In this document: piece after piece, positions 1-64,000 of the stretch | Numbering within the stretch: position 1 is the first letter of the stretch | Layout of the letters: every line of letters begins with the position of its first letter | From: Ktedonobacteria bacterium brp13 | Lineage (GTDB): Bacteria > Chloroflexota > Ktedonobacteria > Ktedonobacterales > Ktedonobacteraceae | Direction: 5' to 3' | NCBI GenBank assembly: GCA_015099395.1 | Contig: AP024096.1 | Location: forward strand, 3,782,001 to 3,846,000 | DNA: 64,000 nt | Translations under genes and position numbers: made by a program | The notes under the pieces: model-generated | Seen by the model: only the letters and a program-made list of their open reading frames with translations | Told to the model about the DNA's origin: nothing | The model's database searches: none

Positions 1-302
1 GCCCATGTACTGGATGCATCTCGAAGTCAGCACCGGTGCGACCCTCGCCGATCTCGATCATTTTCTCAGAAAGAGTTGGTTGGAGTGTTATGGGCACCTG
101 AGCGCCTTTGAGATCGGAAACCAAAGCTATCCTCTGCGGAGTGTGCGGAAAACCTGCCGTGGCAGTCTGCACGGAGTGTAGCTACGAGGAGGAGGGCTGG
201 CTCTGTGCAGCCTGCGCCAAAGCCCACGAGTGCGGCGAAGAGATGCTCTTGCCCGTCGTGAACTCCCCACGCGTCGGCGTGTGTGGCTATACCAGGATAT
301 AG
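1..302 (+). pseudogene. Remnant of a zinc-ribbon protein gene with an internal deletion
   Basis: Two pieces of one protein are visible in different frames. The first runs from the window edge to about position 120 (ATG at 5, reading YWMHLEVSTGATLADLDHF and ending FEIGNQ). The second, about 125-302, reads CGVCGKPA then CTEC, LCAAC, HECGEEM and VNSPRVGVCGY. From memory, intact proteins of this type start with the same 'ATLADLDxFLR..W' segment, related to plasmid pRiA4b ORF-3-like proteins, and end with the same Cys-rich tail, separated by roughly 100 residues that are missing here. The frame shift and loss indicate a deletion near 120-125. The 3' end overlaps the convergent glycoside hydrolase gene by about 16 bases. 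Upstream sequence lies outside the window. The family assignment is from memory. Confidence 0.5.
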
Positions 303-1705
303 ATCGGTTCTGGTGTAAGATGGAGCGTGACCTTGCCACCTGTCGGTTGAAGTAGCTGCTTCTTGCCGGTAATGCTGATAGACGTGAGCGGACCAACTGA
401 GTCTAATTCAATCTTCTGATTCAACGGCGTTGACCAGAGTACATGCAAATTGCCACTAAAACGCACATGATACACATCGAACGCAGAGGGCTCCCTGCCA
501 AGACATGACCGACCCGCCAGCATACGAATAAGCACTGCAAAGGCGGTGTATGCAGGCTTCGGCGTATAATATCCGTCTTTATCGGGCATCCTGATTAAGC
601 CAAAGTTCTGTTCCAGTTCACGATTATTCGTCCCGTCATTAATAAAATCGTACCAGAAATATTTCTGTACGCCGACTGCCAGAGTGAGCACAATGCTACG
701 TACAAGGTAGTGAGCCTGCTCAGACTCGTTGACAACATTGAATACATTAGACCAACCTAACTCTGTAATCCAGATAGGTTTTGTTTGCCCGTTGTTGTGC
801 TCTTTGATCAGATCCTGCAAAGCCTGGAGGTTCTTCGCGAGACCGCGCAGCTCGGGCGTATCTACATCTACAGACAGGATAGAATAAGGATGTACAGAGA
901 TAGCATCGGTGTAAGCTAACGCTCCCGCTGTGAAAAGGCCTTTAAACCAATCCAGGTCAATCCCAAAAGTCGCCCCCACAACCACCGTTACATCCGGACG
1001 TATCGATTTAATCGCCTGGTAGGCCGCACTGAGCATCTTCACATAATTGGTTGGATTATGCGCCCCTGGCCCGGTTGCAAACTCACCATTATATTCGTTG
1101 TACACCTCTACAGCTTTCAACTGTGAACCATAATGACTGACGAGCGCCTGTGCATATTTGGCATAGGCGATAAAACCGACTGCATCATGGGGTGTCAGGC
1201 CATCATCATAAAAACGGTTATTGTAGTCTATAATCAGCAACGGGCTCAGGCCGCTCTGCAGCAACACGCTCATATATCTGTCAATTGAATCAAAATTATA
1301 CTCGCCCTTTATGGTCTCAACGTCCGCCCAGAGTGCATCTTCTCTGACCAGACTGGCCCCCATAGCGACAAGTTCCCGCGTAGCATTCAGCGGATTGTTG
1401 CCGGAAAAATGGGCGCTTACGCCAAAGATACCATCAGCGGGCAACGTAGTAGAAGAGATAACCGTAAATGGAATAGTCCGGGCGATCGCACCTGCAGAGG
1501 TATGATCGATCACAGTAAGCACATAGTATTCTTCGGGTAATTTCTGCAGTGGCAAGATCGTTTGGGCACTCTTCACATCGACCTGACCCTGTACAATCAT
1601 AGTACCAGCCCGATCAGCCACAGTATAAGAGAGAGTGCCGTTGGACGTGGGAGTCTGGATAGTAAAAACGGGGGATTCCGTATTGAGAAAGATAGTGCTT
1701 TGCAC
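287..1705 (-). CDS. Clan GH-A type glycoside hydrolase (GH39/GH5-like)
   Basis: Predicted retaining glycosidase of 472 residues. Residues 1-90 look like a beta-sandwich domain. About 92-400 look like a TIM barrel. The tail is beta-rich. The two catalytic Glu motifs expected of clan GH-A are present: VYNEYNGE (acid/base Glu near 204) and ITELGWS (nucleophile Glu near 315); ISVHPYS lies between them. The start is GTG at 1705, chosen because AAGGAG stands 9 bases upstream on the minus strand. No signal peptide is evident, so the protein is cytoplasmic or leaves by an unrecognised route. It stands alone, convergent with the remnant at 1-302. The substrate cannot be read from the sequence; xylosidase or cellulase-like activity is only a possibility. 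Confidence 0.75.
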   Translation of the reverse strand: MQSTIFLNTESPVFTIQTPTSNGTLSYTVADRAGTMIVQGQVDVKSAQTILPLQKLPEEYYVLTVIDHTSAGAIARTIPFTVISSTTLPADGIFGVSAHFSGNNPLNATRELVAMGASLVREDALWADVETIKGEYNFDSIDRYMSVLLQSGLSPLLIIDYNNRFYDDGLTPHDAVGFIAYAKYAQALVSHYGSQLKAVEVYNEYNGEFATGPGAHNPTNYVKMLSAAYQAIKSIRPDVTVVVGATFGIDLDWFKGLFTAGALAYTDAISVHPYSILSVDVDTPELRGLAKNLQALQDLIKEHNNGQTKPIWITELGWSNVFNVVNESEQAHYLVRSIVLTLAVGVQKYFWYDFINDGTNNRELEQNFGLIRMPDKDGYYTPKPAYTAFAVLIRMLAGRSCLGREPSAFDVYHVRFSGNLHVLWSTPLNQKIELDSVGPLTSISITGKKQLLQPTGGKVTLHLTPEPIYILV

Positions 1706-1906
1706 GTGTTGCTACTCCTTGCTCGCTTTTCGTGCATGCATTGACACATGTCAAGCAGTGCGTTCTTCGCAAAAAATGAATGCGCGACAAAACCTTTCAG
1801 CACGCATCCATTTAAATAACTATGCAATCTATTGAATTATAACTTCTAGCGTCGTTTTCTCAAAGATTAGCATTACTCATTTATAGATCGTTTTCCAGAA
1901 GCTCTG

Positions 1907-2110
1907 GTGGGATTCATAAAGTTTGAAAGGCTCTCTAAAGCAGATATCGTCTACGCGATATCGCTGACGATTGCAAGTCTGATCGCCTACGTTACCTGTT
2001 GCATAAGCGACCAACTCGCCCAGCTAGTTGGTGTCCCTCCAAAAGATCTCCCGACACTGTCACCCCATTCCCTCCATCTCAGGAATATTTGTCGCCTCTA
2101 TGGCCTTTGA
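1907..2110 (+). pseudogene. Possible FUSC-type transporter N-terminal remnant
   Basis: A 67-codon reading frame begins GTG with FERLSKADIVYAISLTIASL, which resembles the first membrane segment of FUSC (fusaric-acid-resistance-like) proteins, whose start often reads '(S)WADIVYAI..AIACLI.Y'. After about residue 40 the similarity fades and the frame closes. No ribosome binding site is clear and no downstream frame continues a membrane protein. I read it as a decayed 5' fragment; it could also be chance. Confidence 0.3.
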
Positions 2111-2520
2111 TGCTGCGAACTCAAACACGTTCCTAAAGAGAGTATAGTGCACGTTAACAGAAAGAGAAACGCATGGAAACCCTTTCTACCTCGCAACACA
2201 GCAAGCCTCTTCAGTTCAGCTTGACTAGAAGTTCTCTGAGAGAAAAGAGATGACCGGAATTATTTCCTGCCATCTCTTTTTAATTTGGTAGTGTGTTAAG
2301 CATTCACAGTCTGTTTGTTGTGACCATTTGTACACTGTATTTAGCTATTGAGATTCACGGTACGACATATTTCGTACAGCGAATAGGTATAGCGAGCAAG
2401 AGGCTCTTCGACGCTAAAAAATCTTTGAGCTCCATTGCTGAGCGACATCTGAGATATCACTTTGGTCTATGTATCGTAGCTGATACATCTACTGTTGTCA
2501 CAAAAAGAAAGGAAATATGT
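2111..2520. other. Gene-poor interval before the Gly/Trp/His peptide
   Basis: Apart from a 10-bp hairpin at 2243-2280, nothing recognisable was found. A 25-codon frame starting ATG at 2173, with AGAAAGAGA upstream, ends just before the hairpin and could be a tiny gene, but nothing supports it. The promoter and leader of the peptide gene at 2521 must lie here. Confidence 0.3.
2243..2280 (+). terminator. Hairpin, likely terminator
   Basis: Perfect 10-bp inverted repeat AAAAGAGATG / CATCTCTTTT separated by 18 bases, with the right arm ending in a T-run. It could terminate transcription entering from either side. Confidence 0.5.
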
Positions 2521-2778
2521 ATGCATCACATTGATATAGCACTAGAATTAACCGACGCTGAACTCGACACTGTTCAGGGTGCCGGTGGGCACAACGCTTT
2601 CGGCGCAGGTTGGGGTGGTGAAGGCTGGCATCACGGCGATGGCGAAGGCTGGGGTGGTGGTTGGCACCACGGCTGGGGTGGTGAAGGCTGGGGTGGTGAA
2701 GGCTGGGGTGGTGGCTGGCATCACGGCTGGGGTGACGAAGGTTGGCACCACGGCTGGCATGGTGGCTGGGGTCACTAG
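2521..2778 (+). CDS. Gly/Trp/His-repeat peptide with double-glycine-type leader
   Basis: An 85-residue product starting at ATG 2521, preceded by AAAGAAAGGAAAT. Residues 1-23 (MHHIDIALEL, then TDAELDTVQGAGG) resemble leaders of bacteriocins and RiPP precursors: an acidic amphipathic stretch ending in GG. The rest is built almost only of Gly, Trp, His, Glu and Asp in imperfect repeats such as WGGEGWGGEGWGGGWHHGW. Cys, Lys, Arg, Ser and Thr are absent from the repeat region. The composition would suit metal or surface binding. No maturation enzyme, C39 peptidase or immunity gene is adjacent. The gene is flanked by hairpins at 2243 and 2860, so it is probably monocistronic. An upstream in-frame GTG/TTG is possible but lacks a binding site. 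Whether it is a modified peptide, a bacteriocin or a structural protein is unknown. Confidence 0.6.
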   Translation: MHHIDIALELTDAELDTVQGAGGHNAFGAGWGGEGWHHGDGEGWGGGWHHGWGGEGWGGEGWGGGWHHGWGDEGWHHGWHGGWGH

Positions 2779-3236
2779 CACGAGAGAGATTGTGGTTGCA
2801 ATTACTACATTCTATCATTAATAACCACAGGTCGTAAAAAAGACGCTGAAGCCAGGGAACCCCTCTCCTGAATCTCAATGGCAATAATCTTCAGGAGAGG
2901 GGGCTGTATGTACCGAATAAAGCGTGTAAAGGACGGAAAGAATATATGAAAGCAGATCCTCTGTTTAACACGGGAGCGAGAAGTCCCATCCCCTCAAACG
3001 GGATGGGATGAAAGCGACCCGCGCTCGCTTTGCTCTTTCCCTTGGCATTCTGTCAGGTAGCGCGTCATGGTCTCTGCTGAAACACTTCCAGCCGTGCCGA
3101 CAGACGAGGAACGTGCCCAGACGTGATCCTCTCCACACCCTTTTTGTGATGAGGAAACTTCTCGCATACAAACCGAGAGGCACGCGCATCTAGAGTTGGT
3201 ATACCTCGTTTTACTATCTTTACATACTCCGAAGAT
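2779..3236. other. Intergenic region with one hairpin
   Basis: Holds the inverted repeat at 2860-2902. Short overlapping frames on both strands at 2965-3250 show no recognisable protein pattern and are treated as chance. Confidence 0.3.
2860..2902. terminator. 13-bp hairpin after the peptide gene
   Basis: Perfect arms CCCCTCTCCTGAA and TTCAGGAGAGGGG separated by 17 bases. No T-run follows, so it may be a transcript-stabilising or Rho-independent-like end of the peptide mRNA. Confidence 0.45.
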
Positions 3237-4172
3237 TTAGCAGCCAGCAGCATCGAGAATGGTCTGGGCCAGTTCGTGGCTTTTCAAGGCATCCTGAGCG
3301 GACTGGGTGGGAGGTTGCCCACTCCGCAGACAGTGCAGGAAGTGATCCAGGGCAGATGTAAAGCCGCGTCTCGTAAGCGTGGAGGACCAGGGTTCGTGGG
3401 AGTGCGTTTCCAAGACCCCGCCGCGCTGTATCTGCAGCATCTCCAGATCCTCGACCCGGGCCGACACGCCGGCACCATACATCTCGACACGTTCCTGCAC
3501 CCCACCGGCACGGATATGGGCCAGCGTTGCTGATCGGCCGTTGGGATATTCAAGCAGCACATTGAGTCCGACAAACTCGCCCTCCGAGCCACACTGTATC
3601 GTTGCATGCACCTGCTGAGGATCGCCCATGAGCCAGCGCGAGAGATCAATCAGGTGAATCACGTCATCCCAGACGGCAGCGGTCGGAGACTGCTTCTGAA
3701 TACCTGTCTGGCGGGTCTTGATCAAGTGGCACTGACCGGCTGCCTGATTGAGAAACAACCCTTTCATCTGCTGGTAAAAGGGAGCATAGCGTCGGTTAAA
3801 GCCCACCATGAGAAGCTGGCCGGTACGCTGGGCGCACGTTGCCACCGAGCGAGCCCCAGCCACATCTATGGCCATAGGTTTTTCCAGGTAGACGGCGATG
3901 CCCGCTTCCAGCAGTCGGCACGTCAGTTCAGGATGTGACCCTGACTCGGTGAGCACGAGCGCACCCGCAGGGCGGCAAGCGATCACTTGATCCAGCGTGG
4001 TGGCCTGGACGGGGAAACGGTACTGTGCCGCCAGTTCTGCGGCACCACGGTTGCTGCGGTTGACCAGAGCCACCACGTCAACATCAGATCTGGCTGCTAA
4101 TACAGGCAAGTGCGCCTTCTGGGCAATATCGCCCAGTCCCAATACGGCAAGCGTTATGCGCTCTGCGCTCAT
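3237..4172 (-). CDS. Gfo/Idh/MocA-family NAD(P)-dependent dehydrogenase
   Basis: 311 residues. The N-terminal Rossmann fold shows VLGLGDIAQKAHLPVLAAR (dinucleotide-binding loop) and the family motif LEKPMAID with Glu97-Lys98-Pro99. The C-terminal half has DDVIHLIDLSRWLMG, a substrate-side motif of the family. Start ATG 4172 has AAGGAG seven bases upstream. It lies 22 bases downstream of the epimerase gene on the same strand, so the two are probably cotranscribed. Family members oxidise sugars, inositols or amino sugars. The exact substrate is not readable, but pairing with a pentulose/hexulose-phosphate epimerase suggests sugar catabolism. Confidence 0.85.
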   Translation of the reverse strand: MSAERITLAVLGLGDIAQKAHLPVLAARSDVDVVALVNRSNRGAAELAAQYRFPVQATTLDQVIACRPAGALVLTESGSHPELTCRLLEAGIAVYLEKPMAIDVAGARSVATCAQRTGQLLMVGFNRRYAPFYQQMKGLFLNQAAGQCHLIKTRQTGIQKQSPTAAVWDDVIHLIDLSRWLMGDPQQVHATIQCGSEGEFVGLNVLLEYPNGRSATLAHIRAGGVQERVEMYGAGVSARVEDLEMLQIQRGGVLETHSHEPWSSTLTRRGFTSALDHFLHCLRSGQPPTQSAQDALKSHELAQTILDAAGC

Positions 4173-4194
4173 ACGTTATGCTCCTTCACTGCAT

Positions 4195-4917
4195 TCATAT
4201 TTCTTTTTTCCACGATGTATTCCCGTCGGTGGTCGGAACAGATAATGCATGGAGCCACTGGAACGTCTCATCAAGATGATCGCTCTTAAACACCAGTGAC
4301 CCTGGGACGACCAGATCGGCCCCTGCGTTACGGAGGAAAGGAACGGTTTGTTCACGAATCCCCCCATCTACCCCGATTTTCACCCGTCCCTCATACCCAG
4401 CGTCGCGTATGATCTGCCTGACGGTTTGCGCACGTGTATACGTGTTAGGATCAAGCGACTGGCCTTTGACGCCTAACCGTGTTCCCATCAGGAGGATCAA
4501 TTGGACTTCATTCAGATACGGCACGATGACGTCCGGTGGGGTCTCCAATTGCAAGGCCAAACCAGCGGCAAGACCGCAGCGATGAATCTGCTCAATAGCC
4601 ATGGAAGCCTCTGCACCATTTTCATAATGCACGGTAATGAGGTTTGCTCCAGCCTCGGCAAAAGCACTGACATGACTGGCAGGATGCTCGGTCATCAAAT
4701 GCACATGAAATGGTACTTCGGTCAAGGGTCGCAGTGCCGCAACCAGGTCTGGAAAGAAGAGCAATCCTGGCACAAAATGTGCATCTGCGACATCCAGGTG
4801 AAACAGGTCTGCATACGGTTCCATGCGTTGCACCTCAGCGCCAGGAGCTGCAAGGTCTGCAGACCAGAGAGATACATCAGCCAGGAGATGCTCAGGCCAT
4901 GCTGTCCAAAAATTCAT
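4195..4917 (-). CDS. Ribulose-phosphate 3-epimerase family protein
   Basis: 240 residues. The family pattern is clear: SLWSADLAAPGAEV at the N-terminus, FHLDVADAHFVPG (metal/catalytic His40 and Asp42), PFHVHLMTEHP, and VDGGIREQT near the C-terminus, where the second catalytic Asp lies. The start is ATG 4917, six bases after AAGGAG; the reading frame extends upstream but without a better site. The variant VADAHFVP instead of the usual MDGHFVP suggests a specialised member (allulose- or tagatose-6-phosphate-type epimerase) rather than housekeeping Rpe. It is the first gene of a two-gene operon with the dehydrogenase at 3237. Confidence 0.85.
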   Translation of the reverse strand: MNFWTAWPEHLLADVSLWSADLAAPGAEVQRMEPYADLFHLDVADAHFVPGLLFFPDLVAALRPLTEVPFHVHLMTEHPASHVSAFAEAGANLITVHYENGAEASMAIEQIHRCGLAAGLALQLETPPDVIVPYLNEVQLILLMGTRLGVKGQSLDPNTYTRAQTVRQIIRDAGYEGRVKIGVDGGIREQTVPFLRNAGADLVVPGSLVFKSDHLDETFQWLHALSVPTTDGNTSWKKEI

Positions 4918-5127
4918 GTCAATCTCCTTTTTCTTCATAGAACACTCTGTATTTATGCAGAGTGTAAACCATAAAGTATACTTGAAGGTCAAATCCTTTT
5001 GTCGGCGAGGTGCGCTGTGTGGTAGAATAACGCGCAATAAAAATGGCACGCGAGCTCTCATTCAATCATTGAGACAAGACGATGAGCCATTTCGCTGGCA
5101 CACGCTTTTTTGAAAAGGAAAACACTT

Positions 5128-5523
5128 ATGACTATTCATCCGCAAACACTCTTTTTGCTGCCTGAAACTTTTGCAATCTGCCGTTTACACCCGGGAACTC
5201 CTTTGCCAACATGGGTACAAACCAACTCATTTTTCTCTCTCACAAACACACCAGAGGAAGTCTCTCTCGTCTGTCTTATGGAGGGCATACCCTCAGATGT
5301 ACATGCTGATCGCGACTGGCGTTGTTTCAAACTTCAGGGTCCATTTCCATTTTCACTGGTAGGTATTCTCAATTCTATTACCGTGCCTCTGGCACAAGCT
5401 AACATTGGTATCTTTGCAATCTCTACATTTGATACCGATTATATCCTTGTCAAAAAAGATGCTATATCACAAGCTGTATCGACACTGACAGCGGCTGGCC
5501 ATACTATCCATATGCATTCTTGA
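5128..5523 (+). CDS. ACT-domain protein (CASTOR-like)
   Basis: 131 residues from ATG 5128, preceded by AAAAGGAAAA. The sequence has the ACT-type pattern of small stand-alone proteins: FAICRLHPGTPLP near residue 15, EEVSLVCLMEG, DWRCFKLQGPFPFSLVGIL and a C-terminal IFAISTFDTDYILVK. Such proteins are thought to bind amino acids as regulators; no catalytic residues are expected. It is divergent from the epimerase operon and converges with the propeller gene at 5585, so it is probably a single-gene unit. Confidence 0.8.
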   Translation: MTIHPQTLFLLPETFAICRLHPGTPLPTWVQTNSFFSLTNTPEEVSLVCLMEGIPSDVHADRDWRCFKLQGPFPFSLVGILNSITVPLAQANIGIFAISTFDTDYILVKKDAISQAVSTLTAAGHTIHMHS

Positions 5524-5584
5524 CACATCCTCTACTAAACAAACGGCCGGTTGCGTTGATCCAAATGCATACCGGCATCATCCA

Positions 5585-6964
5585 TTACAGAATATGCTTG
5601 CTCCAGAGTATTTTCCCATCGCTCAAACGCAGTACAGCTATGGTATTGTTATCAGGGGACCACAACTCAAACACGCTGTTATTGCTCGAAATCAATGGAT
5701 CATTCACTGTTCTTGACCAGCGCAATGTGCCATCTCTTTCATCGAAGGCTTGTAAGGACCCTATACCATTCAAAGGGCATACGTAAAGAGTACCATTCAC
5801 TATCTCCATTGGCTGATTTACATTGGTAGCCTTTTGCCAGACAATTTTTCTTGTATCTGCATTTACAACTCTCACTCCTTCATCAGTGTGGATATACAAC
5901 AGGTTATTTTGTATATCCATAATACCTATAACACCGGTCTCATTAGTATATGTCTGCTCTATACTCCCTTTTAGAAGATTAAAAGCATAGAGTGCATCTG
6001 CGGCTTGATCGATAGCATAAAGATGGTGAGCATCTGAATAAAGATTGACAGCATCATTCAATTGATGCGTCCACAAAATATGACCTTGCGGCTGAATAGC
6101 CAGCAACTTGTAATCGACCGTTTGCACATAGACGATATTATTTTCTATTGTTAGCGGTAATAGGGTCTGCGAAAATGATTGCGTTGAGCCCGGCACTGCA
6201 TATGACCAGAGACGAGCACCACTCTCCTCATTTATAGCAGAATAACGCTGTTGCTTGGAATTATAGGTATACACAACTCCATTCTCAATCTGCAACTCAT
6301 CTCCCAAACTGGCATTACGCCATAGCAACCGACCATCTTTAATGGCATAGAAGACATTATCTGACCCAGAAAAAAAGAGAATACCATCTTGCTCATAGGC
6401 AGAGGGAAATGTGATAGCCGAAGGTAGTTTATAGTGCCAGAGGACTTTACCAGTACGTGGGGCAAGCAAAGAGAGCAGACCATCCGATCGTCGCTCATAT
6501 ATACTTACATCCGGGCTACCTATATTGGTAACCTCCCCATAGGTAATCGTGGATAATGATGATTGCGGCGTACTCCAGAGCAAAACACCACTCTGCGTAT
6601 CATAAGCAGTGACACTCACACACTGACCATTATCTTGATCACCCGTGACTAACGTGACATTATTGCTGCCAGAATACGCATTAATCTGATAGAGGTTAAC
6701 CATAGGAGTCGCTGTAGCCGAGGAGGGAACCATTGGTTTTACAAAAGATGCAATATCGGGAAAGAGCAGGATACCAATAATCATGCACCCAGCGAAAATC
6801 GTTAACGCAGACCAGAGACGAGCGTGGTGTGCAAGGTAGGTAAACAGCGGATCGAACCCTGATAGTCTGGCAGAGCGATCACCCGACTCCTCAACATCTA
6901 TATCGATAATCTCAAATTCAATATCCGACTGATCTTGTTGATTCTGATCAGGTCTATAATCCAT
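5585..6964 (-). CDS. Membrane-anchored PQQ-like beta-propeller protein
   Basis: 459 residues from ATG 6964, with AGGAGA seven bases upstream. Residues 1-50 are acidic and probably cytoplasmic. A single membrane segment (LWSALTIFAGCMIIGILLF) spans about 55-75. The rest is a seven- or eight-blade propeller with repeated blocks such as TQSGVLLWSTPQS, RTGKVLWHYKLP and ESGARLWSYAVPG, typical of PQQ-dehydrogenase-like or BamB-like repeats. The metal and quinone ligands of true PQQ enzymes are not recognisable, so a scaffold or sensory role outside the membrane is more likely. It is divergent from the DUF262 gene. Confidence 0.8.
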   Translation of the reverse strand: MDYRPDQNQQDQSDIEFEIIDIDVEESGDRSARLSGFDPLFTYLAHHARLWSALTIFAGCMIIGILLFPDIASFVKPMVPSSATATPMVNLYQINAYSGSNNVTLVTGDQDNGQCVSVTAYDTQSGVLLWSTPQSSLSTITYGEVTNIGSPDVSIYERRSDGLLSLLAPRTGKVLWHYKLPSAITFPSAYEQDGILFFSGSDNVFYAIKDGRLLWRNASLGDELQIENGVVYTYNSKQQRYSAINEESGARLWSYAVPGSTQSFSQTLLPLTIENNIVYVQTVDYKLLAIQPQGHILWTHQLNDAVNLYSDAHHLYAIDQAADALYAFNLLKGSIEQTYTNETGVIGIMDIQNNLLYIHTDEGVRVVNADTRKIVWQKATNVNQPMEIVNGTLYVCPLNGIGSLQAFDERDGTLRWSRTVNDPLISSNNSVFELWSPDNNTIAVLRLSDGKILWSKHIL

Positions 6965-7163
6965 ACAGTCTCTCCTATAAGCATCACAGGGCATTTTCAG
7001 CCTTCGTTTTATCTCCCTTCTGTATTGACGACATAATTGACGATATATTTATCCAGTATAAGAGATAAGCGGAATAGCTTCTTGCTTTTTATACTGGTAT
7101 ATGATAAAAATTAACAGTTGCTTTATTATAAAATACTATTCCAGGGAAGGAAATACGTATTAG

Positions 7164-8816
7164 ATGAATAAAATTGATGCACGAGCAAAATCCATTACTG
7201 ATCTTCTGAGCAATAAGAAATATACAGTTGACTATTATCAGCGCGAATACAAATGGCAAACCAGACAAATTCGTGAATGACTTGAAGACCTGGAAGCGAA
7301 TTTCCTCAATAGCTACGAGGAGGGACATCCCCGTAGCGAAGTAGAAAAGTACAAACATTACTTTCTTGGCTCGATCATTGTGAGCCATCGTGATGGCAAG
7401 AATTTTATCATTGACGGGCAGCAGCGCCTGACATCCATTACACTGCTCCTCATTTATTTACATAATCGCCAACGAGATCGCGCTCAAAACGAAAAGGTAG
7501 ACATCAGCACACTTATCTTTTCTGAGAAGTTCGGCAAAAAATCCTTTAACCTGGACATAGATGAACGCGCAATGTGCATAGAAGCGCTGTATAACCAATA
7601 TGAAATAAGCTTTGACGTCAATAACGAGTCAGAATCCATTCGCAACATTCTGGCTCGCTATGACGACATCGAGCAACATTTTCCTGCAACATTAGCTAAT
7701 GGAGCCCTTTCATACTTCATTGACTGGCTCAAAGAAAATGTTGATCTGGTCGAGATTACGACCTCTTCTGATGAGGACGCCTATACCATCTTTGAAACCA
7801 TGAATGACCGTGGACTCAGCCTGAGTCCCACAGACATGCTCAAAGGCTATCTGCTTGCCAACATCACCGATACGCATGAGCGTGCGAAAGCCAATGACCT
7901 CTGGAAAGAACAGATGCTGCAACTGACCAGATTAGGCAAAGAGGAGGACGCTGATTTTTTCAAAGCCTGGTTCCGCGTGAAAGCGGCTCACACCCTCACA
8001 CCAGGCATGGAGTATATTTTCTATAATGCACAGAATAACTTCACACTACAATATCCACTCTTGCTTGCGCCGTTACGCCCGGAAGATGATAGAGAGACAG
8101 CCCAACGAAAAATACGGCTCGTCGCCGGCTATATCGATATCTTCATCGCCCGGCGCGCGGTCAATTTCCGCACGCTCGACTACTCCTCTATTGTCTATAC
8201 GATGTTTAACTTCATGAAGGAGATCAGAGAGCTCGATGTCTCTGCACTGGTGCAGGTGTTGACACAAAAGGTCGCAGCTATGGAAGAGACATTTAACGGC
8301 GTACAATATTTCCGTCTGAATCAGTGGAGCAAAAAATACATTCCTCAGCTCCTTGCCAGGATGACGCACTATATTGAAGAGCAAAGCGGAGTGGAATCCA
8401 ACTTTGCTACCTATATCTCGCGCACCATCAAAAAGCCCTTTGAAATCGAGCACATCTGGGCCAATCGCTATGACTACCTGCGTGAGGATTTCACGACGAA
8501 AGAGGAGTTTGACTCCTATCGACAACGCTTCGGAGGGTTACTCCTTCTTCAACGCGGCTTTAATCAAAGCTTTAGCGACAAGCCATATAGTGGGAAGCTA
8601 GACCACTACTATGGGCAGAATCTGTTGGCAAAGTCGCTCCATCCGCGCTGCTACCAGAACAATCCCTCATTCCTGCGCTTTCTCGAACAGAGCGGCCTGC
8701 CATTTCAACCCTATGAAACCTTTACCAAAGCGCATCTTGATGCTCGCCAGAGGTTATACCAGCATATCTGCGAGCGGATCTGGAGTCCGGACCGCTTTGC
8801 ACAGGAACTCGTCTAA
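7164..8816 (+). pseudogene. DUF262/DUF1524 (GmrSD-like) nuclease gene with an in-frame TGA
   Basis: Reading from ATG 7164 (GGAAGGAAA upstream) gives a typical DUF262 start including YYQREYKWQ. An in-frame TGA at 7278-7280 then breaks QIRE*LEDLEANFL. The same frame continues uninterrupted to TAA at 8814-8816. Beyond the stop it carries FIIDGQQRLTSITLLL, the ParB-like NTP-binding motif of DUF262, and a C-terminal FEIEHIWANRYD that fits the DUF1524 HNH-type nuclease. Family members act as type IV restriction or phage-defence nucleases. A TTA-to-TGA change of a Leu codon would explain the break. The first possible restart is GTG at 7380, which would lose about 72 residues. Intact length would be about 550. 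No other restriction gene is adjacent. Confidence 0.8.
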
Positions 8817-8907
8817 ACACTGTTCGTCGAGCAGCCGGCCAATGTTGATGTGAACGAGGTGATTGTCGCCCCGGGTGGTGTTCATGCTACCATCCTGGCG
8901 GCACTGG

Positions 8908-9492
8908 TCAATCAGATTTTGCGATGTACAGACTCCCCGCAGGAAGTGGTTCTTCTTTCAACGGACTCGACCGATCGCTTGTGCGCCCTGAGGTGAGACA
9001 CGGCCCTCGTAGATATCCATGTTTGAGATCCCACTGCACATGCAGTTTGATGGCTGCGCGTCCCTCTCCCGGAGCGCCACCGCACCCTTGCCAGCAGGTG
9101 GCTAACTCATCTGGAAGTGCGATACTGCTACTATCTTCGAGCACGACTGCCTCAAAACGGTGCAACAATGCCAGTGGAACCTCTCGATCTGCATCAATGA
9201 TCACACTGGTCATCTCTTCTAAGATGGCGTGCAGGAACTGGGCGCATTGCTTGGTGAAGCGTTTGTGCACGGCTGTATCTGTCACCTGCACCTGACGTGT
9301 CGCGGCCATCGATGCGAACATCTCCAGACTTCCCTCTGGATGGGTGAGCCAGCCAAAGACCAGCGTTTGTAACAGATCAGCTCCACTGAATTTTCTCTGC
9401 CGCTTGATACAACCCGTCTGACGGGCCAGAACATTCGCTCGTTCTTCTAGGATGTGTTTCAGGGATCTCTCCACCTGTGAGACACTTGTCAT
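8908..9492 (-). pseudogene. IS4-type transposase, N-terminal half
   Basis: 194 codons from ATG 9492. The protein starts MTSVSQVERSLKHILEERA and continues through FSGADLLQTLVFGWLTHPEG, VVLEDSSSIALPDEL (first catalytic Asp region) and AAIKLHVQWDLKHG, the usual order in IS4-family transposases. It stops abruptly after LYIAKSD, where the catalytic centre should continue, so the 3' half is lost. Its outer inverted repeat is at 9573-9591. The missing half is represented by a separate fragment at 10916-11551. Confidence 0.75.
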
Positions 9493-9572
9493 AGTATTAC
9501 TCCTTCTGAAATCGATATCTTGTTTTCATCGATATCATCGCAGATGGAGCGCTGCTTTTTGCCTCTTCCTTT

Positions 9573-10920
9573 CTTAAGTTGGTGCGTATGGTTTTTTTTG
9601 CATATCCCCCAACCAGGGAAGAAAAAGCAAGAGGGTGACAAATATAGTAGAATAGAGAAAAAACACAAGGAGGACATGATGCCAGATAATGGAAAGCGGC
9701 CTGAGACGAGTGAGACTGGGTCTGAGACAGAGGAACAGGGGGGAGCGTCTTCATCAACAGCTGAGCTGTGGTGGGATGAGATGCGGAACCGGAACCAGGC
9801 CAAGGATGTGAGAAGTCCAGGAAAAACACATTGGAAGGTGCCAGAGCAAAATGAGAGGATGTTGCATTTTCGGCTGGATGGGACAGAGCGACAGAAGAGT
9901 GGGATGATTACAAGGGAGGATTTGGTATTGGTTTGGGGCGATCCAGAGAGGCATCGCAAGGGTTGGGTGCAAGAGAATGCATCGCCCAAGGTACGTAAAA
10001 AAGCAGCTAATACAGCGAAACAGGCGAGGTACAATGCGAAGCCAGATAAAAAAGCGCACAATGATGCGCGCCAGGCGACGTACGATGCGCAGCCAAAGAA
10101 CAAAGCACGCCATACGGCGTACTTTGTGGAGAGCAGGAGGGTACTGAAGGAGACGAAAGATCCGGAAAAAGCGAAGGCGGCGGGAAAAGCAGCGGGAAAA
10201 GCAGCGGTAGAAGCAGCGGAAAAAGCAGCGGCAGAAGCAGCGGAAAAAGCAGCGGCAGAGAACTACTGGCAAGAGCGACAGCAGAGTGCGCAGGGAGGGG
10301 GGGACGATCAGTTCGCTCAGTTCACCGCTGCGCCGTTAGACTTAGACGTGTTGGCAACACGTGGAGGGCAACACGTGGGTGAGCGCGGGCCACAGGCTTC
10401 TCGTGACTATTCCCACATGACGGGGCTGCACCGATCTCAGGAGCTACCCATCCAGGCGTATGATGGGGGTCAGTATGGGGGTCAGTTCGATGAGGTCACC
10501 TATGAGGAGTTAGACGTGTTGGCAACGCAGGAGGGGGCAAGTCAGTGGGAGCCACACGTGTATGAGAGCGGGCCACAGGCTTCTCGTGACTTATCCCACA
10601 TGACGGGGCTGCACCAATCTCAGGAGCCACCCATGGAGCTACCCTTCCAGGCGTATGGTCAGTTCGATCAGTTCCCTCAGATCACCGCTGCGCGGTTATA
10701 CGAGTTGGCAAGGCAGGGGAGGGCAAGTCAGTGGGAGCCACACGTGGATGAGAGCGAGTAAGAGTAGTTCAATAGCGGACAGGGCATAGAAGCGGAGTTG
10801 AAGAAGCCGCAAGAGTTGTGGCTCAACGTGCTGCGGTTGGCTGCTACGAAGGAGTTGGGGAGTCTGGAACGCGCCTACTAGGGCTCCCAACATTTTTACC
10901 CCCATACGCACCAACTTAAG
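9573..10920. repeat. 19-bp inverted repeats bounding the Ala-rich ORF (IS4-type ends)
   Basis: CTTAAGTTGGTGCGTATGG at 9573-9591 is perfectly inverted as CCATACGCACCAACTTAAG at 10902-10920. The first lies just upstream of the N-terminal transposase half. The second overlaps the stop codon of the C-terminal half. They are therefore the inner ends of two same-orientation IS copies that flank a 1.3-kb cargo segment (9592-10901). Confidence 0.75.
9679..10761 (+). CDS. Ala-rich coiled-coil repeat protein, unknown function
   Basis: 360 residues from ATG 9679, five bases after AAGGAGG; the ATG at 9676 is too close to the site. The N-terminus is acidic and low in complexity. About 110-160 carries repeats such as KAANTAKQARYNAKPDKKA and NDARQATYDAQPKNKARHTA. 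About 170-200 is a pure Ala/Glu/Lys helix (AEKAAAEAAEKAAAE). The last 140 residues contain two copies of a block reading GPQASRDxSHMTGLHxSQEx. No catalytic motif, signal peptide or membrane segment is visible. It sits between two IS4-type ends and may be cargo or a rapidly evolving orphan. Confidence 0.5.
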   Translation: MPDNGKRPETSETGSETEEQGGASSSTAELWWDEMRNRNQAKDVRSPGKTHWKVPEQNERMLHFRLDGTERQKSGMITREDLVLVWGDPERHRKGWVQENASPKVRKKAANTAKQARYNAKPDKKAHNDARQATYDAQPKNKARHTAYFVESRRVLKETKDPEKAKAAGKAAGKAAVEAAEKAAAEAAEKAAAENYWQERQQSAQGGGDDQFAQFTAAPLDLDVLATRGGQHVGERGPQASRDYSHMTGLHRSQELPIQAYDGGQYGGQFDEVTYEELDVLATQEGASQWEPHVYESGPQASRDLSHMTGLHQSQEPPMELPFQAYGQFDQFPQITAARLYELARQGRASQWEPHVDESE

Positions 10921-11551
10921 GACTGAACTGCCAGGTGGTAGAGCCACACTGAAACAATTGGGCCGAGTTAGGATGTTTGCGACGCTTGTTCATCCGCGTT
11001 CCTGACCCCATTCTCAACTGGATGATCCGCAAGGCCGACCGCAGAGAGCGGTTTCCAGCCAGAGCTTCCATGAGAGAACCAGCGGTGTCGCGCACCACCT
11101 ATGCCAATTTGACCAAGCTTCGTTGCTCGTCGTGCCAAGCAAAGAGCAGCATCAGCCAATGTTGCAGAAGAAGTCCCATCAGCTTGGCATACAGTTCGCA
11201 CATCACGCGCCAGGGATGGGCTGTACGCCACTCATCAATACGCCCGTCTTGCTTCCACAGCTTGTAGAGTAACTCCATTTGCCACCGTTCCCGCAGGAGC
11301 ACGAGCGCTTCTTGTACGTTGAGTCGTTTGGCTGGAGCATCGGTGAGCAGGATGGTCCAAGCTACCAGTTCCCAAGCTCTCTGCCGTACAGGTTTCCCAC
11401 GGCGCACGGCATCAGCCTCCAAATCAGCGCGTCGCCGCTGTGTCAAGTACCCAATTCTTTGAACACCGCCGTAAGGAAAAATACAGAGGGACTGAACGAA
11501 ATTCGACAAAAAGCATTTTTTTGCGCATGGCAGACTCTTCGACTGCAACAA
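10916..11551 (-). pseudogene. IS4-type transposase, C-terminal half with a nonsense codon
   Basis: The frame contains RAWELVAWTILLTDAPAKRL, then EALVLLRERWQMELLYKLWKQDG, which is the YREK-like region with the third catalytic residue, and WRVMCELYAKLMGLLLQHW. It is interrupted by TAG at 11099-11101 between SLVKLA and VVRDTAGSLMEALAG. The frame then resumes to TAA at 10916 inside the inverted repeat. A CAG-to-TAG change explains the break. Sequence before about 11480 does not look like transposase, so the 5' half is missing. Confidence 0.75.
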
Positions 11552-11662
11552 TTGCCGGGCGATGGGGTTTATTCAGTTCTGCAATGCATGCCGACCATGA
11601 GAGTCCTGCACTTCGCGTTGTTTTCAGGCTGGTTCATACGCGAACCCCATCTTGTGAAACTA

Positions 11663-12370
11663 TCATATTGGCCACTCCTCTAATCGCCATGCCATATCCC
11701 AGAAGAGCCATTCATAGCGAGTGCTTATCAGGAAAATCTCGTGTAAACGTGCTTCTTGTTGAGGTGTGATTGAGTTGGTATGTCTGTCGAGGTGTTCGCG
11801 TATCCATAGGCCAACTGCATCATAGTCCTGCGAGCTATAAGTAGCTAGCCAGTCCGCGTAAGGATGTTCAGGCACTGACGATGTATTTCCTATGAGATGA
11901 TGACCAATGTCAGCATAGATCCAGGCACAGGGGAGAATTGCCGTGAGAAGTTCGGGCAATGTCCCTGTAGCTGCTATAAATAACAAATGACGTGTATATG
12001 CATAGTTTGTTGGAGCCATAGGTGTAGCAAGCATCTCGCTTGCAGTGAGCCCAAAGCGTTCGCCATAGCGACGGTGCAGTTCTTCCTCGACGAGCAGCGT
12101 ATTGAGAAGCAGTTTGCCAAATTGTTCCATCTCTTCGTGATCGTTGGTTTTGGTTACTGCATAGCCAAAGGTTTTTGTCAGTACATCCAGGAAAAGTGCA
12201 TCCTGACGAATATAGAATTCGAATTTGTCATGTGCTAAAGAGCCATCGCCGAGGGCTACGACAAAGGGATGATGCAATTGTCGTTCCCAGAGTGAAAGGA
12301 CGCCGACACGTAAGCGTTCACTCAGTCCTTGTTTGGTGCCATTCGTAGTGTTTATAGGAAGTGTTTCCAA
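11663..12370 (-). CDS. tenA: TenA-family thiaminase II / aminopyrimidine aminohydrolase
   Basis: 235 residues if translation starts at TTG 12370, preceded seven bases upstream by GAGGTGA, a strong match to the anti-Shine-Dalgarno sequence. An ATG at 12400 in the same frame lacks a site. The active-site residues are visible: Asp in FYIRQDALFLDV, Cys in AILPCAWIYADIG, and Glu in STRYEWLFWDMAW. TenA salvages thiamin pyrimidine by hydrolysing aminomethyl-HMP or degrades thiamin. No thiamin gene or TPP riboswitch was found nearby, so it appears to be a stand-alone salvage gene. Confidence 0.85.
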   Translation of the reverse strand: METLPINTTNGTKQGLSERLRVGVLSLWERQLHHPFVVALGDGSLAHDKFEFYIRQDALFLDVLTKTFGYAVTKTNDHEEMEQFGKLLLNTLLVEEELHRRYGERFGLTASEMLATPMAPTNYAYTRHLLFIAATGTLPELLTAILPCAWIYADIGHHLIGNTSSVPEHPYADWLATYSSQDYDAVGLWIREHLDRHTNSITPQQEARLHEIFLISTRYEWLFWDMAWRLEEWPI

Positions 12371-12442
12371 TGCTATCTCACCTCGATGTTGCAAAAGCAT
12401 AGGGAAGATTTAAGCACCAGACGTAAGGCGAGGGCAAAGATG

Positions 12443-12631
12443 CTATAGACGTAGCAACAATTGACGCATTCCCTTCGCTGGCATCATCCCAGATAATGCC
12501 CTTCCAATGTTCTCACCCTTTGGTACAATCCTGAGTGCCCGCATCAGCTCTGGTGGAGCCAGGCGGATATTATATCTCCCCTGTGGTGCATCCTCTTTAA
12601 AGATATATACTACCACACCGAGAAAACGCAT
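12443..12631 (-). CDS. Small hypothetical protein or remnant
   Basis: 62 codons beginning MRFLGVVVYIFKEDA and ending in a basic stretch. The pattern EDAPQGRYNIRLAPPELMRAL followed by VPKG looks protein-like and faintly recalls small SHOCT-like domains, but no clear ribosome binding site is present. It precedes tenA on the same strand. It may be a remnant or chance. Confidence 0.2.
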   Translation of the reverse strand: MRFLGVVVYIFKEDAPQGRYNIRLAPPELMRALRIVPKGENIGRALSGMMPAKGMRQLLLRL

Positions 12632-13089
12632 CGCGCTTCTGTTTATAGGTAACTTCTTCAGGGAGGCTATGCTTCAATTTAACACCTTGCTGACAGCGCC
12701 TGACCCCTCCTACTGCGGTCATTTATGCGGTCAAGAACGCACACTCGTGCCTCTCATAATTTGTTTTGTACACAGTAGTTAACAAAAAAGGGTTCTCATT
12801 GTTGGGTTTACCTGGTTCCGACGATTTGAGTATCTAACACCATTCCATATCACAAAATCAGGTAAAAAATGCTTCGAGATCTCTTTTTCCCATGAATGGT
12901 CAAAAGATTTTTGCCAGGGTATGATTCAAATCTCACACCTCTTTCTCTTTATTCAGCAAATTATGTTACAATAGTTTTATCCGCATGGTTGGTAGTTTGG
13001 TGGCGCTAGCAACTGTCAACCTGGATCCACACGAAAATCTACTTCTTACACAAAGGTGACGCAAGCGCCGCATAGAAAAGAGAGATTTC
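12632..13089. other. Promoter region of the large BNR protein
   Basis: No gene was recognised. A TACAAT hexamer at 12967-12972 could be a -10 element for the gene at 13090, but no convincing -35 sits upstream. Confidence 0.2.
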
Positions 13090-16000
13090 ATGGGAAACGA
13101 ACGGGAGATGCCATCCAAACCTCAAAGTAACTGGGCAGCTAACACGCCGTCGACAGAGCATGCGTTTGGAGTCGATCCCAACCTACTGAACTCGCTTGAA
13201 TGGCGCTTGATCGGTCCTTATCGTGCTGGTCGAGTCGTTACTGTCGCAGGCGATCCAACTGATTCGCAGGTATTCTACTTTGGCTCGACGGGTGGTGGCG
13301 TCTGGAAGACAACTGATGGAGGACTGATCTGGGAAAACATCTCTGACGGCTTCTTTAAACGTGCATCGGTTGGTGCGATAGCCGTCTCTGCATCCGATCC
13401 TAACGTGCTCTATGTTGGCATGGGCGAGTCGACCATCCGTGGTAACGTTTCGCACGGGGACGGCGTCTACAAGTCGACCGACAAGGGCAAGACCTGGGTA
13501 CACCTCGGTCTGGAGAATACGCGCAATATCGCCAAGGTGCGTATTCACCCCCAGAATCCTGACCTGGTGTACATCGCAGCATTGGGACATGCGCATGGAC
13601 CGAACCACGAGCGGGGAGTATATCGCTCGCGCAATGGCGGCAAGACCTGGGAACAGGTACTGTTTCGCAGTGACAAAGCAGGAGCCATTGATCTCTCAAT
13701 GGACCCGAACAACCCTCGCATCCTGTATGCTGCCTTCTGGGAGGCCCAGCGCCTACCACATACGTTCATAAGCGGCGGCGAGGACAGCGGCATTTTCAAA
13801 TCAATCGATGGCGGCGACACCTGGACTGAGATCACACGCAATCCGGGACTGCCGCAGGGCTTGTTGGGCAAGATCGGTATAACTGTCTCACCAGCCCAGT
13901 CAGGCCGCGTCTGGGCACTTATCGAAGCTGAAGATGGAGCCCTCTTCCGCTCTGACGACGGTGGCGAGACCTGGCAGCGACTCAGTGAGGAGGGTGGTCT
14001 GCGCCATCGCGCATGGTACTATATGCATGTCCAGGCACATCCGCAGGACCCGGATACGCTTTGGATAATGAATGTGCAGTTCTGGAAATCGATAGATGGC
14101 GGGCGTACATTTTTTTATCTGCCGACACCTCATGCAGATAATCACGATCTCTGGATCGATCCACACAATCCCCAGCGCGTCATCGAAGGTAATGATGGAG
14201 GCGCCAACGTGTCCTTCAATGGCGGCGATAGCTGGTCTTCAAGTTACAATCAGCCTACCATGGAGTTCTATCACGTCACGACCGATACCCAGATCCCTTA
14301 TCGGGTCTATGGCGCTCAACAGGATAACACGACGATCTGTCTTCCTAGTCGCTCGCCTCTTGCTGGCATTACCCAACTGGACTGGTATGATATGGGAGGT
14401 GGCGAGAGCGGATACATTGCCGTGCGGCCCGATGATCCGAACATCGTCTATGCGGGGAGCTATCAAGGACTCATCACCCGCTACGACCACCGGACGCGCC
14501 AGTCACGCAACATCTCCGTCTGGCCCGAAATGGCAGCGGGTTGGGGCGCGAAAGACCAGAAGTACCGCTTCCAGTGGACGGCACCTATCATGCTTTCACC
14601 TCACGATCCGAACATCCTCTATATCACCGGAAACCATGTGTTCCGCTCGACGGATGAGGGCAATAGCTGGCAGACAATCAGCCCTGATCTTACTCGCAAT
14701 GATAGTACGAAATTGGAGGCATCCGGTGGCCCAATCACCGGGGATAACACGGGAGCAGAGTACTACTGTACCATCTTTGCCTTCGCCGAGTCGCCGGCTG
14801 AACGTGGGCTGCTGTGGGCTGGCTCGGACGATGGCCTGATCCATATTTCGCGCGATAATGGCGAGACCTGGAAGAACGTGACCCCTCTCGCGTTGCCCGA
14901 ATGGGCTCTCATCAGCATCATTGAGCCTTCTCCGCATGATCCGGCGACGGCTTATGTCGCGGCAACTTGCTATAAGTTGGAGGATTTCCAGCCATATCTC
15001 TTCAAAACCAACGATTACGGCGCAACCTGGACAAAGATCACCACAGGCATCCGCGAGAACGACTTCACACGGACGATCCGGGAAGATCCTGCGCGGCGCG
15101 GATTGCTGTATGCGGGAACGGAGACGGGGATCTATGTTTCGTTTGACGACGGAGAGCACTGGCAGTCGTTGCAGTTGAATTTGCCGGTGGTGCCCATCCA
15201 CGACCTGGTAATCAAGGATACTGACCTCATTGTGGCAACGCATGGGCGTTCGTTCTGGATTCTTGATGACATCACGCCATTGCGCCGTATAAACGAAGAA
15301 GTGCAGAATAGTCCCGTTTACCTGTTCACCCCACGCCCCACCATCCGCTTCATGACAGTTGGCGGTTTCTCCCAGGTGCCACCCTCCGGCTTGTATTATC
15401 GCAAGACAGGGGTCACAACGATAACCGTTCAAAGGAAGCAGAAATCCAATGGTGAAACCGTCGACTATAATCTGGACGCCGGGCAGAACCCGCCCGATGG
15501 AGTGATTGTAACCTATTACCTGCAGCAGAAGTCCGAAGAGGAAGTCAAGCTGGCTTTCCTCGATGCTCAGGGAAAAGAGATTAGCACATTTTCAAGCGAA
15601 GAGAAGCAGAATCAGATTCCTGGCGCAGAGACGACTCCAGGCAATAAAGAGAAAAAGGAACTGCGTGTACCCAAAGAAGCGGGCACGAATCGTTTTGTCT
15701 GGGACCTGCGCTATCCTGGCTCAACGAAGGTGGATGGATTCGTTGGAGGAGATGATGCCCTGGCAGGGCCAGTCGTATCCCCTGGCACATACCAGATGCA
15801 ACTGAGCGTTGGCGATCAGGTGCATTCCGTCGTTTTCGAGGTGCAGAAAGATCCGCGCGTGACGGCGACGCAGGAAGACCTGGATGCACAACTCGCACTG
15901 CGCTTACGCATACGAGATAAGCTCTCGGAAACCCACGATGCCATCAATATACTCAGGGATCTCAGGGGACAGGTGGAGGATTGGGCACGACGCACACGCG

Positions 16001-16341
16001 GCCAGGAGAACCACGAAGCAATCGAGGAATCCAGTAAAGCCGTAAAAGAGAAGCTCTCTGCTGTCGAAGAGGAGCTTATCCAGGTGAAGGCGAAGGTCAG
16101 ACAGGATGCCTTGAATCATCCAGCTAAGCTCAATGCCAAGCTTGCGGCCCTCGCTGGTGTGGTTTCCAGTGCCGATGCCGCTCCGACGCGGCAAACGTAT
16201 GAGCTTTTCAATGACCTTGCGGCCCGCATCGATCCACAATTGAAGCTCTTGCAAGAAGTTATCGAGACGGATGTGCACGACTTCAATGCGTTAATACGCG
16301 ATTTGGACGTGTCGGCGGTCATCCCGCAACAGCCGGCATAG
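13090..16341 (+). CDS. Large BNR/sortilin-type beta-propeller protein
   Basis: 1083 residues. The N-terminal 700 residues are a double propeller with many Asp-box repeats: GVWKTTDGGLIWENI, VYKSTDKGKTWVHLG, IFKSIDGGDTWTEIT, LFRSDDGGETWQRLS and others. The start motif LEWRLIGPYRAGRVVTVAGD and the closing VATHGRSFWILDDITPLR are typical of 'glycosyl hydrolase'-annotated VPS10/sortilin-like proteins. About 720-880 is an Ig-like region and 900-1083 an alpha-helical coiled-coil tail. No signal peptide is visible, so location is uncertain. The catalytic residues of sialidases are not apparent, so enzymatic activity is unproven. Start ATG 13090 has AAAAGAGAG upstream. Confidence 0.85.
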   Translation: MGNEREMPSKPQSNWAANTPSTEHAFGVDPNLLNSLEWRLIGPYRAGRVVTVAGDPTDSQVFYFGSTGGGVWKTTDGGLIWENISDGFFKRASVGAIAVSASDPNVLYVGMGESTIRGNVSHGDGVYKSTDKGKTWVHLGLENTRNIAKVRIHPQNPDLVYIAALGHAHGPNHERGVYRSRNGGKTWEQVLFRSDKAGAIDLSMDPNNPRILYAAFWEAQRLPHTFISGGEDSGIFKSIDGGDTWTEITRNPGLPQGLLGKIGITVSPAQSGRVWALIEAEDGALFRSDDGGETWQRLSEEGGLRHRAWYYMHVQAHPQDPDTLWIMNVQFWKSIDGGRTFFYLPTPHADNHDLWIDPHNPQRVIEGNDGGANVSFNGGDSWSSSYNQPTMEFYHVTTDTQIPYRVYGAQQDNTTICLPSRSPLAGITQLDWYDMGGGESGYIAVRPDDPNIVYAGSYQGLITRYDHRTRQSRNISVWPEMAAGWGAKDQKYRFQWTAPIMLSPHDPNILYITGNHVFRSTDEGNSWQTISPDLTRNDSTKLEASGGPITGDNTGAEYYCTIFAFAESPAERGLLWAGSDDGLIHISRDNGETWKNVTPLALPEWALISIIEPSPHDPATAYVAATCYKLEDFQPYLFKTNDYGATWTKITTGIRENDFTRTIREDPARRGLLYAGTETGIYVSFDDGEHWQSLQLNLPVVPIHDLVIKDTDLIVATHGRSFWILDDITPLRRINEEVQNSPVYLFTPRPTIRFMTVGGFSQVPPSGLYYRKTGVTTITVQRKQKSNGETVDYNLDAGQNPPDGVIVTYYLQQKSEEEVKLAFLDAQGKEISTFSSEEKQNQIPGAETTPGNKEKKELRVPKEAGTNRFVWDLRYPGSTKVDGFVGGDDALAGPVVSPGTYQMQLSVGDQVHSVVFEVQKDPRVTATQEDLDAQLALRLRIRDKLSETHDAINILRDLRGQVEDWARRTRGQENHEAIEESSKAVKEKLSAVEEELIQVKAKVRQDALNHPAKLNAKLAALAGVVSSADAAPTRQTYELFNDLAARIDPQLKLLQEVIETDVHDFNALIRDLDVSAVIPQQPA

Positions 16342-16400
16342 TTTTTTAGGCGGATCTATGGACCGAGAATAGTTATTTTGTGAAAGGTAAGATTGAATCC

Positions 16401-16640
16401 ATGAGAAACACATTGAGACGGCGTTTCTGGATTGAGACGCCTATAGCAATTGTTACAAGTATTTTGTTCGTGATCACTTTGGTGCGGAGAGATTGGATCG
16501 AAATCGTCTTCGGTGTCGATCCCGATAACCACAGTGGAGCCCTTGAGTGGCTAATCATAGGAGGTTTATTAATTGTGGCGATCACGCTATTCACTCTGGC
16601 AAGCTATGAGTGGCGCAGAGCTCGGATCGCCATTTCCTGA
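16401..16640 (+). CDS. Small two-helix membrane protein
   Basis: 79 residues from ATG 16401, with AAAGGTAAG ten bases upstream. Two membrane helices are predicted: TPIAIVTSILFVITLV and EWLIIGGLLIVAITLFTLA. The loop contains IEIVFGVDPDNHSGALEW, a pattern seen in small conserved 'ABC transporter permease-like' orphans. Function is unknown. It lies 60 bases behind the BNR gene and before a strong terminator, so it may share its transcript. Confidence 0.65.
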   Translation: MRNTLRRRFWIETPIAIVTSILFVITLVRRDWIEIVFGVDPDNHSGALEWLIIGGLLIVAITLFTLASYEWRRARIAIS

Positions 16641-16729
16641 TTCACCAGTGTGCAATGGGAGCGCCATGTCATACCTGAATCTCATTTGGCACCTGCCCAT
16701 CCTTTAAACACCATGGGTTGTGTTACAAA

Positions 16730-16774
16730 AAAAGTGTATCCTCCTTTATGACAGGAAAAGGAGGATACACTTTT
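16730..16774. terminator. Strong bidirectional terminator
   Basis: Perfect 18-bp stem: AAAAGTGTATCCTCCTTT at 16730-16747 and its complement at 16757-16774, with a 9-base loop and A- and T-runs at the ends. It separates the plus-strand membrane-protein gene from the minus-strand amidase. Confidence 0.85.
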
Positions 16775-16876
16775 GGCAGGTGCTGATGCGTCAAAAAGAG
16801 GAGACCTGAGTAATTACAGAAAAACAACGCTGGAAGTATATATTCCACAGAAAGTATCTGCCCAGAGGATATATCC

Positions 16877-18199
16877 TCAGTTCTGGCTCATCATTGCCAG
16901 CACATCGGCCATAGGCCCCGCCCATGTCAAAAGCTGCTCGTCGGCCATAGCCGGGCCGACGACCTGTAAACCTAATGGCAGGCCGTTGGCAGCCTTCCCT
17001 ACTGGAAGCGTCAGCGTAGGCATCCCAGCATGTGTCCAAGGTAGGTTCATCACTGTGTCTCCTGTCTTCACAATACCTTCTGGCGCAGGCCCAACAGCCG
17101 CCGGACAGACCCAGAGGTCGATTTCCTCTTGCTTCATGAACGCCTCCAGTTCGAGACGAAGTAGAGCGCGTCCGGCGCTGGCCTGCGCTACTTGCTTCAC
17201 GCTCACCTTCTGTCCGGCGCGAATCGTCTCAGCGGTGCGTGGGCGGTAGAGCGACGCATAGTCTGCAAACCAGGTCTTATGCACCTGTGCCATTTCTGCA
17301 TTGGTCAGCTGTTGGTGTCTCAGATTGATGGCCTGGATATCGCCGAGCGTTGCCACACGCTTTATCGTATAACCGGCATTTTCAAGCAACGCCAACTGTT
17401 GTTCGAAGGCGACCAATGCTTCCGATGATGCCTGAGCAAGATAAGGGCCATCCGGAACAGCTAGCACTGGCATAGTCATCACCGTTGTCTCTCTTGTCTC
17501 TCTCCAACCAGGACAAAGCAGTGGGGCGGCAAGTACGATACTGGCGACATCCTGCGTCAACAAACCGATGGTATCAACGGAAATCGCATAGGAAATCAGC
17601 CCATCAGCAGCAATACGGCCATAGGTAGGTTTGAAACCAACAATACCACAAAAGGCCGCCGGACGAATAACGGAACCAGTGGTCTGCGTGCCCAGCGCCA
17701 ACGAGCAGAAGCCAGCGGCGACGGCAGCGGCTGACCCACTACTCGACCCCCCTGGAGTATGCTCAAGATGGTGCGGGTTGCGCGTCGGCCCCGGTTCATC
17801 AGCTGCGAACTCGGTGGTCACTGTTTTGGCGAGCACGAGCGCTCCCGCCTCACGTAGTTTGGTGACGCTGCTTGCCTGCAAGCCAGCAAATAAGGCCGAG
17901 GGCAACTGTGATCCCGCCTGTATAGGGAAGCCATCAGCCCGAAAGATATCTTTGACACCCAGGAGAACACCATACAAGGGTGGGCGTCGCGCGGGATTGG
18001 GAAAACGCTGCTGTAAGCGGGTGGCTTCTGCCAGGAGACGAGTGCCTCGCTCTGGCTCAGGCAAAAACGCCTGGATATGCGGCTCCAGCGCATCAATGCG
18101 ATCACATACTTCACGGATAAACGCCAGCAGATCACGTTGGCCGGAGCGTAGTTCAGCCGTCGTGGTAGCCAGCGACAGTGGGGCGGTGAGAGACAACAC
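16877..18199 (-). CDS. Amidase-signature family amidase
   Basis: 440 residues. The amidase signature is complete: the catalytic Lys in LYGVLLGVKDIFRADG (about residue 80), the cis-Ser region GGSSSGSAAAVAAGFCSLAL, and the nucleophile Ser in GTQTTGSVIRPAAFCGIVGF. Start is GTG 18199, nine bases after GGAGG. A tRNA-dependent role as GatA is unlikely because no gatB or gatC is adjacent and the C-terminal half is divergent. Hydrolysis of a small amide, carbamate or allophanate-like compound is expected, but the substrate is unknown. Confidence 0.85.
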   Translation of the reverse strand: MLSLTAPLSLATTTAELRSGQRDLLAFIREVCDRIDALEPHIQAFLPEPERGTRLLAEATRLQQRFPNPARRPPLYGVLLGVKDIFRADGFPIQAGSQLPSALFAGLQASSVTKLREAGALVLAKTVTTEFAADEPGPTRNPHHLEHTPGGSSSGSAAAVAAGFCSLALGTQTTGSVIRPAAFCGIVGFKPTYGRIAADGLISYAISVDTIGLLTQDVASIVLAAPLLCPGWRETRETTVMTMPVLAVPDGPYLAQASSEALVAFEQQLALLENAGYTIKRVATLGDIQAINLRHQQLTNAEMAQVHKTWFADYASLYRPRTAETIRAGQKVSVKQVAQASAGRALLRLELEAFMKQEEIDLWVCPAAVGPAPEGIVKTGDTVMNLPWTHAGMPTLTLPVGKAANGLPLGLQVVGPAMADEQLLTWAGPMADVLAMMSQN

Positions 18200-18478
18200 T
18201 ATCAGTGACCTCCTTAAAGAAACGTTTGTTCTCTCTTTATATCACGAAAAGCGGTACCATTGATACGGAAATGTTGCTACTTCGTGAGTACTTGATGAAT
18301 CGATTTAGATGCGCAGAGAAGGAAGTGGCGTGACTCCCTGACGTAATCTTAAAAAGATCATGTTAAGAAGAATCTCTTTGCGTCTCGGTCGGTGGGCCGC
18401 TTGTTCATACCTTCTCTGTCCTGGTCCGTTCCAGTCCATTCCTACGAAAAGCGGCCAACGGAAACTGCGCAAAATTGG

Positions 18479-18949
18479 TTATTGATTCTTAATGGTCCCA
18501 GTGGCCCCAGGTGCTTCGCAGATGCCGGTTTCGAGCCAGGCGGTCAGGTTTTTGCAATGAACGCTCCAGCCGCTGTTGATGGAGGTGGAGTAGTTATCCC
18601 AGTCTTCACCTTCGCCGATGCCAGTGTGGATGAGATGGAGGCGTGTGCCATCATTTTCCGCTGTCAATTCAAAAGTGATCGTGATGGGGCTAGGCGAAAG
18701 GGCTTCCCAGGTATAGCTGAGGCGATGGGGCGGTTCGAGCACGAGGATCTTACCAATTTCGACCGCGCCTGGTCCCCACTCGAACCTGATCGCGCCCCCA
18801 GGGCGCAAATCGACCTCGGCTTTCGTAAGAAACCAGCGTTCCAGATCTTCTTTCTCTGTCAGGGCTCGGAAGACGCGTTCAGGGGTGGCGTTGATGAACA
18901 GTTCTTTCTCAAGTGAGCGGCCACTAAGATGTGTTTTCTCCATGATCAA
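18479..18949 (-). CDS. SRPBCC / AHSA1-family protein
   Basis: 156 residues with the AHSA1-like pattern: FINATPERVFRALTEKEDLERWF, LRPGGAIRFEWGPG, SYTWEALSPSPITITFEL and SGWSVHCKNLTAWLE. Members form a hydrophobic cavity and bind lipophilic ligands. TTG 18949 has AAAGGA eight bases upstream; the ATG two codons later is a possible alternative. It directly follows the MarR gene (four bases between), so the two form an operon controlled by the operator at 19524. Confidence 0.85.
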   Translation of the reverse strand: MIMEKTHLSGRSLEKELFINATPERVFRALTEKEDLERWFLTKAEVDLRPGGAIRFEWGPGAVEIGKILVLEPPHRLSYTWEALSPSPITITFELTAENDGTRLHLIHTGIGEGEDWDNYSTSINSGWSVHCKNLTAWLETGICEAPGATGTIKNQ

Positions 18950-18953
18950 AGTG

Positions 18954-19502
18954 CTATCCTTTCTCGTCAGTTGTTTCGGTCAATGAGCGAAGCAGGTCAA
19001 GCCGGGTATCCCAGGAGGTTGAGAGGTGCTCCCACAGGTCGTCTCCGTCTGGCAGCGTGTTGCTCAGTGTGGCGAGCACACGGCGAAAAGTAGCGATCTC
19101 GTCGGGGGTATGATGGGGCAAAAACCCCTGGCGCAACGCGTTTTCCCAGCGCGCCAGCGCCGGGACCAATTCGGCCTCGGACTGCCGTCCCGCTTCGGTC
19201 AACCAGACACGCACGATGCGCCGATCGTGGTCGTTGCGCTTCCGTTCGACCAGGCTCGCTTGCTCCAGTTGATCAACGAGCCAGGTAGTGGAAGTGGCAT
19301 CAAGCTGGGCGCGCAACCCAAGATCACGTAAGGGCAACCCATCCTCCAACCAGAGTTGGCGCAAGAGAAAAAGCTGCGAGGGTGTCAGGGGATGGCCCGC
19401 CAGCGCTTGGACGTAAAATTTTGCAAGTTTGCGCGCCGCCGCTCCCAACGCAAAGCCCAGCGGCTCCTCGCGGCTTCCCTCTTCTTGGTGATCTGTTTCC
19501 AT
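18954..19502 (-). CDS. MarR-family transcriptional regulator
   Basis: 182 residues. The winged-helix core runs about 38-110, with LTPSQLFLLRQLWLEDG, LDATSTTWLVDQLEQASLVER (recognition helix) and NDHDRRIVRVWLTEAGR (wing). Start ATG 19502 is seven bases after AGGAGG. A consensus promoter with an 8-bp inverted repeat over its -10 box lies just upstream, so autorepression is likely. The downstream SRPBCC protein may bind or alter the same ligand that releases the repressor. Confidence 0.9.
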   Translation of the reverse strand: METDHQEEGSREEPLGFALGAAARKLAKFYVQALAGHPLTPSQLFLLRQLWLEDGLPLRDLGLRAQLDATSTTWLVDQLEQASLVERKRNDHDRRIVRVWLTEAGRQSEAELVPALARWENALRQGFLPHHTPDEIATFRRVLATLSNTLPDGDDLWEHLSTSWDTRLDLLRSLTETTDEKG

Positions 19503-19523
19503 TTCTCAAATCCTCCTAATACA

Positions 19524-19556
19524 TATTATTTTAATTAGAAATAATAAATTTGTCAA
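19524..19556 (-). promoter_or_regulatory. MarR operon promoter with overlapping operator
   Basis: Minus-strand TTGACA (19551-19556), a 17-base spacer and TAAAAT (19528-19533). A perfect inverted repeat TATTATTT / AAATAATA (19524-19531 and 19539-19546) covers the -10 box and fits a MarR-dimer site. Confidence 0.75.
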
Positions 19557-20077
19557 GTGGGAAATGGGAAATTTGTTCGAAATGAAAGTGGATTATGGGA
19601 AACAGAGCAAGATTGGAGAAATTTTTTCTGTTCCACTGATAATACTGCCGCCAAATGCAAAATGTAAGACACTCGGGCTTGACTCGGAGTAAGAGTGGAC
19701 TGCTCCCAAAGAGCCACTCCGGCTCAGATTTCAATTTCCCCCACGGGGAAGTATACTCTGAGAAGTGGTGAGCAAGCAATGAGTAATCCCCATGACCCAG
19801 CAACAGTTTAGTATCGAAGAAAAACTGCATATCGTTCGCCAATTGATCAGTGGTAAGAAGTATCTCAGCCAGATGAACTGCTTGCAGATGCAAAATCAGC
19901 GATTGCGTGGTGGAATCAGTCTGAATAGGAAGCAATTCAATACCTTCAAAGTATTGAAACATCTTGCCTTGCACAAATTGTTACCACTATCTTAGTGCCC
20001 CGTGGAATATGGGTTATACATCACATAAGGTAAAATCACCGCAGATAGTGTTCATGCCAGCACAAAGGAGGCAAAGT
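19557..20077. other. Region upstream of the peroxiredoxin with decayed IS sequence
   Basis: Contains a transposase-like fragment at 19792-19995 and no other recognisable gene. A long minus-strand frame at 19531-19974 has no family pattern and is considered chance. Confidence 0.3.
19792..19995 (+). pseudogene. IS3-type OrfA remnant
   Basis: Begins MTQQQFSIEEKLHIVRQLIS, like the helix-turn-helix start of IS3-family OrfA proteins. It jumps after KKYLSQ to MQNQRLRGG, which resembles a part normally 40 or more residues later, then loses similarity. It appears internally deleted and is not functional. Confidence 0.45.
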
Positions 20078-20644
20078 ATGCGTGAAGATATTGTTCCAGG
20101 AGCTACATTTCCTGATTACGAACTTACTGATCACACCAAAACGAAGCGTCGCTTAAGCGAACTTCAAGGCAAAGATCCAATGATCCTCATCCTCTCACGT
20201 GGTCACTATTGTCCTAAGGATCATCAGCAGCATCTTGATTTAGCCTCCTTTTATCCGAAAATAGCCGTATCCTACACTCAAATTGTGACGATCTCGACTG
20301 ATAATATTCTGGAATCCAATGAGTTTCGTTCATCTGTAGGGGCTCAATGGACCTTCCTCTCGGACTCCGGTCGCACAGTGCAGCAGGATCTCCAGATTCA
20401 AGAGTATACTGATCCACACCACAATCCAATGATTCCTCATACTCTTATACTTGAACCTGGATTGGTAATTTACAAAATCTATAATGGCTACTGGTTCTGG
20501 GGAAGACCTTCCACAAACGATCTATGGCAAGATCTACGCGATGTCTTTCGTAAGGTGCGGCCAGATTGGGAACTCATGACACCTGGACTACGGGATAACT
20601 GGGAAGGGGATAAGACGCTCCACTACCCATATCAACGTAAATAA
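20078..20644 (+). CDS. Peroxiredoxin (AhpC/TSA family)
   Basis: 188 residues from ATG 20078, six bases after AAAGGAGG. The thioredoxin fold begins VPGATFPDYELTDHTKTKRRL. The peroxidatic Cys is in ILILSRGHYCPKDHQQHL, a variant of the usual PxxxTxxC loop in which Arg precedes the Cys. IVTISTDN and FLSDSGRTVQQDLQI follow. The C-terminal 50 residues, ending WEGDKTLHYPYQRK, are longer than in simple BCP proteins. It probably reduces peroxides or acts as an AhpC-like redox protein. It stands alone and is followed by a hairpin terminator. Confidence 0.8.
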   Translation: MREDIVPGATFPDYELTDHTKTKRRLSELQGKDPMILILSRGHYCPKDHQQHLDLASFYPKIAVSYTQIVTISTDNILESNEFRSSVGAQWTFLSDSGRTVQQDLQIQEYTDPHHNPMIPHTLILEPGLVIYKIYNGYWFWGRPSTNDLWQDLRDVFRKVRPDWELMTPGLRDNWEGDKTLHYPYQRK

Positions 20645-20693
20645 CGTCTGTAATATGGTTGGCGTACTACTCACTGTTCGACATGACAGTTTC

Positions 20694-20740
20694 CTGTATC
20701 TCTATCAGTAGATATTGTCAGCATACTGATAGAGATACAG
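20694..20740. terminator. 17-bp hairpin between convergent genes
   Basis: CTGTATCTCTATCAGTA and its exact complement separated by 13 bases. It lies between the peroxiredoxin and the convergent kinase gene and probably serves both. Confidence 0.7.
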
Positions 20741-20769
20741 AAACAGGGTATATGAATAGCCACAAACAT

Positions 20770-22509
20770 TTATATCATTTGCCGCTTGCGCACTCGCGTG
20801 ATAAAAGTCAAGAATACTCCTACTATCAACAGAATAACGCCAACAACCATCGTTCCTCCTGCAAAGGACAATATCATCAGTAAGCCAGGCCCTCCAAAAC
20901 TAGCACCGAGCAGGCTTCCTGTGAGCGCAATAGCCGTGTGGCGTTGAGCAAAATCAATTTTAGGCGACTTAAGCCTCGAATTTAATAAAATATACAGGCC
21001 ACTCGTCACATAGAGTACACTTCCACCAACTCCGCCACTATACAAATCAACTCTATGATTCAAGATGTAGTATGTATATATAAAAAAGAACGTACATACG
21101 ACTCCAGCCAGCACCATAGCTCCTCCCAGAAAAATCCCACCATCAATACCTAGATGACGCCAAAAAGAAACAGGTGCATCACTCTTCATCGGCTTACGAA
21201 ACGGCCACACGGATACGCGCAACAAGATCCATCCTACTATCACGAAAAAAGCCCCAACCCATAGTTCAATGGCAAATGAAGCATAATCAGAAAAAGATGC
21301 AAAAGATACAAATGAACCTAGAATGCCAATGCCTATCAGGCCAGCACTGACCAGAATACCTAGAACACCAAAAACCTTCAAAACGGCAGGCATTGTCGAG
21401 TTCAATGGAGAGCTGGATGGGGCTAGCATCAGCATCTGTTGTTGCCCGATCGCTCCTACTGGAACATATTCGACAAACGGCTGGTGCGATGGCTGGTGCG
21501 ATGGCAGCGAAAGTGGCGGTGCAGCAGGAGGTTCAACCTGTGCGTTGACCTCCTGCAACACCAGCCGTACCGCCCCAACATTCATAGGGCGTTTCTCTTC
21601 TTTCATCTCCAGCATCTGGGTAATTAACCGTGCTAACATAGGAGGTACGTCTGACACTAATGTTTCCAATGGGGGTAAACGGAATGGAGAGAGGGATGGA
21701 TCATAACCAGAGAGCAACGTATACAACGTGACACCCAGACTGAAAATATCAGAGAGTGGTGTTGTCTGAGCCTTTCCATATTGTTCTGGAGGAGCAAATC
21801 CTGCCGAGCCATAGCTAACGGTATCATGAGATTGACCAGGTTTGAAGTGGCGCGCAATACCAAAGTCAATGAGGTAGAGTTGCCCACTCTCAGTGCGCAT
21901 GATATTGGCGGGCTTCAGATCGCGAAAAATAATCGGTGGATAGTGTGAATGCAAATATTCCAACACATTGCAGAGTTCAATCCCAATCCCAATCACTTCA
22001 CGTACCGGCAATCGTCCATTGGCAGTCTTTTGTTGATAAGACTCCAACGTCTCGCCAGCAATAAAACTCATAACCAGGTACCAGTGCCCATTTTCTTCAA
22101 AATAGTCATAGATATTTGGGAGATTAGGATGTTGTAGACCAGCCAGCAGATATGCCTCGTTCTGAAACTGTTCAGCTGAATCGTGAATTTCCTGTGTAGA
22201 TAGTCGGGTATAGATCATTTCTTTTATCGCGACCAAACGATTCCCAAGTTGAGTGTCCTCTGCACCGTAGACTGATCCCATACCTCCCTGACCAATCGTT
22301 TTACGAATGCGGTAGCGCCCATTTAAAAGCATGCTGGCATGGGAATTGCCTGCTTTACCAGGGTTAGAAACAATTGCATTTTTTACTGCATAAATATCAT
22401 CATTGGTATCATGATACTGTAATAGGGATGCTCCACAAGAACAACAAAAATTATCCTGGAGAGTATTTTGTGTCTTACACACGTGACACAATATTTGAGA
22501 AGATTCCAT
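20770..22509 (-). CDS. Zinc-ribbon Ser/Thr protein kinase with membrane tail
   Basis: 579 residues. It has an N-terminal double CxxC ribbon (CHVC, CCSC; residues 8-25), then a kinase domain at about 65-330: IGQGGMGSVYGAED, VAIKEM, FRDLKPANIM, LIDFGIARHF and the activation-segment end GFAPPEQYG. The catalytic loop reads FRD instead of HRD, a variation I recall in other bacterial zinc-ribbon kinases; the catalytic Asp, Lys and DFG remain. Five or so membrane helices fill residues 380-570. Start ATG 22509 follows AAGGATTT. It probably phosphorylates cytoplasmic targets in response to a membrane signal. Single gene, convergent with the peroxiredoxin. Confidence 0.85.
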   Translation of the reverse strand: MESSQILCHVCKTQNTLQDNFCCSCGASLLQYHDTNDDIYAVKNAIVSNPGKAGNSHASMLLNGRYRIRKTIGQGGMGSVYGAEDTQLGNRLVAIKEMIYTRLSTQEIHDSAEQFQNEAYLLAGLQHPNLPNIYDYFEENGHWYLVMSFIAGETLESYQQKTANGRLPVREVIGIGIELCNVLEYLHSHYPPIIFRDLKPANIMRTESGQLYLIDFGIARHFKPGQSHDTVSYGSAGFAPPEQYGKAQTTPLSDIFSLGVTLYTLLSGYDPSLSPFRLPPLETLVSDVPPMLARLITQMLEMKEEKRPMNVGAVRLVLQEVNAQVEPPAAPPLSLPSHQPSHQPFVEYVPVGAIGQQQMLMLAPSSSPLNSTMPAVLKVFGVLGILVSAGLIGIGILGSFVSFASFSDYASFAIELWVGAFFVIVGWILLRVSVWPFRKPMKSDAPVSFWRHLGIDGGIFLGGAMVLAGVVCTFFFIYTYYILNHRVDLYSGGVGGSVLYVTSGLYILLNSRLKSPKIDFAQRHTAIALTGSLLGASFGGPGLLMILSFAGGTMVVGVILLIVGVFLTFITRVRKRQMI

Positions 22510-22698
22510 AATATAAATCCTTGCATATTCTTTGCATTTTAATACAACTCATCCATATATGATTTTACAGTATAAGCTTGTAGAATACAATAGGAGGAGA
22601 AAAAAATTATTGTAACGATTCAAGTGCCTTAGAATCAACCGTTCCGTTTCAGAGACGGATAAGAGGTAAAGAGTAATAATGTGACATCTTCCCACGGA
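22510..22698. other. Upstream region of the kinase gene
   Basis: AT-rich sequence carrying the promoter of the minus-strand kinase. No gene is seen. It runs into the repeat element beginning at 22699. Confidence 0.2.
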
Positions 22699-23071
22699 GG
22701 TAGAACAACGCTAACTGGTGAAGTTTTTTAAACAACCTTCACAATAAAACCTCTGGTACCAAAAAGTAGGAATTCACAGGAAAGGATGGTAATACCCCTG
22801 CCTCCCTCTTTGAGGGGGGATGTCGCCGCAGCGACAGGGGGGAGTAGATTCTCGAACTACGCTACTCACGATACCTCTACGTCAAAAACGCTTTTTATCT
22901 ACTAAGTCCGTATCAACTTCTGTTGGGCGATTGCTAACTTTCTACTCCCCCCTGTCGCTATAGCGACTTTCCCCCTTCAAAGAGGGAGGCAGGTATTAGC
23001 AGCATTACCTAATTTTTCGATCATTTACCGTTTTTTCTTTGCCCAATTTCACCGGTTAATGCGGCTCTACC
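22699..23071 (+). repeat. Non-coding repeat element, copy A (MITE-like)
   Basis: About 370 bp, nearly identical to the inverse complement of 26282-26641. The outer ends are imperfect inverted repeats sharing AACYGGTGAARTT. Inside, a 51-base block (22798-22848: CCTGCCTCCCTCTTTGAGGG followed by a GTCGC..GCGAC hairpin and GGGGGGAGTAG) recurs inverted at 22941-22993. The 14-base word GTAGAACAACGCTA occurs at 22700 and again at 23072, which may be a target duplication or a neighbouring repeat. There is no coding potential. Confidence 0.85.
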
Positions 23072-23107
23072 GTAGAACAACGCTAAGATCTTATTTATCG
23101 TGTTTTT

Positions 23108-24082
23108 TTAGATTTCGGTGACTGATTGGGCGGCCACCACGATCTCTTTTTTGCTCGAGGCCAGACTATGGAGAACCATGCCCACTATGACGAGCAGGAT
23201 GCCGAATAATGAGAGCAGAGATGGCAGTGCGGTGGAGAAAAATAAGATTTCTCCGAGCAAGGTGAAGAGGACTTCGCCAGCCTGTGTCGCCTCAACGGTC
23301 GCCAGCTTGCGGACATCTTTTCTAACCAGATCGGTCCCGGTAAAGAAGAGACTCGTGGCTACGAGCCCTGATGAAATTGCCACGATCAAGGCCTGCAACG
23401 ATTGTCCTGTACTTGGAGGACCCACTGTTATCAGGCCACAGAACGACAGTAGCAGCCAGAATGGCAAGCTGCAGAGCGTCATACCCAGCATACGCTGATA
23501 GACATCGAATTTGCCATCTGTGATCTCCATCATTTTCCGATTGCCTAGCGGAAAGGCAAAGGCGGCAACGACGATCGGCAAGATGCCCAGGATGACGTCC
23601 CTCATGGCGATCGATGTTATCTGATCGGCTTGCATAACCGCTACTCCTAACAAAATGATCAGAGAGATCCACAATTGTTTACGAGGCAAGCGTCTGCGCC
23701 GTCGCTCAAGACCATTCGCAGTCTTGACCGTTTCAGATAAGAAAGGCACCAATAGTGTTCCAGCGACAATTGTGATCTGCCAGGTGCCAGCCGTTAACCA
23801 GCCGGGCTCAAAGGTGGATGCAAATGCGATTGGGGCATAGAATAAACCAAAACCGATCATGCTCCACGTAAACCATGACCAAAAGTGCATGCGGATATCA
23901 CCCAACAGAGGCATCAAGTTTTTACGGCTGATCACAATCAGCAACAAGAAAGGCAACATAAAAAGGAAGCGTAGTGAGGCAGTCCAGATCCAACTTCCTC
24001 CCCCCACATTCATGGCGTGATTCAAAATAAAGGTTACGGCAAAAAAAAGAGAGGCCACAACTCCAAGCAGAACAGGCTTCAA
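23108..24082 (-). CDS. EmrE/DMT-type multidrug efflux transporter
   Basis: 324 residues with about ten membrane helices, from LLGVVASLFFAVTFILNHAM at the N-terminus to LSLFGILLVIVGMVLHSLA at the C-terminus. The sequence fits the 'multidrug resistance efflux transporter' branch of the drug/metabolite superfamily (two five-helix halves). A basic loop ERRRRRLPRK separates the halves near residue 130. Start TTG 24082 has GAGGG six bases upstream. It lies 44 bases behind the S9 peptidase gene on the same strand, and both lie between the two inverted repeat copies. The substrate is unknown. Confidence 0.8.
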   Translation of the reverse strand: MKPVLLGVVASLFFAVTFILNHAMNVGGGSWIWTASLRFLFMLPFLLLIVISRKNLMPLLGDIRMHFWSWFTWSMIGFGLFYAPIAFASTFEPGWLTAGTWQITIVAGTLLVPFLSETVKTANGLERRRRRLPRKQLWISLIILLGVAVMQADQITSIAMRDVILGILPIVVAAFAFPLGNRKMMEITDGKFDVYQRMLGMTLCSLPFWLLLSFCGLITVGPPSTGQSLQALIVAISSGLVATSLFFTGTDLVRKDVRKLATVEATQAGEVLFTLLGEILFFSTALPSLLSLFGILLVIVGMVLHSLASSKKEIVVAAQSVTEI

Positions 24083-24126
24083 CGATATCCCTCATTTCCA
24101 TTACGTTCATTATTTTACTGCAACTA

Positions 24127-26079
24127 TCATACACGTAGCCATCGATCATACCAGGAACGTACCCGACGCAGCAGATCAAGTTGGTGCGCACGCTCAGAGA
24201 TACCATGCGGTTCGCGTGGATAGGCAACCATTTCGGTCGGCACATCATAGCGACGCAAGGCACGATAAAAGCCGGTCGCCTGACTTAAAGGTACGCGGGC
24301 ATCGTTCTCACCATGCAGAATCAGCACAGGCGTCTTTACCTGATGAGCAAAGGTAATTGGGCTCAGTTCACGATGGCGCTGTGCATCAATACCATCCCAG
24401 GGTGCAGTCCCACCAAGTGCCAGCTCGAAATCAGGCATATCGCTGGTTAGTACCATCATTCCCCAGTCACTTACACCAGCTCCCATAATTGCTGCTTTAA
24501 AACGCGTTGTCTGCGTCACTGCCCAGGCAGACATAAAGCCACCCTGACTCCATCCACCAATTCCCAAACGGTCGGGATCGGCAATCCCTCTCTCGATCGC
24601 GGCATCAACAGCGGACATGACATCAGCGAAATCAGCTCCACCGACATCGCTTCGCGCGGCAGAAGCAAAACGTTCACCATGCCCATAACCGCCACGTGGA
24701 TTGGGCATGAGCACGGCATACCCTGCTAAAGCCAGCCACTGTCCCCAGTTTCCCCAGGAAAGATTAAAACCTGGATTCCAACGGCCATACGGACCTCCAT
24801 GCACCAACACTATCATCGGCAGTGGTTGTCCATCCGGCACATTATGAGGAAGCAGCAGCAGACCATCGAGTTCCCAGCCATCAGGAGCAGTCCAGTAAAA
24901 CGGTTGTTGCTGTGCAAAGGTAATACCAGAGACTCCATCGTGATGCGATGACAGTTGCTTCAAGGCTGTAATACGTTCACCTTGCTCGGCAAAACCAGCC
25001 CAGACCTGACCAGGCTGATTGCTGGAACTCCGCGTCACAGCCAGCACGGTTCTACCATCCTCGGTAATGCGGACATGCCCAGTGGTAATGGAAGCATCGC
25101 CGACCTGCTGCTTATCCACAGTCGGAGAAAGTTGTAGTATTTGCCCATTCTGTCCATCCAGTTGATAGATTTGCGTATCCAATCCTTTTGCGATAAACCC
25201 AGCGACATGTTGACCTTGCGACAATGAGTGCAAACCAAGTACACAGTCTGTCTCACCTCCAGCAATGCAACGTGGATCACCTCCCTGTGCTGATACAGCA
25301 TAGACAGCGGATGAAGCCTGCGGTTTACCAGAAATAGGTGACAGGAAAAAGAGCGTTTCGCCATCTGACGACCAGGTAAGATTCTCAATCGAACCCGACC
25401 AGCGACAAACTCTATGTGGTTCACCCCCAGCCAGCGAAATACGCTCAATGACCTGCTCACGATCTCCCGATTCCAGTTCTGGCGTCTGCCAGACAACATA
25501 AGCCAGTTCAGTGCCATGAGGATGCCAGACGAGATCAGCAATATGGCGCTCACCACTTACCAATGTGGTAACTTCCTGAGAAGCAAGCGAGATAAGACGC
25601 AAACGGGCATAAGGATGGCGTTCACCATAAACTCTGGCATCATCACGCTCCTGGGTACGCTTCTTATCTTCCTCGGATGGCTCATCTGCACTGGTAAAGG
25701 CAATCTGCCCACCTCTGGGTGACCACACAAATTGTTCAACAGCTTTCTCGTTGTCTTTAGAGGTTAAAGGACGAGCCTCGCCACCATTAACCGGCAAAAG
25801 ATAGAGTTGAGCGGTACCACGCTGTGAACGATCAGAAAGCAGGGCCAGATGCCGTCCATCAGGAGACCATTGGGGACGATGGTCTTTTGTATCACCAGAG
25901 GTAAACTGCTGCGCAGGAGAAGAGCCGTCAATCGGAGCAACCCAAATATTACTTGTGCCGTGCTCATCCTTCTTGCTCAATGGGTTAAGTGTATAAGCCA
26001 CTTGCGAGCCATCAGGAGAGATCTGTAAATCTATCGGAACAGCCAGATCAACGATCTGTTCGGCAGTAAGTTCTGACAT
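24127..26079 (-). CDS. S9-family prolyl-oligopeptidase-like peptidase
   Basis: 650 residues from ATG 26079, five bases after AGGAG; the upstream extension lacks a site. The N-terminal 390 residues are a TolB/WD40-like propeller with repeats such as DGSQVAYTLNPLSK, PQWSPDGRHLALLSD and VWSPRGGQIAFTS. The C-terminal alpha/beta-hydrolase domain has HGGPYGRWNPGF (oxyanion region), nucleophile Ser in GIGGWSQGGFMSAW, Asp in HGENDARVPLSQA and His in PREPHGISE. It cleaves acylated or short peptides in the cytoplasm. It is the probable first gene of a two-gene unit with the efflux transporter. Confidence 0.9.
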   Translation of the reverse strand: MSELTAEQIVDLAVPIDLQISPDGSQVAYTLNPLSKKDEHGTSNIWVAPIDGSSPAQQFTSGDTKDHRPQWSPDGRHLALLSDRSQRGTAQLYLLPVNGGEARPLTSKDNEKAVEQFVWSPRGGQIAFTSADEPSEEDKKRTQERDDARVYGERHPYARLRLISLASQEVTTLVSGERHIADLVWHPHGTELAYVVWQTPELESGDREQVIERISLAGGEPHRVCRWSGSIENLTWSSDGETLFFLSPISGKPQASSAVYAVSAQGGDPRCIAGGETDCVLGLHSLSQGQHVAGFIAKGLDTQIYQLDGQNGQILQLSPTVDKQQVGDASITTGHVRITEDGRTVLAVTRSSSNQPGQVWAGFAEQGERITALKQLSSHHDGVSGITFAQQQPFYWTAPDGWELDGLLLLPHNVPDGQPLPMIVLVHGGPYGRWNPGFNLSWGNWGQWLALAGYAVLMPNPRGGYGHGERFASAARSDVGGADFADVMSAVDAAIERGIADPDRLGIGGWSQGGFMSAWAVTQTTRFKAAIMGAGVSDWGMMVLTSDMPDFELALGGTAPWDGIDAQRHRELSPITFAHQVKTPVLILHGENDARVPLSQATGFYRALRRYDVPTEMVAYPREPHGISERAHQLDLLRRVRSWYDRWLRV

Positions 26080-26281
26080 AAATACTCCTATCGATAATGA
26101 ATTTTGAAATCTAGCACCATACATTTGTTTTAGTAAATAAGCAGATGCGATTGTATAAATGTATTATAAAACAAAGGAGCTTATCAATTGCTTCCCTCTT
26201 TTCCTTTTAAAGATGACGCATACAAAATGACGACTGGAATCACTTGATAATATTGATAAAAAAAACACTATTTATTTAATG
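26080..26281. other. Upstream region of the S9 peptidase gene
   Basis: AT-rich promoter region of the minus-strand S9 gene. No gene is seen. Copy B of the repeat starts at 26282. Confidence 0.2.
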
Positions 26282-26641
26282 GGTAGAGCCGCATTAACCG
26301 GTGAAATTGGGCAAAGAAAAACGGTAAATGATCGAAAAACTAGGTAATGCTGCTAATACCTGCCCCCCCCTCTTTGAGGGGGGAAAGTCGCCATAGCGAC
26401 AGGGGGGAGTAGAAAGTTAGCAATCGCCCAACAGAAGTTAATACGGATTTAGTAGATAAAAAGTGTTTTTTACGTAGAGATATCGTGAGTAGCGTAGTTC
26501 GAGAATCTACTCCCCCCTGTCGCTGCGGCGACATCCCCCCTCAAAGAGGGAGGCAGGGGTATTACCATCCTTTCCTGTGAATTCCTACTTTTTGGTACCA
26601 GAGGTTTTATTGTGAAGGTTGTTTAAAAAACTTCACCAGTT
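26282..26641 (-). repeat. Non-coding repeat element, copy B (inverted)
   Basis: Inverse complement of 22712-23071 with scattered substitutions and a longer G-run. Both copies keep the same internal inverted 51-base block and the same ends. Together they bracket 3.2 kb carrying the efflux transporter and S9 peptidase genes. Confidence 0.85.
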
Positions 26642-26649
26642 ACTACTTA

Positions 26650-26701
26650 TCCGAAAACCTGAGTGCAGAGCACTAGCGACGCCAGTCGCGTTGGGTTTCG
26701 G
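26650..26701 (+). repeat. REP-like hairpin element, copy 1
   Basis: Runs from TCCGAAAACC to GGGTTTCGGA, so the ends pair. An inner hairpin GCGAC-GCCA-GTCGC is present. It matches elements at 59470-59521 and 59968-60021. It abuts repeat copy B, followed by AAGATCTTA. Confidence 0.7.
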
Positions 26702-26879
26702 AATAAGATCTTAGTGTTGTTCTACCAATTTAATGTTTTTTCATCAATATTTCTCATCGCTCACTTGACAGTAATATATCCGTCCTTATAATTATGAATA
26801 GCAAAAATTTTCGCTATTCATAATTATTTCACTTGCATTTAACCTTTCACACATTTTCGGCAATTAGAAAGAAGTACAG

Positions 26880-27791
26880 ATGACTCATATTCAGTTCGGT
26901 TGGGCAATGCCTTTCGACAGTGGCAACACGTCACGCAGCAATCAGCTCGCTGCCTATCAACAAGGTCTGGATATTATTGCTGGACATTTCGATTCGGCAT
27001 GGATGGGTGATCATGTCCAGTTTGGCACAACGTCCGTTCTCGAGGCATGGACAGCCATGAGCTATCTGGCAGCGCGACAGCCCGAATTAAAGTTCGGACA
27101 CCTTGTTCTCTGCCAACTTTTCCGCAACCCCGCTCATCTGGCGAAGATGGCTGCAACCCTACAATATATGAGTGAAGGACGCTTTATTCTGGGGCTGGGT
27201 GCCGGCTGGTCTCAAGAAGAATGTGACGCATATAATTTCCCGTTCCCCTCACCGGGCGTACGCATCGAGGAGTTGGATGAGGCGCTGCATATCATCAAGA
27301 CAATGTGGCGCGAGGATCATGTGACCATTGAGGGCAAACACCATCGGGTTAAAGATGCCAACTGCCAGCCAAAACCTGATCCGATTCCTCCTATCATGGT
27401 CGCTGCTTTCCAGCCACGCATGATGCGTCTCACCGCTCGCCACGCTGACTGGTGGAATACACAGGGCATCGATCTCCAGAAGATTACGTCGCAAGTCCAG
27501 GCATATGAGCAGGCATGCAATACAGTCGGACGCGATCCTGCGCAGCTCAAGCGTACACTCCAGCTGGGTTGTTACTGCGCACCAACCGAAAAAGATCTTA
27601 AGAAATTGATCGATAATAAAAAAATCAATCGCGACTGGTCTCTTGTGGGGACGCCGGAGCAGATTGTGGAACAATTGCGTCCTTTCATTGATCTCGGCTT
27701 CGATTACTTTATCATCGGCGCTGACGATTTCCCTCATCTAACAACCCTGGAAACGCTCACCAATGAGGTGCTACCACTCCTCAATAACTAG
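26880..27791 (+). CDS. LLM-class flavin/F420-dependent oxidoreductase
   Basis: 303 residues. The luciferase-like TIM barrel shows FDSAWMGDHVQFG, ELKFGHLVLCQLFRNPAHLA, LGLGAGWSQEECDAYNFPFP and RIEELDEALHIIKTMW, then PPIMVAAFQPRMMRLTARHAD. This pattern is typical of F420-dependent members. Start ATG 26880 follows AGAAAGAAG. The gene is a single unit ended by a strong terminator. The substrate is unknown. Confidence 0.85.
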   Translation: MTHIQFGWAMPFDSGNTSRSNQLAAYQQGLDIIAGHFDSAWMGDHVQFGTTSVLEAWTAMSYLAARQPELKFGHLVLCQLFRNPAHLAKMAATLQYMSEGRFILGLGAGWSQEECDAYNFPFPSPGVRIEELDEALHIIKTMWREDHVTIEGKHHRVKDANCQPKPDPIPPIMVAAFQPRMMRLTARHADWWNTQGIDLQKITSQVQAYEQACNTVGRDPAQLKRTLQLGCYCAPTEKDLKKLIDNKKINRDWSLVGTPEQIVEQLRPFIDLGFDYFIIGADDFPHLTTLETLTNEVLPLLNN

Positions 27792-27798
27792 CTCAATG

Positions 27799-27826
27799 GG
27801 AGAGGCATATAATGCCTCTCCTTTTT
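27799..27826. terminator. Intrinsic terminator
   Basis: GGAGAGGCAT / ATGCCTCTCC with a 3-base loop followed by five T. It serves the oxidoreductase gene and, on the other strand, the ABC permease end. Confidence 0.9.
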
Positions 27827-27832
27827 ACATTA

Positions 27833-28861
27833 TTACACCGCTGGACGACGTAGAGACTTGAAACTCAGCCCATGTAAGTGATCGAAGTACACGGCCAGGA
27901 TAATCAGTAAGCCAATGGCAATTTGCAGGTAGAAGGGATCGATTCCCAGCAGGTTGCCTCCATTGTTCAGCATACCCATGATTAAGGCCCCAATAACAGC
28001 CCCGATGGCACGACCCTTAGCACCCGACAGACTGGCGCCACCAATGACCGCGCCAGCAATGGCCTGGAGTTCGTATCCAGTTCCTGCTGTAGGAATGCCC
28101 GCACCCAGACGCGAAGCGGTTAAAATGCCAGCAAAACCTGCGAGCAAGCCGCTGATACAGTAGACCGAAAGCAGCACAGTCTTGACCGGAACACCAGACA
28201 AGCGAGCCGACTCAGCATTGGACCCAACGGCGTAGATGTAACGACCAAAAACTGTTCGCCCAAGTACAAATGACGCCAGAACTGCTACCAGGATAAGGAT
28301 CCAGAACAGGCTTGGTAGGCCGAGAACATACCCGTTGGCGATGTTATTAAAATCACCAGGTAGTGGTGCAATGGTACTGGCATGTGTCAACAGGAGCACC
28401 AGCCCACGTACAGCCCCCAGCATACCTAGTGTGGCGATGAATGGGGGCAGACTGAGGCGCGTGACCAGTAAACCGCTGATCAGACCAATAGCTAACCCGA
28501 TAAGTAATCCAACACAAACGGCGACTGGCGTGGGAACGCCAGATACGAGAAGCAGAGCCGTTACTCCTCCGCTCAAGCCCAGGATCGAACCAACGGATAG
28601 ATCGATCCCACCAGTCAAAATCACGAATAACTCTCCCACCGAAAGGACCGCGAATACCGCGACTTGCCGTATGAGGTTGTCGAGATTCGTGAGGGTCAGA
28701 AAGTTGCTGGTTGTTAGAATGAGTACGACCACGAAGATCAACAGGACCAGGATGCCACCGCTTTCACGCCCCAGGCTGATCGGCATCCGTGCTTTCCCCA
28801 CTGCCTGCTGACCCGCCGTTGATTTCTGGGAAGGCTGCGGAGTACTAGAAGTAGATGCCAT
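27833..28861 (-). CDS. CUT2-type sugar ABC transporter permease (RbsC-like)
   Basis: 342 residues. After a polar 30-residue N-terminus there are eight to ten helices, including GILVLLIFVVVLILTTSNFL and AVLSVGELFVILTGGIDLSV, the RbsC/XylH signature, and YAVGSNAESARLSGVPV, the ATPase-coupling loop. It is the last gene of a kinase, binding protein, ATPase and permease operon and starts 14 bases after the ATPase gene. Two copies form the channel with the ATPase at 28876. The sugar imported is unknown. Confidence 0.9.
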   Translation of the reverse strand: MASTSSTPQPSQKSTAGQQAVGKARMPISLGRESGGILVLLIFVVVLILTTSNFLTLTNLDNLIRQVAVFAVLSVGELFVILTGGIDLSVGSILGLSGGVTALLLVSGVPTPVAVCVGLLIGLAIGLISGLLVTRLSLPPFIATLGMLGAVRGLVLLLTHASTIAPLPGDFNNIANGYVLGLPSLFWILILVAVLASFVLGRTVFGRYIYAVGSNAESARLSGVPVKTVLLSVYCISGLLAGFAGILTASRLGAGIPTAGTGYELQAIAGAVIGGASLSGAKGRAIGAVIGALIMGMLNNGGNLLGIDPFYLQIAIGLLIILAVYFDHLHGLSFKSLRRPAV

Positions 28862-28875
28862 GAGAAATCTCCTCT

Positions 28876-30405
28876 CTATGTAGCGTTAGCACGCATGGGG
28901 GCGGTACTTGCCAGTTGCAGTACCGCTTCTTCTGTTGCTTCTGCTATCGGTAGTTCACCCGTAACTCCAAAATCGTGCAGGACGATAACCCGGTCACAAA
29001 TGCCGAGTAATTCCGGCAAGTACGACGATACGACAATGATGCCCAACCCATGGGCTGCCAGGTCGCCAATGATTGTGTAGATATCGGCCTTGGCTCCAAC
29101 ATCCACACCTTTAGTTGGCTCATCCAACAGCAAGATTTTTGCGTTTGTCGCCAGCCAACGACTCAATAAAACTTTCTGCTGGTTCCCTCCGGAGAGTGAT
29201 GAGATAGGCTGCTCAATAGAATGAAACTTTAAGCGCAGGTGCGGAACCAGCTCATTAACCAGTGACTCCTCCTGCTTACGAGAGATGACACCGTACTGAG
29301 AAACGGCAGACAGTTTCGCCACGGTCACATTCTCCCTGATCGAGAGGTCCGCTAGCAACCCGAGCTCTTTACGGTCTTCTGTGAGCAACCCGAGACCAGC
29401 CCTCACCGCCTGCCGTGGCGATCGCGCTGGCAGAGGCACGCCGTCGACAAACACCTTTCCTGCATCTACCGGATCGGCCCCGAAAATGGCCCGCACTGTC
29501 TCAGTACGCCCTGCTCCTACCAACCCACCCAGGCCAACGATCTCCCCCGCATGCACCTCCAGGTTAATGGGATAGGGACTACCTTTCAAGCGTAACCCCT
29601 GCACCGCTAACACGGTCTTCCCGACATCTTTGTGTCCTCTTTTTGGATAGAGTGTTTCGATCTGCCGTCCCACCATTGAGCGGATCAGGCTATCATGCGT
29701 AAATTGGCTGGTAGCTGCTGTGGTAATAAATTGACCATCACGCAACACCGTGATGCGGTCTCCAAGCTCAAAAATCTCTTCAAGACGGTGCGTCACATAG
29801 AGGACGGAGACGCCTTCTTCCTTTTTGAGTCGATCGATGAGTTGCAGGAGGTGACGTGCATCGTCTTCAGAAAGTGCAGTTGTTGGCTCATCAAAAATCA
29901 CGATGCGTGCATTAGCCCCCAGCACCTTGGCAATCTCTACCATCTGGCGCGTAGCGACGGGCAGCTCTGAGATGAGCACGCCAGGATTGACTTTATTCAA
30001 ACCAACACGCTCCAGCATACCCATCGCACGCTCACGCAATTCTTGTTTGTTGACGATGCCCCAGCGAACTGGGAGACGCCCCATGAGCAGATTTTCCTCA
30101 ACGGAGACCTCGGGCAATAAGCTCAACTCCTGGTAGACAACGCCCACACCGAGTTCCCGCGCCTGGGACGGGCTTGGATACCCAACATCCTGCCCATCAA
30201 TCAGGTACGTCCCCCCATCACGGGAGACAGCCCCTGTCATGATCTTGATTAGCGTAGACTTGCCCGCGCCATTCTCACCCACCAGGCAAAGCACCTCACC
30301 TCGATACATCTCAAGCGCAACATCTTTCAACACCTGAACTGGTCCAAAAGATTTCTCTATATGACTTAACTGGACAACCGGTTCTGTAGAAATGGATGCA
30401 GCCAT
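28876..30405 (-). CDS. CUT2-type sugar ABC transporter ATPase (RbsA-like)
   Basis: 509 residues with two fused nucleotide-binding domains. Domain 1 has Walker A GENGAGKST, Q-loop YQELSLLP and Walker B VIFDEPTTAL. Domain 2 has the degenerate Walker A GLVGAGRTE, signature LSGGNQQKVLLSRWL and Walker B LLLDEPTKGVDVG. This asymmetry is normal for RbsA/XylG/MglA. ATG 30405 lies one base after the stop of the binding-protein gene, whose last codons supply AAGGAAGG, so translation is probably coupled. Confidence 0.92.
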   Translation of the reverse strand: MAASISTEPVVQLSHIEKSFGPVQVLKDVALEMYRGEVLCLVGENGAGKSTLIKIMTGAVSRDGGTYLIDGQDVGYPSPSQARELGVGVVYQELSLLPEVSVEENLLMGRLPVRWGIVNKQELRERAMGMLERVGLNKVNPGVLISELPVATRQMVEIAKVLGANARIVIFDEPTTALSEDDARHLLQLIDRLKKEEGVSVLYVTHRLEEIFELGDRITVLRDGQFITTAATSQFTHDSLIRSMVGRQIETLYPKRGHKDVGKTVLAVQGLRLKGSPYPINLEVHAGEIVGLGGLVGAGRTETVRAIFGADPVDAGKVFVDGVPLPARSPRQAVRAGLGLLTEDRKELGLLADLSIRENVTVAKLSAVSQYGVISRKQEESLVNELVPHLRLKFHSIEQPISSLSGGNQQKVLLSRWLATNAKILLLDEPTKGVDVGAKADIYTIIGDLAAHGLGIIVVSSYLPELLGICDRVIVLHDFGVTGELPIAEATEEAVLQLASTAPMRANAT

Positions 30406-30406
30406 C

Positions 30407-31444
30407 TTACGACCTTCCTTTAGTTGTTGGCGGATACAAGAGCTTCTGGACTTCGGGAGTATTCATATTACCAGCATCCACCAGAACGGCTCCTGGGTCC
30501 AGACTTGGGGGGGCAAATCTCCCCTGGGCGCTCATCGCAGCGGTAACGACACCTTGATAGCCAAAGAAGTAGGGGTTCTGGACCATCAAACCCTGTAACG
30601 TGCCGTTCTTCAATGCGTTAATCTCCTGGGGATCTGAATCGAAACCAATCGCAACAATGCGGTTCTGTGCATGATTCTCTTGCAGAGATTGTGCCACCCC
30701 ATCCCCTGACACGTTGTTATCAGCATAGATTCCGACAAGTTTGGCATCGGCCGAGATCGCGTCATTCGTCTGGGAGAGTGCGACTGGTGTATCATTATTG
30801 TTATAGCGATGGGCGGTAATTTGTAGATTTGGGAAGCGTGCCTTCAATTCGTTTTGAAATCCTCTGTCACGGTCCACAATCGTCTGGACACCAGCGACAG
30901 ACGACTCGATGAGGATATTCCCAGAGTTGATACCCTTCTTCTGTAACAGTTCTCCAAGCCGGTCAGCAGCTTGTGCACCTGCTTTAGCATTATCGGTTCC
31001 AATAAAACCATTGCTCGGTGTAGTAACCTTCGTGTCGACAGTGATAACCTTGATGCCCTGCTTCTGCGCTCGCGCAATTACCCCATTGAGGGCCTGCGAG
31101 GAGGAAGCGGCCACCACAATTGCGTTGACGTTACGCGATAGCGAGTTTTCAACCAGGCTCATCTGGTTGGAAACATCTGCCTCGGAGGTAGCTCCAAAAA
31201 GACCAACCTGCACCCCCCAGTCGTTTCCTGCAGTCTGGGAGCCTGCTAGCATAGCCTGCCAGAATTGTGAATCGGTCGACTTGACAATGACATCAACTTT
31301 CATGTTGCTGGCGGGGGCACTCGTATTAGCCCTGGTCGCGATTGGGGAAAACAAGCGAGCAATCAAGGCCCCAATAATGAGGCCAACGAGGATCGACGCC
31401 ACGACGGTGGAAAGCGTGAAGGGCGTTTTAAAGAGGTGGGACAT
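30407..31444 (-). CDS. CUT2-type sugar-binding protein (RbsB-like)
   Basis: 345 residues. A membrane segment (VASILVGLIIGALIARLF) spans about 14-32. No lipobox Cys follows, so the protein appears anchored by an uncleaved helix. The periplasmic-binding fold follows: VDVIVKSTDSQFWQAMLAG, SLSRNVNAIVVAASSSQALN, VITVDTKV, GFIGTDNAKAGAQAADRLG and IVAIGFDSDPQEINALKNG. Helix-anchoring suits a single-membrane or unusual envelope. It delivers a sugar to the RbsA/RbsC-like channel. It lies 174 bases behind the kinase gene, so an internal promoter is possible. Confidence 0.9.
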   Translation of the reverse strand: MSHLFKTPFTLSTVVASILVGLIIGALIARLFSPIATRANTSAPASNMKVDVIVKSTDSQFWQAMLAGSQTAGNDWGVQVGLFGATSEADVSNQMSLVENSLSRNVNAIVVAASSSQALNGVIARAQKQGIKVITVDTKVTTPSNGFIGTDNAKAGAQAADRLGELLQKKGINSGNILIESSVAGVQTIVDRDRGFQNELKARFPNLQITAHRYNNNDTPVALSQTNDAISADAKLVGIYADNNVSGDGVAQSLQENHAQNRIVAIGFDSDPQEINALKNGTLQGLMVQNPYFFGYQGVVTAAMSAQGRFAPPSLDPGAVLVDAGNMNTPEVQKLLYPPTTKGRS

Positions 31445-31618
31445 ACCTTACTCCTTCTCATTGATGATAGGCCAGGTGTCTGCATCTCCAATGACGCAGA
31501 CAAAAGATCGCGTCTATATGCGAGTCTTCATCAGGAGGCTCGGGATGGAAAAGAAGTACTACAGTAGCGCAATACGGAGCAATGTCTATAGGAGAACATA
31601 TATCAGTACAAGAACAAC

Positions 31619-32614
31619 CTATGTGGCTGAAAAGCCGCTGACTTCATGCATAAAAGGGAACGATGCGATACCTCCATAGCGTGTACAGCTCAAACCTGCT
31701 ACCTGATTTGCAAAACTACCCAGGCGGCTCAGTTCCTGCTCCGCGAGGGTAGAAAGATCCGCAGCAGTATCGTGCCCATGCTGTATCAACATATGTAAGA
31801 TAGCTCCCATAAAAGCATCACCTGCTCCCGTTGTGTCAAGAGCGCGCACCGCCAGCGCGGGAACCGCTACCCGGTGTCTGGCTGTCAGCAACAGTGCCCC
31901 ACGAGACCCAAGCGTGATAATCACCAGCCGGGGCCCCATCTTTAAGAGCGCATCTCCCGCCATCTCCAACCAGTTCCCTCTGGAATCTTCCGCTGGATGG
32001 TCGGGCAGTTCAATCAGAAACTCCACCTCTTCGACACTGAGCTTGATGATGTCGGCCCTCTCCACCACCTGTAGAATTATATCCTTGACAGCGCCAGGGA
32101 CTGCCCATAACGTCAAACGAATATTCACATCGAACGACACAATCGCTCCAACCTGGCGCGTATACTCTATGGCTGCAAGTGTTGCCGCTCGAGCTGGCTC
32201 GCTGGAGAGTAAGACTCCACCCACATGACAGATGGCAACTCCGTCCCATGCGCTCCTATTCAGGTCCTCAGTGCGTAACTGGCTATCAGCTGTCCCCTGG
32301 CGAAAAAAGGTAAAATGTCTCTGCCCATCAGCCTGTAACATGACAAGTGCAAGTGCAGTAGGTACTCCCTGAACCACATGAATATACCGCGTGTCCACCG
32401 AGTTAGTCACCAAAACCTGCACTAACAGTTCCCCAAACACATCATCCGAGACCCCACCAAGAAAGCGAGAGGACCCTCCAAGTCGTGCAATGGCCACTGC
32501 GACATTAGCGACCGCTCCCCCTGCATGAGGAGTATAGCAAGCCTCACCCAGCCGGATCGATGTAGTCGGGATGAGATCGATAAGGAGCTCACCAAGGCTA
32601 AGAATGGATTTCAC
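31619..32614 (-). CDS. PfkB-family carbohydrate kinase
   Basis: 331 residues. PfkB signature 1 is at PHAGGAVANVAVAIARLGG and signature 2 at ALDTTGAGDAFMGAILHML, with the catalytic Asp in GAGD. VSFDVNIRLTLW and LVIITLGSRGALLL lie in between. It is the first gene of the transporter operon and probably phosphorylates the imported sugar; fructokinase or ribokinase-like activity is likely. ATG 32614 sits 110-140 bases below the LacI-type operator, so the whole operon should be inducible. Confidence 0.88.
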   Translation of the reverse strand: MKSILSLGELLIDLIPTTSIRLGEACYTPHAGGAVANVAVAIARLGGSSRFLGGVSDDVFGELLVQVLVTNSVDTRYIHVVQGVPTALALVMLQADGQRHFTFFRQGTADSQLRTEDLNRSAWDGVAICHVGGVLLSSEPARAATLAAIEYTRQVGAIVSFDVNIRLTLWAVPGAVKDIILQVVERADIIKLSVEEVEFLIELPDHPAEDSRGNWLEMAGDALLKMGPRLVIITLGSRGALLLTARHRVAVPALAVRALDTTGAGDAFMGAILHMLIQHGHDTAADLSTLAEQELSRLGSFANQVAGLSCTRYGGIASFPFMHEVSGFSAT

Positions 32615-32725
32615 TAGATCACCTCATCAATTTCACGCCTCTCTATCGAGAAACGAAATATCACAGGTCAACAGTCTGCAAAAGTGATCCATCCGTAGAA
32701 TGAAAAGAAAATTGTCAATGCCAAA
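32615..32725. other. Leader of the sugar operon
   Basis: About 110 bases between the promoter and the kinase start codon. No structure stood out. Confidence 0.2.
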
Positions 32726-32754
32726 ACTGTAAGCGGTTACCATCATTTTGTCAA
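32726..32754 (-). promoter_or_regulatory. Sugar operon promoter with LacI-type operator
   Basis: Minus-strand TTGACA (32749-32754), a 17-base spacer and TACAGT (32726-32731). The spacer holds a LacI-family palindrome, TGTAAGCGGTTACCA on the plus strand at 32728-32742, matching TGTAARCGNTTNCA. No LacI-type gene is in the window, so the repressor is encoded elsewhere. Confidence 0.75.
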
Positions 32755-33226
32755 GAAATCTAAAACCACACTGGCCTCTTGTTTCGCCCCTCTTTGACCC
32801 ATGTTCCTTAGTAACGACCGGTTCTCATGTGCATACGGTCCAATTTCAAACAATTGGTCATCCCTTTCCCAACGGATAACTCTTCCGCAAGCTCGTTGCG
32901 CAATTCGTGGGCCATTTGAACAGGTGCAGTTCGGTCATGATGGCCCCCCTTTTGTTCTTTCCTCTCAAATTTAGCAGATCCGCTTACTTCTTGCAACACA
33001 ACCATATATATACATTTAGTGGTAAAAATGATTAAGTAATACAATAACCTTTAGTGGCGAAAATGATTAAGTAATACAATAACCTTTGTAAAGTAGATGT
33101 ACTACTATTCAATGGGAATAGTGACAGAACGCTTTACGTGTGTTAAAGTTCAGAGAGAGTATTTATTCTTACGTACTCTGGTCAAAAACTTCTAGAAAAT
33201 TGAGTCACTATCAAGGTATCTAGTCA
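32755..33226. other. Intergenic region before the chitinase fusion
   Basis: Contains the 35-bp tandem repeat at 33015-33084. A 78-codon minus-strand frame at 32808-33044 has no recognisable family and no clear binding site; it might be a tiny gene but is not called. Confidence 0.25.
33015..33084. repeat. 35-bp tandem direct repeat
   Basis: Two adjacent 35-base units starting TTTAGTGG and ending TACAATAACC, differing at two positions. They lie about 140 bases before the chitinase-fusion start and may hold regulatory sites. Confidence 0.8.
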
Positions 33227-35941
33227 ATGATAGAAAAACAATTATACGCACAACGCAGGAAAAAACATTCTTATGTTCTGCTCATGCTTGTCATGATGGC
33301 TCCGCTGCTGATGGGTGCCATATGTACGCTTGGGACGCCAACTACCATTATTGGTTCCAGTAATATGAATATAAATAGTACCCTTACGGATACTGTGCAT
33401 TTTTCGCAACTCAAAATGCTTGACGCACAGAACGGTTGGGCGACGACTCCGCAGGCGATCCTCAAAACCACCGACGGAGGGAAAACCTGGACTGATCTCA
33501 CTCCTCTGGATTGGGAACCAAAGACTGCCCCCTCCGGGGCCGCCACTACTGTACAAACTATTGTAGCTGCCTCTTTCCTGGATGCAAATCATGCCTGGGT
33601 AGTGGGGACGACGCAGTCTACACAACAATATGTTGATGCCGCGTCAACCGTAACGAACAGTGTGACAACGAAGCCAGATGGCACGGTGACGGTTGACACA
33701 AAAAGTCTCCCTACATTTAGTACAAGCGTCTATGTACGTTCGACGATTGATGGCGGTAAGACGTGGATGACTTCGAACGCACTTACGGCACAAAATCTGT
33801 CTTCGGTCAGCCAACCTGATTTCATCAATGCGCACGAAGGTTGGTTGGAATTGATGCTCTCACAGACCTCCGATAGTAGTTATGTCGGAGATGTCTACCA
33901 TTCTGTTGATGGTGGCGTGACCTGGCAGCAAGAAACCACAACCCTGCCTGCTCCTACTGGTGGGGGAACTTTTTGTCAAAACTGTTTTTCTGTGAATGGA
34001 TTGGCTGCATCTGTCGCGTCTGCTTTGACACAGCATGCACAGAGTGCTACAGGAGCAGGAAGCGTGACGGGACAGATTGCGTCGAAGAATCAGTTGGCCG
34101 GGATGACCATCATGCCAGACTGTGTGCAGGGGAACGGCGGTAACGGTGGACTCCTGCCCCCATGTGCGGCTGCGGTGGATTCTGCCGTGCAGGGGTGTAC
34201 CGTGCCAGGCATAACGAATTATGTGGGTCTGGCTACGGCTACTGCGCAGCAATCGAGCTTACCGTCACTGTTCGGCGCGAGGCTCTGGTTGAGCGAGCAA
34301 CTGAGCGAAAATGCACTCTGGGAGCCCACGTCTTTCATCGGCGTACCAGGTGGAGCCCCGGGACAGAGTGGTAATTCCATCGTTGCTACAGCACCCCCGA
34401 TCGCGTTTCCGGACGGTACGGGTATCTTGCCTGTTCAGTTGCAGGGTAACCCCCAGAGCATTACTACCAGCAATTTATACTTGCACCTGTACAGCATCAA
34501 AGTCGTCGATAAGCTAAGCGACTATCAGGTCAGTGATCTGAGCCCTACCAGTACATTTCTGGCACCCCTGGTGAATGGGCAGCACGTTTTGTCTGCTCCC
34601 GATATGCAGCATGTCTTTGTCTCCGGTCAGGAGTCGGCAAGTACGAATACCTGGCATCTCTACGAATTTACCGGCGGGAAATGGGTCACGTTGACCAGCC
34701 AGACTGATGCGACCATGCCCGCAGCGTCTTCCGGGGATCAGTCCACATTTCTTAATGGTGGGTTATCCAATCTTGATTTCATTAGCGACACAGAAGGGTG
34801 GGCGACGAATGGTTCAACTCTGTACCATATAACGATTGCGAACAATGTCGCTACCTGGTCTCAGGTGTATCCTGATCCACGAGCGAGTACGAAGAATACT
34901 GGTTCCGTGACCATAACGGTGCCGCGGGCAGCTGGCGCTACCATACCATCACCGACGAATCCACCGCCGTGTGCTGTCCCTCCTGCTGGTGGCGGTACGA
35001 ATCCTGGTCCAACGAATTCTGGTCCAACGAATTCTGGTCCAACGAATTCGGGAAAGCATTTCCTTACAGGCTACTGGCAGGACTTTACGAATGGTGCCAC
35101 ACCAGTGAGTCTGAGCGCGGTCAACTCCAACTACACCATTATCGCAGTGGCTTTTGCCAACGCCGACCCGAATAACCCCGGTGGAGTAACTTTCAGCATC
35201 GACTCCGGTCTGTCGTCAGCCCTCGGCGGCTATAGCACTTCGCAGTTCATCAGTGACATCAAAACCCTCCACTCACAGGGTAAGAAGGTCATCATTTCGG
35301 TGGGCGGCCAGAATGGCACCATCAGTGTCTCGGACGCGACCAGCGCGGCCAACTTTGCCAATAGCGTCTACAGCTTGATGAAGCAGTACGGCTTCGATGG
35401 TGTAGATATCGATCTGGAGAATGGCTTGAATGTAACCTATATGACCAGCGCACTCCAGCAGTTGTCCTCGAAAGCTGGTTCCAACTTGATTATTACGCTG
35501 GCTCCCCAGACGATCGATATGCAATCAACCAGCAGCGACTACTTCCAGTTGGCGCTGAATATCAAGAGCATCCTGACCATTGTCAACACCCAGTACTACA
35601 ACTCCGGCAGCATGAGCGGGTGTGACGGGAAGGTGTACGCGGAAGGCACGGAGAATTTCCTCACGGCTCTGGCCTGCATCCAACTCCAGGGTGGATTGCG
35701 TCCCAACCAGGTCGGCCTCGGGTTACCCGCATCAGCCTCGGCGGCTGGTGGAGGCTATATGTCGTCCTCGGTGGTGAACGCCGCCCTCGACTGCCTGGCA
35801 ACTGGCAGCAACTGTGGCTCGTTCGTGCCACCTTCCCACTGGAGCATCGGTGGAGCGATGGGCTGGGCGATCAACTGGGATGCCTCGAATAGCTACAATT
35901 TCGCGAACACGGTCGGGCCCCATCTCAGTTCTCTGCCGTAA
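33227..35941 (+). CDS. Secreted BNR-propeller / GH18 chitinase fusion
   Basis: 904 residues. A signal-peptide-like N-terminus (YVLLMLVMMAPLLMGAICTL) is followed by BNR/Asp-box repeats over about 45-570: ILKTTDGGKTWTDLT, RSTIDGGKTWMTS and YHSVDGGVTWQQE. A Pro/Gly linker with NSGPT repeats (about 585-605; 15-bp DNA repeats) leads to a GH18 domain at about 605-904. That domain has KVIISVGGQNG and the catalytic DGVDIDLENG, where the final Glu is the acid. It likely hydrolyses extracellular chitin or related GlcNAc polymers, with the propeller binding substrate or cell wall. Start ATG 33227 has a weak AAGG upstream. Confidence 0.85.
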   Translation: MIEKQLYAQRRKKHSYVLLMLVMMAPLLMGAICTLGTPTTIIGSSNMNINSTLTDTVHFSQLKMLDAQNGWATTPQAILKTTDGGKTWTDLTPLDWEPKTAPSGAATTVQTIVAASFLDANHAWVVGTTQSTQQYVDAASTVTNSVTTKPDGTVTVDTKSLPTFSTSVYVRSTIDGGKTWMTSNALTAQNLSSVSQPDFINAHEGWLELMLSQTSDSSYVGDVYHSVDGGVTWQQETTTLPAPTGGGTFCQNCFSVNGLAASVASALTQHAQSATGAGSVTGQIASKNQLAGMTIMPDCVQGNGGNGGLLPPCAAAVDSAVQGCTVPGITNYVGLATATAQQSSLPSLFGARLWLSEQLSENALWEPTSFIGVPGGAPGQSGNSIVATAPPIAFPDGTGILPVQLQGNPQSITTSNLYLHLYSIKVVDKLSDYQVSDLSPTSTFLAPLVNGQHVLSAPDMQHVFVSGQESASTNTWHLYEFTGGKWVTLTSQTDATMPAASSGDQSTFLNGGLSNLDFISDTEGWATNGSTLYHITIANNVATWSQVYPDPRASTKNTGSVTITVPRAAGATIPSPTNPPPCAVPPAGGGTNPGPTNSGPTNSGPTNSGKHFLTGYWQDFTNGATPVSLSAVNSNYTIIAVAFANADPNNPGGVTFSIDSGLSSALGGYSTSQFISDIKTLHSQGKKVIISVGGQNGTISVSDATSAANFANSVYSLMKQYGFDGVDIDLENGLNVTYMTSALQQLSSKAGSNLIITLAPQTIDMQSTSSDYFQLALNIKSILTIVNTQYYNSGSMSGCDGKVYAEGTENFLTALACIQLQGGLRPNQVGLGLPASASAAGGGYMSSSVVNAALDCLATGSNCGSFVPPSHWSIGGAMGWAINWDASNSYNFANTVGPHLSSLP

Positions 35942-35957
35942 AAAGGCCCGACAAACC

Positions 35958-36118
35958 GGTAGTGTTGCAAAAAAGTTTGAGCAGAGAAAATGAAGCAGGT
36001 AATGACGGCACAAGAACCATTGCCGTAGAGAAAGTGTGCATGTTCTGCATCTTTTATTAGTGGGATACGTTTGTGTGTCCTTCAATTTGCTGAGCTTTCA
36101 ATTTTTTGCAACACTACC
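35958..36118 (+). mobile_element. MITE-like element 1
   Basis: 161 bp with perfect 17-bp terminal inverted repeats GGTAGTGTTGCAAAAAA (35958-35974 and 36102-36118). It has no coding capacity. The right two thirds are repeated, inverted and shortened, at 38054-38159, so the two copies flank the MFS pump gene. No clear target duplication is visible. Confidence 0.75.
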
Positions 36119-36437
36119 AGTTTCTGAGCGAAATTTGAGCGAAATTTCTTGTCTTAGTAGCTCTTATTGATGATTTTTGAGCCTATACTAAAAGGGAAGA
36201 CAAGGAGATCGAAAGAATGAAGAGTTATAGGCAAGTTCAACAATACTTATTATAGCATTTTCTTATCTCCTCCTATCATTTGAGATAGTTACGTATACAG
36301 TATCTTTTTCCACCGTTATCTACGAGTAGCTTCACCATGCTATCAGCATTCGATATGGCTGCCCGCATGTCCTTGTGCCTCTTGCCTTTAAGATTTCGGA
36401 AGAGACGAGACACATCGCCATTTTAGAGAAGGACATT
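36119..36437. other. Promoter region of the MFS pump
   Basis: Contains a doubled GAGCGAAATTT and a very strong ribosome binding site (AAGGAGATCG) before ATG 36217, which opens only a 12-residue frame ending at 36255. That may be a leader peptide or the 5' stump of a lost gene. Confidence 0.3.
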
Positions 36438-37919
36438 ATGCAGACACTAGAAAGCGTCTCCGTTGATCCCCGGCGCTGGAGAGCTTTATTGGTTGTATTG
36501 GCCGGGACTTTTATGGCAGTTCTAGATGCATTTATTGTCAATGTTGCACTCCCCCCCATTCAACAGGATCTCCACACAAGTTTTGCCCAGGTCCAACTGG
36601 TACTAGCTGGTTACACACTTGCTTATGCTGTTGGCCTCATAACAGGAGGTCGGCTTGGTGACATCTTTGGTCGCAAGCGAATGTTCCAACTTGGGATGCT
36701 CGGTTTTACCTGTACCTCTCTGCTCTGTGGTCTGGCACCCGAGCCACCTTTCCTGATTGCGTCACGTGTGATACAGGGGCTAACGGCATCACTGATGATT
36801 CCCCAGGTTTTATCAATCATTCAGGTAAGCTTTCAGGGCAATGAGCGCACAAAAGCCTTTGGGATCTATGGTGCAGTGATTGGTATTGCCTCAATCCTGG
36901 GACAGGTATTGGGAGGAATATTGATCACAAGCAATCTCTTTGGCCTTGGCTGGCGTAACGTATTCCTCGTGAATGTTCCAGTTGGTATCATTGCGCTCAT
37001 CGCTGGTTTTTTCTTTATTAAGGAATCAACAACGAATGAGAATCGAAAACTGGACCTTATCGGGGTTGTATTGATTGCTCTCACGCTGACCTTGTTCGTT
37101 TATCCTCTCACGGATGGGCGCGATACTGGATGGCCGTTATGGATCATTTTGTGCCTATTACTATCAATGCCACTTTTTATCACATTCATTCTCTATGAAC
37201 GTCACCTTTCCCATACAGCTATAACCCCACTCTTACCATTAAATCTCTTTAAAGAGCGACGGTTCACGCTGGGGATAATCATTGCACTGGCATACTATGG
37301 AGAAAATGCGGCGCTCTTTTTCACACTGGTCCTTTTTTTGCAGGTTGGTCACGGCTTTTCACCTTTAAGTTCAGGGCTTACGTTTATCCCTCTTGGCCTG
37401 GGTTCTTTCATCAGTTCAATATTGATGCCACGGATTGTCACTCGTTTCGGGCTGACTGTGTTACGTTATGGTTCTGTGCTCTTGATATTGGGAGATGTGG
37501 GAGCGATTTTTGTCGTGCAACATATAGGAGATACATTACACAACGGTATTCCTTTGTTCCCGGTATTCCTCTGCGTGGGACTTGGTCAGGGATTGGTCGG
37601 GACGCCACTTGTGAATGCCGCTCTGTCTACGATCCCTTCTCGCTATACAGGCGCTGCATCAGGTGTGCTTTCGACGGTCACACAAATTTCAAATGTGCTG
37701 GGAGTCGCGTTTATCGGTCTGATATTCTTTGGCCTGTTAGGATCACAGGTGCAAATGCAAGCAGGACTCGTGCAACAGTATTATAGTCAGGCTTTTGTAG
37801 CATCACTTTATGCTCTGATTGTCATGGCTGCAATTACATTTTTCCTAAGTTCTCTGCTCTGTCGCAATAAAACGGGAAAAGTGGCATTGGCCAATGATCG
37901 TGTAAATATTATAGAATAA
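36438..37919 (+). CDS. MFS drug efflux pump, DHA2-type
   Basis: 493 residues from ATG 36438, preceded by GAAGGACATT; the longer frame to 36375 lacks a site. Fourteen helices are predicted. DHA2 motifs include the first helix LVVLAGTFMAVLDAFIVNVA, LAYAVGLITGGRLGDIFGRKR (motif A) and QVLGGILITSNLFGLGWR, and the mid-protein YPLTDGRDTGWPLWI. It probably exports cationic or amphipathic drugs by proton antiport. The gene lies between two inverted MITE-like elements; no regulator gene is adjacent. Confidence 0.9.
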   Translation: MQTLESVSVDPRRWRALLVVLAGTFMAVLDAFIVNVALPPIQQDLHTSFAQVQLVLAGYTLAYAVGLITGGRLGDIFGRKRMFQLGMLGFTCTSLLCGLAPEPPFLIASRVIQGLTASLMIPQVLSIIQVSFQGNERTKAFGIYGAVIGIASILGQVLGGILITSNLFGLGWRNVFLVNVPVGIIALIAGFFFIKESTTNENRKLDLIGVVLIALTLTLFVYPLTDGRDTGWPLWIILCLLLSMPLFITFILYERHLSHTAITPLLPLNLFKERRFTLGIIIALAYYGENAALFFTLVLFLQVGHGFSPLSSGLTFIPLGLGSFISSILMPRIVTRFGLTVLRYGSVLLILGDVGAIFVVQHIGDTLHNGIPLFPVFLCVGLGQGLVGTPLVNAALSTIPSRYTGAASGVLSTVTQISNVLGVAFIGLIFFGLLGSQVQMQAGLVQQYYSQAFVASLYALIVMAAITFFLSSLLCRNKTGKVALANDRVNIIE

Positions 37920-38053
37920 GAAAGTTCACGTGATGAGGCAGATAGGCTAGAAGAATAAGATTATAGAAGGTAGAAGAGGAGGTAAGTATCATACAGGTAA
38001 TTACCTCCTGTCCATCGCTCGTTGGAACAACTCTCTCTGACCGGCTGTATTGT

Positions 38054-38159
38054 AGTAGTGTTGCAAAAAATTGAAAGCTCAGCAAATTGAAGGACACACA
38101 AACGTATCCCACTAATAAAAGGTGCAGAACATGCACGCTTTCTTTTTTGCAACACTACC
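38054..38159 (-). mobile_element. MITE-like element 2 (inverted, shorter)
   Basis: 106 bp with the same termini (first base changed on the left). Its body equals the inverse complement of the right part of element 1, lacking about 55 bases. A lone half-end GGTAGTGTTGCA also occurs at 47138-47149. Confidence 0.75.
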
Positions 38160-38219
38160 GATCATTGTCCCTGGCCTCTATCTGGACAAGACATGTGGTC
38201 GTGCCAGAAGCATCCCTCA

Positions 38220-38906
38220 TCATCGAATGGTGGGAAGGCCTAGCATTGCGGAATTGAATGGAGCCCGGTGCAACGGCGTCAAAACCCCCGAGTCCATCTC
38301 ACAGACCGTATTACAGAGCACTTCAATGTCCTGAGCATTGTGACTGGCGAGAATAATCGTCTTTCCCTGATTCCGCAGACTCAGTATCAACTCTCGCATG
38401 TGTTGCACACCCTGTTTATCCAACCCATTAAATGGCTCATCTAAAATAAGCAGACGAGGATTCTCCATGATCGCTTGCGCGATTCCCAGGCGTTGACGCA
38501 TCCCAAGAGAGTATTTATTCACCGGCTTTTTCATATTGGGGTCCAGTCCCACTCGTTTCATGGTCTCACCAATGGTCACGTCATCAATCTTTCTCCGTAG
38601 AGAGGCCAATATCTTCAAATTTTTCTTCCCCGTCAGTCCTGGTAGGAAGCCGGGTGTCTCGATGATGAGGCCCAGGCTTTCCGGGAAGTCGACATCTTTG
38701 CCGACCTGTTTATTGTGAACGAACACCTTGCCCCTTGTTGGGAGCAGGAATCCACAGATACACTTCATCAGCACGGTTTTGCCGCTCCCGTTATTGCCAA
38801 CAATGCCATGAATTTTACCTTCCTCAAAGTCATGGCAAACATCACGGAGCACATGTTCTGGTCCAAAATCTTTGCTGACGTGATCTATGTGAATGGCGAT
38901 ATTCAT
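38220..38906 (-). CDS. ABC transporter ATP-binding protein
   Basis: 228 residues from ATG 38906, with GAGGG upstream; the frame is open further upstream but there it overlaps the permease gene. It has Walker A GIVGNNGSGKTVLMK, Q-loop LGLIIETPGFLPG, signature KYSLGMRQRLGIAQAI, Walker B LLILDEPFNGLD and an H-loop Ser/His in ILASHNAQD. It is the last gene of an operon with two ABC-2-type permeases. Such three-gene exporters, beside a two-component system, often handle peptides, lantibiotics or envelope stress. The substrate is unknown. Confidence 0.88.
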   Translation of the reverse strand: MNIAIHIDHVSKDFGPEHVLRDVCHDFEEGKIHGIVGNNGSGKTVLMKCICGFLLPTRGKVFVHNKQVGKDVDFPESLGLIIETPGFLPGLTGKKNLKILASLRRKIDDVTIGETMKRVGLDPNMKKPVNKYSLGMRQRLGIAQAIMENPRLLILDEPFNGLDKQGVQHMRELILSLRNQGKTIILASHNAQDIEVLCNTVCEMDSGVLTPLHRAPFNSAMLGLPTIR

Positions 38907-38910
38907 ATAC

Positions 38911-39807
38911 TTAGCCCTCTGTTCCAATGAAATGAAAATTATAGGTACGAATGGTATAAAAAGCGATGCCATAGCAGAGAAGGATTAACAGCGCAAAAAT
39001 CGCGCAGCTTTGCCAGATACGAGGCAGGAGATCATAGCCAAAATTGTGCATGCCATAGGTGGCCTGATTGAGTGGAGAGACCCAGCCCACAATCACATTG
39101 GCTTTATACATCAGCTGAGCGGGCCACCCAAACAGTGTTTGAATGAGTTGTGGATTGAGCAGGAAGCCGTACAGACTGAAGATGAACACACCCGCAACAC
39201 TCCAGATCTGCCCCTTGAGAATGTTGAGCACCAGCATAAGAAACGCAATCAGCAGAGCATAGAGGAGCATCAAGACAAAGATCGTTCCCATACAGGCATA
39301 GGGCGTTGACATCTCCAACGTTTTTACCGTCACAGTGAGTCCGGTGGCCTGCCCTGCGGCGGAGTAACCAAGGATCGCCGCCGTCTCACTCCAGATATTG
39401 CCAACAAACGCATCATTTTGACAGAGCAGCATCGTTGCCCCAAGGATAAAGGCCAGGTAGACCCCGGTGGCAAGAAGAATATAGAGCGTCTGGCCCAGTA
39501 GCCATGTTTTCCGGTCAATGCGTACCAGGTAAAAGGGGACAGCTGCATTGAGAAAGGGAATGTCTGCAAACAGCAACACCAACAAGAGCGAGGAAAGCAA
39601 AATAGAATTGCTATCACTAAAGGTCCAGACGAAGGCCTCTACCAGTTGCATCGTTGTGTGATAACTCTCCGCAAACTGGATCACTTTGTTGGTGAGCAAA
39701 AAGCACAGAATGAAGGACAGGGCGAACGTAATGAGAATGCGTGGATTTTTATACCACCCGTGGAAATTATAGAGAGCCACGAGCACAACTTTTCTGATGT
39801 TATCCAT
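38911..39807 (-). CDS. ABC-2-type permease, subunit 1
   Basis: 298 residues from ATG 39807, after AAAAAGGAAA. About six helices: RILITFALSFILCFLLT, SILLSSLLLVLLFADIPFL, LLATGVYLAFILGATMLL, FVLMLLYALLIAFLMLVL, WSVAGVFIFSLYGFLL and CAIFALLILLCYGIAFY. The start overlaps the end of the second permease by eight bases, and the stop precedes the ATPase start by a few bases, so translation is coupled. It forms the membrane part of the exporter. No conserved substrate motif is visible. Confidence 0.8.
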   Translation of the reverse strand: MDNIRKVVLVALYNFHGWYKNPRILITFALSFILCFLLTNKVIQFAESYHTTMQLVEAFVWTFSDSNSILLSSLLLVLLFADIPFLNAAVPFYLVRIDRKTWLLGQTLYILLATGVYLAFILGATMLLCQNDAFVGNIWSETAAILGYSAAGQATGLTVTVKTLEMSTPYACMGTIFVLMLLYALLIAFLMLVLNILKGQIWSVAGVFIFSLYGFLLNPQLIQTLFGWPAQLMYKANVIVGWVSPLNQATYGMHNFGYDLLPRIWQSCAIFALLILLCYGIAFYTIRTYNFHFIGTEG

Positions 39808-40561
39808 TACCGAGTTTCCTTTTTGCAAAGATGGCGAAGATGATGCTGAAGCCGATCATGAACGCCGACTGCAGCAGGACCAGTCCCCAGTCACCCAGAA
39901 TCCAGAAATGGGAAGGATTCAGCCATTCCCTGGGATAGAGGTAATACCATGCACCAAAGTAGCGATCGTGAATGATAATGAGGATATAGTAAAAAACGAA
40001 TGGTGCCGCATAGGCCATATAGCGACTCTTTGTGATGCTTGCCAATGTAAAGCCGACCAGTGACCAGAGCATGCCCGAACAGAGGAACAAAGCCGCTTTG
40101 CCAAGGATCATCGCAGAGTATGTCGCGATGATTCCTCCATCGAACGGGTCTTCCAATGGTGTGAGCCCCAGCGTGGAGAGAATATAGGCCAGAAGGATGC
40201 CAATAAAGAGCACGAGCCCTCCTGAAATGGCACAGGCAAGAAGCTTCCCCAGAATATAGGCATTGACCCCACAACGCGGCAAAAATTGTTTGATAAAGCC
40301 GCTCTGAATATCATCCACAAACACGGGCGTAAAGGGGAGTGTGCAAAGAATAGGCATCGCGAACATCACCATATCCGATGACAGCGCATTCCCGATCAGC
40401 TCTACATGGTAGCCTGGTGGCAATTGAGGACCGTTTTCAAACGTTGTGTAAAGACTTGCTGCGGAAGCAAGAACAATCACTATCGCCATGCCAAACGCAC
40501 CAGCAAGAAATCCTCTGGAGAGAACAGCACGTTGAATATCGGAACGAATAGTAGAGAGCAT
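39800..40561 (-). CDS. ABC-2-type permease, subunit 2
   Basis: 253 residues from ATG 40561, six bases after AAGGAAGG (the ATG at 40582 would place the site inside the gene). Six helices: FLAGAFGMAIVIVLASAASL, MVMFAMPILCTLPFTPVF, LLACAISGGLVLFIGILLAY, ALFLCSGMLWSLVGFTLA, YAAPFVFYYILIIIHD and VLLQSAFMIGFSIIFAIF. It is the first gene of the exporter operon, divergent from the response regulator, with a minus-strand TACAA repeat pair upstream at 40630-40646. Confidence 0.8.
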   Translation of the reverse strand: MLSTIRSDIQRAVLSRGFLAGAFGMAIVIVLASAASLYTTFENGPQLPPGYHVELIGNALSSDMVMFAMPILCTLPFTPVFVDDIQSGFIKQFLPRCGVNAYILGKLLACAISGGLVLFIGILLAYILSTLGLTPLEDPFDGGIIATYSAMILGKAALFLCSGMLWSLVGFTLASITKSRYMAYAAPFVFYYILIIIHDRYFGAWYYLYPREWLNPSHFWILGDWGLVLLQSAFMIGFSIIFAIFAKRKLGNG

Positions 40562-40629
40562 TGGAAACCTTCCTTGTTTCATTTGTTGTTTTCAACACTA
40601 GGATTATTTTGCTTCATGGCTGCATAGAA

Positions 40630-40646
40630 GTTGTATCGTAGTTGTA
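40630..40646 (-). promoter_or_regulatory. Direct-repeat box upstream of the ABC operon
   Basis: On the minus strand TACAAC occurs twice with an 11-base period (starting at 40646 and 40635). It faces the exporter genes and resembles the plus-strand boxes at 40683 and 43710. Confidence 0.5.
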
Positions 40647-40682
40647 ATATTTAAGACATTTTTCTGCAAAATCAACTGTGTA

Positions 40683-40715
40683 TACAACTTTGTTACAATT
40701 ATGGTACATAATGAG
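40683..40715 (+). promoter_or_regulatory. Direct-repeat box and promoter of the two-component operon
   Basis: TACAACTTTGT, TACAATTATGG and TACATAATGAG follow each other with an exact 11-base period (T at 40683, 40694, 40705). CATAAT at 40707-40712 could be the -10 element, which would place the first two repeats over the -35 region, as in PhoB-type activation. Confidence 0.55.
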
Positions 40716-40786
40716 ACGGTACGGCTGATGGATGCCGCTGTTATGGCAGCATCAAGCGGCGACATCCATGTGAAGGATAGACAGAT

Positions 40787-41437
40787 ATGAAAGTACTTAT
40801 TGCTGAAGATGATACTGCGATCAATGATTTGATCCGCATGAATTTACATGATACAGGGTTTAGCTGCACCTGTGTCTTTGATGGTCTGGCCGCTGCCGAC
40901 CTGCTGGAGCGGGATAGCTTTGATCTGGTCTTGCTCGATATTATGTTGCCCCATGTGAATGGGTATGAAATTCTGGAGTATATTCGTCCGCTTGGTATTC
41001 CGGTGATCATTATTACTGCTAGAAGTTCGGTCACCGACAAAGTAAAGGGATTGAACCTGGGCGCGGATGATTATATCGTCAAACCCTTTGCCATTGTAGA
41101 GCTTACCGCCAGAATCGAGGCGATACTCCGGCGCTACAACAAAGACCAGAGGATGCTGGTAATAGAGGATCTGGAGATCAACACCGAATCGCGCTTAGTC
41201 ACGAAGCGTGGCATACCGGTAGAACTGACCCTGAAAGAATATGAATTGCTGCTCATGCTGGTGCGCAATAAGAATATCGCACTCTTTCGCGAGACACTTT
41301 TTGAACGGATCTGGGATGCAAATTTTATGGGGCATACGCGAACGCTGGATTTGCATATCCAACGGCTTCGTCGAAAGCTGGGTTGGGAAGACAAAATTAA
41401 GACCGTGTACAAGATTGGCTATCGATTGGAAGTGTAA
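40787..41437 (+). CDS. OmpR-family response regulator
   Basis: 216 residues. Receiver domain 1-115 has the acidic pair in AEDD, phosphoacceptor Asp51 in LVLLDIMLP, Thr in IITARS and Lys in DDYIVKPF. The winged-helix output domain covers about 125-215, including LTLKEYELLLMLVRNKN and HTRTLDLHIQRLRRKLG. Start ATG 40787 follows GAAGGATAG. The stop is two bases before the kinase start. The 11-bp-spaced repeats upstream suit OmpR-type tandem binding, so autoregulation is likely. Confidence 0.93.
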   Translation: MKVLIAEDDTAINDLIRMNLHDTGFSCTCVFDGLAAADLLERDSFDLVLLDIMLPHVNGYEILEYIRPLGIPVIIITARSSVTDKVKGLNLGADDYIVKPFAIVELTARIEAILRRYNKDQRMLVIEDLEINTESRLVTKRGIPVELTLKEYELLLMLVRNKNIALFRETLFERIWDANFMGHTRTLDLHIQRLRRKLGWEDKIKTVYKIGYRLEV

Positions 41438-41439
41438 GG

Positions 41440-42888
41440 ATGCGGTTCTCGCTCAAAATCTTTCTCTGTATCGTGGTCGCAGTCGCGCTTTCCTTTGCTA
41501 TCGGTGGCTACTTGCTGATCTCCTCAAATTTCACTGCCGCCAAAGACAGGGAGGTGAATCTCGCTATCGATGAGCACCTCTCGCTGCAGTATATGCTTGA
41601 ATCCGCGCTTGTCACGCAAGAGTTGCAGGGGCAAGCCGTGACCGATGCGACGGTACGCACTGCCGCACAGGGCATCGCCACCAGTCTGCTGCAGAGCGGG
41701 CAAGGAGGAAGAGTCATTATTGTCTATAACACTGGTGGTACAGAGATCTATCCAGATGCGGGCAAGCAAGCGCCAGATCGTACGAAACTGACCTCCTTGC
41801 ATGCTGGACAAGTGATGTATGCGCTTTCGCGTAATGGAAAGATCTCTACCCTCTTTGTGACCGGATTGTTGACCTATGGCTCCGAGAAGTTGTATCTCAG
41901 CTATAGCCAGGATATCAGCGAGGTGTTTGCGCAAAGGGATGCGCAGGTGCATACCTTTATCTTCTATCAGGGTGTCAATATCCTGATGAGTGCGGTTTTG
42001 GCTTTTTTGATCTCATGGCTGCTAACCCGTCCTGTGCGCCAGCTCACCCAGACCAGCCGCAGAATTGCCGCAGGAGACTACAAGAGGCGTGCAGATATCC
42101 GCTCATCCGATGAAATTGGAGAACTGGCACAAAGTTTTAATCTGATGGCTGCCTCAGTCGAGGAGAAGATCAATGCGTTAGAGCAATCCGCCCGCATCAA
42201 GGATGATTTTATCGCCAATTTCACGCATGAACTCAAGACGCCGATGACCTCCATCGTTGGGTACGCCGACATGCTGCGCTCTCGCCAGCTGGACCCGGAA
42301 ACGGTCTTCAAAGCCGCCAATTATATTTACAACGAAGCCAATCGTCTGGAATCACTTTCACTGAAAATGTTGAATCTGGTGATCCTGGAACTGCATGACT
42401 TCACCTTTGTGCCGATCGCTGCTGATGAGCTGGTTGGATACATTGTTCGAGCCGCGACTCCCTCTTTTGTGCAGAGTGGTATGATCATCAAGGCATCGGC
42501 GCAGGAAGGGTGGGTGCAGGTTGAACCTGACCTCATGAAGACATTGCTGCTCAATCTTATGGACAATGCACGAAAAGCATCGAGTGCTGGCAGCGCCGTT
42601 GAGGTGCGCGGGAGCCGGGATGGTGAGCACTACACCTTCAGCGTGACCGATCATGGACGAGGCATACCGCAAGCAGAACTGGGCAAGATCACCGAGGCCT
42701 TTTATATGGTTGATACGTCCCGCTCCAGAGCACAGAATGGTGCGGGACTGGGATTGAGCATCGCCAGCAAAATTGCCACGTTGCATCATACCACGTTGCA
42801 ATTTGTGAGCAGCATAGGAATTGGCACCAGTGTCAGCATCAGTTTGCCCTGTTTCCATATACAAGAGGAGTATGAGGATGAAGAATAG
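41440..42888 (+). CDS. Sensor histidine kinase with HAMP domain
   Basis: 482 residues. It has a first membrane helix at 5-28 (FLCIVVAVALSFAIGGYLLI), an extracytoplasmic sensor region to about 177 with no recognised fold, and a second helix VNILMSAVLAFLISWLL. The HAMP domain reads RPVRQLTQTSRRIAAGDYKR. The H-box FIANFTHELKTPMTSIVGY carries the phosphorylated His. The ATPase has an N-box LLLNLMDNARKAS and G-boxes DHGRGIP and GAGLGLSIA. It partners the response regulator at 40787. The gene end overlaps the next gene by 11 bases. Confidence 0.92.
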   Translation: MRFSLKIFLCIVVAVALSFAIGGYLLISSNFTAAKDREVNLAIDEHLSLQYMLESALVTQELQGQAVTDATVRTAAQGIATSLLQSGQGGRVIIVYNTGGTEIYPDAGKQAPDRTKLTSLHAGQVMYALSRNGKISTLFVTGLLTYGSEKLYLSYSQDISEVFAQRDAQVHTFIFYQGVNILMSAVLAFLISWLLTRPVRQLTQTSRRIAAGDYKRRADIRSSDEIGELAQSFNLMAASVEEKINALEQSARIKDDFIANFTHELKTPMTSIVGYADMLRSRQLDPETVFKAANYIYNEANRLESLSLKMLNLVILELHDFTFVPIAADELVGYIVRAATPSFVQSGMIIKASAQEGWVQVEPDLMKTLLLNLMDNARKASSAGSAVEVRGSRDGEHYTFSVTDHGRGIPQAELGKITEAFYMVDTSRSRAQNGAGLGLSIASKIATLHHTTLQFVSSIGIGTSVSISLPCFHIQEEYEDEE

Positions 42889-43639
42889 GATCTTCTGGTA
42901 TAGTGTCGTGGCCTTCGTGGTCAGTCTCCTGGTGACTGCTAGCGTGCTCATGCCTGGCGTATTGCTTAGCAGAACAGAGGATAGTATCCTGAGTTCTTCC
43001 TCTACGGTGAGTACAGGCATCTCTTTTTCTCAACAACAGAACGCCACTGCCGCCAGCAAAACGCCAACACCATCGGTGGTGTCCGTGGCACAAATGACCA
43101 GAAGCGTGCAATTGTATGAGCAAGGTGTCCAGAAAAGTGTGCTCTCCACAGAGTTTAGTAATGGCAGTATGGATATGAAAGAGGCGGTCGATGCCTGTGT
43201 TCAGCAAATAACCACGCTTTTGCAGAAGGGCGCGCTTGTGCCACTTGCTCAGTTTCCTCAGGCATATACTGTAAGTGCAGAACAGAGAACCATCATGGGT
43301 GATAGCGGGAATCCCGCACTGCAATACTGGGATATTGCCTTCCTTTCGCTCTCTAATCAGACGAAAATGGATGTCTCGTTAGATGCTCAAACAGGAATGT
43401 TTCTGTCCATACGTATAAGTGTGGAGAACGCCACCGGTATAGTTGACCTGATGAGCACCGCTGAAGCCATCGCCCAGGAGATGCATATGTCTGGGCGTCT
43501 GCTTTTATTGGACGAACAAGGTATTCCCCAAACTGCATCATGGAAATTTAATAATGCAGCGGTGCTCATGCAATTATCTGTTGATGAAAATACATCTTCT
43601 ATCAGTTTATTGATGGAAATGCATGTGTCACCGGCCTGA
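42878..43639 (+). CDS. Membrane-anchored protein of the two-component operon, unknown
   Basis: 253 residues from ATG 42878, seven bases after AGAGGAG inside the kinase gene; ATG 42872 is too close to that site. A single N-terminal helix (FWYSVVAFVVSLLVTASVLM) is followed by a Ser/Thr-rich linker and an extracytoplasmic domain of about 170 residues with VDACVQQITTLLQKGAL, YWDIAFLSLSNQTKMDVSLD and a strand pattern faintly like PepSY/YycI-type domains. The overlap with the kinase gene suggests an accessory sensor or a regulator of the kinase. Family uncertain. Confidence 0.75.
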   Translation: MKNRIFWYSVVAFVVSLLVTASVLMPGVLLSRTEDSILSSSSTVSTGISFSQQQNATAASKTPTPSVVSVAQMTRSVQLYEQGVQKSVLSTEFSNGSMDMKEAVDACVQQITTLLQKGALVPLAQFPQAYTVSAEQRTIMGDSGNPALQYWDIAFLSLSNQTKMDVSLDAQTGMFLSIRISVENATGIVDLMSTAEAIAQEMHMSGRLLLLDEQGIPQTASWKFNNAAVLMQLSVDENTSSISLLMEMHVSPA

Positions 43640-43670
43640 TAACAGGTCCTCTGAAAGGAAGCCTGTTATC
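43638..43670 (+). terminator. Hairpin at the end of the two-component operon
   Basis: GATAACAGG / CCTGTTATC, 9-bp stem overlapping the stop codon. A T-run (AATTTTTTC) comes about 12 bases later, so it is an imperfect terminator. Confidence 0.45.
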
Positions 43671-43709
43671 CTCTCAAAATTTTTTCATGTATATGGAGAG
43701 AAAAACGTT

Positions 43710-43745
43710 TACAATCTGGATACAATTTGTGTACCTGCATGATAC
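43710..43745 (+). promoter_or_regulatory. Direct-repeat box upstream of the lipoprotein gene
   Basis: TACAATCTGGA, TACAATTTGTG, TACCTGCATGA and TACAAG start at 43710, 43721, 43732 and 43743: four steps of exactly 11 bases. It is the same motif as at 40683 and 40630, pointing to control by the adjacent response regulator. The third and fourth units would overlap the -10 region. Confidence 0.55.
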
Positions 43746-43850
43746 AAGAGCCCGTTAGACTCTCTCTTGACGTTGAGATACCCTCGCAAAAACACAGGCA
43801 ACAATTCCTTGTCTCTCAACGTCACCTATGGGTTAAAGGGCTCTTTTTTT
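43746..43850 (+). ncRNA. Structured 5' leader, possible attenuator
   Basis: Two nested helices can form: outer AAGAGCCC (43746-43753) with GGGCTCTT (43838-43845), extended inward by a few pairs, and inner TGACGTTGAGA (43768-43778) with its perfect complement (43814-43824). The outer helix runs directly into a T-run ending at 43850, 25 bases before the lipoprotein start codon. This resembles a cis-regulatory RNA or attenuator, but it matches no riboswitch I know and has large loops for a terminator. Confidence 0.4.
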
Positions 43851-43874
43851 ATACCAGAAGATAGGAACAAAACG

Positions 43875-45362
43875 ATGAAACATGATGATCCTCATAGACA
43901 GGTACACGATAAGGACGTTTTTCTCCGATCGACGCTGGCGACAAAGGTTCTCCTGTTGACGATGTTGCTCACCGTCATCGGGTCACTGGTCGCCTGTCAG
44001 AGCACACCGACAACGCCTCCGGTGACCGGCAAACAGCAGGATATCAACTCGATAGTGAAGAGTAATACGCAGAATACCAATCTGTTGCAGGGTGTTCCTC
44101 AGACGCTGACAGATCATCAGACGCAGGGAGCGGTCACCTTGAACATCAACGCCTCGGTGCAACTCCCTCACACCTCGAAGATCCCGGTGGTGACGACGCA
44201 GCCAACTTGTTTTACCCAGGATACGGTCAACAAAATTATCACTACCCTCATGCCGGGAAAGCAATTATATGACAATGCAGTTGATTGGTCCAAAGTGGAC
44301 TATCAAAAGCTGGCCGCGCTTATACAGGCGCTCCAACTGCCAGGTGCTCAGGGAAACAAAGAGATCACAACACAATCAGGCAACGTAAGTGCTGCCCTCC
44401 TTGCCGCCAGGAACAGTAATTTCTCGAAATTCTCTAATCCGACGAGTATATTGTCAAGGGCATCCTTGGCACCAGACACACGACAAAGAACGCCAATGAC
44501 TGGACAGTTGCAACGGCTTGATGAGAGTGACTTTGGGAGTGGAGCAAAGGTCATAAAAGGATTTCATGGACATATGCTCTCGGTGTATGCCGACTCTGGC
44601 AAAGGGTACGATACGACTCTGGACATTCAGGCGTCTGATGATGCCAAAAATTGTAGTGTAAATTTTGCGAACCATGACATTCCCGATGTCTATAATTATA
44701 CTGATCTGACCGGTCCGGCCAGAGGAATGAGCATGTCGCTGGATCAGGCCAAAGCCCTGGCGCAACAGACATTACAGGCCGTGGGAGCCACAGATCTGAG
44801 GCTTACCCAGGTACAACTGGGGACCTTAATCCCGCACTCGGCCAGTGATAATCCCAATACGATGAATCAAGCCTATGGCATGTGGTTTACCCGTGACGTT
44901 GCTGGCGTCCCCACGACGGTCGATTTGACTAATCCAAACCAGAACGCCTATCAGCAAACGTATCCCTATGAGCGGTTGTTTATGCTGGTGAATGATACCG
45001 GGGTAATTGAGTTTTCCTGGACATCTCCGATGCGTACCACCGGGACAATCTCTTCGAATGCCCAGATTCTGTCGTTTCAGGATGCGATGAACCAATTTAA
45101 GCAGCAATTCTTCATCCACTATGCCCAAAACGATACAAGCAAGGGGAATACGGCCTATACCATCAAGCGGATCACTCTGGGCATGATGCGGGTACAGAAC
45201 AAGAATCAAGCCAATACCTACACGATGGTCCCGGTCTGGGATTTCTATGGGACCGGTGGTCCTTCACCCAGCAACCCACTGCTGATCGACCATAGTATGG
45301 AAAGCTTTTTAACCATGAATGCGATCGATGGTTCCGTCATTGATCGGACGCTAGGATATTAA
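43875..45362 (+). CDS. Lipoprotein, DUF6034-like (tentative)
   Basis: 495 residues from ATG 43875, with AGGAAC upstream. Residues 1-40 are charged, then a helix VLLLTMLLTVIGSLVACQS ends in a lipobox LVAC, so the protein is probably lipidated at that Cys. The mature part contains MSMSLDQAKALAQQTLQAVG, YAMWF-like YGMWFTRDVAGVP, YPYERLFMLVNDTGVIEFSW, VPVWDFYGTG and FLTMNAIDGSVIDRTLGY. The last two patterns recall DUF6034 lipoproteins of Firmicutes, from memory. It is preceded by the 11-bp repeat box and the structured leader. It may be an envelope target of the adjacent two-component system. Confidence 0.75.
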   Translation: MKHDDPHRQVHDKDVFLRSTLATKVLLLTMLLTVIGSLVACQSTPTTPPVTGKQQDINSIVKSNTQNTNLLQGVPQTLTDHQTQGAVTLNINASVQLPHTSKIPVVTTQPTCFTQDTVNKIITTLMPGKQLYDNAVDWSKVDYQKLAALIQALQLPGAQGNKEITTQSGNVSAALLAARNSNFSKFSNPTSILSRASLAPDTRQRTPMTGQLQRLDESDFGSGAKVIKGFHGHMLSVYADSGKGYDTTLDIQASDDAKNCSVNFANHDIPDVYNYTDLTGPARGMSMSLDQAKALAQQTLQAVGATDLRLTQVQLGTLIPHSASDNPNTMNQAYGMWFTRDVAGVPTTVDLTNPNQNAYQQTYPYERLFMLVNDTGVIEFSWTSPMRTTGTISSNAQILSFQDAMNQFKQQFFIHYAQNDTSKGNTAYTIKRITLGMMRVQNKNQANTYTMVPVWDFYGTGGPSPSNPLLIDHSMESFLTMNAIDGSVIDRTLGY

Positions 45363-45379
45363 TTTATATGCTCTACGCT

Positions 45380-45430
45380 GTTCTTTGTAGTGCAGTAGTG
45401 CAGCGTTTGCACAACTGCACTACAAAGAAC
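45380..45430 (+). terminator. 16-bp hairpin after the lipoprotein gene
   Basis: GTTCTTTGTAGTGCAG and its exact complement at 45415-45430, with a 19-base loop. No T-run follows. Confidence 0.6.
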
Positions 45431-45879
45431 CCTGTCACAAGGAGCCTTCCGCTCCCCCTCTGCGTTGACTTTCAACAACATTGGATTATTCTGGACACTG
45501 GCTGCTGACGGGTGGCAATATCTAGCAAATTGAGACCTTGCCGACTATCACATGGTATTAGAACGACTCCAAAACATTATAGGACAAACACGTGAGATCG
45601 CAGAGCCCACGGGTTGCACAACGAGATGCATATTTCTCTAAAATGGCTCTACAGGCTCATTTAAAACGTGCGCCTACGAATCAGTAATACCTCTGCTGTA
45701 TGAAGGAAAGAGATCAACGAACCTTTTCCATTCCAGGGAGGCACATTTCTTCTCAGTTTGCCAGTTTCCCGCTCTTCTTGTTCAGTTATGCAACCTCGTT
45801 GCGCATCACGTGGGTGTTGAAAACATTTATAATGAGCTATTTTTTATTTTTTATTTTTTATTGTGAAAGGTGCAAATAT
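45431..45879. other. Intergenic region, 450 bases
   Basis: No recognisable gene. An AT-only stretch (45838-45861) directly precedes the ribosome binding site of the next gene. The frame of that gene is open back to 45700 but lacks a site there. Confidence 0.25.
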
Positions 45880-47067
45880 ATGCATCCAATGACTCCACCG
45901 GAGGATATGCCAACGCAATCGCTACCGACGCAGATGTCGACACCGTCTCCGGAACATATGCCCAGGCAATCGTTACCTCAATCATTATCATCGCCACAGC
46001 AGTCGCAGCAGGCGCGGCCAGAGAGACGTTCTTTGTCCCGGTCCCGGTCTCATATTCCTTTGTTGATAGTTCTGGCTATTGTTGTGCTGCTGCTTGGCGT
46101 CGTTGGAACGCTGGTGTTGCCTCCTACACTGGCATATATCTCTCCCACTCCTACGCCGGTGGAGGTGCACAAGGTGCCAACGCCAACACCCACCCCCGTA
46201 CCATTTAATCCCACTATTGGGGCAGTACTACCCACGCACCGTATAGTTGCATTCTATGCTATTCCTGGAGCGGAGGCGACCGGGCCAGCCTATCAACTGA
46301 GTTCGGATATGCTGGGTCAGTTGAATACGCAGGCCGATGCGTATCAAAAACTTGATCCATCACATCCTGTAGATGCAGGCATTGATCTCGTTGTCAGCGT
46401 CCCGGACAGTATACCCGGTCCCGAAAGCTACTATAGTCATCATGTCGATGCGTCTACAATTCAGCAATATATTGATTTTTGTCAGCAGCATAATCTGTTG
46501 CTTTTTCTCGATCTCAATTTCGGGCAGGCACCCATTATGCAAGAAGTTCATTTCTTCTTGCCTTATCTGGAAAAATACTCATTTGTGGAAATGGCCATCG
46601 ATCCAGAATGGATGTTTCCCAACAAGAATGGTATTCCTGGCGTCGATCTGAGTAACGTAACAGCCGCCGAACTGAATCCGATCATTGAGGCGGTAGCGGC
46701 TATACCGATGAAATATCATGTTCCACGAAAAGCTCTGATTATTCACCAGTACCGTGGCAATGGTGATGGCTTGGAAAATTCTACCTCTCCCGGCACTGCC
46801 GAGATCGCGGATAAACGCGACATTATCTCAGATCCACGTGTTGATGTTGTGATCCATATTGATAGTGTAGGAAATTACCCTGGCGGGAGTGCTGATAAAA
46901 TAGCGCAGTATGAAAATTGGTGTCGTGGTGATATGCACAAATATAAAAACTTTCAATATTGTGGTTTCAAACTCTTTTACAACCTGGAAGCCCCGTTTGG
47001 CTTGATGACACCACAGCAAGTACTTGCACTCTCTCCATCGCCTATGGTCATCACCTATGGGAATTAG
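45880..47067 (+). CDS. Membrane-anchored extracellular protein with TIM-barrel-like domain
   Basis: 395 residues from ATG 45880, with GAAAGGTG eight bases upstream. Residues 1-58 are a Pro/Gln/Ser-rich cytoplasmic tail with MPTQSLP/MPRQSLP repeats and an SRSRS end. A helix (IPLLIVLAIVVLLLGVVGTLVL) spans about 60-82. A PTPTPTPVP linker follows. The outer domain includes HRIVAFYAIPG, QHNLLLFLDLNFGQ, FVEMAIDPEWMFP and DVVIHIDSVGNYPGG, an alternating strand/helix pattern suggesting a glycosidase-like barrel with acidic residues at strand ends. I do not recognise the family. Single gene. Confidence 0.7.
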   Translation: MHPMTPPEDMPTQSLPTQMSTPSPEHMPRQSLPQSLSSPQQSQQARPERRSLSRSRSHIPLLIVLAIVVLLLGVVGTLVLPPTLAYISPTPTPVEVHKVPTPTPTPVPFNPTIGAVLPTHRIVAFYAIPGAEATGPAYQLSSDMLGQLNTQADAYQKLDPSHPVDAGIDLVVSVPDSIPGPESYYSHHVDASTIQQYIDFCQQHNLLLFLDLNFGQAPIMQEVHFFLPYLEKYSFVEMAIDPEWMFPNKNGIPGVDLSNVTAAELNPIIEAVAAIPMKYHVPRKALIIHQYRGNGDGLENSTSPGTAEIADKRDIISDPRVDVVIHIDSVGNYPGGSADKIAQYENWCRGDMHKYKNFQYCGFKLFYNLEAPFGLMTPQQVLALSPSPMVITYGN

Positions 47068-47457
47068 CCCGAATTACTCGTTTCCTGTTTGTATCGCTGT
47101 CGGTGTAAATTTTAAAATTCCATGAGGGAGTGGCAAAGGTAGTGTTGCAGTGCGTCCGTAAAAGGCGTTTTTTTACATTGCTTCTGAGGAAGTGGCGGGT
47201 AGAGAGAACCCGTGTGGTCAACGAGCTTACCGGAGATGGAAACATTAGATGGGAACAGAGCACGCTCGCAAAGCGTCGGTTCTGAAAATCAGTATAAAAG
47301 CCATTGCTGAGCTGAAAGCTGTCGGCACGATATGCTTCACAGCCAGGCTCCTGGATAGGGTGTTTTCAGGGTTATCTGATAGAGAGGCGAAGGAATTCGA
47401 GAACATCCTTCACCTCTCGGTTCTGTTTTGAGACACGCAAGCATGAAAATATGCATG
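47068..47457. other. Intergenic region with possible MarR and MITE scraps
   Basis: A half-end GGTAGTGTTGCA is at 47138. A frame at 47249-47431 ends LLDRVFSGLSDREAKEFENI, which recalls the C-terminal helix of MarR regulators, but the rest is missing. Probably decayed DNA. Confidence 0.3.
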
Positions 47458-48426
47458 TTAGTGGTGAGGATCACCAAGGGCACGTTTCAAAGCTGCAAGC
47501 TGATCCCGCGTGGAGGTCTGTGTCACCTGTGCGTCAGCAACCATCCTGAAACCGTGGTAGGCCCCAGGATAGAGATGGAACTCCGTTGGCACCCCTGCTC
47601 GCGTGAGGCGACGAGCATACTCCAGATCTTCTTCCAGAAACAGATCCAGGGCACCAGCACTGATGAATGTGGGAGGAAGGCCCTCTAAATGCTCAGCGCG
47701 TGCCGCTGCCGCATATGGCGAAACATCTGGCAAGCCTGGTTCCTGACCTAACAGGGAGGTCCAGCCCCAGCGATTGGCTTCGCGTGTCCATATGAATTCT
47801 CCAGTGTATGGATGAGGTTCTGCCAACGTACAGGTGCGATCATCGAGCATGGGCTGGATCATGAGTTGGAACGCCAGGGGAATCTCCCCCCGATCACGAG
47901 CGAGCAACCCAAGCGCAGCGGCCAACCCCCCTCCTGCGCTGCCACCACCGATGGCAATCCGGCTGGTATCTACCCCCAGTTCGCCTGCATGGGTGTACAA
48001 CCAGTGCAAGGCGGCGTAACAATCCTCGACTGGACCAGGATGGCGTGTCTCAGGAGCCAGGCGGTAGTCTACCGAAACAGCCACACATCCAATGGCTGAC
48101 ACCATGTTCTTTACCGTGAGATCTTCCTGCTCAGGAGATCCCATAATATATCCGCCCCCGTGTATCCAGAGCAAGGCAGGCCGCGGTATCGAGCGGTTGG
48201 TTGGCTCATATACCAGCACGCGTACCTCAGGCGAGCCTTCGGGACCAGGCACCAGGCGTTCGCTCACCGCAATAGCGGGAAATGTGGGTTGGTGCGCTGC
48301 CATCCGGGTGAGCATCTCTTTGCTCCCGGCGCGCATCAGCGGCAAGGTCTCTGTGGTATACACCGGAGTAGGAAACTGGTCTAGTATCGCCACCAGTTCT
48401 GGATCAACAAGATGTCTAGTCGTCAA
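47458..48426 (-). CDS. Alpha/beta hydrolase of the hormone-sensitive-lipase type
   Basis: 322 residues. It has the HGGG oxyanion motif in LLWIHGGGYIMGSP, nucleophile Ser in IAIGGGSAGGGLAAALG, a possible Asp in ISAGALDLFLEEDL and His in YPGAYHGFRM. This order defines the HSL/family-IV esterases, which hydrolyse short acyl esters. Start is TTG 48426, six bases after GGAAGGAAG. It is divergent from the TetR regulator at 48703, and the shared region has two identical-type operators, so the hydrolase is probably under its control. Confidence 0.88.
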   Translation of the reverse strand: MTTRHLVDPELVAILDQFPTPVYTTETLPLMRAGSKEMLTRMAAHQPTFPAIAVSERLVPGPEGSPEVRVLVYEPTNRSIPRPALLWIHGGGYIMGSPEQEDLTVKNMVSAIGCVAVSVDYRLAPETRHPGPVEDCYAALHWLYTHAGELGVDTSRIAIGGGSAGGGLAAALGLLARDRGEIPLAFQLMIQPMLDDRTCTLAEPHPYTGEFIWTREANRWGWTSLLGQEPGLPDVSPYAAAARAEHLEGLPPTFISAGALDLFLEEDLEYARRLTRAGVPTEFHLYPGAYHGFRMVADAQVTQTSTRDQLAALKRALGDPHH

Positions 48427-48623
48427 TGTATCTTCCTTCCTTCATTCGTATTTCTCTTGCTCAATGACGGAAAACAGGTCATGTGGCAGCCATCTTCGGC
48501 ATGAGCACGAGCATACTATACCGTGTCCCGGACCTTCGAGACAAACACGTGCGCTGTTTTGCACTGTGCTTCAAGCTTCATCTGTGCTTGACGAGGGTTG
48601 CGGGAGGTCTTATACTCCATATA

Positions 48624-48667
48624 GGACAACTGTCCCCAACAGCGTGCAGTATAAAGGACAATTGTCC
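48624..48667. promoter_or_regulatory. Twin TetR-type operators
   Basis: Two palindromes, GGACAACTGTCC (48624-48635) and GGACAATTGTCC (48656-48667), stand 32 bases apart (three helical turns), each followed by CC. They lie between the divergent hydrolase and TetR genes. Confidence 0.75.
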
Positions 48668-48702
48668 CCTTGTCAAGAGGAGATCACATAAAGAGGGGTG
48701 CT

Positions 48703-49416
48703 ATGGAAACAGGGAGACAGCAGGAACGGGTCGTCACAACAAAGCGCAGTAAAAAAGAAGCAGGGATGCGCAGGAGGCCAGAACTGCGTCAGGCAGCCGA
48801 TTTTGACCAGCGAATCTTGCGGGTAGCTCGGCAGTTGTTTGCCGAGCGAGGCATTGAGGATGTCAGTATGCATCAGATTGCCCAGGAAGCAGGCGTTGGT
48901 CAGGGAACGCTCTATCGCCGCTACGCCCACAAGGGCGAATTGATTCTGGATCTGCTTAATGAGAGTGCCCAGCGATTCTTAGAGGAGATCCAGGCCTATG
49001 CCCAGGATGGAGAAATATGGTCAGCATTACAGCGATTGGACAGCGTCCTCCACAGATGCATTGCCTTCATCGAGGAGGAAGGATTATTTTTGGCGGTAAG
49101 CATGGATACGTCGTCTGCCGAGAAGCGAGAGATGAAGTTTAGCACGCGGTACTATCGTGCCTCCCATAGCCTCATCGCGCATTTGCTTGAGGAAGCCATT
49201 ACCCAGGAGGAACTTGCGCCGCTGGATATCATCTACACCGCCGATGCGATCATTGCAACCTCCGATCCTGCCCTTTATCTCTTTCAACGGCAGAGGCGAG
49301 GGTACACGCCAGAACAGATCTTAGAAGGGATACGACGTATCTATATCAAGGGCGTGTCTGTTCGCTCTCCCCACAACCAGGCTCGCGACGATCAGTCGGA
49401 GCCTCCTCCGGCTTGA
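48703..49416 (+). CDS. TetR-family transcriptional regulator
   Basis: 237 residues from ATG 48703, after AGAGGGG; the frame is open to 48670 without a site. The DNA-binding domain is at about 38-85: ILRVARQLFAERGIEDVSMH, IAQEAGVGQGTLYRRYAHKGEL (recognition helix). The ligand-binding region follows to about 220. The tail is polar. It probably represses itself and the divergent HSL-type hydrolase through the twin palindromes at 48624-48667. The inducer may be a hydrophobic ester or drug. Confidence 0.92.
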   Translation: METGRQQERVVTTKRSKKEAGMRRRPELRQAADFDQRILRVARQLFAERGIEDVSMHQIAQEAGVGQGTLYRRYAHKGELILDLLNESAQRFLEEIQAYAQDGEIWSALQRLDSVLHRCIAFIEEEGLFLAVSMDTSSAEKREMKFSTRYYRASHSLIAHLLEEAITQEELAPLDIIYTADAIIATSDPALYLFQRQRRGYTPEQILEGIRRIYIKGVSVRSPHNQARDDQSEPPPA

Positions 49417-49586
49417 AGGCTCTTGCGCAACGTTCTGGGGCACCATACATGCTCGTTATCTGCAACTGGGGGGAGTAGATCCCCACTGAAACCATCGCCG
49501 CCCGTGCTACTACTGTTGACAATACCATTCTGCTTTTATTATGCTTGTCTTGGAGGCAAATTTTCTATTTTTGGATAAGGAAATAC

Positions 49587-51809
49587 ATGAACGATCAAAA
49601 GGAATTTGAGCAAACGGAGAACGGTATAGAGACATTAGGACGATACCGTATAGCACGGCGTATTGGTCGAGGAGGCATGGGCGAGGTCTGGCTTTGTGAA
49701 GATCCCCGACTGATCCGTCAGGTTGCCATCAAGACGCTGCCAGCACACAATCAACAGGATAAGAATTTTGCCAAACATTTTGAGCGCGAAGCAGAGGCAG
49801 CCGCCGCACTGAATCATCCACATATTCTACCAGTCCATGACTATGGCAAACAATCCCTGCCTGATGGCACCATCGTCAGCTATATTGTGATGCCTTATAT
49901 CAGTGGTGGCTCGCTAGCAGATCGCATAACCTCTGCTTCCCAGCAACAATTATTGCTGCCCCTACAGGATACCCTTGCATTCCTTGAGCAAGCCGCTCAG
50001 GCCATTGACTACGCTCATAAGAAACGTCTGATTCACCGCGATATTAAACCTGCTAATATGTTGTTGCGTGAAGATAACTGGCTATTCCTGGCAGATTTTG
50101 GCATTGCACGTATAATAAGCAGCGAAGAGAACTTGACAGGAAGAAGTGTGGCCGCTGGAACGCCACTGTACATGGCACCAGAACAGGCACGTGGCAAAGC
50201 AACGATCACCAGTGATAACTATAGTCTGGCAGTCGTCGCCTATCAACTCTGCACGGGACGCTTGCCATTTGAGAACAAAACAGCCCTCGCGACTATGATG
50301 ATGCATCAACTTGAGCCTGTGCCTTCTCCTCGCCAGTTTAATCCCACGCTTCCCTCTGCCTTCGAACAGATCCTCTTGCAGGGACTAGAAAAGGACCCGG
50401 CCGCTCGACCAGCGCTTGCCTGCGAGTTCGTCGCACAGTTACGTCAGGCGATCTCCAATCCAACCTACCAGCCAACGCCGTTACAGACCGTTCATGACCT
50501 GCCCAGGCTCGACTTTCAAGAAAGGACACAAACACAACAACCCGACGAACAGCATGCCCGCATCTCGCGCCGCGATCTACTGCTCGGTGGCGGCGCAATA
50601 GCCACAATCACCACTGGCGTTGGTCTTGGCGCATGGGGATACTGGCAGACGACGCAAGGATCCCAGAAAAGCTTGCCTACTCCTCAATATATCTCGGCAC
50701 GTCCAAAAAACTCAGGAGATGCCAATGCACCTGCACTGGTACTGACCGGTTCGCTCCTCAATGCGAACAATCTCTTATGGTCAAAAGATGCCAGCTTGCT
50801 TTTTTCTTTAGAGTATACCTATACGCTCTTCCGCTGGGACGTTGCCAGCCTGCTAAAGCAGCCTGATAAACCGTATGGATCAACATTCTATTCCGGCAAG
50901 CTCTCTTATCCCGACAATCAACTCTGCGCAACAATATCTCCTGACAGAACGCAATTCGCGGTCGCCAACTCAGAGTGGGACGATACAAAGACGCAGGTAG
51001 CACTCTATACGCTCGATTTACGCTTACAATCAACTATCAATATGCCACCTAGCGGTAACTTTGGGGCTATTACCTGGTTGACAAACAATAATCTGTGTTT
51101 CACACGATACGGCTCGGACGACCTTAATTCAAATAAGGCCCACAGTTATTTATATGTTGTAGATCCAACGCGACCACAACGCCAATGGACAATATTGTTA
51201 AACACATTAATTACAAGCGGCGGTAAAACTAGCGGCGGCAGTCCAGTCGCGACGGTCCTTGCCGATCCAACGCCAGATAGCTCGCGCGCGGTCATCGGCT
51301 ACGAAGACTACCTTGAGGTTGGCAAGGTCACTATATCGAATAACGCGACATGGACAGTACTCTCACGCATCCATGTAAAGATATCTAGCTCTAAGACTTC
51401 GCAATGGATCGACTGGACGCCAGATGGCAAGAATCTCGTCATGCTGACTACTAGAGACACCACGCATCCACAAGGTCGTGTGGTTTATATGTCCGCGTCT
51501 ATGAGTAAACCACCGGTGCAGGATTTGAATACGCCCTCGATTGCAGGACTGGAAAGTTCCGTTGATGGTTATAACTGCCTGGCTTGCAATCCCAATCCGG
51601 CAAATACTCCACCGCTGGTAGCAGTTGGGACCGCTGATGGCAACATCTATATCTGGAAACTTCAGGCTGGTTCTTCATATATCAAGAAACTGGGAACAGA
51701 CCGCATTCAAGCGGGAGTAGCGACACTGGCCTGGTCTCCTGATGGGAAATGGTTAGCGGCCAGCTTTCAAGATAATCAGGCATCAATCCTGATCTGGAAG
51801 ATAGGATGA
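49587..51809 (+). CDS. Ser/Thr kinase with internal Tat-like anchor and propeller
   Basis: 740 residues from ATG 49587, after ATAAGGAAAT. The kinase domain is at 20-285: GRGGMGEVWLCED, VAIKTLP (Lys49), IHRDIKPANMLL, LADFGIARI and GTPLYMAPEQARG. After a linker, about residue 335, ISRRDLLLGGGAIATITTG forms a membrane helix led by a twin-arginine pattern. The outer 380 residues are a WD40-like propeller ending in WSPDGKWLAASFQDNQASIL. The kinase is thus inside and the propeller outside the membrane. The next kinase gene overlaps its stop by four bases, so the pair is cotranscribed. Confidence 0.88.
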   Translation: MNDQKEFEQTENGIETLGRYRIARRIGRGGMGEVWLCEDPRLIRQVAIKTLPAHNQQDKNFAKHFEREAEAAAALNHPHILPVHDYGKQSLPDGTIVSYIVMPYISGGSLADRITSASQQQLLLPLQDTLAFLEQAAQAIDYAHKKRLIHRDIKPANMLLREDNWLFLADFGIARIISSEENLTGRSVAAGTPLYMAPEQARGKATITSDNYSLAVVAYQLCTGRLPFENKTALATMMMHQLEPVPSPRQFNPTLPSAFEQILLQGLEKDPAARPALACEFVAQLRQAISNPTYQPTPLQTVHDLPRLDFQERTQTQQPDEQHARISRRDLLLGGGAIATITTGVGLGAWGYWQTTQGSQKSLPTPQYISARPKNSGDANAPALVLTGSLLNANNLLWSKDASLLFSLEYTYTLFRWDVASLLKQPDKPYGSTFYSGKLSYPDNQLCATISPDRTQFAVANSEWDDTKTQVALYTLDLRLQSTINMPPSGNFGAITWLTNNNLCFTRYGSDDLNSNKAHSYLYVVDPTRPQRQWTILLNTLITSGGKTSGGSPVATVLADPTPDSSRAVIGYEDYLEVGKVTISNNATWTVLSRIHVKISSSKTSQWIDWTPDGKNLVMLTTRDTTHPQGRVVYMSASMSKPPVQDLNTPSIAGLESSVDGYNCLACNPNPANTPPLVAVGTADGNIYIWKLQAGSSYIKKLGTDRIQAGVATLAWSPDGKWLAASFQDNQASILIWKIG

Positions 51810-54196
51810 TAGACATGTTGATACACCATAGGATTCAATGGCAAGAAAAAATGTTGGGACGCTACTATCTATCGCGATTATTAGGGCGAGGGGGTATGAG
51901 CGAGGTATGGGAGGCTGAAGATACACAGTTACATCGCCAGGTCGCGGTCAAAATCCTTCCGCCGGTCCTTATGAACGATGTTGACTATCTCAAAACTTTT
52001 CTTAATGAAGCCCGCATCGCTGCGGCATTGGAGCATCCACACATCCTACAAATACATGACTTTGGGGAGATCACCCTGGAAGACGAAGTCATTACCTATC
52101 TCATCCTTCCATTAATAACAGGCGGTTCGCTACGTGATCTCATCGAGAACACCCCGCATGTGTTACCGATCACAACGAGCCTGAATTACTTACGCCAGGC
52201 GGCTCAAGCCATTGATTACGCTCACAAGAAACACATGCTCCATCGCGATATCAAAGCAGCGAATATGTTGCTTCAGGATGACTGGCTCTTCCTATCCGAT
52301 TTTGGTCTCGCGCAACTCCTGACGACCAATAGCTATCGCAGTAACACCCAGACCGGCATTGGCACCCCGGAATACATGGCTCCGGAGCAGATAAGGGGAC
52401 AGGCCCAACCAGCGAGTGATCTCTATAGTCTGGCGGTCGTTGCCTATCAGCTTCTATGCGGTCGATTACCCTTTCAGGGGGGCATTTTTGATATCTTCCT
52501 CAAACATCTACATGAAGAGCCACCCACGCCACGGCAATTCAATGAAGAACTGCCCGCGGCTATGGAACAAACGATTTTAAAGGGATTGGCGAAACAGCCC
52601 ACTGATCGCCATAGCTCCTGTACTGCTTTTGTGGATGAATTAGAGGAAGGATGGAAGCACAGGTCAATAGGCCAGTTGACCGTGCAAGATCCTGAAGCGA
52701 CGTTGATCGCACCCCGGAACACACGTGCACGCTCGACGAAGCCAGCAGACGCACATATGCCCGCTTCTTCACCTCTGCCATCGGGTGAATACGCGACCAT
52801 AGAACTTTCAAGCACCATACCAACGGACAATCAAACAACCGCTACGGTTACCGATCAAGAAACGGCACACACCCAGCCGAACACTTTATCCACGAAAACA
52901 AATCCATCACGAACGATCAAACGGCGCGATTTCATGGTTGGCGGAGCCTCCGCGCTGGTATTTCTAGCGGGTGGAGGATATGCGCTTACCACCGCACTGA
53001 AGCCCTCGGAGAAGCAAGCCGGTCCACAGCATTTAATCCCCGGTGTTCCTATACTCAAGCTTACCCCTAATACACAGGCTGTATGGAATGCCCGCTGGAG
53101 TCCGAAAGGCCGCTATCTGGCTACCGGAGGAGACGATGGTCGAGCAATGATATGGGATATTGACCACATATTGTCATCGCAAACAGCCCATGTCCGTTTC
53201 GTTTCCTCCCCATCCCTGAGCTGGCAGATCAGTAGTTGGGGGGATTCGCTGCAGTCAGGCTATCTGGACTGGTCACCAGATGGGCAAAAACTGGCGGTTC
53301 TGGCCACGGACAGTGCGAGTCATCGAGGCCAGACGAATCCGGTGATCATTGATATCTTTACCCCCAATTTTAGCCCAACTTTCACGAATGGGGGCAACGG
53401 TATAAATGGCAATAATCCACCGATAAACTCCTGGCTGGCCTGGTCTCCTACTGATGAGAGAATCGCTACAATCTACAACTTTTCCGCCAATGTCGGCTTA
53501 TGGATACCATCTGGTAACGAAGAACTATTACAGCATCAGCTTACGACGCCACAAACACAGACAAGTACCAGCATACAAGCGCTCGCATGGTCTCAGGATG
53601 GCACATATCTCATTGGCCTCAATATCGATGACCATCCGCTGCTTAGCACCGTTATCTGGAATGCCGCAGCGGAAGATAAAGCGACTCCGCCATCTATCAC
53701 TTTGCCGAAGCGGATTCCCTCCAAAGTTTCGACCTTCGACAAAATTGTCTACATCCCATGCGTACGAAGCTCGCCAATAGAGGCAACTCAATTTGCCATG
53801 AATAATATGGACTGCATAATCATTGGTAGTGCTCAGGAGAAAAAGGTATTGCGAATACTGGCAAGCGACGATCCTGCCGCGCACAAGACGCTTCCCTTTC
53901 AACCGGACGGATCCAGTGGTCCCCTCTATCCTCAAGTGGGACCGTTATGCTGGTCGCCCAATGGTCGATATATCGCAGGCAGTTATCTCAGCAGTACACA
54001 AATTTTTGTCTGGGATTTGCACGATCCGCATCCTCGCACGACAAAAGAGGGCTTTCAGCTTCCCATCCTCTCCTTTGGCAAGACCGGAGGACATAACGGG
54101 CCGATCAATGATCTCTCCTGGTCGCCGGATGGACGTTACCTGGCTTCGGCTTCGCAAGACACAACGGTCATTCTCTGGAAAGTGAATGGCGAATAG
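51806..54196 (+). CDS. Second Ser/Thr kinase with internal Tat-like anchor and WD40 propeller
   Basis: 796 residues. ATG 51806 overlaps the previous stop (ATGA); ATG 51815 is an alternative. The kinase domain at about 20-285 has LGRGGMSEVWEAED, VAVKILP, LHRDIKAANMLL, LSDFGLAQLL and GTPEYMAPEQIRG. The loop has KAAN where KPAN is usual. Near residue 373 RTIKRRDFMVGGASALVFLA is a membrane helix led by a good twin-arginine motif. The C-terminal propeller has clear WD40 repeats: NARWSPKGRYLATGGDDGRA and DLSWSPDGRYLASASQDTTV. The two kinases differ enough to be an old duplication. They probably sense different extracellular signals. Confidence 0.9.
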   Translation: MIDMLIHHRIQWQEKMLGRYYLSRLLGRGGMSEVWEAEDTQLHRQVAVKILPPVLMNDVDYLKTFLNEARIAAALEHPHILQIHDFGEITLEDEVITYLILPLITGGSLRDLIENTPHVLPITTSLNYLRQAAQAIDYAHKKHMLHRDIKAANMLLQDDWLFLSDFGLAQLLTTNSYRSNTQTGIGTPEYMAPEQIRGQAQPASDLYSLAVVAYQLLCGRLPFQGGIFDIFLKHLHEEPPTPRQFNEELPAAMEQTILKGLAKQPTDRHSSCTAFVDELEEGWKHRSIGQLTVQDPEATLIAPRNTRARSTKPADAHMPASSPLPSGEYATIELSSTIPTDNQTTATVTDQETAHTQPNTLSTKTNPSRTIKRRDFMVGGASALVFLAGGGYALTTALKPSEKQAGPQHLIPGVPILKLTPNTQAVWNARWSPKGRYLATGGDDGRAMIWDIDHILSSQTAHVRFVSSPSLSWQISSWGDSLQSGYLDWSPDGQKLAVLATDSASHRGQTNPVIIDIFTPNFSPTFTNGGNGINGNNPPINSWLAWSPTDERIATIYNFSANVGLWIPSGNEELLQHQLTTPQTQTSTSIQALAWSQDGTYLIGLNIDDHPLLSTVIWNAAAEDKATPPSITLPKRIPSKVSTFDKIVYIPCVRSSPIEATQFAMNNMDCIIIGSAQEKKVLRILASDDPAAHKTLPFQPDGSSGPLYPQVGPLCWSPNGRYIAGSYLSSTQIFVWDLHDPHPRTTKEGFQLPILSFGKTGGHNGPINDLSWSPDGRYLASASQDTTVILWKVNGE

Positions 54197-54414
54197 GGGT
54201 GGAGTTAAGGTTGCTGTCACCAGCCGCAAAGTAACTGATGAGGTAATCAACGCGGCTGGTAAAGAACGTGACCCAGGACCAGGGATGCGTAGTGAGTTCC
54301 AAGGCCATTGTATGGTTGTCCCACATCGTCAGGCGGCATAGGCCAGTACATCGTGAACTACGGAGAAGCCACCGCAGCCTGCCGCCGTCTTGACGAAGGT
54401 GGCTGCATCTCCTT
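54197..54414. other. Intergenic region with an unassigned protein-like fragment
   Basis: On the minus strand, frames read MKGDAATFVKTAAGCGGFSV and, shifted, LTMWDNHTMALELTTHPWSW. They look protein-like but stops and frame shifts interrupt them. This is probably a decayed gene downstream of the operon; I do not recognise the family. Confidence 0.25.
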
Positions 54415-55545
54415 TCATGGCATAGAGCGGGCGATCCATGTTCCCGCACGCTGAGCCTCTGCCGCCATTTCAATCACCTCCTGCACACGCAAGCCCTGTT
54501 CGAGTCCTGGGTCGTATGACTGTCCTTTAGATGTCCTGCTCAGGAAATCGGCAAAAGCGGCGACGTTGGAGGGAATCTCGCCTGCCGGTATATCTACCCT
54601 CGGGAGAAGAGTGCTCACGTAGTTCTGTGTCACCGGTATTCGCTGCCAGTCCTGCTCACTGTCCGCTAGTCTGGCATCGGCAAAATAGAGATAATTGGGG
54701 TCCATGATATTCCAGCATAGCGATCCTTCACTGCCATAGATCTCAACTGACAAGTTGCTGACTGCGCCCGCAATCAACCTGCCAGATTCAATCGTGCCAA
54801 TTTGCCCGCCCGCCAGGTCCGCCTGGATAATCACATGGTCGTCCGTCTCCACGCGCACGCGCTCGCTGCTCCCTTGCACTGCTGGACGCTCTGGAATGAA
54901 AATGCGCGTCTGGGCCGCTAGCTGCTCAGGCATGCCGATCAGCCAGATCAGCAGATCGGCCAGGTGTGGCACCAGGTCACTAAGCACACCTCCGCCGCTC
55001 TTTGCCATCTCCGCTTTCCAGCGCAGCGGCTTCTCAGGGTTGCGATAACTCGCACGATAAAACGCCAGGCGAAAGGTATAAACTTTACCCAGGCGGCCAG
55101 CCTGCAACAACTGTCGCACATATTGCACGGCCGGACAGTAACGCAAAGTAAAAGATATCTGTGCATCTCGTCCCCGTGCACAGGCCGCCGTGACGATTTC
55201 CTGTGCCTCCAATAGATTATTGGCAAGTGGCTTGTCTGTGTAGATCGCTTTATCTGTAGCGAGTGCCGCCAGCAGCATCTCCCGATGAAGATAGGGCGGT
55301 GTAGCAATGACGACGGTATTGATGTCATCGCTTGCCAGTAGCTCGCGGTAATCCGTGGTATAGTGCTCAATGCCTAACTGCTCCGCAGCGAGTTTACCAC
55401 TTGTCACGCTGGATGTTGCCACCGCTACGAGCTCTACCGGTGGCAGGTCAGCATAGTACAGTGCAACGTCGCGCAGCGCATTTGCATAGACCTTGCCGAA
55501 ACCGTAGCCGATCAGCCCGACACGAATTGGATCAAGTTGCACCAT
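54415..55545 (-). CDS. Gfo/Idh/MocA-family dehydrogenase of the amino-sugar operon
   Basis: 376 residues. The Rossmann loop is VGLIGYGFGKVYANALRD, with the family motif IYTDKPLANNLLEAQ (a Asp-Lys-Pro variant of EKP). The C-terminal substrate domain has GGVLSDLVPHLADLLIWLIG. ATG 55545 lies one base after the nagA stop, with GGTGATG as a possible site, so translation is coupled. It is the last gene of the PTS operon. It may oxidise or rearrange a sugar acid or amino sugar made upstream; cofactor NAD(H) is presumed. Confidence 0.85.
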   Translation of the reverse strand: MVQLDPIRVGLIGYGFGKVYANALRDVALYYADLPPVELVAVATSSVTSGKLAAEQLGIEHYTTDYRELLASDDINTVVIATPPYLHREMLLAALATDKAIYTDKPLANNLLEAQEIVTAACARGRDAQISFTLRYCPAVQYVRQLLQAGRLGKVYTFRLAFYRASYRNPEKPLRWKAEMAKSGGGVLSDLVPHLADLLIWLIGMPEQLAAQTRIFIPERPAVQGSSERVRVETDDHVIIQADLAGGQIGTIESGRLIAGAVSNLSVEIYGSEGSLCWNIMDPNYLYFADARLADSEQDWQRIPVTQNYVSTLLPRVDIPAGEIPSNVAAFADFLSRTSKGQSYDPGLEQGLRVQEVIEMAAEAQRAGTWIARSMP

Positions 55546-55546
55546 G

Positions 55547-56800
55547 CTACATCACCACGCTTTCGTTAGCATCGCTTTTATATACCAGCCGACCGCGCGA
55601 CCAGGTGCAACGTACAAACCCTTGTTCATCCAACGCGACCAGGTCTGCATCCATACCAGGTGCGATTTTCCCTTTGCGGTTAGCAACGCCTGTGATCTCA
55701 GCAGGAGTTAGCGAAGCCATGCGAATGGCTTCGGCCCAGCCAATTCCGGTGAACGCAACCATATTTCTGACCGCGCGATCAAGTGTCAGCCCGCTGCCCG
55801 CCAGCGTGCCATTAGCCAGCCGTACGCTGCCGTTCGCGACATGAACTTTGCGATTAATAAATGCATGCTCGCCATCGGGAAGACCGGCGGCAGCAACCGC
55901 ATCGGTGATAAGCGCGACATCACGTGCTCCACGGCACGCCAGGATGAGCCGCAAAATCGCCGGATGCAGGTGAATGCCGTCAGCGATCATCTCGACGGTA
56001 GCCCTCTGATCGGTCAACAATGCTCCCACCGCTCCTGGCAGGCGATGTTCAAGGCCTGGCATCGCGTTGAAGAGGTGCGTAGAATGGCGCGCGCCTCCAT
56101 CAATGGCATGGAGCGCCTGCTCATATGTTGCTGTCGTATGTCCGATGCAGGGCAGGATGTTAAGCTGCACAAGCGTTGCCAACAAGGCATCTCCTGCGTC
56201 CTCTTCAGGTGCGTAATCAATGATGCGTATCCAGCCCTGCCCTATGGTAGCCAGTTTGTTCATTTCAACGGGATCGGGTCGTCGGATGCCCGGTTCATAC
56301 TGCGCACCTTTTTTCGCGTGGCTGATAAAAGGCCCTTCAAGGCGAATACCAAGAATTTCTGCTCCTCGCTCGTGTTCCTGACGCTCTGCTATCCTGACGA
56401 TGCGCGCGACCTGTTCGCCGGTCTCCTTTTTCCCTGTCGTCGCGATGGTCGGAAAAAATGAAGTCACACCGAATTGCGGAAGCTCATGGGTCATCGCTGC
56501 AATATCTTCTTGCGGACCCGTTGTAATATCATGCCCACACAGCCCATGAATGTGCATATCGATGTAGCCGGGGGCCACACACCAGGAACGCAGGTCGCTC
56601 ACCTCTACTGGCTCCCCCGGCATATGCTCGGAGCATAACTGCCGCGCCTGGGCTATGTCCGTTACTCGCCAGACAGCGCGTATTGTCGTTCCCGCAAGAA
56701 CAATGGCGAACGGTCCTGCTATCTCTTCCGGTGTGTAGAGCTTTCCTGTTACCAGGACTTGCAGCGGATCTGTCGCTGGGGCGCGTCTATCTTCGCTCAT
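55547..56800 (-). CDS. nagA: N-acetylglucosamine-6-phosphate deacetylase
   Basis: 417 residues of the NagA amidohydrolase type. Key motifs: metal-site YIDMHIHGLCGHD, Glu in GIRLEGPFISHAKKGA, His in IGHTTATYEQAL, GARHSTHLFNAMPGLEHRLP and the catalytic Asp in VALITDAVAAAGLPDG. It removes acetate from an N-acetylhexosamine-6-phosphate, the expected product of the PTS encoded upstream. Start ATG 56800 follows GGGGGATAC. The gap to the SIS gene is 48 bases. No nagB is present; the SIS protein may take its place. Confidence 0.92.
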   Translation of the reverse strand: MSEDRRAPATDPLQVLVTGKLYTPEEIAGPFAIVLAGTTIRAVWRVTDIAQARQLCSEHMPGEPVEVSDLRSWCVAPGYIDMHIHGLCGHDITTGPQEDIAAMTHELPQFGVTSFFPTIATTGKKETGEQVARIVRIAERQEHERGAEILGIRLEGPFISHAKKGAQYEPGIRRPDPVEMNKLATIGQGWIRIIDYAPEEDAGDALLATLVQLNILPCIGHTTATYEQALHAIDGGARHSTHLFNAMPGLEHRLPGAVGALLTDQRATVEMIADGIHLHPAILRLILACRGARDVALITDAVAAAGLPDGEHAFINRKVHVANGSVRLANGTLAGSGLTLDRAVRNMVAFTGIGWAEAIRMASLTPAEITGVANRKGKIAPGMDADLVALDEQGFVRCTWSRGRLVYKSDANESVVM

Positions 56801-56848
56801 GTATCCCCCGTTTTTTTCTTTCTGAAAGTACCTTGCCGGTGCCGATCA

Positions 56849-57613
56849 TCAAACTCGCGCTAAGCGATCTCCATAACGCTCATATAATTTTTTTCCCTGC
56901 TCTATGCCTCCGGGAATGTTAGCTGAAAGGAAAACGGGCGGCTGTATGCCTCGTGCAAGGAGATTGCCGATTGTCTCGGCAGTAAGCATCTGACCAATAA
57001 GTGAGCCACTTACCGATGAAATAGAACAAGCTTTGCCATGCCCTCCCGGCATTTCGAGCATTGCATCCCCAAATGGCCCGCAATTGTCGATGACAATGTC
57101 CGCCAGTTCGTACAATTTCTTGCCTGATGGATGCCGTGATTCTACTTGCCGACTATGTTCGAGTGCCGTGACGACTACCAGCTTATGACCGTGCTCTTTG
57201 ACCTGTAGCGCGACTTCGACGATAGCCACATTGACGCCAGAATTGGAGCAAATGATAAAAACATCGCACGGTTCGATATGATAGCAGGATAAGAGGGTCT
57301 GTCCTGCTTCAATGTCACGTTCGATCTCCGGGCTTTTCACACGTTCAAGTGACCAGCCTTTTCGCAGTGCGAGCACTTCCAGATCTATCCTGTTGACCGG
57401 CACTAGACCACCGGCCCGCCCTGCCAGTTCCATAGCAAAGGCGCGTGAATGACCGGTCCCGTACGCCTGAATGACGCCATCGTTCTCAAGGCTATCGGCA
57501 AAGAGCTTTCCCGCCTGGCGGATCGCATTGGTTTGCGTCTGATAGATACGCTGTATAACGTTTGTCGCTTCCTGCCAGAAGAGTTCTAAGCCAAATTGTG
57601 CATGTTCGGACAT
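56849..57613 (-). CDS. SIS-domain phosphosugar-binding protein (UPF0309-like)
   Basis: 254 residues with a single SIS domain. It includes IQAYGTGHSRAFAMELAGRAGG (phosphate loop with Ser), DVFIICSNSGVNVAIVEVAL (second phosphosugar loop) and IVDNCGPFGDAMLEMPG. Proteins of this shape isomerise, deaminate or sense phosphorylated amino sugars; AgaS-like deaminase/isomerase activity is a reasonable guess given the neighbouring nagA. ATG 57613 follows AAGGAAAT. It sits between the ceramidase-like gene and nagA with gaps of about 47 bases. Confidence 0.88.
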   Translation of the reverse strand: MSEHAQFGLELFWQEATNVIQRIYQTQTNAIRQAGKLFADSLENDGVIQAYGTGHSRAFAMELAGRAGGLVPVNRIDLEVLALRKGWSLERVKSPEIERDIEAGQTLLSCYHIEPCDVFIICSNSGVNVAIVEVALQVKEHGHKLVVVTALEHSRQVESRHPSGKKLYELADIVIDNCGPFGDAMLEMPGGHGKACSISSVSGSLIGQMLTAETIGNLLARGIQPPVFLSANIPGGIEQGKKLYERYGDRLARV

Positions 57614-57660
57614 ACTATTTCCTTCTTTCCAAGCTTCCTTCTTTCTAAGCTTGTTTTCTT

Positions 57661-58941
57661 TTATCCTTGCCTGAGCAATGTGCCAAGCGCGTTTACTAGT
57701 CGTTCGCCCGATCCCGGAGCGAATGGGCTCATCAATACTTCGTAATCCATTTCTGCATACGCAGCGCGAGTAGGTATGTAGCCCACATAGCCATTGGTGT
57801 AACCCAGCAGCAGCACAAAGCGCTCGCTATCGCGTTTGATCTGCGCGCCCAGGTCATTGTATAGCTCTCCGGGTACGGCCACGAGAGCGCATTCTCCCAA
57901 TAAAGCTACCGACACTGCTACGTTGTGCACCTGTTCTCCCTGCGCCAGAGACCTATGTTGAGCAGCCTGAAGTCCCTGCAATACTGTTTCCTGTGTGCGT
58001 GCCTGAGCTATATTACCCATCTGCCGTTCAGTACTCATACGCGCTTGCACGCTTTGGATGTACGCGGCGATTTTGCCGGGTGCCAGAGGCTCTTTCTGCT
58101 CAAGTGCGACAACAGCATCACGAATACGGGGAGGATCAAGCCTGAGCGGCCGCGCCGCCGGAAGCAAAGCATAAGCCTGCTCCGCTAGCATCCTGCCTAA
58201 GCGCTCAAGCTCGTCAAAACCCTGCCCTTGCCGCATGTGGCGGGTGCTGATGTCGCCGGCCGCGCCTGTTGCCAATCCGAGCCAGGTATCTTCTCCAAGG
58301 AGAGCGTGCAATTGTCTCCGGTAAGCCCCCGCCAGGTCCGCAGATAGTGCCAGATTGCTAGCATCGAGGACCGTTGGATGACAGGGGAAGCTGGCAAACA
58401 GGGCAGAGGGTTGCGCCTGCGGCTTGTCTGTATCGTAGAAGCAGAGCACATCGAGAGCAAGATCCGCACTTTTGTCGGGATGGTCACGGTTGCTAGCAAT
58501 GCCGTTAATCACACCACTCGCCCGCTTCACCCATACAGGATGCATGTGCGCAAGTGCGGATATGGCCGCGCGGCTGGCTCCCGCGATACAATGCTCCTGG
58601 ATGACAGGATCAGACTGCTCCTGCCTGAATGATAGCGATCTTGCCACATCTGGCCCTGAATGGGTGTGCGTTGCTCCGAGCCAGACGCTTGCGCCGGGGA
58701 ACTGCTGCACTATCCGCCGACGTACCTCGTGCACCATAGCCTCATCGATGCCGATCAGATCGCAGATGATTACCACCCAAGGCTGCTCCTGTGTGCCAAG
58801 CGCCAGGGCATGCGCATACAGAGGATCGTGCGTGGCATTGGCTAGTCCGGAACGGTCGCCATAGCCGCCCATGTGACAGGGGATGTCCGGTGTAATCTCT
58901 GTCAATGCCCATCCTGCAAGGTACGGAGTGTTTGTTGCCAT
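57661..58941 (-). CDS. Neutral-ceramidase-like N-terminal domain protein
   Basis: 426 residues. The family start is seen in GWALTEITPDIPCHMGGYGDR, with VIICDLIGIDEAMVHEVRRR and LGATHTHSGPDVARS (metal-binding His pair), FASFPCHPTVLDASNLALSAD (further His) and ATGAAGDISTRH. These are the Zn-ligand regions of neutral/alkaline ceramidases, but the protein is much shorter (426 against about 650 or more), lacks the C-terminal domain and a signal peptide, and so acts in the cytoplasm. In a sugar operon it more likely hydrolyses an amide or ester on a sugar derivative than ceramide. It follows the PTS IIB gene by 11 bases. Confidence 0.85.
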   Translation of the reverse strand: MATNTPYLAGWALTEITPDIPCHMGGYGDRSGLANATHDPLYAHALALGTQEQPWVVIICDLIGIDEAMVHEVRRRIVQQFPGASVWLGATHTHSGPDVARSLSFRQEQSDPVIQEHCIAGASRAAISALAHMHPVWVKRASGVINGIASNRDHPDKSADLALDVLCFYDTDKPQAQPSALFASFPCHPTVLDASNLALSADLAGAYRRQLHALLGEDTWLGLATGAAGDISTRHMRQGQGFDELERLGRMLAEQAYALLPAARPLRLDPPRIRDAVVALEQKEPLAPGKIAAYIQSVQARMSTERQMGNIAQARTQETVLQGLQAAQHRSLAQGEQVHNVAVSVALLGECALVAVPGELYNDLGAQIKRDSERFVLLLGYTNGYVGYIPTRAAYAEMDYEVLMSPFAPGSGERLVNALGTLLRQG

Positions 58942-58952
58942 CTTATAATTCC

Positions 58953-59444
58953 CTAGAATTTGTTCTTTTGCAGCATTTCCAAGAAGTCGGTCGCGCGGTC
59001 GCTAGTCATCATTTTTGCTGTCAACCTGTAACCTTTCGCAGCAATAGCCCGGTAGATCTCTGCATCTTCTGCTGTGACGGCGATTGAATGCGTGACCATT
59101 TTGAACTTGGTACCTGGGGTCGGAGCTTGGTTGCCAACATTGATCTCCTTCGACTGCAAACCGCCTTCCAATAAGCGCAATGCATCCTGAGGCAACTTGG
59201 CGAGTACAAATATGCGCTCGCTCTGTCCCTTTGGACTTTTGATGTACTTGAGCGTATCGTCAACTGAAAGCACCGACGTGGGGACACCGCGAGCTGCCTG
59301 TGGCAACAGCATCAGTTGTATTGGATCGCGGGCTACCTTGTCGTTGGTGACGATCAGGCGATTCGTATTGATGGCGTTCGCCCAACTAGTCGTTACCTGG
59401 CCGTGTATCAGGCGGTTATCAATACGCATGTGAACGACTGTCAT
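58953..59444 (-). CDS. PTS mannose/sorbose-family IIB component
   Basis: 163 residues. The phosphorylated His is in MRIDNRLIHGQVTTSWA (about residue 15). LIVTNDKVARDPIQLMLLPQ and KMVTHSIAVTAEDAEIYRAI are typical of the family. It transfers phosphate from IIA to the sugar crossing IIC/IID. ATG 59444 follows GGGGAGGGAG. It is separated from the IIA gene by a REP-like hairpin element. Confidence 0.93.
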   Translation of the reverse strand: MTVVHMRIDNRLIHGQVTTSWANAINTNRLIVTNDKVARDPIQLMLLPQAARGVPTSVLSVDDTLKYIKSPKGQSERIFVLAKLPQDALRLLEGGLQSKEINVGNQAPTPGTKFKMVTHSIAVTAEDAEIYRAIAAKGYRLTAKMMTSDRATDFLEMLQKNKF

Positions 59445-59469
59445 ACTCCCTCCCCTTATTTACTCCTTC

Positions 59470-59521
59470 TCCGAAACCCTGAGCGCACCGCGCTAGCCAC
59501 GCCAGTGGCGTTGGGGTTCGG
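59470..59521 (+). repeat. REP-like hairpin element, copy 2
   Basis: From TCCGAAACCC to GGGGTTCGGA. The inner hairpin reads GCCAC-GCCA-GTGGC, a compensated version of the GCGAC/GTCGC stem in copies 1 and 3. Same orientation as copy 1. It lies between the IIA and IIB genes. Confidence 0.75.
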
Positions 59522-59530
59522 AATATGGAC

Positions 59531-59932
59531 TCAGCTAGCAAGCATCTGTGTAAAGTTGATGACACCATCCTTTGCGGCTTGCAGAGCTATTTCTGTCAGT
59601 TCCTCGATGTTGGTTCTCTCGCGCGTTGTCAACACTTCCAGCAACATAGGTAAATTGACTCCACAAAGAACGGTCGTGCCACTATTGGCGAGGTACGCGC
59701 TGGCATTGGCTGGGCTGCCTCCCATCAGATCGACCAGCACCATCACGCCTGCTTCGTCGCCTGCCGCCACTTCAGTAGCCGCCGACTCGATCTGCTTGCG
59801 CAGTTCGTCCAGGTCTGCCGCGGGGTTCATCCCAAGGGCCAGGAAGCGTTCTTGCGGACCAACAATCATCTCGGCAGCGCTTTTAAGTCCCTCCGCCAGT
59901 GGTCCATGTGAGACGACAACAATCCCGATCAC
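59531..59932 (-). CDS. PTS mannose-family IIA component
   Basis: 133 residues if GTG 59932 is the start, five bases after AGAGGTG; a longer frame from GTG 59956 lacks a site. The phosphorylated His is in VIGIVVVSHGPLAEGL (about residue 9). Other family motifs are VMVLVDLMGGSPANASA and VLCGVNLPMLLEVL. It receives phosphate from HPr, which is not encoded here. It precedes IIB and follows IID in the operon. Confidence 0.93.
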   Translation of the reverse strand: MIGIVVVSHGPLAEGLKSAAEMIVGPQERFLALGMNPAADLDELRKQIESAATEVAAGDEAGVMVLVDLMGGSPANASAYLANSGTTVLCGVNLPMLLEVLTTRERTNIEELTEIALQAAKDGVINFTQMLAS

Positions 59933-59967
59933 CTGGGCACCTCTTTTCTTATTCACTAAGATCTTAT

Positions 59968-60021
59968 TCCGAAACCCAACGCGACTGGCGTCGCTAGTGC
60001 CCGCACACGCAAGTTTTCGGA
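59968..60021 (-). repeat. REP-like hairpin element, copy 3 (inverted)
   Basis: 54 bp from TCCGAAACCC to TTTTCGGA, in the opposite orientation to copies 1 and 2. It shares with copy 1 the flank CACTAAGATCTTAT. It lies in the 166-base gap between the IID and IIA genes. Confidence 0.75.
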
Positions 60022-60098
60022 TACGTAGTAAGCTGAAATACAGGACAACCAGAATAGTAGTATCCTGGCTGCCTGTATTTCAGCATGGAGAGTATGCG

Positions 60099-61034
60099 CT
60101 ACAAAACGCCTATTAAGCTTAAGCCAAAGGCTACTACGAACAGGATAACCAGTACCCACACAGCCGAGAGCTTCAGTCCACGTAGGAGCCAGTAAGCTAA
60201 AGCGACAACGAGGACAGGGATCAGGTAAGGGAGGAGTTGATCCAGGGTAGATTGAAGTGCGACCGTCTCTGTATGAACCTGCCCCAGATTGCTCACTTGT
60301 TGCGTGTACTTGAGCGGCGTCGTCACCGCGGACATAATACTGGGGATAAAGCCGCCAATGACGACCATACCCATCATGGTGATTAGATCGGTGAAGCGGG
60401 TCACGCGTCCCTCGCTGCTCACCTCTCGCGCTACGCCGATGCCCTGCCGGTAGCCAAAGTAGAATTGGGGAATCATCAGCAGCGTCCACAGGATGCCCGA
60501 GAGGAACATGATCAGAGGGCCGAAGAAACTCCCTGCGAGTGCCAGCGAGGCGGCAATGACCGCAACGATAGGACGATAGAGGATTCCCTGAATGGTATCC
60601 CCAATACCTGCCAGCGGCCCCATCAGACCAACTTTGATACTATCGACTACTTCACCCTCCTTCTGTGCTTCGAGGGCAACCGTCGCGCCAAAAATGGCCG
60701 GAGATCCTATTTGCGGGTTGGTATTGTAGAATACCAGGTGCCGCTTTATCGCCGCGATGCGGTCTGCTTTGTCTGGATACACTGCGTCGATGACTGGCAA
60801 CATCGAGTATGCATAGCCGAGCGCCTGCATACGTTCGTAGTTCCATGACCATTGTAAGGTGATCAGGTGACGCCACATCGCCTTGCGCACAACAGAACGG
60901 TCAAGGGTGACAAGATCGCGAACGTCGTCACTATCGCCAGAACCATTCTGTTCGGTTGTTTTTATGTCTGTGTCTGTTTGCTCGGGTAGCGTCTCTGCCG
61001 GTTGTACTACTTCATCATCGAGATGATCAGGCAT
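60099..61034 (-). CDS. PTS mannose-family IID component
   Basis: 311 residues from ATG 61034, six bases after AGGGGTG. A 45-residue acidic N-terminus is unusual for IID. Conserved parts are LQWSWNYERMQALGYAYSML, FYNTNPQIGSPAIFGATVALE, VGLMGPLAGIGDTIQGILYR and FGYRQGIGVA. The C-terminal 60 residues hold two helices. IID forms the membrane channel with IIC. Its start overlaps the IIC stop by eight bases. Confidence 0.92.
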   Translation of the reverse strand: MPDHLDDEVVQPAETLPEQTDTDIKTTEQNGSGDSDDVRDLVTLDRSVVRKAMWRHLITLQWSWNYERMQALGYAYSMLPVIDAVYPDKADRIAAIKRHLVFYNTNPQIGSPAIFGATVALEAQKEGEVVDSIKVGLMGPLAGIGDTIQGILYRPIVAVIAASLALAGSFFGPLIMFLSGILWTLLMIPQFYFGYRQGIGVAREVSSEGRVTRFTDLITMMGMVVIGGFIPSIMSAVTTPLKYTQQVSNLGQVHTETVALQSTLDQLLPYLIPVLVVALAYWLLRGLKLSAVWVLVILFVVAFGLSLIGVL

Positions 61035-61782
61035 TGGCTTCACCCCTTTCAGCCCTTGTTTGGATCATGTTCATCAGGAAACCAATGGCAACGGCCAGTA
61101 TCGCGATACCGATGACGGGCATCTTGAGATACGCGAAGAGGACAAAACCAATTAAGAGGAACGGCCAGAAGCGCCGCAATGGCAGCATGGTCAAAAGGAG
61201 CGCAAATCCAAGCGCTGGCAGCACATGCCCAACTACGGACATCCCATGGCTAAACCATACCGGTGCTGTTTTGATCAACGTATTGATTGGACCCGCGCCC
61301 AACCAGACAGCCAGGAAGACGGGGATTGCACGAGTAAGTCCCCAGGGAAGTTGACCCAATAAATGCATTGTGGATACGCCGCGCTCGTTGCCTTCATTTG
61401 CATAGTGGTCAGCCCCGTGAATGAAGATTGTGGTGACTGCGCGTCCGAGGACATCCATCTGCGTCATGAGGAGCGCGGTTGGGAGGGCAACGGCAAACCC
61501 TGCCGCAAACCCACCGCCCAGAGCGCCAATCGCTGTACCGACGATGGCTCCGGTCTGGAAATCGGGAATTGTCGCACCGCCGTAGGTCCACAGACCGAGC
61601 GATAGCAATGTAAGGCTTGCGCCAATGGTGAGGCCAAGGGGAATATTGCCGACGATGAGGCCCGTGACAAAGCCTGAAATGAGTGCCTCCTGCCACCAGA
61701 GGCCAGGGCCGAGTTGTAGTACTATACCAATATAGGCCCAAACAGCTAAGAGTATCGCGCTGCCGATGGAATAGCTTAACAT
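61027..61782 (-). CDS. PTS sorbose/mannose-family IIC component
   Basis: 251 residues from ATG 61782, after AGAGGTAG. Seven to eight helices. Family motifs are WWQEALISGFVTGLIVGNIP, GLTIGASLTLLSLGLWTYGG (typical of IIC-Man), GGGFAAGFAVALPTALLM and GAGPINTLIKTAP. First gene of the eight-gene operon. The full set IIC-IID-IIA-IIB with SIS and NagA resembles the aga-type N-acetylgalactosamine operon, but specificity is not readable. Confidence 0.92.
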   Translation of the reverse strand: MLSYSIGSAILLAVWAYIGIVLQLGPGLWWQEALISGFVTGLIVGNIPLGLTIGASLTLLSLGLWTYGGATIPDFQTGAIVGTAIGALGGGFAAGFAVALPTALLMTQMDVLGRAVTTIFIHGADHYANEGNERGVSTMHLLGQLPWGLTRAIPVFLAVWLGAGPINTLIKTAPVWFSHGMSVVGHVLPALGFALLLTMLPLRRFWPFLLIGFVLFAYLKMPVIGIAILAVAIGFLMNMIQTRAERGEANA

Positions 61783-61818
61783 CCTTCTACCTCTTGTTTT
61801 AGGACTGTAGCTCGGCAA

Positions 61819-62058
61819 GGTGTCCGGCGCCGTATGTATCGAGGGAAATAGTCTTACTCAGAGGCGACCTTGCCTACTTGAACCAAAAATACAATAATAT
61901 TCTCAAATTTGCTAACCTAATGAATCAACTAACCTCCTTTCTAACCCGGCAACTGCAAAGCTTGATTGGACTAGTGGTGCCCATTCAGGTGCCTTGCCCG
62001 CCCGTTTTCTCCTTTGGGAAAGAGAGAAAAACCTCAAGGTTATCAGTATGTTAAGAAC
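61819..62058. other. Long leader region of the PTS operon
   Basis: About 280 bases between the putative promoter and the IIC start. An AAAGGAGG sequence on the minus strand precedes only a three-codon frame. No riboswitch pattern was recognised. Confidence 0.25.
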
Positions 62059-62087
62059 AGGTTACATTCTTTTTATCTCTTTGTCAA
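62059..62087 (-). promoter_or_regulatory. Possible promoter of the PTS operon
   Basis: Minus-strand TTGACA (62082-62087), a 17-base spacer and TAACCT (62059-62064), a weak -10. Downstream, TAACC recurs near 62044, which could belong to an operator. Confidence 0.35.
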
Positions 62088-62177
62088 GACATCTATACCG
62101 CTAGACCAGATTTTTGCTGTTCTCATTCTATCATGATAGCTGATACCACTGGCGAAACCCCAGTATCGGACGATAAA

Positions 62178-62636
62178 GTGGAATTGCCCCGAATTTGGAG
62201 GGTTGGAGAAGAGAAATTTGATATACTCATATCAGGAGGGTTCAATGGGCAAATCTCAACCGACCTATACCAAGAGACACGAGAAGGGTGGCTCTATCTT
62301 GCAGGGGTTATCGACGCTTATTCACGCAAAATCGTTGGCTGGTCCATGAGTGAGCATCATGATGCTGAACTGGTCCATCACTCAGACCGGGGGAGTGAAT
62401 ATGCCAGCAGCCGGTATCAAACGCTGCTGCGTGAGCATCATATCCAGGTGAATATGAGTAAAAAAGGGGATGGCTACGATAATGCGATGATCGAGAGCTT
62501 TTGGGCAACCTTGAAGGAGGAGTGCTCTAAGGATATCATCTTTCCCAGTAGAAATGAGGCAAAAACTGCGGTTTTTGAGTACATCGAAGTTTATTACAAT
62601 TGAAAACGATGACATTCCTCTTTAGGATACCTCAGT
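62178..62636 (+). pseudogene. Internally deleted IS3-type element
   Basis: At 62234-62272 AGGAGGG is followed by ATG GGC AAA (MGKSQPTYTK), which matches an OrfA start. It then joins directly to the OrfB integrase core (EGWLYLAGVIDAYSRKIVGW), so most of orfA and the first half of orfB are lost. A second deletion removes about 20 residues between DAELV and HHSDRGSEY. The catalytic region ends ESFWATLKEEC. At the 3' end two CGA codons have become TGA: YYN*KR*HSSLGYLS. The element is not functional. Confidence 0.75.
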
Positions 62637-64000
62637 CTAGCTCAACAATAAAATCCATCCACATTGCTCATGAAATTGCTCTTGCGCTTCTTTTACCTGT
62701 CCCTCGCTTATATTGCCGCTGCACTTCATACGTACCTCTCGCCGTTCATGATGAATCGAAGGCGTCTCCCGATACACCCCTCCTTCAGGCACCAGACTTT
62801 GAGCTAACGCTATCAGCGCGCCCTGATGAACCTGCTGGTGTAAGACAACCTGCCAACCCGTTTCTGCTTCAAGCTGCTGAAATAGGGCACCATAGCGCTG
62901 ACTGGCCAGGTCGGGAAAATGGAAACGCACCAGAACCGTTCTCTCTCTGGGATCAACGCCGACTTTATAGCAGTGCGGCAAAGGCAAAAGAAGCCGTTGC
63001 GCCACCGCTAAAGCTTCGTGTTGCACCATCCCTCTCTCCATCTGCGGCACCCTCTGAGCTGGGATGCTTTGCACTGACAGGGAAGGTATCGGCAAAGACA
63101 TTTTTGCACCCGCAAGCGCTTCTAGCTGCAAGCTCCAGCCACTTTCCTGCTGAAATCGCTCTTGAACTTGCCGCACATCGGCCTGGGCCATTGCCAGTGC
63201 TTCAGCCTCAGCAGGCAAGTCTACCTTGACGAGAATCTGCTGCTGCTCGAAATAAATCGAGGGTGTGCCACGTATGGCAATGCCAACCTCTTGCAAACAG
63301 CGCGTCGCCAGATTGCTCAACTCCCCCTGATGTACGTGAGACGCAACCGTAATCGAGACGCCTGCTTCCTCAGCCGCTTGCTCTATCGCCGTGCCAAATT
63401 CGCGTTGCGCGGGTTCAGGAAAATGGAAGGAGAGCACCACATCCCCCGTTTCTGGATTGACGCTTTTACGATAGAGCCGAGGTGGATTTCCTATGGCAAG
63501 TTCAATGAGACGCAATATCTCATGCTGATCTGGTAACTCGCGCTTCTCCGGATACTGCAACGCCTCTTGCCATCCGGGGGATAACTGATAGAGAGCCAGC
63601 CCATCGTTATCCAGAACCGAGGTTTGCTGGCTAAACAATGCAGGATTGTTATGCAGCAGTTTGGCCAGCGCCAACCGATCTTCCATGCTTCTCCCAGAAA
63701 GTCCGGCCAGTGCGCACAGATCCCCCAGACTATAATCCACTTCATCTTGACAACGCTGAGCGAGAGCGTGGGCTGAAACGTTGCGAAGCGCACGCCGTCC
63801 GGATTTTACCAGATTGGCGAGATAGCCTGCTGGCGACTGATGGGTAAGTGCTGCCTCTTCCTCTGGATACGGTCCCAACACATCGATAATCGCAGAAAAA
63901 GGGAAACGGGTACGCTCAAGACTGATGCCCCGTGGTAACATCACGCGAACCGAGGCTCCTGGTTCTAGCGAACGACAGAGGACGGGTTTACTGCTCTCAT
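62637..64000 (-). CDS. Protein with duplicated ~110-residue module (5' end outside window)
   Basis: At least 454 codons. The frame is open to the window edge (ESSKPVLCRSLEPGASVRVM precedes the GTG at 63944), so the true start lies beyond 64000. The first 130 residues seen include LPRGISLERTRFPFSAIIDV and ALAQRCQDEVDYSLGDLCAL. Two copies of one module follow, each with FHFPxxA, VHQGxLxxLA, TPSIxxE and a final QFxxExGWxLxL. No membrane segment or catalytic motif is recognised. It converges with the decayed IS3 element. I cannot assign a family; a DNA- or nucleotide-binding role would be a guess. Confidence 0.65.
   Translation of the reverse strand, partial: ESSKPVLCRSLEPGASVRVMLPRGISLERTRFPFSAIIDVLGPYPEEEAALTHQSPAGYLANLVKSGRRALRNVSAHALAQRCQDEVDYSLGDLCALAGLSGRSMEDRLALAKLLHNNPALFSQQTSVLDNDGLALYQLSPGWQEALQYPEKRELPDQHEILRLIELAIGNPPRLYRKSVNPETGDVVLSFHFPEPAQREFGTAIEQAAEEAGVSITVASHVHQGELSNLATRCLQEVGIAIRGTPSIYFEQQQILVKVDLPAEAEALAMAQADVRQVQERFQQESGWSLQLEALAGAKMSLPIPSLSVQSIPAQRVPQMERGMVQHEALAVAQRLLLPLPHCYKVGVDPRERTVLVRFHFPDLASQRYGALFQQLEAETGWQVVLHQQVHQGALIALAQSLVPEGGVYRETPSIHHERREVRMKCSGNISEGQVKEAQEQFHEQCGWILLLS

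Follow-up and report, generated by a model that had tools for sequence, protein, structure and literature searches.

Tandem 11-bp repeats link a response regulator, an ABC exporter and a DUF6034 lipoprotein in a candidate envelope-defence cassette

Results

The window is the whole stretch of Ktedonobacteria bacterium brp13 DNA that was analysed (64,000 nucleotides). The following features lie between 38.2 and 45.4 kb:

38220..38906, minus strand: ABC ATPase, LanF/CprA-like (PF00005, E 5.1e-29)
38911..39810, minus strand: ABC permease A (permA); six hydrophobic segments by hydropathy; homologues adjoin DUF6034 in Clostridia
39800..40582, minus strand: ABC permease B (permB); five hydrophobic segments at the cut-off used; homologues in Clostridia gene-order blocks
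40595..40647, minus strand: predicted exporter promoter; TTACAAC 40647-40641, ATACAAC 40636-40630, two degenerate units, -10-like TAGTGT 40600-40595
40682..40712, plus strand: predicted response regulator promoter; ATACAAC 40682-40688, TTACAAT 40693-40699, -10 CATAAT 40707-40712
40787..41437, plus strand: OmpR/PhoB-type response regulator (RR), 216 aa; PF00072 91.5 bits and PF00486 76.2 bits, both over cut-off
41440..42888, plus strand: membrane sensor histidine kinase; two hydrophobic segments, HAMP, HisKA, HATPase
42878..43639, plus strand: accessory protein, unnamed family; one N-terminal hydrophobic segment and a presumed outer domain
43709..43761, plus strand: predicted lipoprotein promoter; units 43709-43715, 43720-43726, 43731-43737 and 43742-43748, -10 TAGACT 43756-43761
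43746..43851, plus strand: long hairpin and run of U; outer arms 43746-43753/43838-43845, inner 11-bp stem 43768-43778/43814-43824
43875..45362, plus strand: DUF6034 lipoprotein (PF19499, E 5.6e-59); lipobox-like LVAC (by eye)

The exporter consists of one ATPase and two different permeases, as in the CprABC/LanFEG type; permeases of that type have six transmembrane helices each, against the six (permA) and five (permB) hydrophobic segments counted here. The best NCBIfam match of the ATPase is TIGR03740, lantibiotic protection ATPase, at 182.7 bits (below the cut-off of 309.75), and permA has no match in Pfam or NCBIfam. The lipoprotein matches DUF6034 with 200.7 bits against a curated cut-off of 27, over positions 4-481 of the 481 in the profile. 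Neither Pfam nor NCBIfam places it in a family of lantibiotic immunity proteins, and the DUF6034 profile found only sequences at E 0.19 and 0.47 in the PDB. A Pfam scan of 13 proteins of the window revealed no gene for lantibiotic synthesis.

The accessory protein, also without a Pfam or NCBIfam match, was found in 3 of 101 genomes, the source genome counted. Clostridia operons carry a protein at the same position, but identity is 13-21% with poor alignment, and we claim shared position rather than homology; a three-sequence profile of the window-type accessory protein found none of these Clostridia proteins.

A preliminary description of this DNA had placed the same 11-bp TACAA direct repeat before the exporter, the RR operon and the lipoprotein gene, and the repeat is real. 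The window holds three exact copies of TACAAYNNNNNTACAAY, at 40630-40646 (minus), 40683-40699 (plus) and 43710-43726 (plus), pointing toward the permB start (40582, minus), the RR start (40787, plus) and the lipoprotein ATG (43875, plus). With up to one mismatch there are five matches, against a mean of 0.74 and a maximum of 3 in 100 shuffles. The genome scan proposed with that description shows that the repeat is not frequent at unrelated loci: TACAAY-N5-TACAAY has 10 exact matches in the 8.88 Mb genome, seven of them beyond the three cassette sites, against 1 for the reversed control pattern. When the flanking W and G are added (pattern WTACAAYNNNGWTACAAY), the cassette sites are three of only four exact matches genome-wide, and across 47 genomes matches outside the cassette are at control level.

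The promoters share a register in which the -10 element begins 7 nt (sometimes 8) past the last unit. Autoregulatory promoters have two units and target promoters four, or by eye up to six. Among 11 RR promoters the -10 score is maximal at offset 7; strict TANNNT stands there in only five, because the CATAAT and CAAAAT forms miss it. Of 14 target promoters, 11 have TANNNT where the four-unit register places it, and the -10 hexamers of exporter promoters are weak (TAGTGT, TAGTAT, TATTGT). This register revises the unit counts first proposed. Four units stand for the lipoprotein, the third (43731-43737) being degenerate. The two exporter units also stand, but as part of a four-unit register completed by the degenerate ATGCAGC (40625-40619) and AAGCAAA (40614-40608), both on the minus strand. 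The third unit given to the RR promoter, TACATAAT, is its -10 element and not a repeat unit. We had at first taken the fourth lipoprotein unit for a -10 element, and dropped this reading because the register seen in orthologues and in Clostridia puts the -10 seven nt beyond that unit. The seven other genome sites were rejected as regulon members, as none has TANNNT at the two- or four-unit offset. The nearest is TAAAAC (L009); one site lies inside a long coding frame (L006) and another between trp-like genes (L007, labelled by eye).

The seven-gene block and its sites recur in two other genera, with flanks that have no DNA similarity: BLASTN similarity is limited to window positions 38171-45442 and 38195-45365, and all three sites are conserved in both genera. 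Scored at a shuffle p<=0.05, the box stands upstream of the homologue's own gene for 8 of 16 RRs at least 47% identical, which are mostly from Clostridia, against 2 of 63 more distant ones; it is absent upstream of the other eight closer RRs. The box also precedes envelope genes in Clostridia, nine DUF6034 genes of one genome among them. One Clostridia genome has 18 pattern matches against 1 for the control, forming 13 regions, 9 of which are 75-150 bp upstream of a DUF6034 match. In Clostridia genome G106, 10 of 20 scanned DUF6034 loci have no box over threshold.

Independently of the boxes, gene order ties the RR and its kinase to DUF6034 and the three-gene exporter. RR-kinase-DUF6034-permB-permA-ATPase form one strand-order block at six loci (L206, L242, L243, L244, L246, L253). 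None of seven full operons (L206, L242-L246, L253) has a box before the RR at the threshold used, and the box-RR link therefore applies to only some members of the RR family. The suggestion that exporter, regulator and lipoprotein form one regulon is strengthened by this linkage, by the sites kept with the cassette in other genera and by the boxes of the closer RRs.

The outer 5′ arm of the hairpin before the lipoprotein gene overlaps promoter unit 4. Its fold has a z of -5.8, and its counterparts in L042 and L043 gave -2.6 and -3.7 in separate folds. We do not claim covariation, because the RNAalifold term for the three sequences was unfavourable (+0.89) and only 2 of 31 pairs had changed on both sides. 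Between 36 and 49.5 kb, Rfam returned three matches, all under their own gathering scores, and the lipoprotein leader is a single-copy sequence in the genome.

Discussion

The sites, their register and conservation, the gene linkage and the boundaries of the cassette are direct observations. The repeat found in all three promoters hardly occurs elsewhere in the genome, which makes the seven genes look like a single portable defence unit. We consider it likely that the 38.2-45.4 kb region is a self-contained, horizontally exchanged envelope-defence cassette under the RR, with the binding, activation, inducer, resistance and horizontal exchange all putative.

In the most likely mechanism, phosphorylated RR would activate three promoters that have no -35 element. 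The kinase, perhaps with the accessory protein, may phosphorylate the RR on sensing a compound that acts on the envelope, probably a peptide antibiotic. RR dimers would then occupy the head-to-tail 11-bp units at the -35 position and the upstream part of the spacer, and recruit RNA polymerase to the -10 element, which follows the last unit after 7 nt. PhoB recruits RNA polymerase from tandem sites with such geometry, the direct repeats of the pho box recurring every 11 bp where a -35 element would otherwise lie. The cassette operators resemble PhoB/OmpR-type operators in this respect, but differ in their unit (WTACAAY), their unit number (two for autoregulation, four and by eye up to six at targets) and their gap of 7, sometimes 8, nt to the -10. 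Two units would drive the RR-kinase-accessory operon, giving positive feedback, and both the exporter and the DUF6034 lipoprotein would be expressed from four-unit registers. The exporter may act like CprABC/LanFEG against envelope-active peptides, and the lipoprotein could plausibly shield the membrane or bind the peptide.

As described in PMC5786555, CprABCK-R of Clostridioides difficile and NisRK-NisFEG-NisI likewise have an OmpR-type RR, a membrane kinase, an exporter of one ATPase and two permeases, and an adjoining lipoprotein. Unlike them, the cassette has a DUF6034 lipoprotein that matches none of the lantibiotic immunity families of Pfam or NCBIfam, an extra accessory protein, an ATPase below the TIGR03740 cut-off, and separate predicted promoters for exporter, regulator and lipoprotein.

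It is possible, though we think it rather unlikely, that the same regulon answers general cell-wall stress, or else a self-made or polysaccharide-related cue, instead of an antimicrobial peptide, and that the substrate of the exporter is a lipid or wall precursor. The closest PDB sequences to the ATPase are ABCA lipid transporters, and in Clostridia tandem boxes precede, among others, genes for C39-like peptidases (L044, L048), for a polysaccharide deacetylase (L049) and for a NAGPA-domain lipoprotein (L187). However, the best family match of the ATPase is the lantibiotic-protection subfamily, and an ATPase with two separate permeases, a two-component system and a lipoprotein is the Cpr/LanFEG set.

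Since the boxes overlap the promoter core, the units spanning the -35 position and the spacer, the RR might be a repressor that is released on phosphorylation. According to PMC6222199, RR_1586 of C. difficile binds 11-nt units arranged as direct repeats, and it acted as a repressor on its reporters. We regard repression as improbable here: at spacings of 16-18, 24 of 25 promoters match at most three of the six TTGACA bases (one L054 site matches four), and if the units replace the -35 element an activator would be expected.

Coincidence of AT-rich repeats, or binding by some other regulator, is very unlikely indeed, as despite the further genome matches, trp-like locus included, the reversed pattern has a single match, none of the seven other sites has TANNNT at the two- or four-unit offset, and the three sites occur together with the cassette and the box with some members of the RR family.

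With the RR-activated cassette as the preferred reading, DUF6034, a family of unknown function that the papers searched do not mention (nor PF19499), gains a candidate regulator and a candidate exporter partner together with a putative operator sequence, and its promoters are predicted at single-base resolution. As the association is seen both in Clostridia and in the lineage of the window, relatives lend themselves to tests of the operator rule. It is tempting to speculate further, in a joint reading that we hold only tentatively, that DUF6034 lipoproteins make up a hitherto unrecognised class of surface proteins, repeatedly expanded, that serve in defence or as decoys and answer to a dedicated RR-kinase branch through arrays of 11-bp units, that the order and strength of the promoters depend on how many units they carry (two at the regulator, four to six at effectors), and that the lipoprotein promoter sits within the terminator of the upstream operon. 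The full terminator would therefore be formed only by read-through transcripts.

Cassette and operator

Seven genes at 38.2-45.4 kb of the window and three promoters with tandem 11-bp TACAAY-type units (the operator, or box) make up the cassette:

38220-40582, minus strand: ABC ATPase and two permeases (permA, permB), the exporter
40787-43639, plus strand: OmpR/PhoB-type response regulator (RR), membrane kinase and accessory protein
43875-45362, plus strand: lipoprotein, with a DUF6034 match along its entire length

The kinase has two hydrophobic segments and the accessory protein one. Our literature search for DUF6034 and PF19499 found no mention of either.

RR orthologues occur in G025 (93%) and G008 (89%), genomes of other genera within the same family; the rest reached at most 44% among the matches listed (61 genomes). 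The window's lineage is probably Ktedonobacteria-like Chloroflexota. The accessory protein is present in 3 of 101 genomes. When window 25001-60000 was compared by BLASTN (E 1e-10) with 19 kb around both orthologues, similarity was confined to 38171-45442 (89%) and 38195-45365 (81%), so the seven genes and three promoters are one unit with sharp ends. Among the five matches listed, TBLASTX also included weakly similar segments (23-45% identity) of the left flank. The sharp ends and patchy distribution suggest that the cassette moves horizontally. An MFS transporter gene stands between the cassette and 33227-35941, which encodes a large protein carrying a GH18 (chitinase-type) domain at its C-terminus.

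The preliminary description placed an 11-base-step repeat at these promoters and proposed a genome scan; the repeat is confirmed. TACAAYNNNNNTACAAY has three exact copies in the 64 kb window, at 40630-40646 (minus; exporter), 40683-40699 (plus; RR) and 43710-43726 (plus; lipoprotein). Allowing one mismatch raises the count to 5, compared with 0.74 on average in shuffles. The 8.88 Mb genome (one contig) holds 10 exact TACAAY-N5-TACAAY matches, and the reversed control 1. When flanking bases are added (WTACAAYNNNGWTACAAY), 3 of the 4 exact genome matches are cassette sites. Across 47 genomes (its own and 46 relatives), 8 of 14 exact matches lie in the three cassettes and 6 elsewhere (reversed control, 5). 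Extended-pattern matches with at most one mismatch outside the cassette are about at or under control level in G000, G008 and G025 (12, 8 and 7; controls 11, 16 and 12).

Promoter register

Eleven RR promoters were compared, three from cassettes and eight from Clostridia. Their mean -10 score peaks at 4.63 at offset 7 past the two-unit site (next 2.81; mean 1.87, sd 0.53), and a strict TANNNT occurs at offset 7 in five and at offset 8 in two. Target promoters, which precede the exporter, the lipoprotein gene or, in other genomes, the next transcription unit (presumed at L047), have units at 0, 11, 22 (degenerate) and 33. TANNNT lies 7 nt past unit four in 11 of 14, the exceptions being three sites of L054, a locus of G106. 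With those left out it is 11/11, while other offsets have a count of 0.12 on average; six of these rows are closely related cassette promoters, and keeping a single row for each promoter kind, together with five other genomes, leaves 7/7. By eye, two L054 sites have a further, fifth unit and then a -10 seven nt past it, and the third has TACGAT at 8 nt. ACA occurs at offsets 0 (5/5), 11 (4/5), 33 (5/5) and 9 (3/5) in the five Clostridia and Bacillus targets; all six cassette targets have ACA at 0 and 11 and the shorter CA at 33. In 24 of the 25 promoters, no hexamer at spacings 16-18 shared more than 3 of its 6 bases with TTGACA, and the seven other genomic TACAAY-N5-TACAAY sites had no TANNNT at the two-unit or four-unit offset (0/7).

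The unit counts follow from these registers. The four units claimed for the lipoprotein gene are right. Two of the three claimed for the RR operon stand, the third being the -10 element. The exporter promoter has the two units described, which are strong, and it retains the four-unit register with the other two weak.

Lipoprotein leader

Between the lipoprotein promoter and the ATG, a hairpin of three stems precedes a U-run (z -5.8), and the orthologous stretches of the other cassettes fold alike (z -2.6 and -3.7). Alignment covariation for this hairpin was unfavourable. Unit four shares bases with the hairpin's outer 5' arm (43746-43753), which lies ahead of the predicted transcription start, so the full stem could form only in transcripts from upstream. 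A lipoprotein-promoter transcript would begin near the inner stem and, as a secondary reading, the terminator would be nested with the promoter. A long hairpin likewise spans the -10 at locus L044 (z -5.2), with weaker folding (z -2.9 to -1.4) at L048, L049, L055 and L047.

In the RR leader a hairpin is possible at 40728-40770, not clearly better folding than shuffles (z -1.3; 24/200 as good). The G025 cassette has a ~127 nt insert there (L042 8707-8845; inverted ends AACTATTCAG/CTGAATAGTT, by eye), missing from the other two cassettes and single-copy in that genome.

Other genomes

A matrix built from the nine cassette sites was scanned over the DNA preceding 79 RR homologues in named genomes, at most 200 bp each; of 80 loci retrieved, one was left out for too little upstream DNA. 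Among homologues at least 47% identical, the box was found before 8/16 at shuffle p<=0.05 and 7/16 at 0.01; below 47%, before 2/63 and 0/63. Judged by their record titles, the eight belong to Lachnospiraceae, a Christensenella and unplaced Clostridia. RR-kinase-accessory-type operons occur in L044, L045, L047, L048, L057 and L059, the last without a box.

Gene order links these families independently of the box. DUF6034 matches occur in 24 of 145 genomes (G101 and relatives; 22 over the cut-off), and 20 loci from 17 of them were counted by hand. An RR of the cassette-RR profile lies near DUF6034 in 13/20, one or more of the three ABC exporter genes in 14/20 and both in 8; only L248 has neither. 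At L255 an overlapping ORF displaced the DUF6034 frame in gene picking, and its presence rests on the DUF6034 matches of the 145-genome scan. Complete RR-kinase-DUF6034-permB-permA-ATPase sets occur in L206, L242, L243, L244, L246 and L253, and in different order in L245. Because no box precedes the RR in any of these seven at the threshold used, their RRs may use another operator; that of L206 is 45% identical. L206 and L243 do have a box, but elsewhere than before the RR. Boxes lie near the RR in L254, L257 and L259, which are without exporter genes, and in L241, where the contig ends within the locus.

After the exporter genes, L206 (3526-5776) encodes a 488-aa protein with CARDB/NEW3-type domain matches and a 272-aa protein without matches. 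In L242-L247 ORFs of comparable length come after the ATPase; the window cassette lacks genes of this kind.

G106, an uncultured Clostridia genome, has 49 DUF6034 matches, some being pieces of one gene. WTACAACTNNNWTACAAC with at most one mismatch has 18 matches there against 1 in the control, grouped into 13 regions. Nine of them precede a DUF6034 match by 75-150 bp, one precedes the RR gene, and three precede genes for a NAGPA-domain lipoprotein, a membrane-like protein and a secreted protein that is SH3-like (the latter two named by eye). On the other hand, no over-threshold box was found in 18 of 30 DUF6034 loci scanned (10 of 20 from G106).

Proposed function

According to PMC5786555, CprABC-type resistance operons comprise an RR, a kinase, an ATPase and a pair of permeases, and a lipoprotein gene adjoins cprABC, the same set as in the window cassette. 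That lipoprotein is reported there as not lantibiotic-induced, whereas the cassette's lipoprotein gene bears the operator. Given this gene set, and since the OmpR-family RR_1586 is reported to bind direct repeats of an 11-nt unit (PMC6222199), we favour the RR as an activator that would switch on exporter and lipoprotein against envelope-active peptides. By the same analogy, the exporter would work like Cpr/LanFEG. We claim no membership because the ATPase, whose best match is the lantibiotic-protection subfamily, is yet under that family's curated cut-off.

In three loci an RR-kinase operon is followed by DUF6034 genes in a row: six in L205, nine in L257 and seven in L259.
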